From contig NZ_HF954534.1 in NCBI RefSeq assembly GCF_000455225.1, forward strand, positions 51,660 to 85,971: 34,312 nucleotides of DNA, in the 5' to 3' direction. Positions 1 to 34,312 of this stretch are shown in pieces. The stretch comes from Megasphaera massiliensis (lineage in GTDB: Bacteria > Bacillota > Negativicutes > Veillonellales > Megasphaeraceae). Made by a program: the position numbers and the translations under genes. Under the pieces are notes generated by a model. That model saw only the letters and a list, made by a program, of their open reading frames with translations, was not told the origin of the DNA and did not search any database. Position 1 is the first letter of the stretch. Each line of letters begins with the position of its first letter.

Positions 1-414
1 GCCGCTTCCCGAGCCGCTGCCGCTGCCGCTTCCTTCCCCGCCTGCCGCAGAGCTGCCTCCATCAGACGAAACCGCATTTGCCGGAGAGGGATTGGCCGCT
101 GCGTTTTCTACCGGCGATATGGCCGATGGAGCTGCCAAGGCTGACGAAGCCTGTTCGACCTGAGCCCTTCGCTCGGCCACGGCCGCGTCGGACAACTTAT
201 CGGGAAATAGATTGGCCGCTCCGCCGCCGCCACCGCCGGCATGACCGCTCCCGGCGCCTGTCAGTTCCGACGCATCGAGGTCGATGACGTACATTTTTTC
301 TTCTTCATGGTGAGCGACGGAGCCGGCTAAAAAGCACATGAACAGGCCAAAGACCAGGGCGTGGATGACCAGGGATCCGCCATAAGCCTTTTTCCAAGAA
401 ATACGGCTGTCCAT
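1..414 (-). CDS. tonB: TonB-family energy transducer, N-terminal part (truncated by window edge)
   Basis: The first 138 codons of a TonB-like protein are visible; the C-terminal TonB domain lies beyond the left edge. The start ATG (414-412) is 5 bp after the exbD stop. Residues about 10-30 form one transmembrane helix after a short basic cytoplasmic tail (MDSRISWKKAYGG), as expected for an inner-membrane-anchored TonB. Then follow a six-glycine stretch, an Ala/Pro-rich segment and a Gly-Ser repeat tract. This flexible periplasmic linker replaces the Pro-Glu/Pro-Lys region of the enterobacterial protein. TonB couples the ExbB-ExbD proton motor to outer-membrane receptors, and two such receptors are encoded in this window. 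The identification rests on topology and on the exbB-exbD-tonB order, because the diagnostic domain is not visible. Confidence 0.85.
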   Translation of the reverse strand, partial: MDSRISWKKAYGGSLVIHALVFGLFMCFLAGSVAHHEEEKMYVIDLDASELTGAGSGHAGGGGGGAANLFPDKLSDAAVAERRAQVEQASSALAAPSAISPVENAAANPSPANAVSSDGGSSAAGGEGSGSGSGSGSG

Positions 415-419
415 GGACC

Positions 420-824
420 TCACCCTTTCTGCTTGGCCGCAATGGCCAGCCGCTTGACGCCGGCAGATTTCAACATGTCCATGACGGCTACGACCTGGCC
501 GTGAGCCGTGCCCTTATCGGCCTGGAGGACGACGGCGGCATTGGCATTATCGGCCATGTGCTTCTTCATCAAAGTCGACGCTTCGTCGATACTGACCGGC
601 TTGTTGTCGAGGGTAATATGGCCGTCCTTGTCGACGGTGACGATCAAGGGCATCTGAGCCGGAGCCGAAGCGCTCTGGGCCTGAGGAAGCTGGACGGAAA
701 GGGCTTTTTGGGCGACGGTCTGCAAGCTGTTCATCATAAAAAATACGAGGAGGAAGAAGATGATGTCGATCATGGGGATGATCATGAACACGGGCTTCTT
801 CTTCATTCTGACGTGAGAAAACAT
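420..824 (-). CDS. exbD: ExbD/TolR-family biopolymer transport protein
   Basis: A 134-aa inner-membrane protein of the TonB-ExbB-ExbD proton-driven motor. It has a short cytoplasmic N terminus (KKKPVFMIIPMIDIIFFLLVFF), a single transmembrane helix at about residues 13-33 carrying the conserved aspartate of the PMIDIIFFLLVFFM motif, and a periplasmic domain of about 100 residues ending in an AAKQKG tail. Length and motif match the family. An AGGAGG-type ribosome binding site lies upstream of the chosen ATG. The gap to exbB is 12 bp and to tonB 5 bp, so the three are one transcription unit. TolR is the main alternative, but the adjacent TonB-like gene and the Fur-like box upstream of exbB favour ExbD. 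Confidence 0.93.
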   Translation of the reverse strand: MFSHVRMKKKPVFMIIPMIDIIFFLLVFFMMNSLQTVAQKALSVQLPQAQSASAPAQMPLIVTVDKDGHITLDNKPVSIDEASTLMKKHMADNANAAVVLQADKGTAHGQVVAVMDMLKSAGVKRLAIAAKQKG

Positions 825-836
825 GACTTTCGCCTC

Positions 837-1448
837 CTATCCTGCTTTTTGGGCCTGCATGACGTCGAGGCAGACCCGTTCCGTATCGGTGACAATCGTG
901 TCGAGCTGATGCGAGAAATAGGTATAGACGCAGAAGGCCAGGATGGCTACACAGAGGCCCGTTGCCGTGGCGACTAAGGCCTCGCCGACACCGCCGCTGA
1001 TGGCCGAGGCACCGGCACCGTTATCGAGGACGCTGAAGGTACTGATCATGCCCGTAACCGTCCCCAAGAGCCCTAACAGGGGAGCGATGGTGACGATGGC
1101 ACTGAGATAGTCGAGATACCGCTGGAAGCCGATGGCTTCGACGTGCATCTGTTCATGAAAGGCCGTCTTCATCCGATTTTCGTCGCCGCCGTATTTCAGG
1201 CCGTTGGCGACGATGCGGCTCATGGCCGTCGGAAACTGCCGGCAGTAGGCATCGGCCCGGTCCCATTCCCGGCTCTCGGCCGCCTCACTGACGCCGGCGC
1301 AGAACTCCTTGGATCCTTTGCGGTTCACCCGGTAGTAGCCAAAGCGTTCGATGGCGATGGCCAGGGTAAAAATAGACAGCAGCAAGAGAGGATACATGAC
1401 CAGACCGCCGCTGTGAAACAACTGTAAGGCATACTGAAAAGCTTCCAT
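837..1448 (-). CDS. exbB: ExbB/TolQ-family proton channel (MotA/TolQ/ExbB)
   Basis: A 203-aa inner-membrane protein, first gene of exbB-exbD-tonB. One transmembrane helix lies near residues 15-35 (GGLVMYPLLLLSIFTLAIAIERF), followed by a cytoplasmic domain and two more helices. The second carries the family signature APLLGLLGTVTGMISTF (about residues 120-140), and the third is around 160-180. This three-helix layout and the LLGLLGTV motif are typical of ExbB. It forms the pentameric proton channel around ExbD and powers TonB. The promoter about 50-125 bp upstream carries the Fur-like box and the repeated upstream element described separately, which suggests iron control. The preceding ABC exporter gene ends 160 bp upstream, so some read-through from the heme unit is possible. 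Confidence 0.93.
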   Translation of the reverse strand: MEAFQYALQLFHSGGLVMYPLLLLSIFTLAIAIERFGYYRVNRKGSKEFCAGVSEAAESREWDRADAYCRQFPTAMSRIVANGLKYGGDENRMKTAFHEQMHVEAIGFQRYLDYLSAIVTIAPLLGLLGTVTGMISTFSVLDNGAGASAISGGVGEALVATATGLCVAILAFCVYTYFSHQLDTIVTDTERVCLDVMQAQKAG

Positions 1449-1470
1449 TCTTTCACACGCTCCCTTTTTA

Positions 1471-1571
1471 TGAAATCAATTCTCATCTTTAAGCAGTGTC
1501 ATTGTAACAGATTTCCCCCTCCCCTTTCTACTCCAAGGAGGTCAAAAAGGATCCGTTCAGACATTTACTTT
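1471..1571 (-). promoter_or_regulatory. exbB promoter: activator-like direct repeat, extended -10, Fur-like box
   Basis: Read on the minus strand: an upstream half-site AAATGTCTGAACGGA (within 1571-1552), a second half-site TTGGAGTAGA (1536-1527) exactly 20 bp further on, then an extended -10 TGTTACAAT whose hexamer lies at 1506-1501. Downstream is an imperfect Fur-like inverted repeat, TGAGAATTGATTTCA (1485-1471). The expected -35 position (about 1529-1524, AGAAAG) does not resemble TTGACA. The same layout recurs before two other units in the window. The functional reading (activator plus Fur repressor) is inference. Confidence 0.6.
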
Positions 1572-1608
1572 AAAAATGGATCAAAGACTGATAAAATACC
1601 GCCTTTGT

Positions 1609-3330
1609 CTAGGCTTTTGAAGAAAACTGAGCCCGGTATAAGTCATAATAAGCCCCTTTTTTCGCTATCAGCGCTTCATGGGACCCTTCTTCGGCAATCC
1701 CCTCTCCGGTCAGGACCACGATGCGGTCGGCCTGGCGGATCGTCGCCAAGCGGTGAGCGATGATCAGCGTCGTCCGCTTCGCCGACAAGGCCGTCAAAGC
1801 CTGCTGGATCCGCAGTTCTGTTTCGTTATCGAGAGACGACGTGGCCTCGTCGAGGATCAGGACCGGCGGGTTCTTAAGGAACATGCGGGCAATGGCCAAT
1901 CGCTGTTTTTGACCGCCCGACAAGAGGATGCCCCGTTCGCCGACGTAACTGTCATAGCCTTCGGGCAGGGCCTCGATAAAGGCGGCGGCATCGGCTTTTT
2001 TCGCCGCTTCCCGAAGGACCTCATCGGGCGCCGTCTCATCGCCAAGGGCGATATTGTCCCGAATCGAGCGGGCAAAGAGAAAGACATCCTGCTGGACGAT
2101 GCCCACGGCCTGCCGCAGCGACGCCAGGGTATAGTCGCGGATATCCCGGCCGTCGAGGACGATGGAACCGGCCGAAACGTCATAAAAACGAAGGATCAGA
2201 TTGGCAAGGCTGCTCTTTCCGACACCGGTAGCACCGACGATGGCTACCGTTTCCCCCGGCGCGACGGTCAAGTTAAAATCCTTCAAAATCATCGTATCGC
2301 TGCCGGGATACGAAAAGGACACGCGGCGAAATTCCAGACGCCCTTCAATTCCCTCAGCCTCGACGGCGCCGGGACGGTCGACGATCTCAGCCTGTTGGTC
2401 CATCAATTCTGCATAACGACGAAATCCGGCCATACTGCGCTGATACCGTTCCGTCAGGACGGTGAGCTGCATGATAGGCCGGATAAAGAGCATTAGATAC
2501 ATCAAAAAGACGACTAAATCGGCGACGGCCATGGCTCCGTGAATGATAAAATAACTGCCGGCAGCAATGATGACCAAGTTGTTTACATTGGTAAAAAAGA
2601 GGATGGTACTCATCAAATAGGCTTCCAGGAGATTGGTCCTCTTTTGGGCCTGCCGCAGCTTTTGGCTGGCCCCTTCAAAATGGCGGAAGATGCGGTTTTC
2701 ACTGCCAAAGGCCTGAATGACCCGGATGGCACTGAAGCTTTCGGCACAGACCGTACTGAGGCTCCCCATTTTCTCCCGCGCGCGGAAAAAGGTCTTCTTC
2801 ATCCGTCGGTTGAGCCATATCGTATCGGCCGTCTTTAGGGCCAAAACGACGAGGACCAGACCGGCCAACTGCCAATTGAGGCGGAACATGAAGAAGGCAC
2901 TGCCGGCCATGGTAATCGTGCAGACGAGGGCTAAGTTAGGCAGTTGAAAGACGAGATCGCCGATCTCTGAAATATCGCTGATGACCGTCGACACGAGCCG
3001 TCCCGTATGGACGCGGTCAAAGAAGGAAAAACTCAGCCCTTCCACATGGGAAAAGAGGTCACAGCGAAGGTCATGCTCGATGCGGGCTCCCATATTCCGG
3101 CCGCAGTAATAGACGAGAAAGGTCAGGAGCAGACAGAGGACGTAGAGCCCCAAAAGGCCGAGGGCTGACCGAATCAGGGCCTCTAAATCCCCGGACGGCA
3201 GGACGACGTCGAGGATATGGCGGACCACCATGGGAAAGAGGGTCTCCAAGACGGCCGATAAGACGGAGCCGATAACGACGACGGCCAGGAGCCGGCCGTA
3301 CGAGCGGTAGCAGGATAAAAAGCGCTTCAT
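1609..3330 (-). CDS. ABC exporter half-transporter (MsbA/MdlB-like, fused TMD-NBD)
   Basis: A 573-aa type IV ABC exporter subunit, expected to act as a homodimer in the inner membrane. Residues about 1-310 hold six transmembrane helices (ABC_membrane). The ATPase domain follows, with Walker A GATGVGKSS near residue 365, Q-loop VQQDVFLF, signature LSGGQKQRLAIARMF near residue 470, Walker B VLILDEATSSLD and H-loop IIAHRLATI. All catalytic motifs are intact. Its ATG overlaps the end of the chaN-like gene by 4 bp (ATGA), so the two are translationally coupled within the heme/iron unit. The substrate cannot be read from sequence. Position suggests export of a metal chelator, porphyrin or related compound, but generic lipid or drug export is equally compatible. 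It is the last gene of the unit; the weak hairpin after its stop is not a convincing terminator. Confidence 0.9.
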   Translation of the reverse strand: MKRFLSCYRSYGRLLAVVVIGSVLSAVLETLFPMVVRHILDVVLPSGDLEALIRSALGLLGLYVLCLLLTFLVYYCGRNMGARIEHDLRCDLFSHVEGLSFSFFDRVHTGRLVSTVISDISEIGDLVFQLPNLALVCTITMAGSAFFMFRLNWQLAGLVLVVLALKTADTIWLNRRMKKTFFRAREKMGSLSTVCAESFSAIRVIQAFGSENRIFRHFEGASQKLRQAQKRTNLLEAYLMSTILFFTNVNNLVIIAAGSYFIIHGAMAVADLVVFLMYLMLFIRPIMQLTVLTERYQRSMAGFRRYAELMDQQAEIVDRPGAVEAEGIEGRLEFRRVSFSYPGSDTMILKDFNLTVAPGETVAIVGATGVGKSSLANLILRFYDVSAGSIVLDGRDIRDYTLASLRQAVGIVQQDVFLFARSIRDNIALGDETAPDEVLREAAKKADAAAFIEALPEGYDSYVGERGILLSGGQKQRLAIARMFLKNPPVLILDEATSSLDNETELRIQQALTALSAKRTTLIIAHRLATIRQADRIVVLTGEGIAEEGSHEALIAKKGAYYDLYRAQFSSKA

Positions 3331-4244
3331 CCCCCATCGCCCGCCTCTGTGTTAGGTACGACGACGATATAGTCCCCTTCATCTTGGTACAGCCTTCCCG
3401 GCTGCACACCGCCTGTCTCGGACGACTCCGCGAAAACGGCGGTAATGACCTGTATATCGAGGTCCGGCTGCCGGCGGTGGAGCTGTTCGACAGAGCCCAA
3501 ATAACCGCCGCTGTGGACGGCCCCGGTCAGATGATAGACCAGATGAGCGGGATGGTTCTTTTTATAAGCGGCCAGCCTTTCGGCCATGGCATTGTCCTTT
3601 AAAGATTGGGCCGCGAACAGCTTGGGGATCGTTTCTTCCGATACCGGCATGGCCCGCCCTTTTAAGGCCTTCATGATCTTCGTAAATTTTCGTTCATAAG
3701 CCAGAGAGCTCGGGTAAAGGGGCTCCGGCACATAGGATTTCCACGATGCCGGAATGGCGTCCAACGTCCCCGTCCGGGCATACGCCGCCGCAGCCGGCCT
3801 CGGGATCGAGGCGGCGACGACAGAAAGGTCATGTGTTTTGGCAAATTCAACGGCGGGCCGATAGGCCTCCCTATAGTTGGGCCAGGGCCGGCTCTGGGCT
3901 AAATAAGTTTCTTCAGGGACCTCTCCCTTCAGATAGGCATCCAGCACGGGCTGGCTGTCCTGTTCAGCCATTTCCAACGAAAGGGCCAGATTGCGGCCTT
4001 TTCGCTCATAGAGAGCCTCAAAGAGAGCTGCTTCCAGTTCGTGAATGGCGGTATTGTCATGAAATTCCCCAAAGAAGATGACGTCCGCCCCTTTCACCTG
4101 ATCGGCTAACTCCGAGACCGACAGACTGCGGCCCGTCGCCGTTTCGACGATGTCCGGTCCTTGAGCCCCGTTCGTCAGTCCGGGTACGGCCAGGACGAGG
4201 GCCCAAGCCCACAAGGTCAATGATTTTCGTAACAAGGATTTCAT
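3327..4244 (-). CDS. ChaN-like (DUF399) putative heme-binding protein
   Basis: A protein of about 305 aa with a cleavable-looking signal peptide (basic MKSLLRKS, a hydrophobic stretch to about residue 25, then TNGAQ), so exported. The conserved family motif GEFHDN is at residues 59-64, with further family features such as SLEMAEQDSQPVLDAYL and a C-terminal HLTGAVHSGGYLGS segment. ChaN of Campylobacter is an iron-regulated heme-binding lipoprotein. Here no lipobox cysteine follows the signal peptide, so it is probably periplasmic rather than lipidated. The ATG at 4244 is preferred over the GTG at 4247 because AAGGGGG sits 7 nt upstream. It lies 12 bp after the receptor gene and overlaps the ABC exporter gene by 4 bp, supporting a shared heme/iron role. 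Confidence 0.82.
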   Translation of the reverse strand: MKSLLRKSLTLWAWALVLAVPGLTNGAQGPDIVETATGRSLSVSELADQVKGADVIFFGEFHDNTAIHELEAALFEALYERKGRNLALSLEMAEQDSQPVLDAYLKGEVPEETYLAQSRPWPNYREAYRPAVEFAKTHDLSVVAASIPRPAAAAYARTGTLDAIPASWKSYVPEPLYPSSLAYERKFTKIMKALKGRAMPVSEETIPKLFAAQSLKDNAMAERLAAYKKNHPAHLVYHLTGAVHSGGYLGSVEQLHRRQPDLDIQVITAVFAESSETGGVQPGRLYQDEGDYIVVVPNTEAGDGG

Positions 4245-4256
4245 CACGACGCCCCC

Positions 4257-6287
4257 TTACCACTTCCATTCAGCGCCGATCCGCCACATCCGGCCGTCGA
4301 CATAGATGTCGTCGACTTTCTTGTCAAAAATATCATCGACGCCGCCGTAGACGGCAAAGCCGCCGCTCAGTTTCTTGCGGAAGGAGAAGTTCAGCGTATT
4401 ATAGGTATAATCCTGTCCGTCAAAGCGGTAGTCGTTGCTGAACTGATCCCAGAGGACGGCACTGAAGCCCTTTTCTTTATGATCGTCGTATAAGAGTTGC
4501 AGCGTCGTCGTATGTCTGGCCCGATAATTGAGGCGTTCGCCCGTCGTACCGTTGGTCGCGTCGAGGTAGTTATGGGTCATCTTCACGGTCCAGCGGTCAT
4601 TGAGGCGGCGCCCCACTTCGGCTTCGACGCCGTTGATATCGGCCTTGGCGATATTGATGTACTGATAGGTCATATAGCCGATGGGAGCTGTTTCGATTAA
4701 GTTGGTCACCTTATTATGGAAATAGGTCAATTTCCCGAAATTGCGGCCTTTATCGTATTCTAAGCCGAAGTCGAAGCTCGTCGATTTTTCCGGTTCCAAA
4801 TCGGGATTGCCGTAGATATTGACCGTCGTCGCTCCCATGGCCCGGTGCATTTCCATATAGAGTTCACTGATGGACGGGGCCTTATAGCCCTGGCCGTAAT
4901 TCGATTTAAAGCGCCAGTTCTGATCGATGTTATACGTCAGGCCGATTTTAGGCGTCGTCTGACTGCCGAACTGGCTGTTGTGCTCAAAGCGCAGGGACGG
5001 GATGAGCAGCAGGCGGTCGTTGACCTGCCACAAGTCTTCTACATAGCCGGCATAGGAATTGACTTCGTGCCCGGCCACAGCCTTATCAAGACCGACTGAC
5101 GAACCGGAGAGACGGGTCCCTTCGTATTTCAGTTTCCGATATTCGCCGCCAAAGGTCAGGTTATGATGGTCGCCGATATACATCGTATCCTGGGCTTCGG
5201 TCACCCAAGTGCTGTAATCAGCCCGGTCCATATCGGCTCTGGGGTACATGCCGCCTAAGATCCGTTCCATCATGCCCGGAAAGAGAGGGCGGTCATTGTA
5301 GATGACAGAATTTTTCTTCAACTGATTGTAATACGTGCGGAACATGTAGTCATTGCGGCCGGTCTTCCCCGTGTATTCGACGCTGGCTGCCCGCTCCTGT
5401 TCATGGTAAAATTCCCGCTTATCCAGCGACGTCGGAAGCTTCATGGGCCCCATGGCATACCAGGCCGGAGCAAAATCGGACCGCAGGTCATCATTATGAT
5501 ACTCCAGGTCGACGCGCAGCTTGTTGTCGTTGCTGTTTTCAAAGTCATAGACGCCGGCCAGCTGGTACATGCGGCGCATGCCGTACATGGCCCGGTCATA
5601 GCCTTCGGTCACGGTCCGCGTGCCGCGGCCGGAGACGGTGCTGCTGTAGACGTAGCGGTTAAAGGGCCGCAGCCGGTCCCAACGGGCGTCGAAGGACGTC
5701 GACCAACGATGGTGTTTGCCAAAGTCGACATTGACGTATGACGCCGTATTTTCCGTACCGGTGACGACGCCTACAGTGCCGCCGGCCTTATCGGGGACCT
5801 TGGTGATGATATTGATGACGCCGCCCATGGCATCGGAGCCGTAGAGGGAGCTCGACGGGCCGCGGACGATTTCAATGCGCTCGATATCGCTCAAATCGAG
5901 GCGTTCCAGGGCATAGACGTTGGTCGTGACATCCGTGTCTTCACCGGCATAGCGCTTGCCGTCGACGAGGATCAGCGAGTGGTTGGTGCTCATGCCGCGA
6001 ATCATGACGGCGTTCCCCGTCATGCCCGCCCGGGCCAGGTTGACGTTATTGGCCAGTTGCAGGGCCGACCGGACATTCGCCGCTCCCATGCGCTGCAGAT
6101 CTTCCTGCGTCCAGACTTCGACAGCCTGAGGCACGGTCTTCACTTCTTCTTCGGTCTTGGTCGCCGTGACGATGACGTCTTTTAATTGGACCGGTTCTTC
6201 ATTTCCGACGGCAGCGCCTTCAATCGTTCCATACAAGGACGTCGTCATGAGTACGGCTAAGAGTGCCGTATAGTTACGATAGTTCAT
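4257..6287 (-). CDS. TonB-dependent outer-membrane receptor, probably heme/siderophore
   Basis: A 676-aa receptor of normal family length. It starts with a signal peptide (to about residue 25) and a TonB-box-like KDVIVTAT (about residues 36-43). The plug domain runs to about residue 165, with MIRGMSTNHSLILVDGKR and IEIVRGPSSSLYGSDAMGGVINIITK. A 22-strand-type barrel follows, ending in the outer-membrane terminus RIGAEWKW. In the extracellular region YKAPSISELY is followed by a histidine (MEMHRAM) and then GNPDLEPEKS. This resembles the FRAP-His-NPNL layout of heme receptors but is not exact. It lies 21 bp after the ATPase gene and 12 bp before the ChaN-like gene. Heme is the favoured ligand from the ChaN neighbour and the His; a siderophore or corrinoid cannot be excluded. 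Confidence 0.9.
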   Translation of the reverse strand: MNYRNYTALLAVLMTTSLYGTIEGAAVGNEEPVQLKDVIVTATKTEEEVKTVPQAVEVWTQEDLQRMGAANVRSALQLANNVNLARAGMTGNAVMIRGMSTNHSLILVDGKRYAGEDTDVTTNVYALERLDLSDIERIEIVRGPSSSLYGSDAMGGVINIITKVPDKAGGTVGVVTGTENTASYVNVDFGKHHRWSTSFDARWDRLRPFNRYVYSSTVSGRGTRTVTEGYDRAMYGMRRMYQLAGVYDFENSNDNKLRVDLEYHNDDLRSDFAPAWYAMGPMKLPTSLDKREFYHEQERAASVEYTGKTGRNDYMFRTYYNQLKKNSVIYNDRPLFPGMMERILGGMYPRADMDRADYSTWVTEAQDTMYIGDHHNLTFGGEYRKLKYEGTRLSGSSVGLDKAVAGHEVNSYAGYVEDLWQVNDRLLLIPSLRFEHNSQFGSQTTPKIGLTYNIDQNWRFKSNYGQGYKAPSISELYMEMHRAMGATTVNIYGNPDLEPEKSTSFDFGLEYDKGRNFGKLTYFHNKVTNLIETAPIGYMTYQYINIAKADINGVEAEVGRRLNDRWTVKMTHNYLDATNGTTGERLNYRARHTTTLQLLYDDHKEKGFSAVLWDQFSNDYRFDGQDYTYNTLNFSFRKKLSGGFAVYGGVDDIFDKKVDDIYVDGRMWRIGAEWKW

Positions 6288-6308
6288 TCCCTTTGCTCCT
6301 TCCAGCAG

Positions 6309-7097
6309 TCAGTGCGTCCCATAAGGCACACACAGGCGGTACGTTTCAGCACCTTCCTGTACTTCCGTAATAATAGCTTGTATGTCGTACAGCGGTTCAA
6401 TGATGTCCCGCCGAAACACATCCTTAACCGGTCCGTCGACGACGATCCGTCCTTCTTTGACGGCAATCAGGCGATGGCTGTAGCGGGCGGCATGATTCAG
6501 GTCATGGAGGACCATGACTACCAACACGCCCGTCGTTTCATACAGTTCAGCGATGAGTTCCATTAAATCTAATTGATGGTGAATATCTAAATAAGTCGTC
6601 GGCTCGTCGAGGAGCAGGACTTCCGGCTCCTTGGCCAAAGCCAGTGCCAGCCAGGCCCGCTGCCGTTCCCCGCCGGACAGGGCCGAAAGGCGTCGGTGCT
6701 GCAGCTTGGTCATCCCCGTCCCGGCCAGCGCCTTATCGGCAGCCTTACCATCTTCTTCGCGAAGGCTGGAAAAGAGGCTCTGATAAGGAAGCCGTCCCAA
6801 GAGGACCAAGTCCCGCACGGTAAGATCGCCGGGGGCCTGCATCGACTGGGGCATAAAAGAGATCATACGGGCCAGGGCATCCGTCGAAAAGCTGTTCATG
6901 TCGCGGCCGTTCAAGGTGACGACGCCGGCCGACGGCAGGATCAGGCGGGCCATCGTCTTCAGCAGCGTCGACTTCCCCGACCCGTTGGGGCCGATGATGG
7001 AGATGATTTCTGCCTTGTCCAGTACCAGGTTCAAGTCCCGGGCAACGACCTTATTGCCGTATTGGATCTGAAGACCCTTAAGTTCAATAGGACTCAT
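6309..7097 (-). CDS. Fe3+-siderophore/heme/cobalamin-type ABC transporter ATPase (FecE/BtuD family)
   Basis: A 262-aa cytoplasmic ATPase of a type II importer. It shows Walker A GPNGSGKST (about residues 36-44), Q-loop FMPQSMQ, signature LSGGERQRAWLALALA, Walker B VLLLDEPTTYLD and H-loop VLHDLNHAARYSHR, the FepC/HmuV/BtuD pattern. The start at 7097 (MSPIELKG) is chosen because it overlaps the permease stop as ATGA; the in-frame extension upstream of it reads through permease coding sequence and looks spurious. The cognate permease and binding protein precede it, and the receptor follows 21 bp later. Substrate specificity is not visible in the ATPase itself. Confidence 0.92.
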   Translation of the reverse strand: MSPIELKGLQIQYGNKVVARDLNLVLDKAEIISIIGPNGSGKSTLLKTMARLILPSAGVVTLNGRDMNSFSTDALARMISFMPQSMQAPGDLTVRDLVLLGRLPYQSLFSSLREEDGKAADKALAGTGMTKLQHRRLSALSGGERQRAWLALALAKEPEVLLLDEPTTYLDIHHQLDLMELIAELYETTGVLVVMVLHDLNHAARYSHRLIAVKEGRIVVDGPVKDVFRRDIIEPLYDIQAIITEVQEGAETYRLCVPYGTH

Positions 7098-8104
7098 GGC
7101 GTACCCAGCCTCCGTCTCAATAAATACAGGAAAAACGGCGCCCCGATAAAGGACATGAAGATGCCGACGGGAACTTCCATGGGACTGAAGACCGTCCTGG
7201 CCGCAGCGTCTGCGCCGGCTACCAAGACGGCACCGAACACGGCCGAGCAAGGCAAAAGGGGCTCGAAGTCAGAACCGACGATGAGGCGCATCACGTGGGG
7301 CACGACCAGGCCGACGAAGCCCAAAAGGCCGGCTACGCTGACGGCAGACGCCGCCAAAAGCGCGGCCAGGGCTACTAAAAGAGCCCGCGTCCGATGGACC
7401 TGAACGCCTAACGTCTGAGCTACGTCGTCGCCGAGCTGCAGGGCATTGAGGCGCCGATAGAGGCAGATCGTCCCCACCATGCCGATCAGACTATAAGGCA
7501 GGATCATGCGCACGCTCTGCCAGCCGGCACCGGCAAATCCGCCGGCCATCCAGGACACGGTTCCCTGGACCTTATCGGAAAAGAAAACGGACAAGGCCGT
7601 CATGCCGCCGCCAAAGAAGGCCGCCACGGCCACCCCGGCCAGTACCAGGCGCAGGGGATTGACGCCCCGCTCCCAGGCCAGGAAAAAGACGATGGCCGCC
7701 GCCCCTAAGGCTCCGGCAAAGGCCGCTAAAGGCACCCAAACGGTCAGCGTCGGCGCCAGCATCATCAAGGCCATAGCCGCCAGGCCCGCTCCGGCCGAAA
7801 TGCCGATAATGCCCGGATCGGCCAAGGGATTGCGAAGGACCCCTTGGAGGATGCAGCCCGACAAGGCCAGGTTGGCCCCGGCCAAGGCGGCGCAGATGCC
7901 GCGAGGCATGCGCAGGGTATAGATGATACGGTAATCTTCCGTCGTCCCCGGCGCCCGCAACGCCAGCCAAAGATCCGGTAAGGGGATCGATACGGCACCG
8001 ACGACGACCGTTAAAATAAGGACACCGACCAAGAGGACCAGGCCGGCTAAGAGGACCGTCAGCCGCCGGATCTCTCTTTTCCGGGTGACCTTATCCGCCA
8101 TCAT
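7094..8104 (-). CDS. FecCD-family ABC transporter permease (iron/heme/B12)
   Basis: A protein of about 336 aa with the many hydrophobic segments of the FecCD/BtuC family (usually ten helices). Family features include PRGICAALAGANLALSGCILQG, NPLADPGIIGISAGAG, a GLVVPHVMRL segment near the ATPase contact loop and a C-terminal PVGIFMSFIGAPFFLYLLRR. The start is set at the ATGATG (8104/8101) that overlaps the TGA of the binding-protein gene, giving the ATGA coupling seen elsewhere in the operon. The long in-frame N-terminal extension is out-of-frame binding-protein sequence and was discarded. It forms the inner-membrane channel that takes the ligand from the binding protein, driven by the next-encoded ATPase. 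Confidence 0.92.
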   Translation of the reverse strand: MMADKVTRKREIRRLTVLLAGLVLLVGVLILTVVVGAVSIPLPDLWLALRAPGTTEDYRIIYTLRMPRGICAALAGANLALSGCILQGVLRNPLADPGIIGISAGAGLAAMALMMLAPTLTVWVPLAAFAGALGAAAIVFFLAWERGVNPLRLVLAGVAVAAFFGGGMTALSVFFSDKVQGTVSWMAGGFAGAGWQSVRMILPYSLIGMVGTICLYRRLNALQLGDDVAQTLGVQVHRTRALLVALAALLAASAVSVAGLLGFVGLVVPHVMRLIVGSDFEPLLPCSAVFGAVLVAGADAAARTVFSPMEVPVGIFMSFIGAPFFLYLLRRRLGTP

Positions 8105-9063
8105 AGGGTCCCTCCCCCATACAGGCGGTCGGCCATGTATTCCATGGCATCGGCAATGCGGCTTCCCGGATTGACCGTAAATAGGGCCGTCGGCAGGGCA
8201 TAGACCTTCTCTTGGCGCACAGCCCGGACCTGACTCCAAGAATCGCTGTCAGCCATGGATGACCGGAATCGATCGGCCTCATCGGGACTCTGGCCCATGG
8301 AGATGATAAAGATGACCTGCGGATCTTGGCGCAGGACGTATTCCATGCTGAGGGGCACAAAGGGCTCGTGAGAACCGGCTCCCTCGGCAATATTGGTACC
8401 GTGGAGGCGTTTCAGCATATCGCCGGAAAAGCTGGCTGCCGTAGCCATATTGTTGCTGTCCGGCGAACTGAAGAGGATCAGGGCCCGCGGGCTTTCCTTC
8501 CCGCCGGCGGCTGCCATGACGGCATCGGTCCGATCTTTGATATCGGCAGCCTTCTTCGCTGCCTCCGGTTCATGGCCGGTCAATTCGCCAAAGAACTCCA
8601 GCGTCCTCAAACTGTCTTCCAAGGAATCCAAGGAATTGATGTACAGCGGGATGCCGTTTTGGGCCAGGGTTTGGCGAATCTGGTTGTGAAAAGGCACGTT
8701 GATGCCGACGACTAAATCCGGATGGAGCGATAAAATCGTCTCTAAATTAGGCCGATGAATGATGCCCACCGACGGGACGGCTGCCAAGGCCTCGGCCAGT
8801 TCCGGTGCCATAGAATCAGACGTCGGCTTGCCGACAATCGTATCCCGGCCGCCGGCAGCGTCATATAAATCAAGATTGGATACATTCAAAAAAACGACTC
8901 GCTGCGGGTGAACGGGAATCGTGACGGACTCTCCGGTTGCATCCACGACTTGACGAGTCGCTGTCGATGGTACCCCATCGGCGTCTGCCATCATGAACCA
9001 GGCCACGGCTGCCACGATGACAATGCCGCAAAAAATAAGACTGCTAATCAATACTTTACGCAA
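8101..9063 (-). CDS. Periplasmic/membrane-anchored substrate-binding protein (FepB/BtuF/HmuT class)
   Basis: A 320-aa cluster A-II type binding protein. After an N-terminal hydrophobic segment (residues about 5-24) come the family features RQVVDATGESVTIPVHPQRVV, NLDLYDAAGGRDTIVGKP, NLETILSLHPDLVVG (the helix between the lobes) and a C-terminal lobe with AVRQEKVYALP. There is no good lipobox around the only N-terminal cysteine (LIFCG), so it may be held by an uncleaved signal anchor rather than a lipid. It lies 25 bp downstream of a 36-aa membrane-protein gene and overlaps the permease gene by 4 bp. It should deliver heme, ferric siderophore or a corrinoid to the permease; iron/heme is preferred from the Fur-like box and the ChaN neighbour. 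Confidence 0.9.
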   Translation of the reverse strand: MRKVLISSLIFCGIVIVAAVAWFMMADADGVPSTATRQVVDATGESVTIPVHPQRVVFLNVSNLDLYDAAGGRDTIVGKPTSDSMAPELAEALAAVPSVGIIHRPNLETILSLHPDLVVGINVPFHNQIRQTLAQNGIPLYINSLDSLEDSLRTLEFFGELTGHEPEAAKKAADIKDRTDAVMAAAGGKESPRALILFSSPDSNNMATAASFSGDMLKRLHGTNIAEGAGSHEPFVPLSMEYVLRQDPQVIFIISMGQSPDEADRFRSSMADSDSWSQVRAVRQEKVYALPTALFTVNPGSRIADAMEYMADRLYGGGTL

Positions 9064-9088
9064 AAAAGAACCTCTCTTTCAAAGAAAA

Positions 9089-9199
9089 CTACCAAAACAA
9101 GACATAAAACACGAATGCAGCCAAAGCCCATAAAGCTCCTAAAAAGGCGAAGCATTCGCCAGTCCCGTCGAACACGACTTCTCCCTGTATGCGATACAT
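9089..9199 (-). CDS. 36-aa single-pass membrane protein, first gene of the heme/iron unit
   Basis: A short reading frame with a near-perfect ribosome binding site (AAGGAGG 9 nt before the ATG at 9199-9197) and a stop at 9091-9089. The product begins MYRIQGEVVFDGTGEC, a short polar head with one Cys, and continues into a hydrophobic helix of about 20 residues (FAFLGALWALAAFVFYVLF) ending at the C terminus. It is the first gene after the regulated promoter and 25 bp before the binding-protein gene. Small membrane proteins at the head of uptake operons can act as accessory subunits of the transporter or receptor motor. I do not recognise a family. The strong RBS and hydrophobic helix argue that it is real despite its size. 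Confidence 0.62.
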   Translation of the reverse strand: MYRIQGEVVFDGTGECFAFLGALWALAAFVFYVLFW

Positions 9200-9276
9200 A
9201 GACAGGTCCTCCTTTCCCTAAAAATCCGGCGGGGATGGCGGCGTGTTCCCAAGGGGATCTCCTATATAAAAGTTTT

Positions 9277-9383
9277 ATTATCGATATCGATTTTCAATAT
9301 ATTTTGTAATAAAATCATAACATATTACAATTATAACGACCACTCCAATCAGTCGGGAAATGATCCGTTCCGACATTTATTTT
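9277..9383 (-). promoter_or_regulatory. Heme/iron unit promoter: activator-like direct repeat, extended -10, Fur-like box
   Basis: Minus-strand reading: upstream half-site AAATGTCGGAACGGA (within 9383-9364), second half-site TTGGAGTGG (around 9348-9340) at the same 20-bp offset as in the exbB and fusion-receptor promoters, and extended -10 TGTTATGAT with its hexamer at 9319-9314 (spacing 44 instead of 45). Downstream is an A/T-rich Fur-like segment, TGAAAATCGATATCGATAAT (9296-9277). The position of the -35 (about 9342-9337, TGGTCG) is not recognisable. The leader to the 36-aa gene is about 105 nt. Confidence 0.6.
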
Positions 9384-9414
9384 GTAACCGCCTGTCTGAA
9401 CAGCCTTTCCTGCT

Positions 9415-9462
9415 ATTCTCATTATCATTTTATTTGACATATTGAGAATGGAGGTATATCAT
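9415..9462 (+). promoter_or_regulatory. Promoter of the small plus-strand gene with Fur-like box
   Basis: A -35 TTGACA (9434-9439), a 17-bp spacer and a -10 TATCAT (9457-9462) give a near-consensus sigma-A promoter ending about 40 bp before the plus-strand gene at 9505. ATTCTCATTATCATTT (9415-9430) just upstream reads as two GATAAT-type Fur units on the other strand. A perfect inverted repeat ATTCTCA/TGAGAAT (9415-9421 and 9443-9449) brackets the -35. Iron repression is inferred from this resemblance only. Confidence 0.55.
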
Positions 9463-9504
9463 GTTAATACATCGAATCTTATAACCTTTTAGGAGGCGTC
9501 CCCT

Positions 9505-9759
9505 ATGAAACATACCCTCTATCTTTTCTCGTATCTCGTCATGCTGCCCTTAGCCGCTGCCGTCTTCGTCATCGCCCTTTTCACCGGCTGCGTGACTGTT
9601 GAATCCCTACTGAAAGCCTTGCTCTGGCTGACCCACAGCACGATGACGACGGAAACCAGAAACCTGGCCGTCGTCATCGCCGCTATGCCTCTTGCCCTGT
9701 GTTCAGCGTCGTGGGTACTGGCCCGCACGGCCTGTCAACTGCGCCATTATTGGTCCTAA
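9505..9759 (+). CDS. Small integral membrane protein of unknown function (84 aa)
   Basis: An 84-aa protein on the opposite strand to the iron island. A strong TTAGGAGGCG ribosome binding site precedes the ATG, and a good promoter with a Fur-like box lies upstream. Two hydrophobic helices are visible, about residues 5-28 (LFSYLVMLPLAAAVFVIALFTG) and 53-72 (LAVVIAAMPLALCSASWVLA), joined by a polar loop with several Thr residues. The C-terminal tail is basic (ARTACQLRHYW). I do not recognise a family. Its location inside the iron island and its promoter suggest an iron-linked role, but this is inference. The gene ends only 10 bp from the end of the convergent receptor gene, with no visible terminator between them. 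Confidence 0.7.
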   Translation: MKHTLYLFSYLVMLPLAAAVFVIALFTGCVTVESLLKALLWLTHSTMTTETRNLAVVIAAMPLALCSASWVLARTACQLRHYWS

Positions 9760-9769
9760 GGCAAGGGAT

Positions 9770-12700
9770 TTAAAATTTATAGGTCAGCTGCAGGCGGGCA
9801 TAATCGCCTAAGGTAAACTGTTCCGGCCCGTAGAGCGTATCGCGGCTGTGAATGCCCTTGGCATCGAAGGTATAGAAGGCTTCGACGAGGAAATTTTTAG
9901 CCGGTACATAGCCGGCACCGACGGTAAAGCTGCGAATGCCGTCGAGATAGCGGTCCGGCAGGCTTTCCGTACCGTTGCCGCCGAAGAAGGAGCCGTGCTG
10001 GAAGTATTTATAGTCGGCAAAGGCATTCCAGCTGCCCGGTATATCCGTATCGCTGCGGCCGACGTCGAGGCGCACCGTCCAGAAGTGAGGCGTTCCGCCC
10101 TTATCCCGGCCAAGAAGGGTAAAGTCTGCCGTGCCCCGCTGATGATCGTACCGGGACTGACCGTTCAGGAAGCGGCCGAATTCCGTACGGTTCTGGCCGT
10201 AGTCGGCAGACAGGCGCAGGTTCTGTCCGATCTGCCAGCGAGCCCCGATGCCGACGACGTCGGCAAAACGGTCAAAGATATCGACATCATTGCCGTGGTT
10301 ATTTTCCGAGAACCACGGCTGTTTGTCCTGCCTGAAAGAATGGAAGTACCAAGCCTGAAGGCCGAAATCAGCGCCGAATTGTTTCTTGACCTGGACGAAA
10401 GCCGCCCGATTGAGAGGGGCAATGACGTCGCGCCGGAGGATCGTCCCTTCCGTAAGGATCGGCCGACCGATGGCTTTTTCCAAAGCCGCCCGGGGCTGCT
10501 TACTGGCCGAATCGGCACTGCGGACGAGATCTTCCAGGGCTTTCAGGTATTCCGACAGCAGTCTGGGAATCTTCAGCCCGTAATTCGGGTCGTTTCCATT
10601 GATGTCGGCACTGCCGTAATTTTCCTTGTACAGTTCATCGATGAGATGGTCCAGCGTCGAGTCGAACCGGTACTGTGAATACCAACCCGCTCCGTCTTGA
10701 CCGGAATCTTTCCAATCGAGGCTGCCGATGCCTTCGATACCGTCATAGACATAATCGCCGGCCCTATCGCTGCGGCTCACATTACGCCACATGCTGCTGC
10801 CGTCCAAGGGACGGTAGGTCGTCCCCATTTCATCGTCCTTGCCGTAATAGCCCCAAGCTTCTTTGGCCGTATGCTCGGCAATGGCTTCATAGCCCCGATG
10901 CAGTTCCGCTTCCCGGGAAGTGAGGAAGGCCCGGCCGTCACCGAGAGCCCTGTCGTCACTGAGGCTGATGGAAAAGTATTTATTCATTTCCTGTTTATAG
11001 GCCTTTTCTTCCGGCGAGTCGAAGTCGCTGATGTAGCTGTTATAGTAGACATCGGCCGCCTTATAGACGACGGCTCCCGTGTCTTTATGCTTCAAGCGGT
11101 ACAATACCTTGCCGTGGATCGGCACGTTGAGGGTAATGCCGGCCTGAGCCGCTTCTTTGCCGTAGGCCGTGTTCACGATGTGCTGGAGGCGGCGGATCAC
11201 GGCGCCCTGCTCCTTCGTGTCGGCCCCGTTTTTTACGGCATCCCGCAGCTGCTGGTAGAAGTAGACCTTGTCGTTTTTCCCCTTATAGGACTTATTGTAA
11301 ATATCGTTGGGGCTGCCTTCGTCGTAGACCGTTCCTTCCCGGTCCGGATCGGTCGTTCCCGGCTTCAAGGGGTTGGCGCCGGCCATCTTGGCCAGATCAT
11401 AAGGCCAATCGTCGCGATTGAGACCGATCAATTCCGATACCGTCGGCGGCCGATAGAAGACGGCGTGCGTCGAATGGGTATAGGCCGAATCGGAGATACC
11501 CGTACTGTGCTTAAAGGACCCGTATCCCAGGCGGACCTGGGTATCCTTTCCGGTCCAAACGGCGCGGACACCGTCGAATTCTTTCCCGAACCAATACCCG
11601 GTGACCCCCATAGGTTCCGTCAGGCGGCCGATGGAGAAGTCCCATTGCCGGACGCGGTGCGTCAAGTCCGCTTCTTCGACGCGCTGATGTTGGAGGCCTT
11701 CTGACAAGGGCACGGTCTCTGCCGTATCGACGGCTGCCGCCCCGGAAGCGCTGCCCAAGAGGCGCAGGTTGGTATCGTCTCCCAAGCGGGCATCGACGCC
11801 CAAACGCAGGCGCTGGCTAAAGCCGTGTTCTCCCCGGTCATACATGTTGCGGTCTGCCGTATCGATGTACGTATCTGCCCTAAAGGGCGGCAGCTGGCGG
11901 TCCTGTCCCTTATGGGAATCCCACCGCAGGCGGTAGTCACCGATGATGTCCCAGCCTTCTCCCTTAGACTCGTCAAAGGGGCGGGCGATGAAGTCGTTCA
12001 TGCGAACCGGCGTTTTGGCAGCCCCTGCGCCTTCAGCAGCGGGAGCCTTCTTCCCTTCGAGGATGTCCCGGGCATCGCGGCCCAGTTTAAAGTTGACCCC
12101 AAAGCGGTAGACCCGCTGCTGCGTCGCCCGGTCGTCGTCGCGGTGGTTGAACAAGTTATTGATGCCGAAGTAGACCAATGAATCTTTATTGATCTTTTTC
12201 TGCACCATGAGGTTCCAAATGCCGAAGGTCTTCTTCTGGTACCGGGGCTTGCGGTACACGGCCCCTTCTCCCTGAAGGATATCGGGCCAGTAGTTCGACG
12301 AATCGGAAAGGGAATTGCTGTCCAGCATGTGGATGTAGTAATTGCCCCATAAGGACCCGCGCCAGCCGCTTGCCGGGTCGTCATAGTCAAGGCCGATATC
12401 GACCTTATGGACCGGCTTGTCAAGGAGGCGGCGCGGCATATCGGAGTCGCTCTTATTGATGGCGTGGAGCCAGGTATACCCCAGTTTAGCCGTCCAATGA
12501 CGGCCCAGTTTCTGCTTCACTTCCGCTTCCAATCCCGTAATTTCAGCGCGGCCGATATTCTTAAAGCTGTAAATCAAATCGGGGGCCCGCATCCATTTGG
12601 CCGAAAAGCCCAAATCAGGGGCAAAATCCATGTAGCGGCCGGTAAAATAGACGGTCATGTAATCTTTGATGCGGTTGTGGAAGAAGCCCAATCGGGCCGA

Positions 12701-14743
12701 CGTATTGTCATTTTCCCCTTCGATGCCGATGTCGAAGTTAACCGACGTTTCCGGCTTCAAGTCGGGATTGCCGACCCAGTACCAGCCCATGCGGGCCACG
12801 CCGATGCCGACGGGACTGCTGCCGTACATTTCCCAGTTATACCAGAGTTCACCCATGCCCGGTTCGGTATAGCCCGTGCCGATATTGGCTTTAAAGCGCC
12901 GGTGTTCGTTGCCGCCGACATTGTGGGTCAGCCCCAAATTGCCTGAAAGATGGCTGCCAAAGAGGCTGCTGTCGTCCAGCCGGAGAATAGGGGTCACGAT
13001 GGTCCTGTCGTTGACCTGCCACGTATCTTGGATGAAAAAATTACGCCGATTGATCGTGCCTCGCCCCGTCGTAATCCGGTTGTTGCGGCGGCGGTACTCT
13101 TCGAGAAAATGGCGGCCGTTAAAGACCGGCGCCTTTTCCCGGGTCTTGGGATCCGTCGCCATGCCCCACTCAAAATACTTGCCGACGATGTTCGATGCGC
13201 CGGCCAACTGCGGGTTCTGGTCGCGCAGCTGCTGTTCAAATGTCCAGTAGTCCTTCCACTTGTCGTCGGTCATGGACGAGTCATTGTACCAGCGGCTCGG
13301 CTCCTTATCCTTCAGCTTATGCCGTTCGTAATCGGTATAGGTAATGAGGGGCAGCGTCGACGGATCGTTGCGGTCGGCGCCGTAGTATTCATAATTTTGG
13401 TCCCATTGAGGCAGGCTGGTGCCGTTATCATAAAAGGCATAGTCGTGGATGTGGGACCAGACGGGAACGCTCGTATCTCCATCGTTTCGCATATAGGCAT
13501 CGATGCCTTCGACGAGGAGGCCCTTGTCGTAATCCCAGGGATCGATGTAGCGCGTCGACGTCCGGGGCGAGCTCTTGAGACGGCTTCCTTCGCCGGTCTC
13601 TTTGATAAAGCCGACGCCGTAGCTGAGGAGATGGCGGTCATTGATCTGCGTATTGGCCGACGCCTTGAGACTGCGCTGGCGGTGGTCGACGTCGTCGACG
13701 TATTTCAGCTCATTCTTGCCCTCGTAAGACGACCGTCCATAGTAATTGATGAGGGAAATATCGTCTTCCTTCATACGGGAATAATTCGTTTCTACACTCC
13801 AGTCGGTCCTGCCGGCCCGTCCCGTCCAGCCCAAATTATACGTATTGCGGTCAGCCCGCCGCTTAAAAATCTGTTGGGGCTCCATATCGCTGTCGGTGTG
13901 CTTGACGTGGCGAAGGAGGTCTTCCGTATAACGTTCGACGTTCCAATGGAGGCTGTTATTTTCATTGATGTCATACGTGCCGACCATACCGATCGTATCG
14001 GCCGTCCCGTGGTAGCGCAGGGAGTTTGGCTCAAAATTGGCCATATCCTTATTTTCGATGATCCACGTCCGCCGCGGCTTCTCACTGGCGTATACGGGCA
14101 TGATGTCCCGCTTGCTGCCGTAGACGCCGAGGCGCAGTTTTCCGATCTGGCCGGAGTCGGCGCGGAGGAAAAGATTGGTGTAGGGCGCTAACCCCTTATC
14201 GCCTTTGGCACGCATGCTTTCGGCATTGAACTGTATCTGAGGCGTGTCCGACGCTTTCTTGGTAATGATGTTAATGACGCCGCCAATGGCATCGGAACCG
14301 TACTTGGCACTGGCTGCCCCTTGGATGACTTCGATGTGATCGACATTTTCCGTCCCCAACCGCATGACTTCATCCATGGCGCCGGAATACTTGGCCAAAT
14401 CACCCATTACGGGCTGTCCGTCGATGAGGATCAGCGTATGACGCGGCTCGGCACCGCGGATCGACACGCCGGTCCGCCCCATGGCATCGACGGTCTTAGA
14501 CACACCGGTCTGGTTGAAAATGACGTCTTCCACCGATTTGGCCTGTTTTTCTTCAATTTCCTTGGCCGTAATGATTTGAACCTGCTGGGACTCCCACTTG
14601 GCATTTTCCTCGGCCTGAGACGATTGGACGACGACCTGCTTCGTCGTTACGGACTGACTGCCGTCTGCTGCATCTGCCGCCATCGTCAGCGGCGCCGACA
14701 GCCATAGGATAATAGCCCACGTCAGGGCCTTCTTCTGTTTCAT
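9770..14743 (-). CDS. Giant TonB-dependent receptor fused to a porin-like second beta-barrel (1657 aa)
   Basis: This protein is over twice normal receptor length. Residues 1-23 are a signal peptide (MKQKKALTWAIILWLSAPLT, then MAADA), and KQVVVQSS at 35-42 is a TonB-box-like segment. The plug runs to about 170 (SIRGAEPRHTLILIDGQPV; SAKYGSDAIGGVINIITKK). A receptor barrel follows to about 893, with YTEPGMGELW, GNPDLKPETS and terminal strand VYRFGVNFKLG. An Ala/Gly/Lys linker (about 894-914) joins a second domain, about 915-1657. That domain has amphipathic strands such as QWDFSIGRLTEPMG and FDGVRAVWTGKDTQVRLGYG, a polar insert at about 1088-1437 and a terminus RLQLTYKF ending in Phe, as in outer-membrane barrels. 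The ATG at 14743 precedes the signal peptide and has an AGAAGG site; an ATG ten codons earlier is less likely. The ligand is unknown. The second barrel's porin assignment is from strand pattern and terminus only. Confidence 0.85.
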   Translation of the reverse strand: MKQKKALTWAIILWLSAPLTMAADAADGSQSVTTKQVVVQSSQAEENAKWESQQVQIITAKEIEEKQAKSVEDVIFNQTGVSKTVDAMGRTGVSIRGAEPRHTLILIDGQPVMGDLAKYSGAMDEVMRLGTENVDHIEVIQGAASAKYGSDAIGGVINIITKKASDTPQIQFNAESMRAKGDKGLAPYTNLFLRADSGQIGKLRLGVYGSKRDIMPVYASEKPRRTWIIENKDMANFEPNSLRYHGTADTIGMVGTYDINENNSLHWNVERYTEDLLRHVKHTDSDMEPQQIFKRRADRNTYNLGWTGRAGRTDWSVETNYSRMKEDDISLINYYGRSSYEGKNELKYVDDVDHRQRSLKASANTQINDRHLLSYGVGFIKETGEGSRLKSSPRTSTRYIDPWDYDKGLLVEGIDAYMRNDGDTSVPVWSHIHDYAFYDNGTSLPQWDQNYEYYGADRNDPSTLPLITYTDYERHKLKDKEPSRWYNDSSMTDDKWKDYWTFEQQLRDQNPQLAGASNIVGKYFEWGMATDPKTREKAPVFNGRHFLEEYRRRNNRITTGRGTINRRNFFIQDTWQVNDRTIVTPILRLDDSSLFGSHLSGNLGLTHNVGGNEHRRFKANIGTGYTEPGMGELWYNWEMYGSSPVGIGVARMGWYWVGNPDLKPETSVNFDIGIEGENDNTSARLGFFHNRIKDYMTVYFTGRYMDFAPDLGFSAKWMRAPDLIYSFKNIGRAEITGLEAEVKQKLGRHWTAKLGYTWLHAINKSDSDMPRRLLDKPVHKVDIGLDYDDPASGWRGSLWGNYYIHMLDSNSLSDSSNYWPDILQGEGAVYRKPRYQKKTFGIWNLMVQKKINKDSLVYFGINNLFNHRDDDRATQQRVYRFGVNFKLGRDARDILEGKKAPAAEGAGAAKTPVRMNDFIARPFDESKGEGWDIIGDYRLRWDSHKGQDRQLPPFRADTYIDTADRNMYDRGEHGFSQRLRLGVDARLGDDTNLRLLGSASGAAAVDTAETVPLSEGLQHQRVEEADLTHRVRQWDFSIGRLTEPMGVTGYWFGKEFDGVRAVWTGKDTQVRLGYGSFKHSTGISDSAYTHSTHAVFYRPPTVSELIGLNRDDWPYDLAKMAGANPLKPGTTDPDREGTVYDEGSPNDIYNKSYKGKNDKVYFYQQLRDAVKNGADTKEQGAVIRRLQHIVNTAYGKEAAQAGITLNVPIHGKVLYRLKHKDTGAVVYKAADVYYNSYISDFDSPEEKAYKQEMNKYFSISLSDDRALGDGRAFLTSREAELHRGYEAIAEHTAKEAWGYYGKDDEMGTTYRPLDGSSMWRNVSRSDRAGDYVYDGIEGIGSLDWKDSGQDGAGWYSQYRFDSTLDHLIDELYKENYGSADINGNDPNYGLKIPRLLSEYLKALEDLVRSADSASKQPRAALEKAIGRPILTEGTILRRDVIAPLNRAAFVQVKKQFGADFGLQAWYFHSFRQDKQPWFSENNHGNDVDIFDRFADVVGIGARWQIGQNLRLSADYGQNRTEFGRFLNGQSRYDHQRGTADFTLLGRDKGGTPHFWTVRLDVGRSDTDIPGSWNAFADYKYFQHGSFFGGNGTESLPDRYLDGIRSFTVGAGYVPAKNFLVEAFYTFDAKGIHSRDTLYGPEQFTLGDYARLQLTYKF

Positions 14744-14788
14744 ACAACCTTCTTTCCCGACATATGTTTCCATACCGCAGTTATTTGT

Positions 14789-14886
14789 TGAAAATAATTT
14801 TCATATATGACGAGATTGTAACAGTAAAAGGGCTTTATCGTCTACTCCGTTAGGTTGAAAAAAGCTCCGTTCAGACATTTATTTTT
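14789..14886 (-). promoter_or_regulatory. Fusion-receptor promoter: direct repeat, extended -10, perfect Fur-like palindrome
   Basis: Minus strand: half-site AAATGTCTGAACGGAG (within 14886-14865), second half-site TAACGGAGTAGA (14852-14841) 20 bp later, extended -10 TGTTACAAT with hexamer 14820-14815, then TGAAAATTATTTTCA (14803-14789), a perfect 7-1-7 inverted repeat close to the Fur core TGATAATNATTATCA. The distance from the upstream half-site to the -10 is 45 nt, the same as before exbB. No -35 is recognisable. Confidence 0.68.
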
Positions 14887-14998
14887 AACATAACACTAAT
14901 TTATATCAAAATAAAACTATTTGATTTTTCCGATATCTCCCGCACACAGCCGGTGACTTCCACCAAAACACAGCTGCAAACAACGGCTGCCAATCCAT

Positions 14999-15035
14999 GA
15001 AAAAAAGCCCGCTCCAGGCATGGGAGCGGGCTTTA
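14999..15035 (-). terminator. Rho-independent terminator of the nitroreductase gene
   Basis: A 12-bp stem, AAAGCCCGCTCC (15004-15015) with its complement 15023-15034, and a 7-nt loop. On the minus strand it is followed by a run of seven T (15006-15000). It lies just after the nitroreductase stop and, in the other direction, upstream of the fusion-receptor promoter. Confidence 0.9.
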
Positions 15036-15051
15036 CTGTCAGAAAATAGGC

Positions 15052-15564
15052 TTATAAATAGGAAATGACGTCTTCTTCTTTTTTCGATTGGAAATGCCAG
15101 GCGGCGGGCTTTGCTTCCGGAGCGGGATAACCGATCTGCATGAGGGCGACGATTTCGGCGTCCTTCATTTCGGGGAACAATTTTTTCTGCTCTTCTGTGT
15201 CGAAGTCGCTTACCCAGGCGGCACCGAGACCTATGTTTTCGGCGGCCAGCCAGACCTGCATGGCGGCGATACTGGCATCGACGACGCCGTGATTCCGGCC
15301 GTCACTCTGTCGGACCCAGGCTTCGCCCGGTACATAACCGACGGCAATCGTCAGGGGCGCCTGGAAGTGGTATTTCGTGATGGCCTTGATCTGTTCGAGT
15401 TTCTCCTTCGATTCGATGACCCAGGCCCGAATGGGCTGATAGTTTACGGCACTCGGCGCCAGCATGATGGCTTCCTTCAGTTTATCAACGAGGGCCGGTT
15501 CTACTTTTTTATCCAAAAATTTGCGGACCGAATAACGATCCTTCATCAATGGTTCAAATTCCAT
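15052..15564 (-). CDS. Nitroreductase-family FMN oxidoreductase
   Basis: A protein of about 170 aa in the FMN-dependent nitroreductase fold. It has the N-terminal RYSVRKFLDKKV motif that contacts FMN phosphate, the APSAVNYQPIRAWVI loop, a central GRNHGVVDASIAAMQVWLAAENIGLGAAWV helix pair and a C-terminal LMQIGYPAPEAKP segment. Such enzymes reduce nitro compounds, quinones or flavins with NAD(P)H; the natural substrate is not evident. The ATG at 15564 is chosen because AAAAGGAG lies 8-9 nt before it. The frame is open to 15585, but that earlier start would place the RBS inside the gene. It appears to be a single-gene unit with a strong terminator. Confidence 0.9.
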   Translation of the reverse strand: MEFEPLMKDRYSVRKFLDKKVEPALVDKLKEAIMLAPSAVNYQPIRAWVIESKEKLEQIKAITKYHFQAPLTIAVGYVPGEAWVRQSDGRNHGVVDASIAAMQVWLAAENIGLGAAWVSDFDTEEQKKLFPEMKDAEIVALMQIGYPAPEAKPAAWHFQSKKEEDVISYL

Positions 15565-15682
15565 GGTCAAGTCTCCTTTTCGCATAAGGTCTCCCCGTCA
15601 TCGGGTTATCCTCATTATACTTACCGGTATAAAATTTACAAGTACGCACATTTTTAGTACCTAAAAAAATAACTTCCATGAC

Positions 15683-15728
15683 AAAAGCCGATACCAGACA
15701 TCCCAGATAGATGACGGTATCGGCTTTT
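15683..15728. terminator. Long perfect hairpin between the nitroreductase gene and the CRISPR array
   Basis: AAAAGCCGATACC (15683-15695) is perfectly repeated in inverted orientation at 15716-15728 (13 bp) with a 20-nt loop. It has A/T tracts on both flanks, so it could act in either direction, for example ending the minus-strand crRNA precursor after the last repeat. The loop is longer than usual, so the assignment is tentative. Confidence 0.5.
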
Positions 15729-15783
15729 CTCATGCAAGATTCAGTTTTCTGTCCCCTATGGTACAAACTCCTTTTTCCAAAAG

Positions 15784-16405
15784 GAGTCTAATTAAATCCG
15801 GGGATTTCGGTACCCTGACGTGGGCGTTATTAGTATTGCTAGTTAAACTTGTTTGGCCGTTTCAGTCCCCTTACGGGGATTTTGGTACTCTGACATTGCC
15901 GTAAGTTTAGGAATCGTTTTGATATTTTAATGTTTCAGTCCCCTTACGGGGATTTTGGTACGCCGACTCCGCCATCGTCGGATGCGTCGTCAATTTCTTT
16001 ACGATGTTTCAGTCCCCTTACGGGGATTTTGGTAATGCGACCTGATCTTCCCTGGGCCGCAGATCAGAGGCGAAAACGTTTCAGTCCCCTTACGGGGATT
16101 TTGGTAATGCGACGCGGCTGCCGGAAATCCGTCCGGGAGTTGGTTATACTCGTTTCAGTCCCCTTACGGGGATTTTGGTACTCTGACAATTTAAGGTTAT
16201 ATATTATAATTGCGATATTGAGTTTCAGTCCCCTTACGGGGATTTTGGTACTCTGACGTCAACGTGCATTATTTGACGAACTTGATAATGTAAGTTTCAG
16301 TCCCCTTACGGGGATTTTGGTACTCTGACCTTCTATCTACATAATACGATACAAACTTATTTCTGAAATGTTTCAGTCCCCTTACGGGGATTTTGGTACT
16401 CTGAC
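15784..16405 (-). CRISPR. CRISPR array, 9 repeats of 36 bp and 8 spacers of 34-40 bp
   Basis: Repeats start at 15784 (degenerate), 15859, 15932, 16006, 16078, 16152, 16222, 16294 and 16370. On the plus strand the repeat begins GTTTCAGTCCCC and ends TTTTGGTACTCTGAC, with a TCCCC/GGGGA stem. Read on the minus strand it ends in GGGGACTGAAAC, so the last 8 nt (ACTGAAAC) look like the 5' handle left by Cas6 in type I/III systems. I therefore infer minus-strand transcription, with the leader on the right (16406 onward) and the oldest end on the left. The left-most repeat is indeed decayed in its first 15 bases. Three end variants occur (CTCTGAC, CGCCGAC, ATGCGAC). No cas gene lies in this window, so the machinery must be elsewhere or missing. 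Confidence 0.97.
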
Positions 16406-16658
16406 TCTGCCTCCCAGTACCCGCCCCCTGACTGGGCTCACAGGCGATTTTTTCAAACCTCCGGCTTTTTTGGCCTTTTTCGGGGACCCGGGTGAAAAAT
16501 AAAAATCAGGCAGTGCCGCTTATCCGCTTGGTTATGCCGTTTTTCGCAGGTTTGAAAATTTTCAAACCTACGAGGTTTTTGGCCCTGAAATCGGTTTGCC
16601 AAAGGTCAGTAGTACTTTGACTTATCTCAAGTATACGTTTTTCGACTTTTATTGTCAA
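16406..16658 (-). promoter_or_regulatory. CRISPR leader with near-consensus promoter and repeated palindromic motif
   Basis: On the minus strand, TTGACA (16658-16653), a 17-bp spacer and TATACT (16635-16630) form a strong promoter reading into the array; the transcribed leader is about 220 nt. It contains a perfect 22-bp palindrome AGGTTTGAAAA/TTTTCAAACCT (16548-16569), a further copy of its half-site at 16450-16460, and a CCCAGT/ACTGGG hairpin immediately next to the first repeat (about 16413-16436). Confidence 0.72.
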
Positions 16659-16810
16659 ACGAATTTCGGAAAAGGGCTCATCTTCGAATGTCCTCGCAAA
16701 TGCCTCTCATCGGGCGCAAGAGCGCCTTCTCCCTCTTAGCCATCTAAGTCATATAGTCGACCGTAGATGGCCTTTTAACTCGCGTCTGCAGGGTTTCCGC
16801 ACAAAACAAG
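16659..16810. other. Non-coding stretch between leader and mini-array
   Basis: No convincing gene. It contains two hairpins: GGCGC-AAGA-GCGCC (16713-16726), and GCCATCTA/TAGATGGC (16739-16746 and 16764-16771) followed on the plus strand by CTTTTAA. The second is a weak plus-strand terminator candidate. A 21-codon frame without a ribosome binding site is listed under rejected items. Confidence 0.5.
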
Positions 16811-16920
16811 ATTTCAGTCCCCTTACGGGGAATCGGGTGATGCGACGTTATGACAGTCCAGTTGAGAGTCTACTGTTATGTACAGTTTCAGTCCCCTTAC
16901 GGGGAAATTGTTAACTCAGA
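16811..16920 (-). CRISPR. Detached mini-array: two degenerate repeats around one 38-bp spacer
   Basis: Repeat-like units at 16811-16846 and 16885-16920 flank a 38-bp spacer (16847-16884). Both keep the part that matters for crRNA processing: the TTTCAGTCCCC-TTAC-GGGGA stem and, on the minus strand, the ACTGAAA end. Both have diverged in the remaining 15 or so bases (AATCGGGTGATGCGAC and AAATTGTTAACTCAGA). A promoter-like element sharing GAAAAACGTATACT with the main leader promoter lies 32-45 bp upstream on the minus strand. It may be a relic of a longer array or a CRISPR-derived guide-like RNA; no target was identified. Confidence 0.8.
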
Positions 16921-16951
16921 TCTAGTCGTCACATCACTTTGGCTTTTCTTT

Positions 16952-16974
16952 AGTATACGTTTTTCATCTTTGTT
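16952..16974 (-). promoter_or_regulatory. Candidate promoter of the mini-array
   Basis: Minus strand -10 TATACT (16957-16952) lies within GAAAAACGTATACT, a 14-mer also present at the main leader promoter (16643-16630). The -35 region is weak (TTCATA at 16-bp spacing). The predicted start is about 25 nt before the first degenerate repeat. Confidence 0.45.
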
Positions 16975-16977
16975 ATG

Positions 16978-17018
16978 AAAAAAGGACGTCCCATGACAAA
17001 TCACGAGACGTCCCTTTA
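16978..17018 (-). terminator. Terminator of crt
   Basis: Inverted repeat GGACGTC (16984-16990) and GACGTCC (17007-17013), extended by A-U and G-U pairs, with six T on the minus strand (16983-16978). It sits directly after the crt stop and just upstream of the mini-array promoter. Confidence 0.85.
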
Positions 17019-17038
17019 TTCGGAGTCAAACGATGATC

Positions 17039-17821
17039 TTATTTGCCTTCAAAGGTCGGTTTACGTTTTTCTACGAAAGCAGCCATGCCTTCCTTCTGGT
17101 CGTTCGTGGAGAAGCAGAGACCGAAGACTTCAGCTTCGTAAGCGATGCCGGTTACGACGTCGCAGTTGATGCCGCGATTGATGGCAGCTTTGGAGAGCTG
17201 TACGGCGACAGGAGCGTTCTTGGCGATTTTGCCTGCCAATTTGAGGACAGCCGGCATTAATTCTTCCTGAGGAACGACTTTGTTTACGAGGCCGATAGCT
17301 TTTGCATCTTCAGCACCGATCATGCCGCCGGTGTAGATGAGTTCTTTAGCCTGGCCGCGGCCGACAACACGAGTCAGACGCTGGGTGCCGCCGAAGCCCG
17401 GGGTAATACCGAGGCCGACTTCAGGCTGGCCGAATTTTGCGTTTTCCGATGCATAGCGGATGTCGCAAGCGCAGGAAAGTTCGCAGCCGCCGCCGAGGCA
17501 GAAGCCGTTGATAGCAGCGATGACAGGCTGAGGCATGTTTTCGATTTCCGTGAAGACGTTCTGACCGAACTGGCCCCATTCGCGGCCTTCTGCCGGAGTC
17601 TTGGTAGCCATTTCTTTGATGTCTGCGCCGGCAACGAAGGATTTTTCACCGGCACCGGTGATGACGACGACTTTAACGGCTTTGTCGACAGCGATCTTTT
17701 CGATAGCGTCTTTTAATTCCGTAACCGTGTCGAGGTTCAAAGCGTTCAGAGCTTTCGGACGATTGATGGTAATCGTTGCGATACCATTTTCTACTGCACA
17801 AAGAATGTTCTGGTAATCCAT
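17039..17821 (-). CDS. crt: Crotonase / 3-hydroxybutyryl-CoA dehydratase
   Basis: A 260-aa enoyl-CoA hydratase-family enzyme of standard length. In the butyrate pathway it dehydrates 3-hydroxybutyryl-CoA to crotonyl-CoA. The oxyanion-hole regions are visible at SFVAGADIKEM (residues 61-71) and NGFCLGGGCELSCACD (105-120). The two expected catalytic glutamates are E114 (GGCELS) and E134 (FGQPEVGLGITPGFGGTQRL). A strong AGGAGG ribosome binding site precedes the ATG. The upstream gene hbd encodes the preceding pathway step, but a terminator stands between them, so crt seems to have its own promoter. The bcd-etfBA genes that complete the Clostridium cluster are not here. A general enoyl-CoA hydratase is the alternative name. 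Confidence 0.93.
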   Translation of the reverse strand: MDYQNILCAVENGIATITINRPKALNALNLDTVTELKDAIEKIAVDKAVKVVVITGAGEKSFVAGADIKEMATKTPAEGREWGQFGQNVFTEIENMPQPVIAAINGFCLGGGCELSCACDIRYASENAKFGQPEVGLGITPGFGGTQRLTRVVGRGQAKELIYTGGMIGAEDAKAIGLVNKVVPQEELMPAVLKLAGKIAKNAPVAVQLSKAAINRGINCDVVTGIAYEAEVFGLCFSTNDQKEGMAAFVEKRKPTFEGK

Positions 17822-17963
17822 GAGATAAACCTCCTAAAACAACTGATATAGAGAATAGTATAGAATGAGTATAGAAAACGACGGGTCTTTTCCATGATGG
17901 AATCCAACAGGCCGGACCGCCCCCGGGATGCTGGTGAGATACGCCGTTTTATGACCGTAAATC

Positions 17964-18003
17964 TTTAAAAATAATACGGGGTGTGATAGTCACGCCCCGT
18001 ATT
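17964..18003 (-). terminator. Terminator of hbd
   Basis: A 14-bp stem, AATACGGGGTGTGA (17973-17986) with its complement 17990-18003 (one G-U pair) and a 3-nt loop, followed on the minus strand by ATTTTTAAAG. It separates hbd from crt. Confidence 0.9.
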
Positions 18004-18022
18004 CAATTAGCACAATGCTAAC

Positions 18023-18877
18023 TTATTTCGCGTAGTCGTAGAAGCCTTTGCCAGTCTTACGGCCGAGGTAACCAGCCTGGACGTATTTCTTGAGCAGCGG
18101 GCACGGACGATATTTGGGATCGCCGAAGCCTTCGTAAAGAACTTCCATAACGTGGAGAACAACGTCGTTACCGATAAGGTCGCAGAGAGCCAGAGGTCCC
18201 ATGGGATGGTTGAAGCCGAGTTTGCAGACGTTATCGATGTCTTCTTTGGAAGCAACGCCTTCCATCAAAGCCTGGATAGCTTCGTTGAGCATCGGAATGA
18301 CGATACGGTTGCCGGCGAAGCCCGGGAAGTCGTTAACTTTAACCGGAGTTTTGCCGAGGTCTTTCGACAACTGTTCGATCTTAGCGTAGGTTTCGTCAGA
18401 AGTTGCGATGCCGTTGATGAGTTCGAGCAACTTCATGACCGGAGCCGGGTTGAAGAAGTGCATGCCGATAACTTTGTCCGGGCGTTTCGTAGCTGCGCCG
18501 ATCTGAGTGATAGCCAAGGACGACGTGTTGGAAGCGAGGATCGTGTGTTCCGGGCAGAGTTCGTCGAGTTCTTTGAAGATAGCCGATTTGATCTTCAAGT
18601 CTTCGATAGCAGCTTCGACGACAAGGTCGATGTCGCTCATATTTTCAGCCGTACGGGTAACGAAACCGGAAATGCGAGCCATGGTTGCGTCTTTGTCAGC
18701 CTGGGTCATTTTTTCTTTAGCAACTAATTTGGTCAGAGATTTGTCGATTTTGGCCTGGCCGCCGGCGATAAATTCGTCTTTAATATCGTTCAGGACAACG
18801 TCCCAGCCGTGCGTAGCGAAAACCTGTGCAATGCCGGAACCCATCGTACCAGCGCCAATAACCATTACTTTACTCAT
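18023..18877 (-). CDS. hbd: 3-hydroxybutyryl-CoA dehydrogenase
   Basis: A 284-aa NAD(P)-dependent dehydrogenase that reduces acetoacetyl-CoA to 3-hydroxybutyryl-CoA in butyrate (and longer-chain) formation. The Rossmann motif [11 protein letters not shown] is at residues 8-18. The catalytic region [20 protein letters not shown] is followed by [15 protein letters not shown], giving the expected catalytic H140, N143 and E152. The C-terminal dimerisation domain carries FVGNR-like [15 protein letters not shown] and [17 protein letters not shown]. Length matches clostridial Hbd. A GGAGGAG site precedes the ATG. It is a single-gene unit with its own terminator, in front of crt. Confidence 0.95.
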
Positions 18878-19229
18878 GTTTAACTCCTCCTTCGTCGCGT
18901 GATTTTTTTCACTAGATTAGTTTAAAAAAAAGTCACACGCCTCATAAATAAGATTCACTGCTTACATTGATAGTATACCACACACACCAAAAAAATCCAC
19001 TAAAAAACGGCACTTTTTTCATTTTTTCACATTTATTACATGCATTTTATGCAAGTCGTTTTAAGTCAAGTTACTTATTATCATTCTTTAATATAATTAT
19101 GTCATGGAAATACGTTACGTTATGAACTTATGTTATAAAAGTTACGTTATTTTTTCACAAAGTGCATGGAGTTCTATAGCCACAGGGAATTGGAAGTGCC
19201 GGAGACAGGCCCTTTCGTGGGTACCAAGT
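18878..19229. promoter_or_regulatory. hbd upstream region, A/T-rich, with -10 element and GTTACGTTAT repeats
   Basis: About 400 bp without a gene. A minus-strand -10 TATACT (18977-18972) would place the hbd start site about 90 bp before its ATG; the -35 is unclear. Further upstream GTTACGTTAT occurs twice (19114-19123 and 19141-19150) with a related ACTTATGTTATAA between, a possible binding site. Otherwise nothing is seen. Confidence 0.4.
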
Positions 19230-19267
19230 AAAAAAAAGTGCCGCAGCAGGCAAAACCTGTACGGCAC
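19230..19267 (-). terminator. Terminator of the yerC-kinase operon
   Basis: Stem GTGCCG (19238-19243) with CGGCAC (19262-19267), plus an inner CAGG/CCTG pair, followed on the minus strand by eight T (19237-19230). It lies directly after the sugar kinase stop. Confidence 0.9.
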
Positions 19268-19276
19268 GTGAGGCTC

Positions 19277-20794
19277 TTAGTCTCCCCCATTGAGGGCTTT
19301 TAAGAGGGCTCCCCGTTTTTCATAGGAAGCGCGATACATTTTGGTATTTTCTTCGTCGGGAACGTAGGTGGCCTTGACTTCCAACTGGCGTTCGAGGGCT
19401 TTTTTCAGATCCTTGATATCGCCGGCAGCATAAGCTGCGACGATGCAGTTGGTCGGTACGGCTCCGCCGGCGACTTTCAAGGTGACGACCGTCGTATCGA
19501 GCATGTCGGCCTTGATCTGGTTCCACAGTTCGTCCCGGCTGCCGCCTTCGGTAATGGTCAGGTGCTTCAGACCGATGCCGGCTGCCCGGTATTGGTCGGT
19601 GACTTCCATGTAGTCGTAGCCGATGCCTTCGAGGACGCAGCGCCACATGGCTCCCTGGTCGGAATCGAGGGTAAGGCCCGTAAAGGTCCCGCGGACGTTG
19701 GGATAGGCGCTGTCGCCGCCCGTAAGGTAGGGCAGGAACAGGGCCCCTTCGCAGCCCGGTTTATGGCGCTTGGCCAGTTCGTCGAGGGTACTGTAGTAGT
19801 CGTCCCCTTCTTCTCGGGCGATGCTGTCTTTGAACCAGCGAAGGGCCAAGCCCCCCGTGCGGACCATGCCCCAGTAGAAGTATGTGCCCGGCAGGGTCCC
19901 GGAGTTAAAGATGAGGTTGCTTCCGGGGACCGACAGTTCCGGCATGATGCCGTCCGTTGCGGCGCAGAACATGGCGCAGGTCCCGGCGACGTCGACGGCG
20001 TTGCCCGCTTCCAAGATGCCGCTGCCCATCATGGATTCCATCGTATCGCCGGCACCGGCGCAGATGGGAATGCCTGCGGGAAAACCCGTTTCCATGGCGT
20101 CTTCTTCACAGAGATGACCGATGATGTCCCAGGGCTTTACGATGCGCGGCATGGCCGATTCGGGAATGCCCAGGATGTCGAGTTGTTCCTTGGACCATTC
20201 TTTTTTGACGACGTCGTAACCGAGGCCCCAGCCGGACATGGTGCCCCAGTCGATGAAGGCGTCCTTGGCCGTAAGGCCTGCCAGGTGCATTAAGACGTAG
20301 GGGCAGTTGTGGACGAATTTGACGCCCTTTTCCTTCCAGGCCGGGATGTTCTTCATGAACCAGCGGGCGAACATGGCCGGGAACATCATGTTCGGTTCGG
20401 CGTTGCCCGTTTCCCGTCCCCAAATGTCGAGCTTCTTTGCTTTCAGGGCTTCGACGTCATCGCGGGTGCGGCTGTCGAGGTAGTTGACGTAGGGCGTAAT
20501 GGCCTTGCCGTCTTCGTCGATGCCGGCGATGCCGCAGATGATGCCGTCGCCCATGATGGCCCGGACTTTGCTGACGTCCCAGCCTTTTTCTTCCATCTGG
20601 CGGCTGCACGAAGCCATGCACTGTTTGATGAGGCGGTAATATTCATCGACATCCATCTGGACCCAGCCGGGCTTAGGATATGCCAGATGGGTCTTGGCCG
20701 TATCCATGGCCAGGCAGTGCTGTTCATCGTCGTAAACGGCTACTTTGACGCTCTGTGTACCGGCGTCGAATCCGATATAATACTTATCACTCAT
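19277..20794 (-). CDS. FGGY-family carbohydrate kinase (xylulokinase-like)
   Basis: A protein of about 505 aa with the two-domain FGGY/actin-like ATPase fold. The N-terminal phosphate motif YIGFDAGTQSVKVAVYD is at the start. GDGIICGIAGID and YLDSRTRDDVEALK follow. In the C-terminal half are CAGAGDTMESMMGSG, the GALFLPYLTGGDSAYPNVRGTFTGLTL region and ITEGGSRDELWNQIKADML (adenosine site, FGGY signature 2-like). It phosphorylates a sugar or polyol with ATP; xylulose, ribulose or another pentulose cannot be told apart here. The ATG at 20794 is preferred because AAAGGA is well spaced; a GTG three codons earlier is too close. It is the last gene of an operon with a TrpR-like regulator and an unknown protein. 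Confidence 0.9.
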   Translation of the reverse strand: MSDKYYIGFDAGTQSVKVAVYDDEQHCLAMDTAKTHLAYPKPGWVQMDVDEYYRLIKQCMASCSRQMEEKGWDVSKVRAIMGDGIICGIAGIDEDGKAITPYVNYLDSRTRDDVEALKAKKLDIWGRETGNAEPNMMFPAMFARWFMKNIPAWKEKGVKFVHNCPYVLMHLAGLTAKDAFIDWGTMSGWGLGYDVVKKEWSKEQLDILGIPESAMPRIVKPWDIIGHLCEEDAMETGFPAGIPICAGAGDTMESMMGSGILEAGNAVDVAGTCAMFCAATDGIMPELSVPGSNLIFNSGTLPGTYFYWGMVRTGGLALRWFKDSIAREEGDDYYSTLDELAKRHKPGCEGALFLPYLTGGDSAYPNVRGTFTGLTLDSDQGAMWRCVLEGIGYDYMEVTDQYRAAGIGLKHLTITEGGSRDELWNQIKADMLDTTVVTLKVAGGAVPTNCIVAAYAAGDIKDLKKALERQLEVKATYVPDEENTKMYRASYEKRGALLKALNGGD

Positions 20795-20815
20795 TGAGAC
20801 CACAATCCTTTCTTA

Positions 20816-21382
20816 TCAGCCGTGGCAGTCCTTGACCAGGCCGCCGATGCGTCCGACCAGGCCCGTCGTCGATTGGTTGGGCTTGGGCAGGCGCTTGAGG
20901 CCGGTCAGGGCTTCGACGTAACAGAAATACTCATCCATCGCCGTTTCGATGGCGTCGAGGGTCTGTCCGTCGATGTGTTCAATGAGGGCCAAATCGTGCT
21001 GTTCATAGCGGTTGATGTAGCCGTAAAGCGAGGTAAAGGTACCGGTATGCTTGGTATACGAACAGAAGAAACAGTATTCGATGACGGCGTCGCATTTTTT
21101 CAGCGTCTGCTGATCCGCTGCGCCGGAAAATTCCGGTCGGTCCTGGATGATGGTCTTGATCCAGTTGTTGATAACGCCTTCAAAAAAAGTAAATAACGAC
21201 AACAATGCCGCCCGATAGTACCGGCGGGATAAAAAGATGCCTTTCTTCGTTTCCTTTTCTTGCTGCATGACAGCCCGTTGTTTAAATGTACAGTAATCCT
21301 TCCACAGTTCTTCATAAATCGAAGCCTGCAGTATATCCATATCACCGTTCTTGAAGATGGTGACGTCAATCTTGGCCTTCAT
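20816..21382 (-). CDS. Hypothetical protein (188 aa), between yerC and the kinase gene
   Basis: I do not recognise a family. The 188-aa product looks soluble and mostly helical. Basic/aromatic stretches (LSRRYYRAALLSLFTFFEGVINNWIK, residues about 51-76) form a probable amphipathic helix. A cysteine-bearing segment (KKCDAVIEYCFFCSYTK, about 95-111) is followed by an acidic helix (IETAMDEYFCYVEAL). The pattern of helices with Arg-Tyr-Tyr and Glu-Gly is reminiscent of small helical domains in toxin-antitoxin or HEPN-like proteins, but no catalytic R-x4-6-H motif is seen, so no function is claimed. It lies 16 bp after yerC and 21 bp before the kinase gene, so it is probably co-transcribed. The start ATG is followed by a basic N terminus (MKAKIDV). 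Confidence 0.75.
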   Translation of the reverse strand: MKAKIDVTIFKNGDMDILQASIYEELWKDYCTFKQRAVMQQEKETKKGIFLSRRYYRAALLSLFTFFEGVINNWIKTIIQDRPEFSGAADQQTLKKCDAVIEYCFFCSYTKHTGTFTSLYGYINRYEQHDLALIEHIDGQTLDAIETAMDEYFCYVEALTGLKRLPKPNQSTTGLVGRIGGLVKDCHG

Positions 21383-21398
21383 GAAATCGGCTGTCCTC

Positions 21399-21722
21399 CT
21401 ACTTGGATAATTTTAAAAAATCTGGTTCTTTCTCGGCCATGCGGCTGAGGATCTTTTCGTACCCGCCGCTGCCATATACGAGACAGCGCTTGATACGGCT
21501 GATGGTCGCCGTGCTGGCGCCGGTCTTTTGGACGATATCTTCGTAAATGTCGCCGGCTTTGAGCATGCGGGCCACTTCGAGGCGGGCTGAAATGGCTTTC
21601 ATTTCCTGAATGGTGCAGATGTCTTCGAAAAATTCATAGCATTCATCGACGCTCTTGAGTTCCAGTATGGCCCGAAACAGTTGGTCGTGCAGGTGATCCC
21701 GTAGTTTTTCATTCACTGCCAC
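21399..21722 (-). CDS. yerC: YerC/YecD-family TrpR-like transcriptional regulator
   Basis: A 107-aa DNA-binding protein of the TrpR/YerC/YecD family. The helix-turn-helix is at about residues 55-85: the YEDIVQKTGASTATISRIKRCL segment matches the TrpR-type reader helix, preceded by CTIQEMKAISARLEVARML. It starts with GTG (21722), with GGAAGGAAGG 8-9 nt upstream. It is the first gene of a three-gene unit with a near-consensus promoter. The family usually lacks the tryptophan pocket and its ligand is generally unknown; control of the linked sugar-kinase operon is a plausible inference. Confidence 0.9.
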   Translation of the reverse strand: MAVNEKLRDHLHDQLFRAILELKSVDECYEFFEDICTIQEMKAISARLEVARMLKAGDIYEDIVQKTGASTATISRIKRCLVYGSGGYEKILSRMAEKEPDFLKLSK

Positions 21723-21795
21723 GATATATCCCTTCCTTCCCTTACAGATTTTGTCTTGCTGAGGCCGTTCCTTTAGTCGGCTAAATACAAGAATT

Positions 21796-21824
21796 ATTAT
21801 ACGGCAATAACGGCAATCTGTCGA
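21796..21824 (-). promoter_or_regulatory. yerC operon promoter
   Basis: Minus strand TCGACA (21824-21819), 17-bp spacer, TATAAT (21801-21796): five of six and six of six matches to the sigma-A consensus. It directly abuts the T-run of the polC terminator. Confidence 0.75.
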
Positions 21825-21827
21825 GAG

Positions 21828-21852
21828 AAAAAGCCCCTCCGAAGGGAGAGGC
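21828..21852 (-). terminator. Terminator after polC
   Basis: An 8-bp stem, GCCCCTCC (21833-21840) with GGAGAGGC (21845-21852, one G-U pair), and loop GAAG. On the minus strand five T follow (21832-21828). It ends the comEA-to-polC run. Confidence 0.88.
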
Positions 21853-21872
21853 TCTGACTCCTGTATGGTCTT

Positions 21873-24800
21873 TTACATGGCAAAGAGGTCGATCTGTTCG
21901 TCTTCCGGAAGGTCGCCTAAGCAGCCGTCTGCACTCATGGTGTCGATGAGGGACTGGGAAACCTTGCCGCGCATCTTGAGGTCGGCTTTGGAACTGAAGG
22001 GAGCGATGGCCCGTTCGGCCACGATCTGTTCGGCGACACTTTCGCCCAGGCCGTCGATGGCCGTAAAGGGCGGCAGGATCTTGCCGTCGCAGATGGTGAA
22101 TTTCGTCGCTGCCGAGCGGTTGATGTCGACGTTCAGGAAGGAGAAGCCGCGAAGGCTCATTTCCTTGGCCAATTCTAAGGCCGAATAGAGGTCTTGTTCG
22201 ATCTTGGAGGCACTCTTGCCCTTGGCGGCGATTTCCTTCATGGCCCGTTCCTGCCCTTCGAGGCCGTGGATCATGGCCGACAGTTTGAAGGCCTTGGCCC
22301 GGATGGTGAAGTAAGCGCAGTAGTAAGCCAGGGGCTGGTTGATCTTATACCAGGCGATGCGGAAGGCCATCATGACGTAGGCCACGGCGTGGGCCCTCGG
22401 GAAGAGGTAGCCGATTTTCTGGCACGATTCGATGAACCACTGAGGAATGTGCCCTTCTTTTAGTTCGCCTTCGTAGTCCGTCGTCTTTTGGCCCAGTTTG
22501 TTGGGCTTATCGATGCCCTTGCCCTTACGGACGTTTTCCATGACCTTGAAACTGGTCTTGGGTTTAATGCCGTGTTCGATGAGATAGTTCATGATGTCGT
22601 CACGGGTCGAGACGGCTTCCTTCAGGGGGACCGTCCCCGACGTGATGAGGTCCTGGGCGTTGTTCAGCCAGACGTCGGTACCGTGGGAGAAACCGGAAAT
22701 ACGGACCAGTTCCGAGAAGGTCTTGGGCTTGGTATCGACCAGCATCTGACGGACGAAGTTGGTCCCGAATTCCGGGATCCCCAGGCTTCCGACTTTGGAA
22801 CCCAGTTCTTCCGGCGTCACGCCGAGAGCCTTGGTCGAGCTGAAGAGGCTCATCGTGGCCGGGTCGTCGAAGGGAATGGTCGTGGCCTTGATATGGGTCA
22901 TGTCCTCTAACATGCGGATGACCGTCGGATCATCGTGGCCGAGGATGTCGAGCTTGACCAGACGGCCTTCGATGGAATGGTAATCGAAGTGGGTCGTAAT
23001 GATGCCGCTTTCTTTCTTATTGGCCGGGTACTGGACGGGGGTAAAGTGATGGACGTCCATATCGCGGGGGATAACCATGACGCCGCCCGGATGCTGGCCC
23101 GTCGTATTCTTGATGCCCGTGCAGCCTGACACGAGGCTGTTGATGTAAGCTTCATTGACGTGGATGCCCTTCTTCTCGGCCCATTTCATGACGTAGCCGT
23201 AGGCCGTCTTATCCTTGACGGCACCGATGGTACCGGCGCGGAAGACGTTGTCTTTCCCGAAGAGTTCTTCCGTATATTTATGAGCCTTGGGATGGTATTC
23301 GCCGGAGAAGTTGAGGTCGATATCGGGGACCTTGTCGCCGTCGAAACCGAGGAAAATGGCAAACGGAATGTTGTGGCCGTTCTTTAAGAGCGGTTCGCCG
23401 CATTCGGGGCAGGTCTTATCGGGCAGGTCGAAGCCGCCGCCGTATTCGCCCTTCGTGTAGAAGTGGCTCCAATGGCACTTGGGGCAGACGTAGTGCGGAG
23501 GAAGTGGGTTGACTTCCGTAATGCCGGACATGGTGGCTACGAAGGACGAGCCGACAGAGCCTCGAGAACCTACGAGGTAGCCGTCGTCGTTGGAGTGTTT
23601 TACCAGTTTATGGGCGATGTAATAGAGGACGCCGAAGCCGTGGCCCAGGATGGACGTAAATTCTTCTTCGAGCCGGTCTTCGACGATCTTCGGCAAGGGC
23701 GTGCCGTAGATTTCATGGGCCTTTTCGTAACACATGTGTTTCAAGGCTTCCGACGAGCCTGCGATCTGCGGGAAGTACAGCGTTTCCTTCGGGATCGGCC
23801 GGCAATCGTCGATCATGTCGTTGATCTTATTAGGGTTGGTAATGACCACTTCTCTGGCCCGGTCTTCGCCGAGGTAGGAAAATTCTTCCAGCATTTCGTC
23901 CGTCGTGCGCAGGTAGAGGTCTGGCTGGAATTCGGCATCTTTGAAGCCCTTGCCGGTCATGAGGATTTCCCGGTAGATCTTGTCTTCGGGATTCATAAAG
24001 TGGGCATCGCAGGTGGCGACGGTCAGTTTTCCCAGTTCGTCACCGATTTTTAAGATCGTCCGGTTGATGTCGCGCAGCCCTTCTTCATCGGCCACATAGC
24101 CTTCACGGACTAAGAAGCCGTTGTTGGTCAGAGGCTGGATTTCCAGGTAATCGTAGTAATCGGCGATCTTCTTTAATTCTTCGTAAGGAAGCCGTTTCTG
24201 GACCATGGAGCGGACCAGTTCGCCTGCTTCACAAGCCGAGCCCAGGACGAGGCCTTCGCGGTATTCGTCGAGGACGGCCCGGGGAATGCGCGGACGGCCG
24301 CGGTAGATGTATTTAAGGTGAGAAATGCTGACCAATTTGTACAGGTTGCGGATGCCCGTCTGGTTCTTGGCCAGGATGATGATGTGGTACGACTGGTCGA
24401 TTTTGTCATCGAAGAGGTAGCCTTCCATGCCGTAGATGACCTTGACGCCGTTGCTCTTGTCCGTCGAGATTTCCTGCAGGAGCGGGAAGGACTGGACGAC
24501 GCCGTGGTCGGTGACGGCAATGGCCGGATGATGCCATTTTTTGACGGTCTTAATGAGCTGTTTGACCGTAATCAAAGCGTCCATATCGCTCATGACCGTA
24601 TGGAGATGGAGTTCGACACGGGGCGTCGGGTTATGGTCTTCCCGTTCGACGGTCCCGCCGTCGGCTTCCATCATGTCATAGGCCATGAAGACGTAGTCGT
24701 TCTGGTAGTTGTCGTATTGGATATTGCCGTGGATGCGGACGTAGGCGCCGGGCTGCAGTTTTGTCTTGAGGCAGTCGTATTCTTCCGGCGTCAGGGTATT

Positions 24801-25511
24801 CTTGCGGCGGAATTTGCCGCTGCCGCCCTGGTTGCTGACGTCGAGGAACTTTTTGGCCGAAATACCGTTGGTGCTGTCGGCCATCTGGAAGGTCAAGAGG
24901 ATGCGCTTGGACTTCAATTCCCGGAACTCGACTTTGACGACCTTGCCCTGAAGGACGACGTCGTTCTGCTCTTCGCCGAGGACGTCGTTGATGGGGACCG
25001 GCTGGCCGCCAAAAGCCCGGCCCATCCAAACCCGGCTGTCGCCGCCGGTCTTAGTGCCGCCATTCCCCTTCTCGCCCTTGCTGACGCTGCACGACGAGAC
25101 GGAAGCGCACTGGCAGGCTTTTTTATAGTCTTCATCCTGATATAATTCTTCGTCGACGTCGTAGAGGGATTCGTACGAATCTTCGTGAGGAATGCCGTAG
25201 CCCTCGAGGTCATCCGTCGAGATGTCGGCAATCTGCCGCAAGGGATCGTTTTCCGGGATGGAAAGGGGCATGTCGCCGCCGTGGAAGACAGACGTCACCT
25301 GGTGTTCGACAGACACGTTGCCGTCGAGGCCCAGTTTCCGGCAGACCCGGTCGCGGAGGAGGTCCATATCGCCCGGCGCATAGGCCGACTCGGTCTTGAC
25401 CTTCCACCAATGGCTTTCCAGGTCAGCTGCAATGGAGGCGACGGCGACGGTCTGGCCGCCGTCGACGGGAATCAATATATCATTTTTAGGAACAATATGC
25501 CAAACTTTCAT
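21873..25511 (-). CDS. polC: DNA polymerase III PolC-type alpha subunit lacking the inserted exonuclease domain
   Basis: A 1212-aa replicative polymerase, about 200 aa shorter than typical PolC (about 1430). Order: N-terminal domain; OB fold (about 183-285); PHP domain from RVELHLHTVMSDMD (298-311); zinc ribbon CPKC...CPEC (676-704); catalytic PDIDLNF (D730, D732) and KLDILG (D855); C-terminal helix-hairpin-helix-type region. In Bacillus PolC a DEDD proofreading exonuclease of about 170 aa is inserted in the PHP domain after the GxEA strand. Here GMEGYLFDD (361-369) runs within a few residues into YHIIILA (375-381), so the exonuclease is absent without any frameshift. All nine PHP metal-ligand positions appear intact (H302, H304, D311, H336, E363, H376, C427, D502, H504). 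The start has AAAGGA upstream. It lies 32 bp after vanW. Confidence 0.95.
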   Translation of the reverse strand: MKVWHIVPKNDILIPVDGGQTVAVASIAADLESHWWKVKTESAYAPGDMDLLRDRVCRKLGLDGNVSVEHQVTSVFHGGDMPLSIPENDPLRQIADISTDDLEGYGIPHEDSYESLYDVDEELYQDEDYKKACQCASVSSCSVSKGEKGNGGTKTGGDSRVWMGRAFGGQPVPINDVLGEEQNDVVLQGKVVKVEFRELKSKRILLTFQMADSTNGISAKKFLDVSNQGGSGKFRRKNTLTPEEYDCLKTKLQPGAYVRIHGNIQYDNYQNDYVFMAYDMMEADGGTVEREDHNPTPRVELHLHTVMSDMDALITVKQLIKTVKKWHHPAIAVTDHGVVQSFPLLQEISTDKSNGVKVIYGMEGYLFDDKIDQSYHIIILAKNQTGIRNLYKLVSISHLKYIYRGRPRIPRAVLDEYREGLVLGSACEAGELVRSMVQKRLPYEELKKIADYYDYLEIQPLTNNGFLVREGYVADEEGLRDINRTILKIGDELGKLTVATCDAHFMNPEDKIYREILMTGKGFKDAEFQPDLYLRTTDEMLEEFSYLGEDRAREVVITNPNKINDMIDDCRPIPKETLYFPQIAGSSEALKHMCYEKAHEIYGTPLPKIVEDRLEEEFTSILGHGFGVLYYIAHKLVKHSNDDGYLVGSRGSVGSSFVATMSGITEVNPLPPHYVCPKCHWSHFYTKGEYGGGFDLPDKTCPECGEPLLKNGHNIPFAIFLGFDGDKVPDIDLNFSGEYHPKAHKYTEELFGKDNVFRAGTIGAVKDKTAYGYVMKWAEKKGIHVNEAYINSLVSGCTGIKNTTGQHPGGVMVIPRDMDVHHFTPVQYPANKKESGIITTHFDYHSIEGRLVKLDILGHDDPTVIRMLEDMTHIKATTIPFDDPATMSLFSSTKALGVTPEELGSKVGSLGIPEFGTNFVRQMLVDTKPKTFSELVRISGFSHGTDVWLNNAQDLITSGTVPLKEAVSTRDDIMNYLIEHGIKPKTSFKVMENVRKGKGIDKPNKLGQKTTDYEGELKEGHIPQWFIESCQKIGYLFPRAHAVAYVMMAFRIAWYKINQPLAYYCAYFTIRAKAFKLSAMIHGLEGQERAMKEIAAKGKSASKIEQDLYSALELAKEMSLRGFSFLNVDINRSAATKFTICDGKILPPFTAIDGLGESVAEQIVAERAIAPFSSKADLKMRGKVSQSLIDTMSADGCLGDLPEDEQIDLFAM

Positions 25512-25543
25512 CGATTATCCTTTCTTTCAGGCACGATGGCAGG

Positions 25544-27094
25544 CTACTCTTCGTCCGAATAGTCCTCTTCATCGTAAGCGTCTTCGTCATCGCCGGCAGG
25601 AGCTGCCGTGACGTTGAATTCCATCATGTCGTGGGGCGCATTGAGGAGCGGATCCTGGGGCTCGAGATCGGCCGTGCTGACGACTTCTTCACTGTCTCCG
25701 TCAGGCGTCAAAACGATGGCGTCATTGGGATCGTAATGCGACGTGATGAGGTCGATATGACGGTCGCCGTCGCTGTAGGTCACGGTCCGGCGGATGGTGA
25801 TGTCGTGGCCGTCGTAGCCAAACTGCTTCAGCGTATCGTCGGTGACGCTGTCATCGTGCTTCTTTATGATCTTGTGCGGTAAATTCTGGAGATGGGTCGT
25901 TTCAAAGGTGACCGTGCTGGTATCGGCGTGGTTGCCTAAGATATACGTCGTCACCGTGTTGGCCCCGACGACGGTATAGACGGCGACGGGGTGCTGGAAG
26001 GGGTTGGTAAAGGCAAAATCAAGGCCGTCATCGGCAACGGTAGCATCCATGCCGACCGGTACGTAGGCTGCCGGAGCGAAATGCGGTTCCCGGCTGGCGA
26101 TGAAGAGGCCCGCCCGAAGGGCTGCGTTGAACAAGGTCGTGCTGACCTGGCAGACGCCGCCGCCGACGGATTGTTCCAGTCTGTTTTCAAAATAGGACGG
26201 GGCCTGTTTGTAGCCCTTATCTGCCGTTCGCGTGCCGACGTATTTATTGAATGAAAAGTCCTGTTGGCTGGCGACGAAGGCATGATTCAGCCGTTCCTGG
26301 GCCAATTTGATATTCGTATTGCGATCCGGATTGCTGTTGTCGAAATGGGTCGTGTAATAAGACAGGACCGTATCGATGTCCTTCAAGTCATCGCTCTTGA
26401 TATCGGCCTGCTGCCGACTGTCAACGGGGACGTCGATATCGCCGGTCTGGCCCTTATGCAGGCTGTCGGCAATGGAATCCTTGAGGCCTGCCGTATTGAT
26501 GACGATGCGGTCTTTTTCCGGTTCGACGGCGACGGTCTTATTGTCTTCCTTGACATAGGCAAAGGCATTTTCCGGATCCTTGTCGTGTTTGTCGTGGAGA
26601 TCGCTCAGGGCCTTGTCGAGTTTTTCTTCATCGACGGCAATGGCCAAGGGGATGTCCTTGCCATGCATCAAGGTCGTCGCCACGTCAGCTACGCGCTCCC
26701 AAGGCATGCCCTGCCGTCCGATGAGATGGAGTTCATCGTCGATGTACTGGCGGTCGAGCTTGGCCCCGAGGTCATCGAGGTTCAGCGTCGTATCGACGCC
26801 GTCCGCTGCCAGATGGAGCTTGCGCCCTTCGATATCTTTGGCATGGATGTCGAGGTAATTGGCAATATCTTCATCGGTCATGCCCTGGACTGAATGACCG
26901 TCGAGGGTCACCATCTGTTCGGCCCTCGTCTGGGCGGCAAAGAATCCGCCGAAGCCCAAGATGCACAGGGCTGCGACGACACCGCCTATTTTTTTCCATG
27001 ACCGAGACTTCGGAGCCGGCAGCCCATGCTTTTCACGATACCGGCGGCGGTATTCCTTCATTCTCTCTTTTCGTTCCTTTTCTGCTTCCGTCAC
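25544..27094 (-). CDS. VanW-family protein with N-terminal membrane anchor and PG-binding-like domain
   Basis: A 516-aa envelope protein. A very basic cytoplasmic head (KERKERMKEYRRRYREKHG) is followed by one transmembrane helix at about residues 36-54 (IGGVVAALCILGFGGFFAA). Next is a PG_binding_4-like region (about 60-230), then the VanW domain with KYVGTRTADKGYKQAPSYF and the diagnostic GGGVCQVSTTLFNAALRAGL (about 310-330). It ends in an Asp/Glu-rich tail. VanW proteins accompany some glycopeptide-resistance clusters, but stand-alone copies are common in Firmicutes and their reaction is unknown; no van genes are nearby. It lies 8 bp after holA and 32 bp before polC, in the replication/competence run. 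Confidence 0.9.
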   Translation of the reverse strand: MTEAEKERKERMKEYRRRYREKHGLPAPKSRSWKKIGGVVAALCILGFGGFFAAQTRAEQMVTLDGHSVQGMTDEDIANYLDIHAKDIEGRKLHLAADGVDTTLNLDDLGAKLDRQYIDDELHLIGRQGMPWERVADVATTLMHGKDIPLAIAVDEEKLDKALSDLHDKHDKDPENAFAYVKEDNKTVAVEPEKDRIVINTAGLKDSIADSLHKGQTGDIDVPVDSRQQADIKSDDLKDIDTVLSYYTTHFDNSNPDRNTNIKLAQERLNHAFVASQQDFSFNKYVGTRTADKGYKQAPSYFENRLEQSVGGGVCQVSTTLFNAALRAGLFIASREPHFAPAAYVPVGMDATVADDGLDFAFTNPFQHPVAVYTVVGANTVTTYILGNHADTSTVTFETTHLQNLPHKIIKKHDDSVTDDTLKQFGYDGHDITIRRTVTYSDGDRHIDLITSHYDPNDAIVLTPDGDSEEVVSTADLEPQDPLLNAPHDMMEFNVTAAPAGDDEDAYDEEDYSDEE

Positions 27095-27102
27095 GCTCTA
27101 AC

Positions 27103-28131
27103 CTACCTTTTCAGACTACAATAAAGACAAATAAGGGCTCCCATATCGGCCGGCGACGCCTTCCCGCTGCGGATATGGAGCTGTAAGGTAAAAATATTGC
27201 AAATACAACGTTCTAACTCTTCTATTGTCCAATAAGATGCGACTTTTTGCAAGTGATATATGACATATTTCGCACTTCGCCCCTTATTGATCGCCGTCAG
27301 GACCTGTTCGCGCTGGGTCTTTCCGGCATGGGCCTTCAACAGTTCTTTATACGACAAGAGGAGCCGCAGTCGCGACAGCATGTATCCCGTGTTCTTCAAA
27401 AAGGCATCTTGCTTGCTGAACAGCCCTTCGACAAAGGGCAGTGTCTTTTCCCCATTGCGGCGGAGGAAGGCATCCATAAAGGTGAAGAGGTTCTTTTCCA
27501 TGGTGCCGGCAAAGAGATCGGCCAAGTCATCCGGTCCGATGCTCTGTTTCCCAGCGGGCAAGGTGATGCACAATTTATCGAGTTCGGAAAAGACGTAGAG
27601 CAGGGAGATGCTGCCCCAGGTCTGGAACAGGTCCTGCAAAAAGACGACGCCGTCGCGGCTGAGGCTCTTGCCCTGTTTCTTCAGGTACGCCGTCACGTAA
27701 GGCATGACATTTTTTTCGCTCACGGCTTCGGCAGCGACGACCCGGGCCATGGGCTTCAAGGCCTTAAAGAAAGCGCTTCCCGTATCGACGTTGCCCTTGC
27801 TGTAAAACAAGAGGCTGTTGCCGTCGTCGAGGCGTCCCGCTTCGTCGAGGAACCACTGTTCTTCTTTGCTCACTTTGCTCCGCGACCGGCCGCCCCGCTT
27901 CAAGGGCAGAAAGGGACAGTCGTACCAGACGGTGATCGTGCCGCTGCTAAAGAGGCTCGTCCCCTGAAAGGATTCGACGACCGTTGCCGCCGCCGCATCT
28001 TTTTGAAAGGTCTGCACTTCAGCGTCGCCGCCGGACCGTTTCCGGGCCGCTTCAAAAAACTGTCTCCGCCCCTCTTCCATGAGGTAGGCTTCGGACCCGT
28101 AGATGATCATTATATTTTTAGCATTATTCAT
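27103..28131 (-). CDS. holA: DNA polymerase III delta subunit (clamp loader)
   Basis: A 342-aa clamp-loader wrench subunit. The N-terminal AAA+-like domain begins IMIIYGSEAYLMEEG (the family G-x-E-x-x-L motif). PFLPLKRGG and LLFYSKGNVDTGSAFFKALK follow. The middle helical lid carries SLSRDGVVFLQDLFQTWGSISLLYVFSELDKL, and the C-terminal collar domain ends in GALICLYCSLKR. Length and order match HolA. The ATG overlaps the comEC stop by 4 bp, the usual comEC-holA coupling in Firmicutes. The delta subunit opens the beta clamp, working with tau and delta', encoded elsewhere. Its placement upstream of polC puts two replisome genes in one transcription unit. Confidence 0.92.
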   Translation of the reverse strand: MNNAKNIMIIYGSEAYLMEEGRRQFFEAARKRSGGDAEVQTFQKDAAAATVVESFQGTSLFSSGTITVWYDCPFLPLKRGGRSRSKVSKEEQWFLDEAGRLDDGNSLLFYSKGNVDTGSAFFKALKPMARVVAAEAVSEKNVMPYVTAYLKKQGKSLSRDGVVFLQDLFQTWGSISLLYVFSELDKLCITLPAGKQSIGPDDLADLFAGTMEKNLFTFMDAFLRRNGEKTLPFVEGLFSKQDAFLKNTGYMLSRLRLLLSYKELLKAHAGKTQREQVLTAINKGRSAKYVIYHLQKVASYWTIEELERCICNIFTLQLHIRSGKASPADMGALICLYCSLKR

Positions 28132-30220
28132 AGATGTTCCTCAACAAATGTAGACAGGTGCCACCTTCCACGCCGACGGGCCAGGCGCAGTTGTCCGTCC
28201 CGAGACGGAAGGTAGGCAGGAACGCCGAAACTGTCGGCCGCCTCGCTCCACTCGGAAAAGGCTCCGTCCCCGCGGCGTCCTTCATAGACGACGGTGGCCA
28301 TGGCCGAGGCCGGAAAGGCCCTTCCGTCCCAACCGTCAAGAGATCGGAACTCCCAAAGGAGGGCCTCGTCGGAAAAGGACTTGGGCACGGCTCGTGCACC
28401 GCCATAGGGAATATCCCCTGTCCCCGGTCCCTTCAGGAAGGTGAATTCTTTTTGAAACAAGGCTTCTGTGTAAGCCCTTTCCTCCCCTTCGACGACGCAC
28501 CGGCGAAGGGTGAAGATGCCGTTGGCCCGAAGGGCCGGGATGACGACGACAGCCGCCTGGTCGGGATGGGAGAATCTCGATTTATTATACCATAAATCGG
28601 CCGATCTATCTTCATAAATAATGGCCGTCGCCTGATCGCGGCCGGCATCAAAAATCAGCACGCCCGGCCCGGACGGCCGCACCATGAAGCTTATGGCCAA
28701 CGAAATAATGAGGGGCAGGAACAACGTCTTTCGAAGGGGCCGAAAAAAGACGACGGCCACCAAAAGATACCAGGTCAGCCAGGCCCAAAGCGACGGCTGG
28801 CCGGCCCACAGGCGGCTCCCCGGAAGGGCGGCGATAAAGGCATTGCCCTTGAGTGCCAGGGCCAGAAAGGGCTTCAATCCCCAGAGGATCAAGTCGGCCC
28901 CGGCTCCATACACTAAGGACAAGACGGAAGCGCCAAGACCGAGGACCATGACCCCATCGAGGACCGGTGCCACGACGGCGTTGGCCAAGAGCGAATAGAC
29001 GGGAAAGGAAAAGAAGGCCGAAAAGAGGATGGGCACGACCAGGACTTGGGCGGCCAGGGACACGGACAGGCAGTTTCGCAAAAATTCCGGTAAAAACGAA
29101 AGGCCGGTCGCGATCCGTTTATAGAACAGCACGATGCCCGCCGACGCACTGCACGACAGGCGAAAACTCAAATCGAAGAAGAGGTAGGGACTGTACAGCA
29201 GCATGGCCGCAACGGCCAGAGCCAGGGCGTGGCCTGCCGTATAATCCCGGCGTGCCGTCAGGCTGAAGGCACTGAGGGAGCCCATGATGGACGCCCGGAC
29301 GACAGGCGACGTAAAATCAGCCAAGGCGCTGTAAAGGAGGAGAAAGGCTGCCGACAAGATAAAGAGCGGTGTCCCCCGAAGGCCGAAAGCCCGGCCGATA
29401 ATCTGCAGGACGGCTAAGAGCAGGGCTACGTGCGAGCCGGATACGGAGAGGATATGAATGAGACCTGTCGTGCTGAAGGACTCGATAAGGCCCGGCGGCA
29501 GTTCATCGTAGTGGCCGCCAAAGAGGAGGCTCGACAAGACCGGCCCATAATCCGCCCCGAGGACAGCATCATATCGCCGGGTTAAGGCCTTTCGCAAGTC
29601 CTGCAAAAAAGCCCTGAAGCCCGTCGGTTCTGCCAGGCGTCGGACGTCCCTTCCCTCCTTGGCAAAGAGGCGCAGCCACACGCTTTTTTCCCGATCGCGG
29701 CGGCGGGCGTCGTACATGCCGTCGTTTTTATAATACGTCAGTGGCCGGCTCTGACCGGTGATCTGAAGGGTTTCTCCGACAGCCGGCCCGTCGGGGACGG
29801 TCACGTAGGCCTTGCCGGCACCGGGGTACACCCGATTCTCATCGCCGTAGGCATAGGAGGCAACATCCAGGACGTAGCGCCCCATCGGTCCCGCTTCGCT
29901 CGTAAAGGTGCCTCTTTTTTCAGATACCGTCCCTATGGCGACGAGATCAGCTCCGGCGGCCTGATGGGGCAAAGCGTCGTAGCTGTCGGAAGCCAGTTGA
30001 AGCCGGCCGGCACCGAGGCAAAAAAAGACGGGAATCAGGAAGAAGAAAAAGGCCTTTCGCCCATACCGGGCGCCCAGTCCCATCCCCAAGAGGGCTAAAA
30101 GAAAAAGGCCCCCCACCAAGGAAGGGGCAGTGAAAGGCGGTCGGCAGCAGCAATGCCGGCACTCAGGGCCAGCACCAAAGAGAGGCTGAGCCAAATCAGC
30201 CGCAGGGCCGGAAGGGTCAT
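28128..30220 (-). CDS. comEC: ComEC/Rec2 DNA-uptake channel, frameshifted near the 5' end and lacking the MBL motif
   Basis: The ComEC competence channel domain is clear: TGLIHILSVSGSHVALLLAVL, SPVVRASIMGSL and about ten hydrophobic helices. The likely start is the ATG at 30220, which overlaps the comEA TGA by 4 bp. It opens MTLPALRLIWLSLSLVLALSAG, but that frame ends after about 42 codons, just past a six-G tract (30109-30114). The frame after the tract continues as GGLFLLALLGMGLGARYG. Adding one G restores a single frame of about 697 aa. Without it, translation would have to begin at a poor internal TTG (30194). The C-terminal about 190 aa retain metallo-beta-lactamase-like strands (GVLIFDAGRDQATAII; VVVIPALRANGIFTLRRCVVEG) but no HxHxDH. 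The site may be a real mutation, a phase-variable tract, programmed slippage or a sequencing error. Confidence 0.85.
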
Positions 30221-30741
30221 AAGCCGACCTGATCCTTTAATTTTTGGAATTTAGCCGGTCCGATTCCCTTGACCTTCTGCAATTCGTCGATGCTGGTAAA
30301 GGCGCCGTGCTCCCGACGGTAGGCGATGATATTGTCGGCCATGGAAGGTCCGATACCGGGCAGGGTCATGAGCTTTTCGGCATCGGCCTGATTTAAAGAC
30401 ACCTTGCCCTCGTCGATCGGTGCCGGCGGTACGCCGTTCCAGTCATAAGGGATGTGGACATGCATGCCGTCCGCCGCCCTTGCAGCCAGGTTCACAGATG
30501 CCGTATCGGCATAGGCCGCCATCCCCCCTGCCGTCTCTACAGCTTCGCCGACGGTCTGTTCCCCATCGAGGGCATAAAGTCCCGGCCTATGTACGGCGCC
30601 CGTCACGTAGATAAAGGCCTTGTCGGGCAAGACCTCTTCGACGACCGGCACCGGTTCGGCCACGACCGGAAAGAGGTGCTCACTGAATTGACTCACAGCC
30701 AAAAAAGCGGCTAAGGCGCCAAAAATGACGATTTTCTTCAT
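30217..30741 (-). CDS. comEA: ComEA-like DNA-binding competence protein (SLBB + helix-hairpin-helix)
   Basis: A 174-aa protein with an N-terminal membrane anchor (residues 1-20, MKKIVIFGALAAFLAVS). An SLBB/soluble-ligand-binding domain follows (AFIYVTGAVHRPGLYALDG, about 42-95), then a C-terminal tandem helix-hairpin-helix, with VSLNQADAEKLMTLPGIGPSMADNII and FTSIDELQKVKGIGPAKFQKLKDQVGL. This is the ComEA domain order. It binds incoming double-stranded DNA on the outer face of the membrane and passes it to ComEC, encoded directly downstream with a 4-bp overlap. In an outer-membrane Firmicute it would act in the periplasm. A GAGGAGGG ribosome binding site precedes the ATG. It is the first gene of the comEA-comEC-holA-vanW-polC run. 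Confidence 0.93.
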   Translation of the reverse strand: MKKIVIFGALAAFLAVSQFSEHLFPVVAEPVPVVEEVLPDKAFIYVTGAVHRPGLYALDGEQTVGEAVETAGGMAAYADTASVNLAARAADGMHVHIPYDWNGVPPAPIDEGKVSLNQADAEKLMTLPGIGPSMADNIIAYRREHGAFTSIDELQKVKGIGPAKFQKLKDQVGL

Positions 30742-30856
30742 GGTTCGTCCCTCCTCGATGGTAAGCTATACCTACAGTTTGCCTTATGAGGACGAGACGG
30801 AGGGAAAGTTTAATCGCATTTTAACCGGAAATCCCCTGTTTCACGAAAGATTTATA

Positions 30857-32311
30857 TTACCAGCTGCCCTTCGACTTCCAGAAGTTCTTCTGGAGCATGA
30901 CCAGGAGGGTGAACATTTCAAGTCTCCCTAAGAGCATGGACAGGCAGAGGATGGACTTTGAAAAGAGGGACAGTTCGGCATAGGTCGACGTCGCCCCGGT
31001 GATGCCGAAGGCCGGGCCGATGCAGCCCATGGTCGAGACGCTGATGCCGATGGCGTCGAAGACGTCGATGCCGTCAAAGGTCAGGAGCAGGGCCCAGAGG
31101 GCGATGAACATGACGTAGAGGAAGCAGAACTGAGCCACGCGGACGACCGTATCGTCGCCGATGCGGTGGCCGTTGATGGTCATGCCCAGGACCTGATTGG
31201 GATGGAGCTTCGTTTTCGCCGCATGCCAAATGTACTGGGCCATGATGACGACGCGCGACACCTTAAGGCCGGCCGCCGTCGAGCCGGCACAGCCGCCGGA
31301 AATCATGAGCATCAGCAAAATTCCCTTAGAAAAAGTCGGCCAGCGGTCGAAATCGGCCGAGACGAAGCCCGTCGTAGCGATGGATGCTGCCTGGAAGGAC
31401 GAGTAGCGAAGGGCCGTCGAAGGGCCGATGCCGAAGGCACTCATGAGATTGAGGCCGATGAGAATCGTCGCCGCTGCTACGATCAAGAGATAGACCCGAA
31501 ATTCCATATTGTCCCAAAGGACGCTCCAGCCCTTTTGCCAGGCCCGGTAATACAAGGCGTAGTTGCCGCCGGTGAGGATCATGAAAAAGGTCATCCAGCC
31601 TTCGACGGCCGGGCTTTCAAAATGGGCCGCACTGGCATTATACGTCGAAAAGCCGCCGGCCGAGACCGTCGACAAGGCGTGGTTGACGGCACCGAGAAAG
31701 TCCATGCCGCAGAGGAAGAAGATGACGAAGGCCGTCGCCGTAAAGGCCATGTAGATGCGAAAGAGGACCTTGGTCATGTCGTGCAGCCTGGGCAGGACGC
31801 GCTCTCTCGTAGGACCCGTCGATTCGGCATTATACATGTAAAAGACCGCCGACTGACCGGCTTCGGGCAAGAGGGCGATGAAGATGACGATGATACCGAG
31901 GCCGCCGAGCCAGTGGGTCATGCTGCGCCACAGAAGCAGGCTCTGGGGCAGGATTTCAAGGTCCGTAATGACCGTCGCCCCGGTCCCGGTAAAGCCGGAC
32001 ACGCTTTCAAAGAGGCCGTCGAAATACGACAGGTAGCCGCCGAGGCAGTACGGAAGCATGCCCAAAAACGTAGCCAGCATCCAGCCGATTCCCGTAATGG
32101 CAATGCCTTCGCGCATGGTCAGTTTCTGCGTCCGCACGTGGCCGTAGTTCAGGCAGGCCCAGCCGACGAGTCCGCAGAGAATGATGCTGCCCACAAAAGG
32201 CAGCCAGCTCGATTCCCCCATGATGATCGCCATGGCCAGGGGCAAAAACAGGACGCCGCCCTGGGCCAAGGCTATTTTTCCTAAAAATCGAGAAATGACG
32301 CGTAAATCCAT
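30857..32311 (-). CDS. trkH: TrkH/KtrB-family potassium uptake protein
   Basis: A 484-aa inner-membrane K+ transporter of TrkH length. The four pore loops with the selectivity-filter glycines are visible: SVSGFTGTGATV (about residue 105), STVSAGGFSTYN (about 215), ASIATTGFVSAD (about 310) and SVSTMGCIGPAFG (about 430). The WLGGLGIIV segment and ISGGCAGSTAAGLK loop are also typical of TrkH. It needs a cytoplasmic TrkA/KtrA-type NAD/ATP-binding subunit, which is not in this window. The start is MDLRVISRF at 32311, with GAAGGGG upstream and an extended -10 promoter about 35 bp away. It appears monocistronic, with 115 bp before comEA. Confidence 0.93.
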   Translation of the reverse strand: MDLRVISRFLGKIALAQGGVLFLPLAMAIIMGESSWLPFVGSIILCGLVGWACLNYGHVRTQKLTMREGIAITGIGWMLATFLGMLPYCLGGYLSYFDGLFESVSGFTGTGATVITDLEILPQSLLLWRSMTHWLGGLGIIVIFIALLPEAGQSAVFYMYNAESTGPTRERVLPRLHDMTKVLFRIYMAFTATAFVIFFLCGMDFLGAVNHALSTVSAGGFSTYNASAAHFESPAVEGWMTFFMILTGGNYALYYRAWQKGWSVLWDNMEFRVYLLIVAAATILIGLNLMSAFGIGPSTALRYSSFQAASIATTGFVSADFDRWPTFSKGILLMLMISGGCAGSTAAGLKVSRVVIMAQYIWHAAKTKLHPNQVLGMTINGHRIGDDTVVRVAQFCFLYVMFIALWALLLTFDGIDVFDAIGISVSTMGCIGPAFGITGATSTYAELSLFSKSILCLSMLLGRLEMFTLLVMLQKNFWKSKGSW

Positions 32312-32343
32312 AAGATCCCCTTCATGAAAATTAATTTTTCTCT

Positions 32344-32352
32344 ATTATACCA
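32344..32352 (-). promoter_or_regulatory. trkH extended -10 promoter
   Basis: Minus strand TGGTATAAT (32352-32344): a perfect -10 with the TGN extension. A weak TTGTTT lies at 16-bp spacing. It is about 33 bp before the trkH ATG. Confidence 0.6.
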
Positions 32353-32440
32353 TGAGGGCTTGAGAAAACAAAAAGCCGGCCGCCGCTGTGATTTTATGAT
32401 GCCCAAGCGCTCCCTGCCGGAAGCGCAAGTGGCCGACCTA

Positions 32441-32449
32441 TGATATAAT
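32441..32449 (+). promoter_or_regulatory. M18 aminopeptidase gene extended -10 promoter
   Basis: TGATATAAT, a perfect -10 with TGN extension, 42 bp before the ATG at 32491. There is no clear -35. It is divergent from the trkH promoter, with about 90 bp between the two -10 elements. Confidence 0.6.
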
Positions 32450-32490
32450 AACAGGATCACAAAATTTATCCCCAAGAAAGGATGATCGTC

Positions 32491-33780
32491 ATGTCCCATG
32501 ACTCTATCGATACCTTACTCACCTTCATCGCCCAAAGCCCGTCGCCGTACCACACGGCCGCCGCTTCGCGGGACCTTCTCGACAAGGCCGGTTTTACGGC
32601 CCTTATGCCGGACGCCGCCCCCTGGCAGCTCGAAGCCGACGGCGCCTACTACGTTCCCGTCTACGGATCGGGCCTCATCGCCTTCCGGACCGGCCGCAAC
32701 ATCCGCCGCCACCTGCGCCTCAGTGCGGCCCACACTGATTTTCCCTGCCTGCGCATCAAGCAGCGTCCGGAAATCCGCGAAAAGGGCTATCTTAAAGTCA
32801 ACGCCGAAACGTACGGCGGTCTCCTGCGCGAATCGTGGCTCGACCGCCCCCTGTCCCTGGCCGGTGCTGTCGCCATCGAAACGGAAGACCCCTTCCGGCC
32901 CAACCTGCGCCTCATCGACCTCAAAAGGCCGGTCCTCACCATTCCCCGCCTGGCCATCCACATGAACCGCAAGGCCAATCAGGGCATCGAGCTCAATCCC
33001 CAAAAGGACCTCCTGCCGGTCATGGGCCTCGACGAAAAAGAGGTAACGCAGCACTTCTTCCTCGACTTCTTGTCAGAAACGTGCCGCTGCCTGCCCGAAG
33101 CGATCCTGTCGTACGAACTGACGGTCTATCCGACAGAACCGGGCTGCCGCCTCGGTTGGCACGATGAATTCGTCTCGTCGCCCCGCCTGGACAACCTGAC
33201 GTCGGTCCTGGCCTCCCTATCGGCCCTGGTAAACGCCGCCGACGCCGACGGCTTGAACATCGTCGCCCTCTTTGACAACGAAGAAGTGGGCAGCCATACG
33301 AAACAAGGCGCCGATTCCGTCATCCTCTCCCGGATCCTCTCCCGCATCTATCACGCCTTCGCGCTCACCGACGACGACCTGTCGGCCGACCTTTCAAAAG
33401 GCTTCATGCTGTCCGTCGACGTCGCCCATGCCATCCATCCCAACGTACCGGAAAAATGCGATATCACCAACCAGCCCCAAATGGGCCGCGGCGTAGCCCT
33501 CAAGATTGCCGCCAGCCAGTCCTATGCCGGAGACGCCGAAGCCGTCGCCGTCCTGAAAGGCTTGTGCCGCCGGGCCGACATCCCCTATCAGATCTTCATG
33601 AACCGCTCCGACCTTCCCGGCGGCTCGACCTTGGGCTCCCTCTTATCGGCCAACCTCCCCATCCGGACCATGGACATCGGCATTCCCATTACGGCCATGC
33701 ATTCGTGCCGTGAATTGATGGGCGCCGCCGACCAACAGGCCCTGACCGACCTCATTACGACCTTCTTCAGCCATTCCTAA
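32491..33780 (+). CDS. M18-family aminopeptidase (aspartyl aminopeptidase-like)
   Basis: A cytosolic metallo-aminopeptidase of about 429 aa, the usual M18 length, that removes N-terminal (often acidic) residues from peptides. Metal and catalytic motifs in order: LSAAHTDFPCLRIK (His ligand), SSPRLDNLTSVLA (bridging Asp), ALFDNEEVGSHTKQGADS (catalytic and ligand Glu), LSVDVAHAIHPN (Asp ligand) and PITAMHSCREL (His ligand). An in-frame ATG also occurs at 32482, but AAGAAAGGA lies 9 nt before the ATG at 32491 and overlaps the earlier one, so the later start is used. It stands alone, divergent from trkH. apeB is a usual name for this family but substrate preference cannot be read, so no symbol is given. 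Confidence 0.93.
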   Translation: MSHDSIDTLLTFIAQSPSPYHTAAASRDLLDKAGFTALMPDAAPWQLEADGAYYVPVYGSGLIAFRTGRNIRRHLRLSAAHTDFPCLRIKQRPEIREKGYLKVNAETYGGLLRESWLDRPLSLAGAVAIETEDPFRPNLRLIDLKRPVLTIPRLAIHMNRKANQGIELNPQKDLLPVMGLDEKEVTQHFFLDFLSETCRCLPEAILSYELTVYPTEPGCRLGWHDEFVSSPRLDNLTSVLASLSALVNAADADGLNIVALFDNEEVGSHTKQGADSVILSRILSRIYHAFALTDDDLSADLSKGFMLSVDVAHAIHPNVPEKCDITNQPQMGRGVALKIAASQSYAGDAEAVAVLKGLCRRADIPYQIFMNRSDLPGGSTLGSLLSANLPIRTMDIGIPITAMHSCRELMGAADQQALTDLITTFFSHS

Positions 33781-33819
33781 TATCCCGATTTTTTTTATTC
33801 TGTATCGCAGATGCCGCCA

Positions 33820-33885
33820 TTGACACATTTTGTTTTACATCTTATAATAAAAAGTGTATATTACAGCATACTGTATAGTATACAG
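33820..33885 (+). promoter_or_regulatory. Consensus promoter and two palindromic operators of the XRE gene
   Basis: TTGACA (33820-33825), 17-bp spacer and TATAAT (33843-33848) match the sigma-A consensus perfectly. Just downstream are TGTATATTACAG (33855-33866, imperfect palindrome) and CTGTATAGTATACAG (33871-33885, perfect 7-1-7 palindrome), about one and a half helical turns apart. Their place at and after the start site fits autorepression by the encoded regulator. Confidence 0.75.
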
Positions 33886-33900
33886 AAAGAGTGGATATGA

Positions 33901-34281
33901 ATGACTCTAGGACAAGAAATTAAGTACTATCGCAAGAAAAACGGCTTAACCCAGACGGCTTTCGGCGACCTCTTCGGTATGTCAAAGCAAGCCGTCTACT
34001 CTTGGGAAACAGGTCTTTATTCACCAGATATTTCAGTATTGCTGAAAATGGCTGATTTTTTCCAAATTCCCATCTGTGTCCTTGTCGGCCGACCCGGCAT
34101 GTACTGCCAAAAGAGCGATGACACCCGCAGCAACTGCGACTACTGTGCGCCCATTACGGACGAAGACTGTCTCGTCATCCGGGCCCTTCACGCCTTGCCA
34201 CCGGAAAAACAGCAAGCCGTCAAGACACTCCTCAATATCAAACCGAAAAAGAACGGAAACTCCGAATCAGGGGACAACTGA
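33901..34281 (+). CDS. XRE-family transcriptional regulator with C-terminal cysteine cluster
   Basis: A 126-aa protein. Residues 4-60 form an XRE helix-turn-helix: EIKYYRKKNGLTQTAFGDLFGMSKQAVYSWE, then SPDISVLLKMADFFQIPI. The C-terminal part is unusual, with cysteines at 69, 79, 82 and 90 (C-X9-C-X2-C-X7-C) plus one at 59, which could bind a metal or cluster or sense redox state. A basic-polar tail follows. The strong promoter with two palindromes at the start site suggests that it represses itself. The ribosome binding site is weak (GAGTGG 6-7 nt before the ATG). It lies 120 bp after the M18 gene with no evident terminator between. The target genes are unknown and may lie to the right of the window. 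Confidence 0.88.
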   Translation: MTLGQEIKYYRKKNGLTQTAFGDLFGMSKQAVYSWETGLYSPDISVLLKMADFFQIPICVLVGRPGMYCQKSDDTRSNCDYCAPITDEDCLVIRALHALPPEKQQAVKTLLNIKPKKNGNSESGDN

Positions 34282-34312
34282 CAATGCGGTATTGATATAT
34301 AAAAAATCGGAC

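What the first reader, a model, noticed from the sequence alone, without database searches (positions are those of the whole stretch)
9770..14743. A TonB-dependent receptor and a porin-like barrel in one 1657-aa polypeptide
The first ~893 residues are a complete receptor (signal peptide, TonB box, plug, barrel with a normal terminal strand). After an Ala/Gly linker come ~740 residues with barrel-like strands, a ~350-residue polar insert and a Phe-terminated last strand. Two outer-membrane barrels in tandem on one chain would be very unusual. It could couple ligand capture on the insert or second barrel with TonB-driven import by the first.
Basis: partly seen in the sequence, partly recalled or inferred. 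Interest (0 to 1): 0.78.

Follow-up and report, generated by a model that had tools for sequence, protein, structure and literature searches.

The report
Receptor and porin fused in one protein
One bacterial gene encodes a powered nutrient receptor joined to a second, porin-like membrane barrel that carries a fast-changing surface loop; the same kind of two-barrel protein recurs in related bacteria, near heme-use genes in some of them, and some copies look switchable.

Summary
The finding holds. The gene is on the minus strand (14743-9770, 1657 aa). Residues 1-888 are predicted as a 22-strand TonB-dependent receptor (Plug and barrel Pfam models above cutoff; best fold matches BtuB, PirA and Cir, Z about 35). 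After a 41-residue linker, residues 930-1657 are predicted as a 16-strand porin barrel. Its best fold match is Veillonella parvula OmpM1 (Z 27.1, 290 of 321 residues, 19% identity). A 366-residue insert sits at the position of outer loop L4. It is no assembly accident: the second half matches 42 of 380 Negativicutes genomes, 40 of them with a frame of 1,586 aa or more, nine of the 42 single-contig. Inserts vary (24% mean identity against 60-67% for the flanking barrel); three M. cerevisiae paralogs keep 92-97% identical flanks around 35-42% identical inserts. In 8 of 12 tract-bearing relatives a poly-G tract leaves the signal peptide out of frame, suggesting phase variation; the window copy has no tract. 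Anaerobic heme-degradation gene chuW/hutW occurs in 41 of 42 carriers and was seen nearby in 17. Multi-barrel proteins are a known class; my searches found no report of this 22+16 receptor-porin type. Ligand and coupling are inferred, not shown.

The parts
9770..14743 (-). two-barrel gene, 1657 aa plus stop (9770-9772)
   Evidence: open frame and translation; start chosen by the AAGAAGG motif upstream of the ATG at 14743
14678..14743 (-). signal peptide, residues about 1-22 (MKQKKALTWAIILWLSAPLTMA)
   Evidence: read from the translation; predicted helix 3-21 at low confidence; no signal-peptide program was run
14627..14647 (-). TonB-box-like TTKQVVV, residues 33-39
   Evidence: read from the translation by eye
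14249..14611 (-). plug domain, residues about 45-165
   Evidence: PF07715, 77.3 bits; 81% mean pairwise identity
12080..14242 (-). first barrel, 22 predicted strands, residues 168-888
   Evidence: PF00593, 136.1 bits; AlphaFold model and fold searches
13079..13573 (-). variable stretch of the receptor between strands 9 and 10, residues 391-555
   Evidence: 36% mean identity against 54% and 65% for the flanking barrel; no Pfam match
11957..12079 (-). linker, residues 889-929, Ala/Gly/Lys-rich, joins two ends that should both face the periplasm
   Evidence: last strand of model 1 ends at 888, first strand of model 2 starts at 930
9773..11956 (-). second barrel, OmpM-type 16-strand porin fold with terminal Phe, residues 930-1657
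   Evidence: AlphaFold model; 8bym Z 27.1, 290 of 321 aligned; hhalign to an OmpM set E 2.9e-9 and 1.5e-13 for stretches on the two sides of the insert
10415..11512 (-). variable insert at loop L4 of the porin barrel, residues 1078-1443
   Evidence: 24% mean identity over 1099-1443; identical DNA between two paralogs ends at 1079 and resumes at 1444
14789..14803 (-). 15-bp palindrome TGAAAATTATTTTCA, Fur-box-like (resemblance recalled), candidate operator
   Evidence: 0 mismatches; the only exact match in the genome, reversed control 0
14815..14844 (-). promoter-like TAGACG-18-TACAAT just upstream of the palindrome
   Evidence: consensus scan, 9 of 12 matches; 9 sites found where shuffles give 4.2; weak
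8101..9063 (-). periplasmic binding protein, IsdE-like heme/iron type
   Evidence: PF01497; best NCBIfam hit TIGR03659 IsdE 129 bits, below cutoff 298.65
7094..8239 (-). FecCD/BtuC-type iron-B12 permease (start probably further in)
   Evidence: NCBIfam resemblance, below curated cutoffs
6309..7250 (-). iron/heme-type ABC transporter ATPase (start probably further in)
   Evidence: NCBIfam resemblance, below curated cutoffs
4257..6287 (-). single-barrel TonB-dependent receptor of the same locus
   Evidence: PF00593 and PF07715
3327..4247 (-). ChaN heme-binding uptake protein
   Evidence: PF04187, 168.6 bits, cutoff 27.7
837..1448 (-). ExbB/TolQ-type energizer
   Evidence: best hit tolQ 80.3 bits, below cutoff
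420..824 (-). ExbD/TolR-type protein
   Evidence: best hit tolR 75.3 bits, below cutoff

Best explanation
The gene makes one outer-membrane protein with two side-by-side barrels: a TonB-powered 22-strand receptor (residues 1-888) and a 16-strand OmpM-type porin (930-1657), joined by a short periplasmic linker. The porin half lacks the SLH domain that ties OmpM to the cell wall and has a large, fast-evolving module at the position of outer loop L4. Most likely it serves iron or heme acquisition. The L4 module, with the receptor's own variable loop, would catch a heme or iron carrier at the surface and hand it to the receptor, which TonB/ExbBD opens. The porin barrel would anchor the module beside the receptor and, if it trimerises as OmpM does, cluster receptors. 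In relatives the family appears to be varied by exchange of L4 cassettes and by poly-G tracts behind the signal peptide. Shown by computation: frame, domain homology, predicted folds, insert position and variability, distribution, gene neighbourhood, tracts. Inferred: ligand, capture and hand-over, trimerisation, phase variation as a live process.
For: Architecture: Pfam; models and fold searches; OmpM profile matches in order on both sides of the insert; an own-genome OmpM used as a query finds the window gene, E 2.3e-11. Recurrence: 42 of 380 class genomes. Core identities of the halves correlate: Spearman 0.71, 0 of 2000 permutations as high, 15 proteins. Heme link: ChaN and an iron/heme-type ABC importer in the window; chuW/hutW in 41 of 42 carriers against 69 of 338 others (Fisher), seen within about 20 kb of a fused gene in 17 of 42 (my count); in Veillonella-type genome G047 two fused genes stand beside exbB, exbD, a BilS-like flavodoxin and chuW/hutW. 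Variation: insert 24% against 60-67% identity; paralogs with near-identical flanks and unlike inserts; tracts.
Against: No direct evidence for any ligand. The receptor lacks a conserved His between its FRAP-like and NPNL-like motifs in all 13 aligned members and scores under the cutoffs of the heme and hemoglobin receptor models. Its fold matches B12 and siderophore receptors better than ChuA or ShuA. chuW/hutW was not seen near a fused gene in 25 of 42 carriers (24 elsewhere, 1 without), and the co-occurrence is inflated by shared ancestry (7 genera). Only 4 of 26 upstream regions have a Fur-like site of 12 of 14 or better. The second model has moderate confidence (pLDDT 68.7, pTM 0.58; the five models range from 54.8 to 68.7). 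The clearest cassette-swap pair consists of two interrupted copies. One pair of relatives in different species keeps a 66% identical insert, so inserts are not always fast-changing. The full chain could not be modelled.
Confidence: 0.55

Rival explanations
1. The second barrel is mainly a scaffold or surface antigen: it displays a variable module for adhesion or for evading antibodies, phages or bacteriocins, and does not hand ligand to the receptor.
For: Insert variability, unlike inserts between near-identical flanks, and poly-G tracts fit diversifying selection on a surface antigen; the window insert matches no known family.
Against: The receptor half keeps an 81% conserved plug and the two halves correlate in divergence, so import seems to matter; the genes sit in iron/heme loci in several lineages.
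Confidence: 0.25
2. The porin barrel is a working pore that complements the receptor, for example releasing the stripped carrier or letting counter-solutes pass.
For: The barrel aligns over its full length with OmpM1, which PMC10628300 (passages) describes as a general porin.
Against: A 366-residue L4 module may occlude the mouth; the lumen was not examined and no OmpM constriction residues were compared.
Confidence: 0.12
3. The 38 strands form one giant barrel, or the second half completes the first barrel.
For: Both sets of strands are on one chain, and the full chain was not modelled.
Against: Each half alone is predicted with 22 and 16 strands that match complete solved barrels end to end, and each ends in its own terminal strand.
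Confidence: 0.02
4. Two separate genes joined by an assembly or sequencing error.
For: The window comes from one draft assembly of 28 contigs.
Against: Long frames holding the second half recur in 7 genera, including 9 single-contig genomes, and the receptor half was read in the same frame in relatives examined.
Confidence: 0.01

Closest known systems
Multi-barrel outer-membrane proteins (Solan et al. 2021, known to me through reference lists, a citing paper's passages and recall; GfcD with 12+13 strands, PMC11494523 passages)
   Same: more than one outer-membrane barrel domain on one chain
   Different: here a 22-strand TonB-dependent receptor plus a 16-strand porin, no middle domain, a huge variable loop, and paralog families; whether Solan et al. 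list such a type I could not check
OmpM of Negativicutes (VpOmpM1, PDB 8bym; PMC10628300 passages)
   Same: 16-strand barrel fold, best structural match; sequence homology on both sides of the insert
   Different: no SLH domain or periplasmic stalk; fused behind a receptor; about 366-residue module at L4
TonB-dependent receptors of the BtuB/Cir/PirA/FepA fold
   Same: signal peptide, TonB-box-like motif, plug, 22-strand barrel
   Different: chain continues after the last barrel strand into a second barrel; large variable stretch between strands 9 and 10
Heme receptors ChuA/ShuA/HmuR
   Same: neighbourhood with heme/iron-type ABC importer, ChaN and, nearby, chuW/hutW
   Different: conserved His between the FRAP-like and NPNL-like motifs absent; below TIGR01785/TIGR01786 cutoffs
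Phase-variable hemoglobin receptors of Neisseria (HmbR, HpuAB; recalled, not looked up)
   Same: poly-G tract early in the gene that can shift the frame, in some relatives
   Different: tract lies just behind the signal peptide of a two-barrel protein; window copy has none

Membership tests
multi-barrel outer-membrane protein | two or more complete barrel domains on one chain | tested here: met
   separate models with 22 and 16 strands, each matching a whole solved barrel; prediction only
TonB-dependent receptor | plug domain and receptor barrel models above cutoff | tested here: met
   PF07715 77.3 bits, PF00593 136.1 bits
TonB-dependent receptor | 22-strand barrel | tested here: met
   22 strands by my reading of the model; Z 35.2 to BtuB, 532 of 551 aligned
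TonB-dependent receptor | transport depends on TonB | not testable with these tools
   needs mutants
OmpM porin | 16-strand OmpM-type barrel | tested here: met
   16 strands by my reading; 8bym Z 27.1, rmsd 2.9; hhalign 96.1% and 98.0%
OmpM porin | N-terminal SLH domain and periplasmic stalk | tested here: not met
   the barrel is preceded by the receptor; no SLH match up to E 1 in Pfam
OmpM porin | trimer | not testable with these tools
   no complex prediction available
Porin_5 (PF16930) | score above the gathering cutoff of 22 bits | tested here: inconclusive
   20.3 bits in the whole protein, 22.4 in the second half alone, 13 of 14 members of A2 match at E up to 1; 29.9 and 24.1 bits in two relatives
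heme/hemoglobin receptor (TIGR01785, TIGR01786) | score above curated cutoff | tested here: not met
   126.6 against 316.85 and 152.8 against 323.75
heme/hemoglobin receptor (TIGR01785, TIGR01786) | conserved His between FRAP and NPNL motifs (motif recalled) | tested here: not met
   0 of 13 members have it at a conserved position; one (L100) has a His in a longer variant of the stretch
phase-variable surface protein | repeat tract that shifts the frame | tested here: not met
   window gene has no homopolymer over 6; present in relatives, 8 of 12 tract-bearing copies out of frame

The most novel reading that the evidence does not exclude
A diversifying two-barrel import system of Negativicutes: TonB receptors permanently yoked to an OmpM-type porin whose loop L4 carries exchangeable capture modules. 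The modules are swapped between paralogs by recombination and switched on and off by poly-G slippage, so that a cell can change which heme or iron carrier it binds, or hide from attack, while keeping one conserved transport engine.
Probability: 0.3. Interest if true: 0.87.

Novelty: new variant of a known kind. Interest (0 to 1): 0.74.

Why it matters
Natural multi-barrel outer-membrane proteins are a recognised but little-studied class, and this one joins an energised importer to a porin. It would give a test case for how the BAM machine folds two barrels with an internal terminal strand, for why barrels are fused, and for how gut and oral Negativicutes take up iron. The family includes Veillonella and Megasphaera relatives, and it may be a surface-variation system; the listings of my paper searches showed none described for these genera.

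Tried and rejected
Sequence search of the PDB with the second-half profile found nothing convincing (four matches up to E 1, led by a low-complexity Mediator subunit; a designed transmembrane barrel at E 0.12); only fold comparison showed OmpM. Local hhalign of the whole second half against OmpM aligned only its last 106 residues; splitting it at the insert recovered the N-terminal part. The window insert alone has no meaningful PDB or Pfam match. In 14600-15100 the only inverted repeat of 10 or more found is the terminator-like stem of the neighbouring gene, so no promoter inversion was seen. Window tandem repeats are trivial, and a run of 8 G is absent. The Fur-site idea did not generalise (4 of 26). 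One order-level hit (G032, 483-aa frame) is OmpM-sized and I do not count it as fused. Phylum search: 3 of 398, all Negativicutes.

Literature: searches gave no report of this architecture in their listings; subscription papers are mostly not held. Solan et al. 2021 is not held. Papers were seen as passages only. The V. parvula outer-membrane proteome (PMC5491611 passages) lists at least five TonB family proteins in the outer-membrane fraction and says six of nine systems were detected; I could not map them to the fused genes. PMC8767330 (passages) notes tonB and a hemin receptor in vaginal Megasphaera; whether that receptor is of this type I did not check.

Full report
WHAT WAS CHECKED. The frame lies on the minus strand of 9770-14743. 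Residue numbers below use the 1657-aa form. Plug and receptor barrel are present; signal peptide and TonB-box-like motif are read by eye. The window lies in a 2.7-Mb genome of 28 contigs.

FIRST HALF. AlphaFold with 13 aligned sequences gives pLDDT 70.9, pTM 0.73, and by my count 22 membrane strands ending at residue 888. Best fold matches are BtuB (Z 35.2, 532 of 551 aligned), PirA and Cir (tied); ChuA (30.9) and ShuA (29.5) rank lower. The plug is 81% identical on average among relatives; the stretch 391-555 is 36%.

SECOND HALF. AlphaFold with 14 sequences gives pLDDT 68.7 (other models 54.8-66.2), pTM 0.58, and by my count 16 membrane strands: seven before and nine after an insert at 1078-1443. 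DSSP also shows two strands at 1089-1098 and 1429-1438 that I take as part of the insert; counting them as membrane strands would give 18 and put the insert on the inner side. The 16-strand reading is preferred because OmpM1 has 16 (PMC10628300 passages) and the match runs end to end. Foldseek ranks V. parvula OmpM1 first, E 9.6e-13. VIA-align gives OmpM1 Z 27.1, rmsd 2.9, 290 of 321 residues, 19% identity, over model residues 35-763, against Z 22.1 for the next porin. Independent sequence support: an own-genome OmpM (L007) finds the window gene at E 2.3e-11, and profile comparison aligns the part before the insert to OmpM positions 117-260 (E 2.9e-9) and the last part to 356-453 (E 1.5e-13), in order. 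A sister OmpM of the same genome (L008) matches the solved V. parvula protein at E 2.4e-61. The insert position as outer loop L4 is read from strand order, not from coordinates. The receptor's last strand and the porin's first strand should both meet the periplasmic side, so the 41-residue linker needs no membrane crossing.

DISTRIBUTION. The second half matches 7 of 15 genomes of the genus and 0 of 2 of the sister genus (E up to 1e-20); 28 of 61 in the order, one of which (G032) is an OmpM-size frame (E up to 1e-12); 42 of 380 in the class, 7 of 102 genera (E up to 1e-15); and 3 of 398 across the phylum, all Negativicutes. In 40 of the 42 at least one match is in a frame of 1,586 aa or more; G185 has 1,293 aa and G040 103 aa. 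That the receptor half is in the same frame was read in relatives whose DNA I fetched, not in all 42. Interrupted copies are common, above all in M. cerevisiae and Colibacter. Named carriers are V. montpellierensis, C. massiliensis, M. cerevisiae, M. micronuciformis and A. geminatus (25 loci). In the genus search with the whole protein, the matches of 45% identity or more that the cut table shows all lie in the seven carrier genomes. Identities of the two cores correlate over 105 pairs of 15 proteins (Spearman 0.71; 0 of 2000 permutations as high), as expected of halves that descend together.

VARIATION. Among 91 pairs the barrel before and after the insert is 60% and 67% identical, the insert (measured over 1099-1443) 24% with 31% gaps and lengths 237-345. 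Three M. cerevisiae paralogs, L093, L101 and L109, have flanks 92-97% identical and inserts 35-42%. In C. massiliensis two paralogs share 644 identical bases covering residues 904-1079 and 196 identical bases covering 1444-1506; over the insert, DNA identity falls to 39-55% in 8 of 9 90-base blocks. The breakpoints coincide with the insert edges, which points to exchange or conversion around the insert. Against over-reading: both C. massiliensis copies are interrupted (L092 by a frame change, L097 by stops), their receptor halves are mosaic too (blocks from 41% to 100%), and one pair from different species (L091 and L094, upstream copies) keeps a 66% identical insert beside 75-76% flanks. In M. 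cerevisiae 7 shared exact stretches of 107-167 bases were found. Of 32 distinct N-termini found, I examined the 12 with a tract of 7 or more G or C: 4 read through in frame (L109 12 G, L095 11 G, L145 7 G, L144 9 C) and 8 have the signal-peptide-like stretch in another frame (L026, L072, L096, L100, L104, L105, L110, L146; L100 is cut at a contig end). Draft-assembly homopolymer errors cannot be excluded. The window copy has no run longer than 6.

NEIGHBOURHOOD. Downstream of the window gene on the same strand come an iron/heme-type ABC importer, a single-barrel TonB receptor, ChaN, an MsbA-like exporter, and ExbB/TolQ- and ExbD/TolR-type proteins (several below curated cutoffs). ChuW/HutW lies about 0.9 kb outside the window. 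In Veillonella-type G047, in transcription order: AraC regulator, two fused genes, ExbB/TolQ, ExbD/TolR, an unmatched frame in the TonB position, a BilS-like flavodoxin (117.6 bits, cutoff 155), ChuW/HutW (489 bits, cutoff 400). PMC10404700 (passages) names Veillonella dispar and atypica among species with heme clusters that include hmuW and TonB parts. ChuW/HutW is in 110 of 380 genomes: 41 of 42 carriers and 69 of 338 others (Fisher p 5e-24, not corrected for ancestry). By my count it is within about 20 kb of a fused gene in 17 of 42 (a lower bound, since one search scored two candidates a genome); in 24 it is elsewhere, in one absent. Loci L141, L144, L145 and L148 show no heme genes that I could recognise by eye; L146 has a BilS-like flavodoxin (80.1 bits, below cutoff).

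REGULATION. A perfect 15-bp palindrome at 14789-14803 is the only exact one of its kind in the genome, between a weak promoter-like site and the start. Its Fur likeness is recalled. Only 4 of 26 upstream regions of the family, this one included, score 12 of 14 or better, so iron control is a suggestion.

LIGAND. Heme is favoured by context only. The receptor misses the curated cutoffs of heme models and the conserved His between FRAP-like and NPNL-like motifs (0 of 13). It could take a different iron carrier, or heme by other residues; seven His positions are nearly invariant in the first half and three in the second.

CONCLUSION. The architecture is well supported by prediction and homology (my estimate about 0.93). 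The role in heme or iron uptake is likely (about 0.6), the L4 module as capture device is plausible (about 0.4), and live phase or cassette variation in the family is plausible but unshown. Multi-barrel proteins are a recognised class (GfcD, PMC11494523 passages), so this is a new variant of a known kind; the literature searches listed in Tried and rejected found no description of a receptor-porin type.

Noticed in passing
window 4257-6287 (-): The single-barrel TonB receptor of the heme locus, unlike the fused one, has a His between its KAPS-like and NPDL motifs (EMHRAMG), as expected of heme receptors (motif recalled; read by eye).
   Followed up: no
window 1609-3330 (-): An MsbA-like ABC exporter (446 bits, below the MsbA cutoff of 602) sits inside the heme locus between ChaN and ExbB.
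   Followed up: no
L092, L097 (C. massiliensis) and contig ends of M. cerevisiae loci L093, L100-L103: Fused genes occur as large paralog families (38 matching stretches in genome G001), often broken by stops, frame changes or contig ends; the copies may have fragmented the assembly.
   Followed up: partly
L149 14066-19091: In genome G014 the first of two tandem fused genes is split by a frame change near residue 220, with an AraC-type regulator upstream.
   Followed up: no
L142 4594-9456 and 13854-18716: Genome G365 has two fused genes of equal frame length (1621 aa) about 4.4 kb apart, the first beside chuW/hutW.
   Followed up: no
L147 7304-9119: Own genome, just outside the window: an AraC-type regulator and a PNPOx-fold protein next to chuW/hutW.
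   Followed up: partly
window 9641-9679: A perfect 12-bp inverted repeat with a 15-base gap in the intergenic region downstream of the fused gene; role unknown.
   Followed up: no
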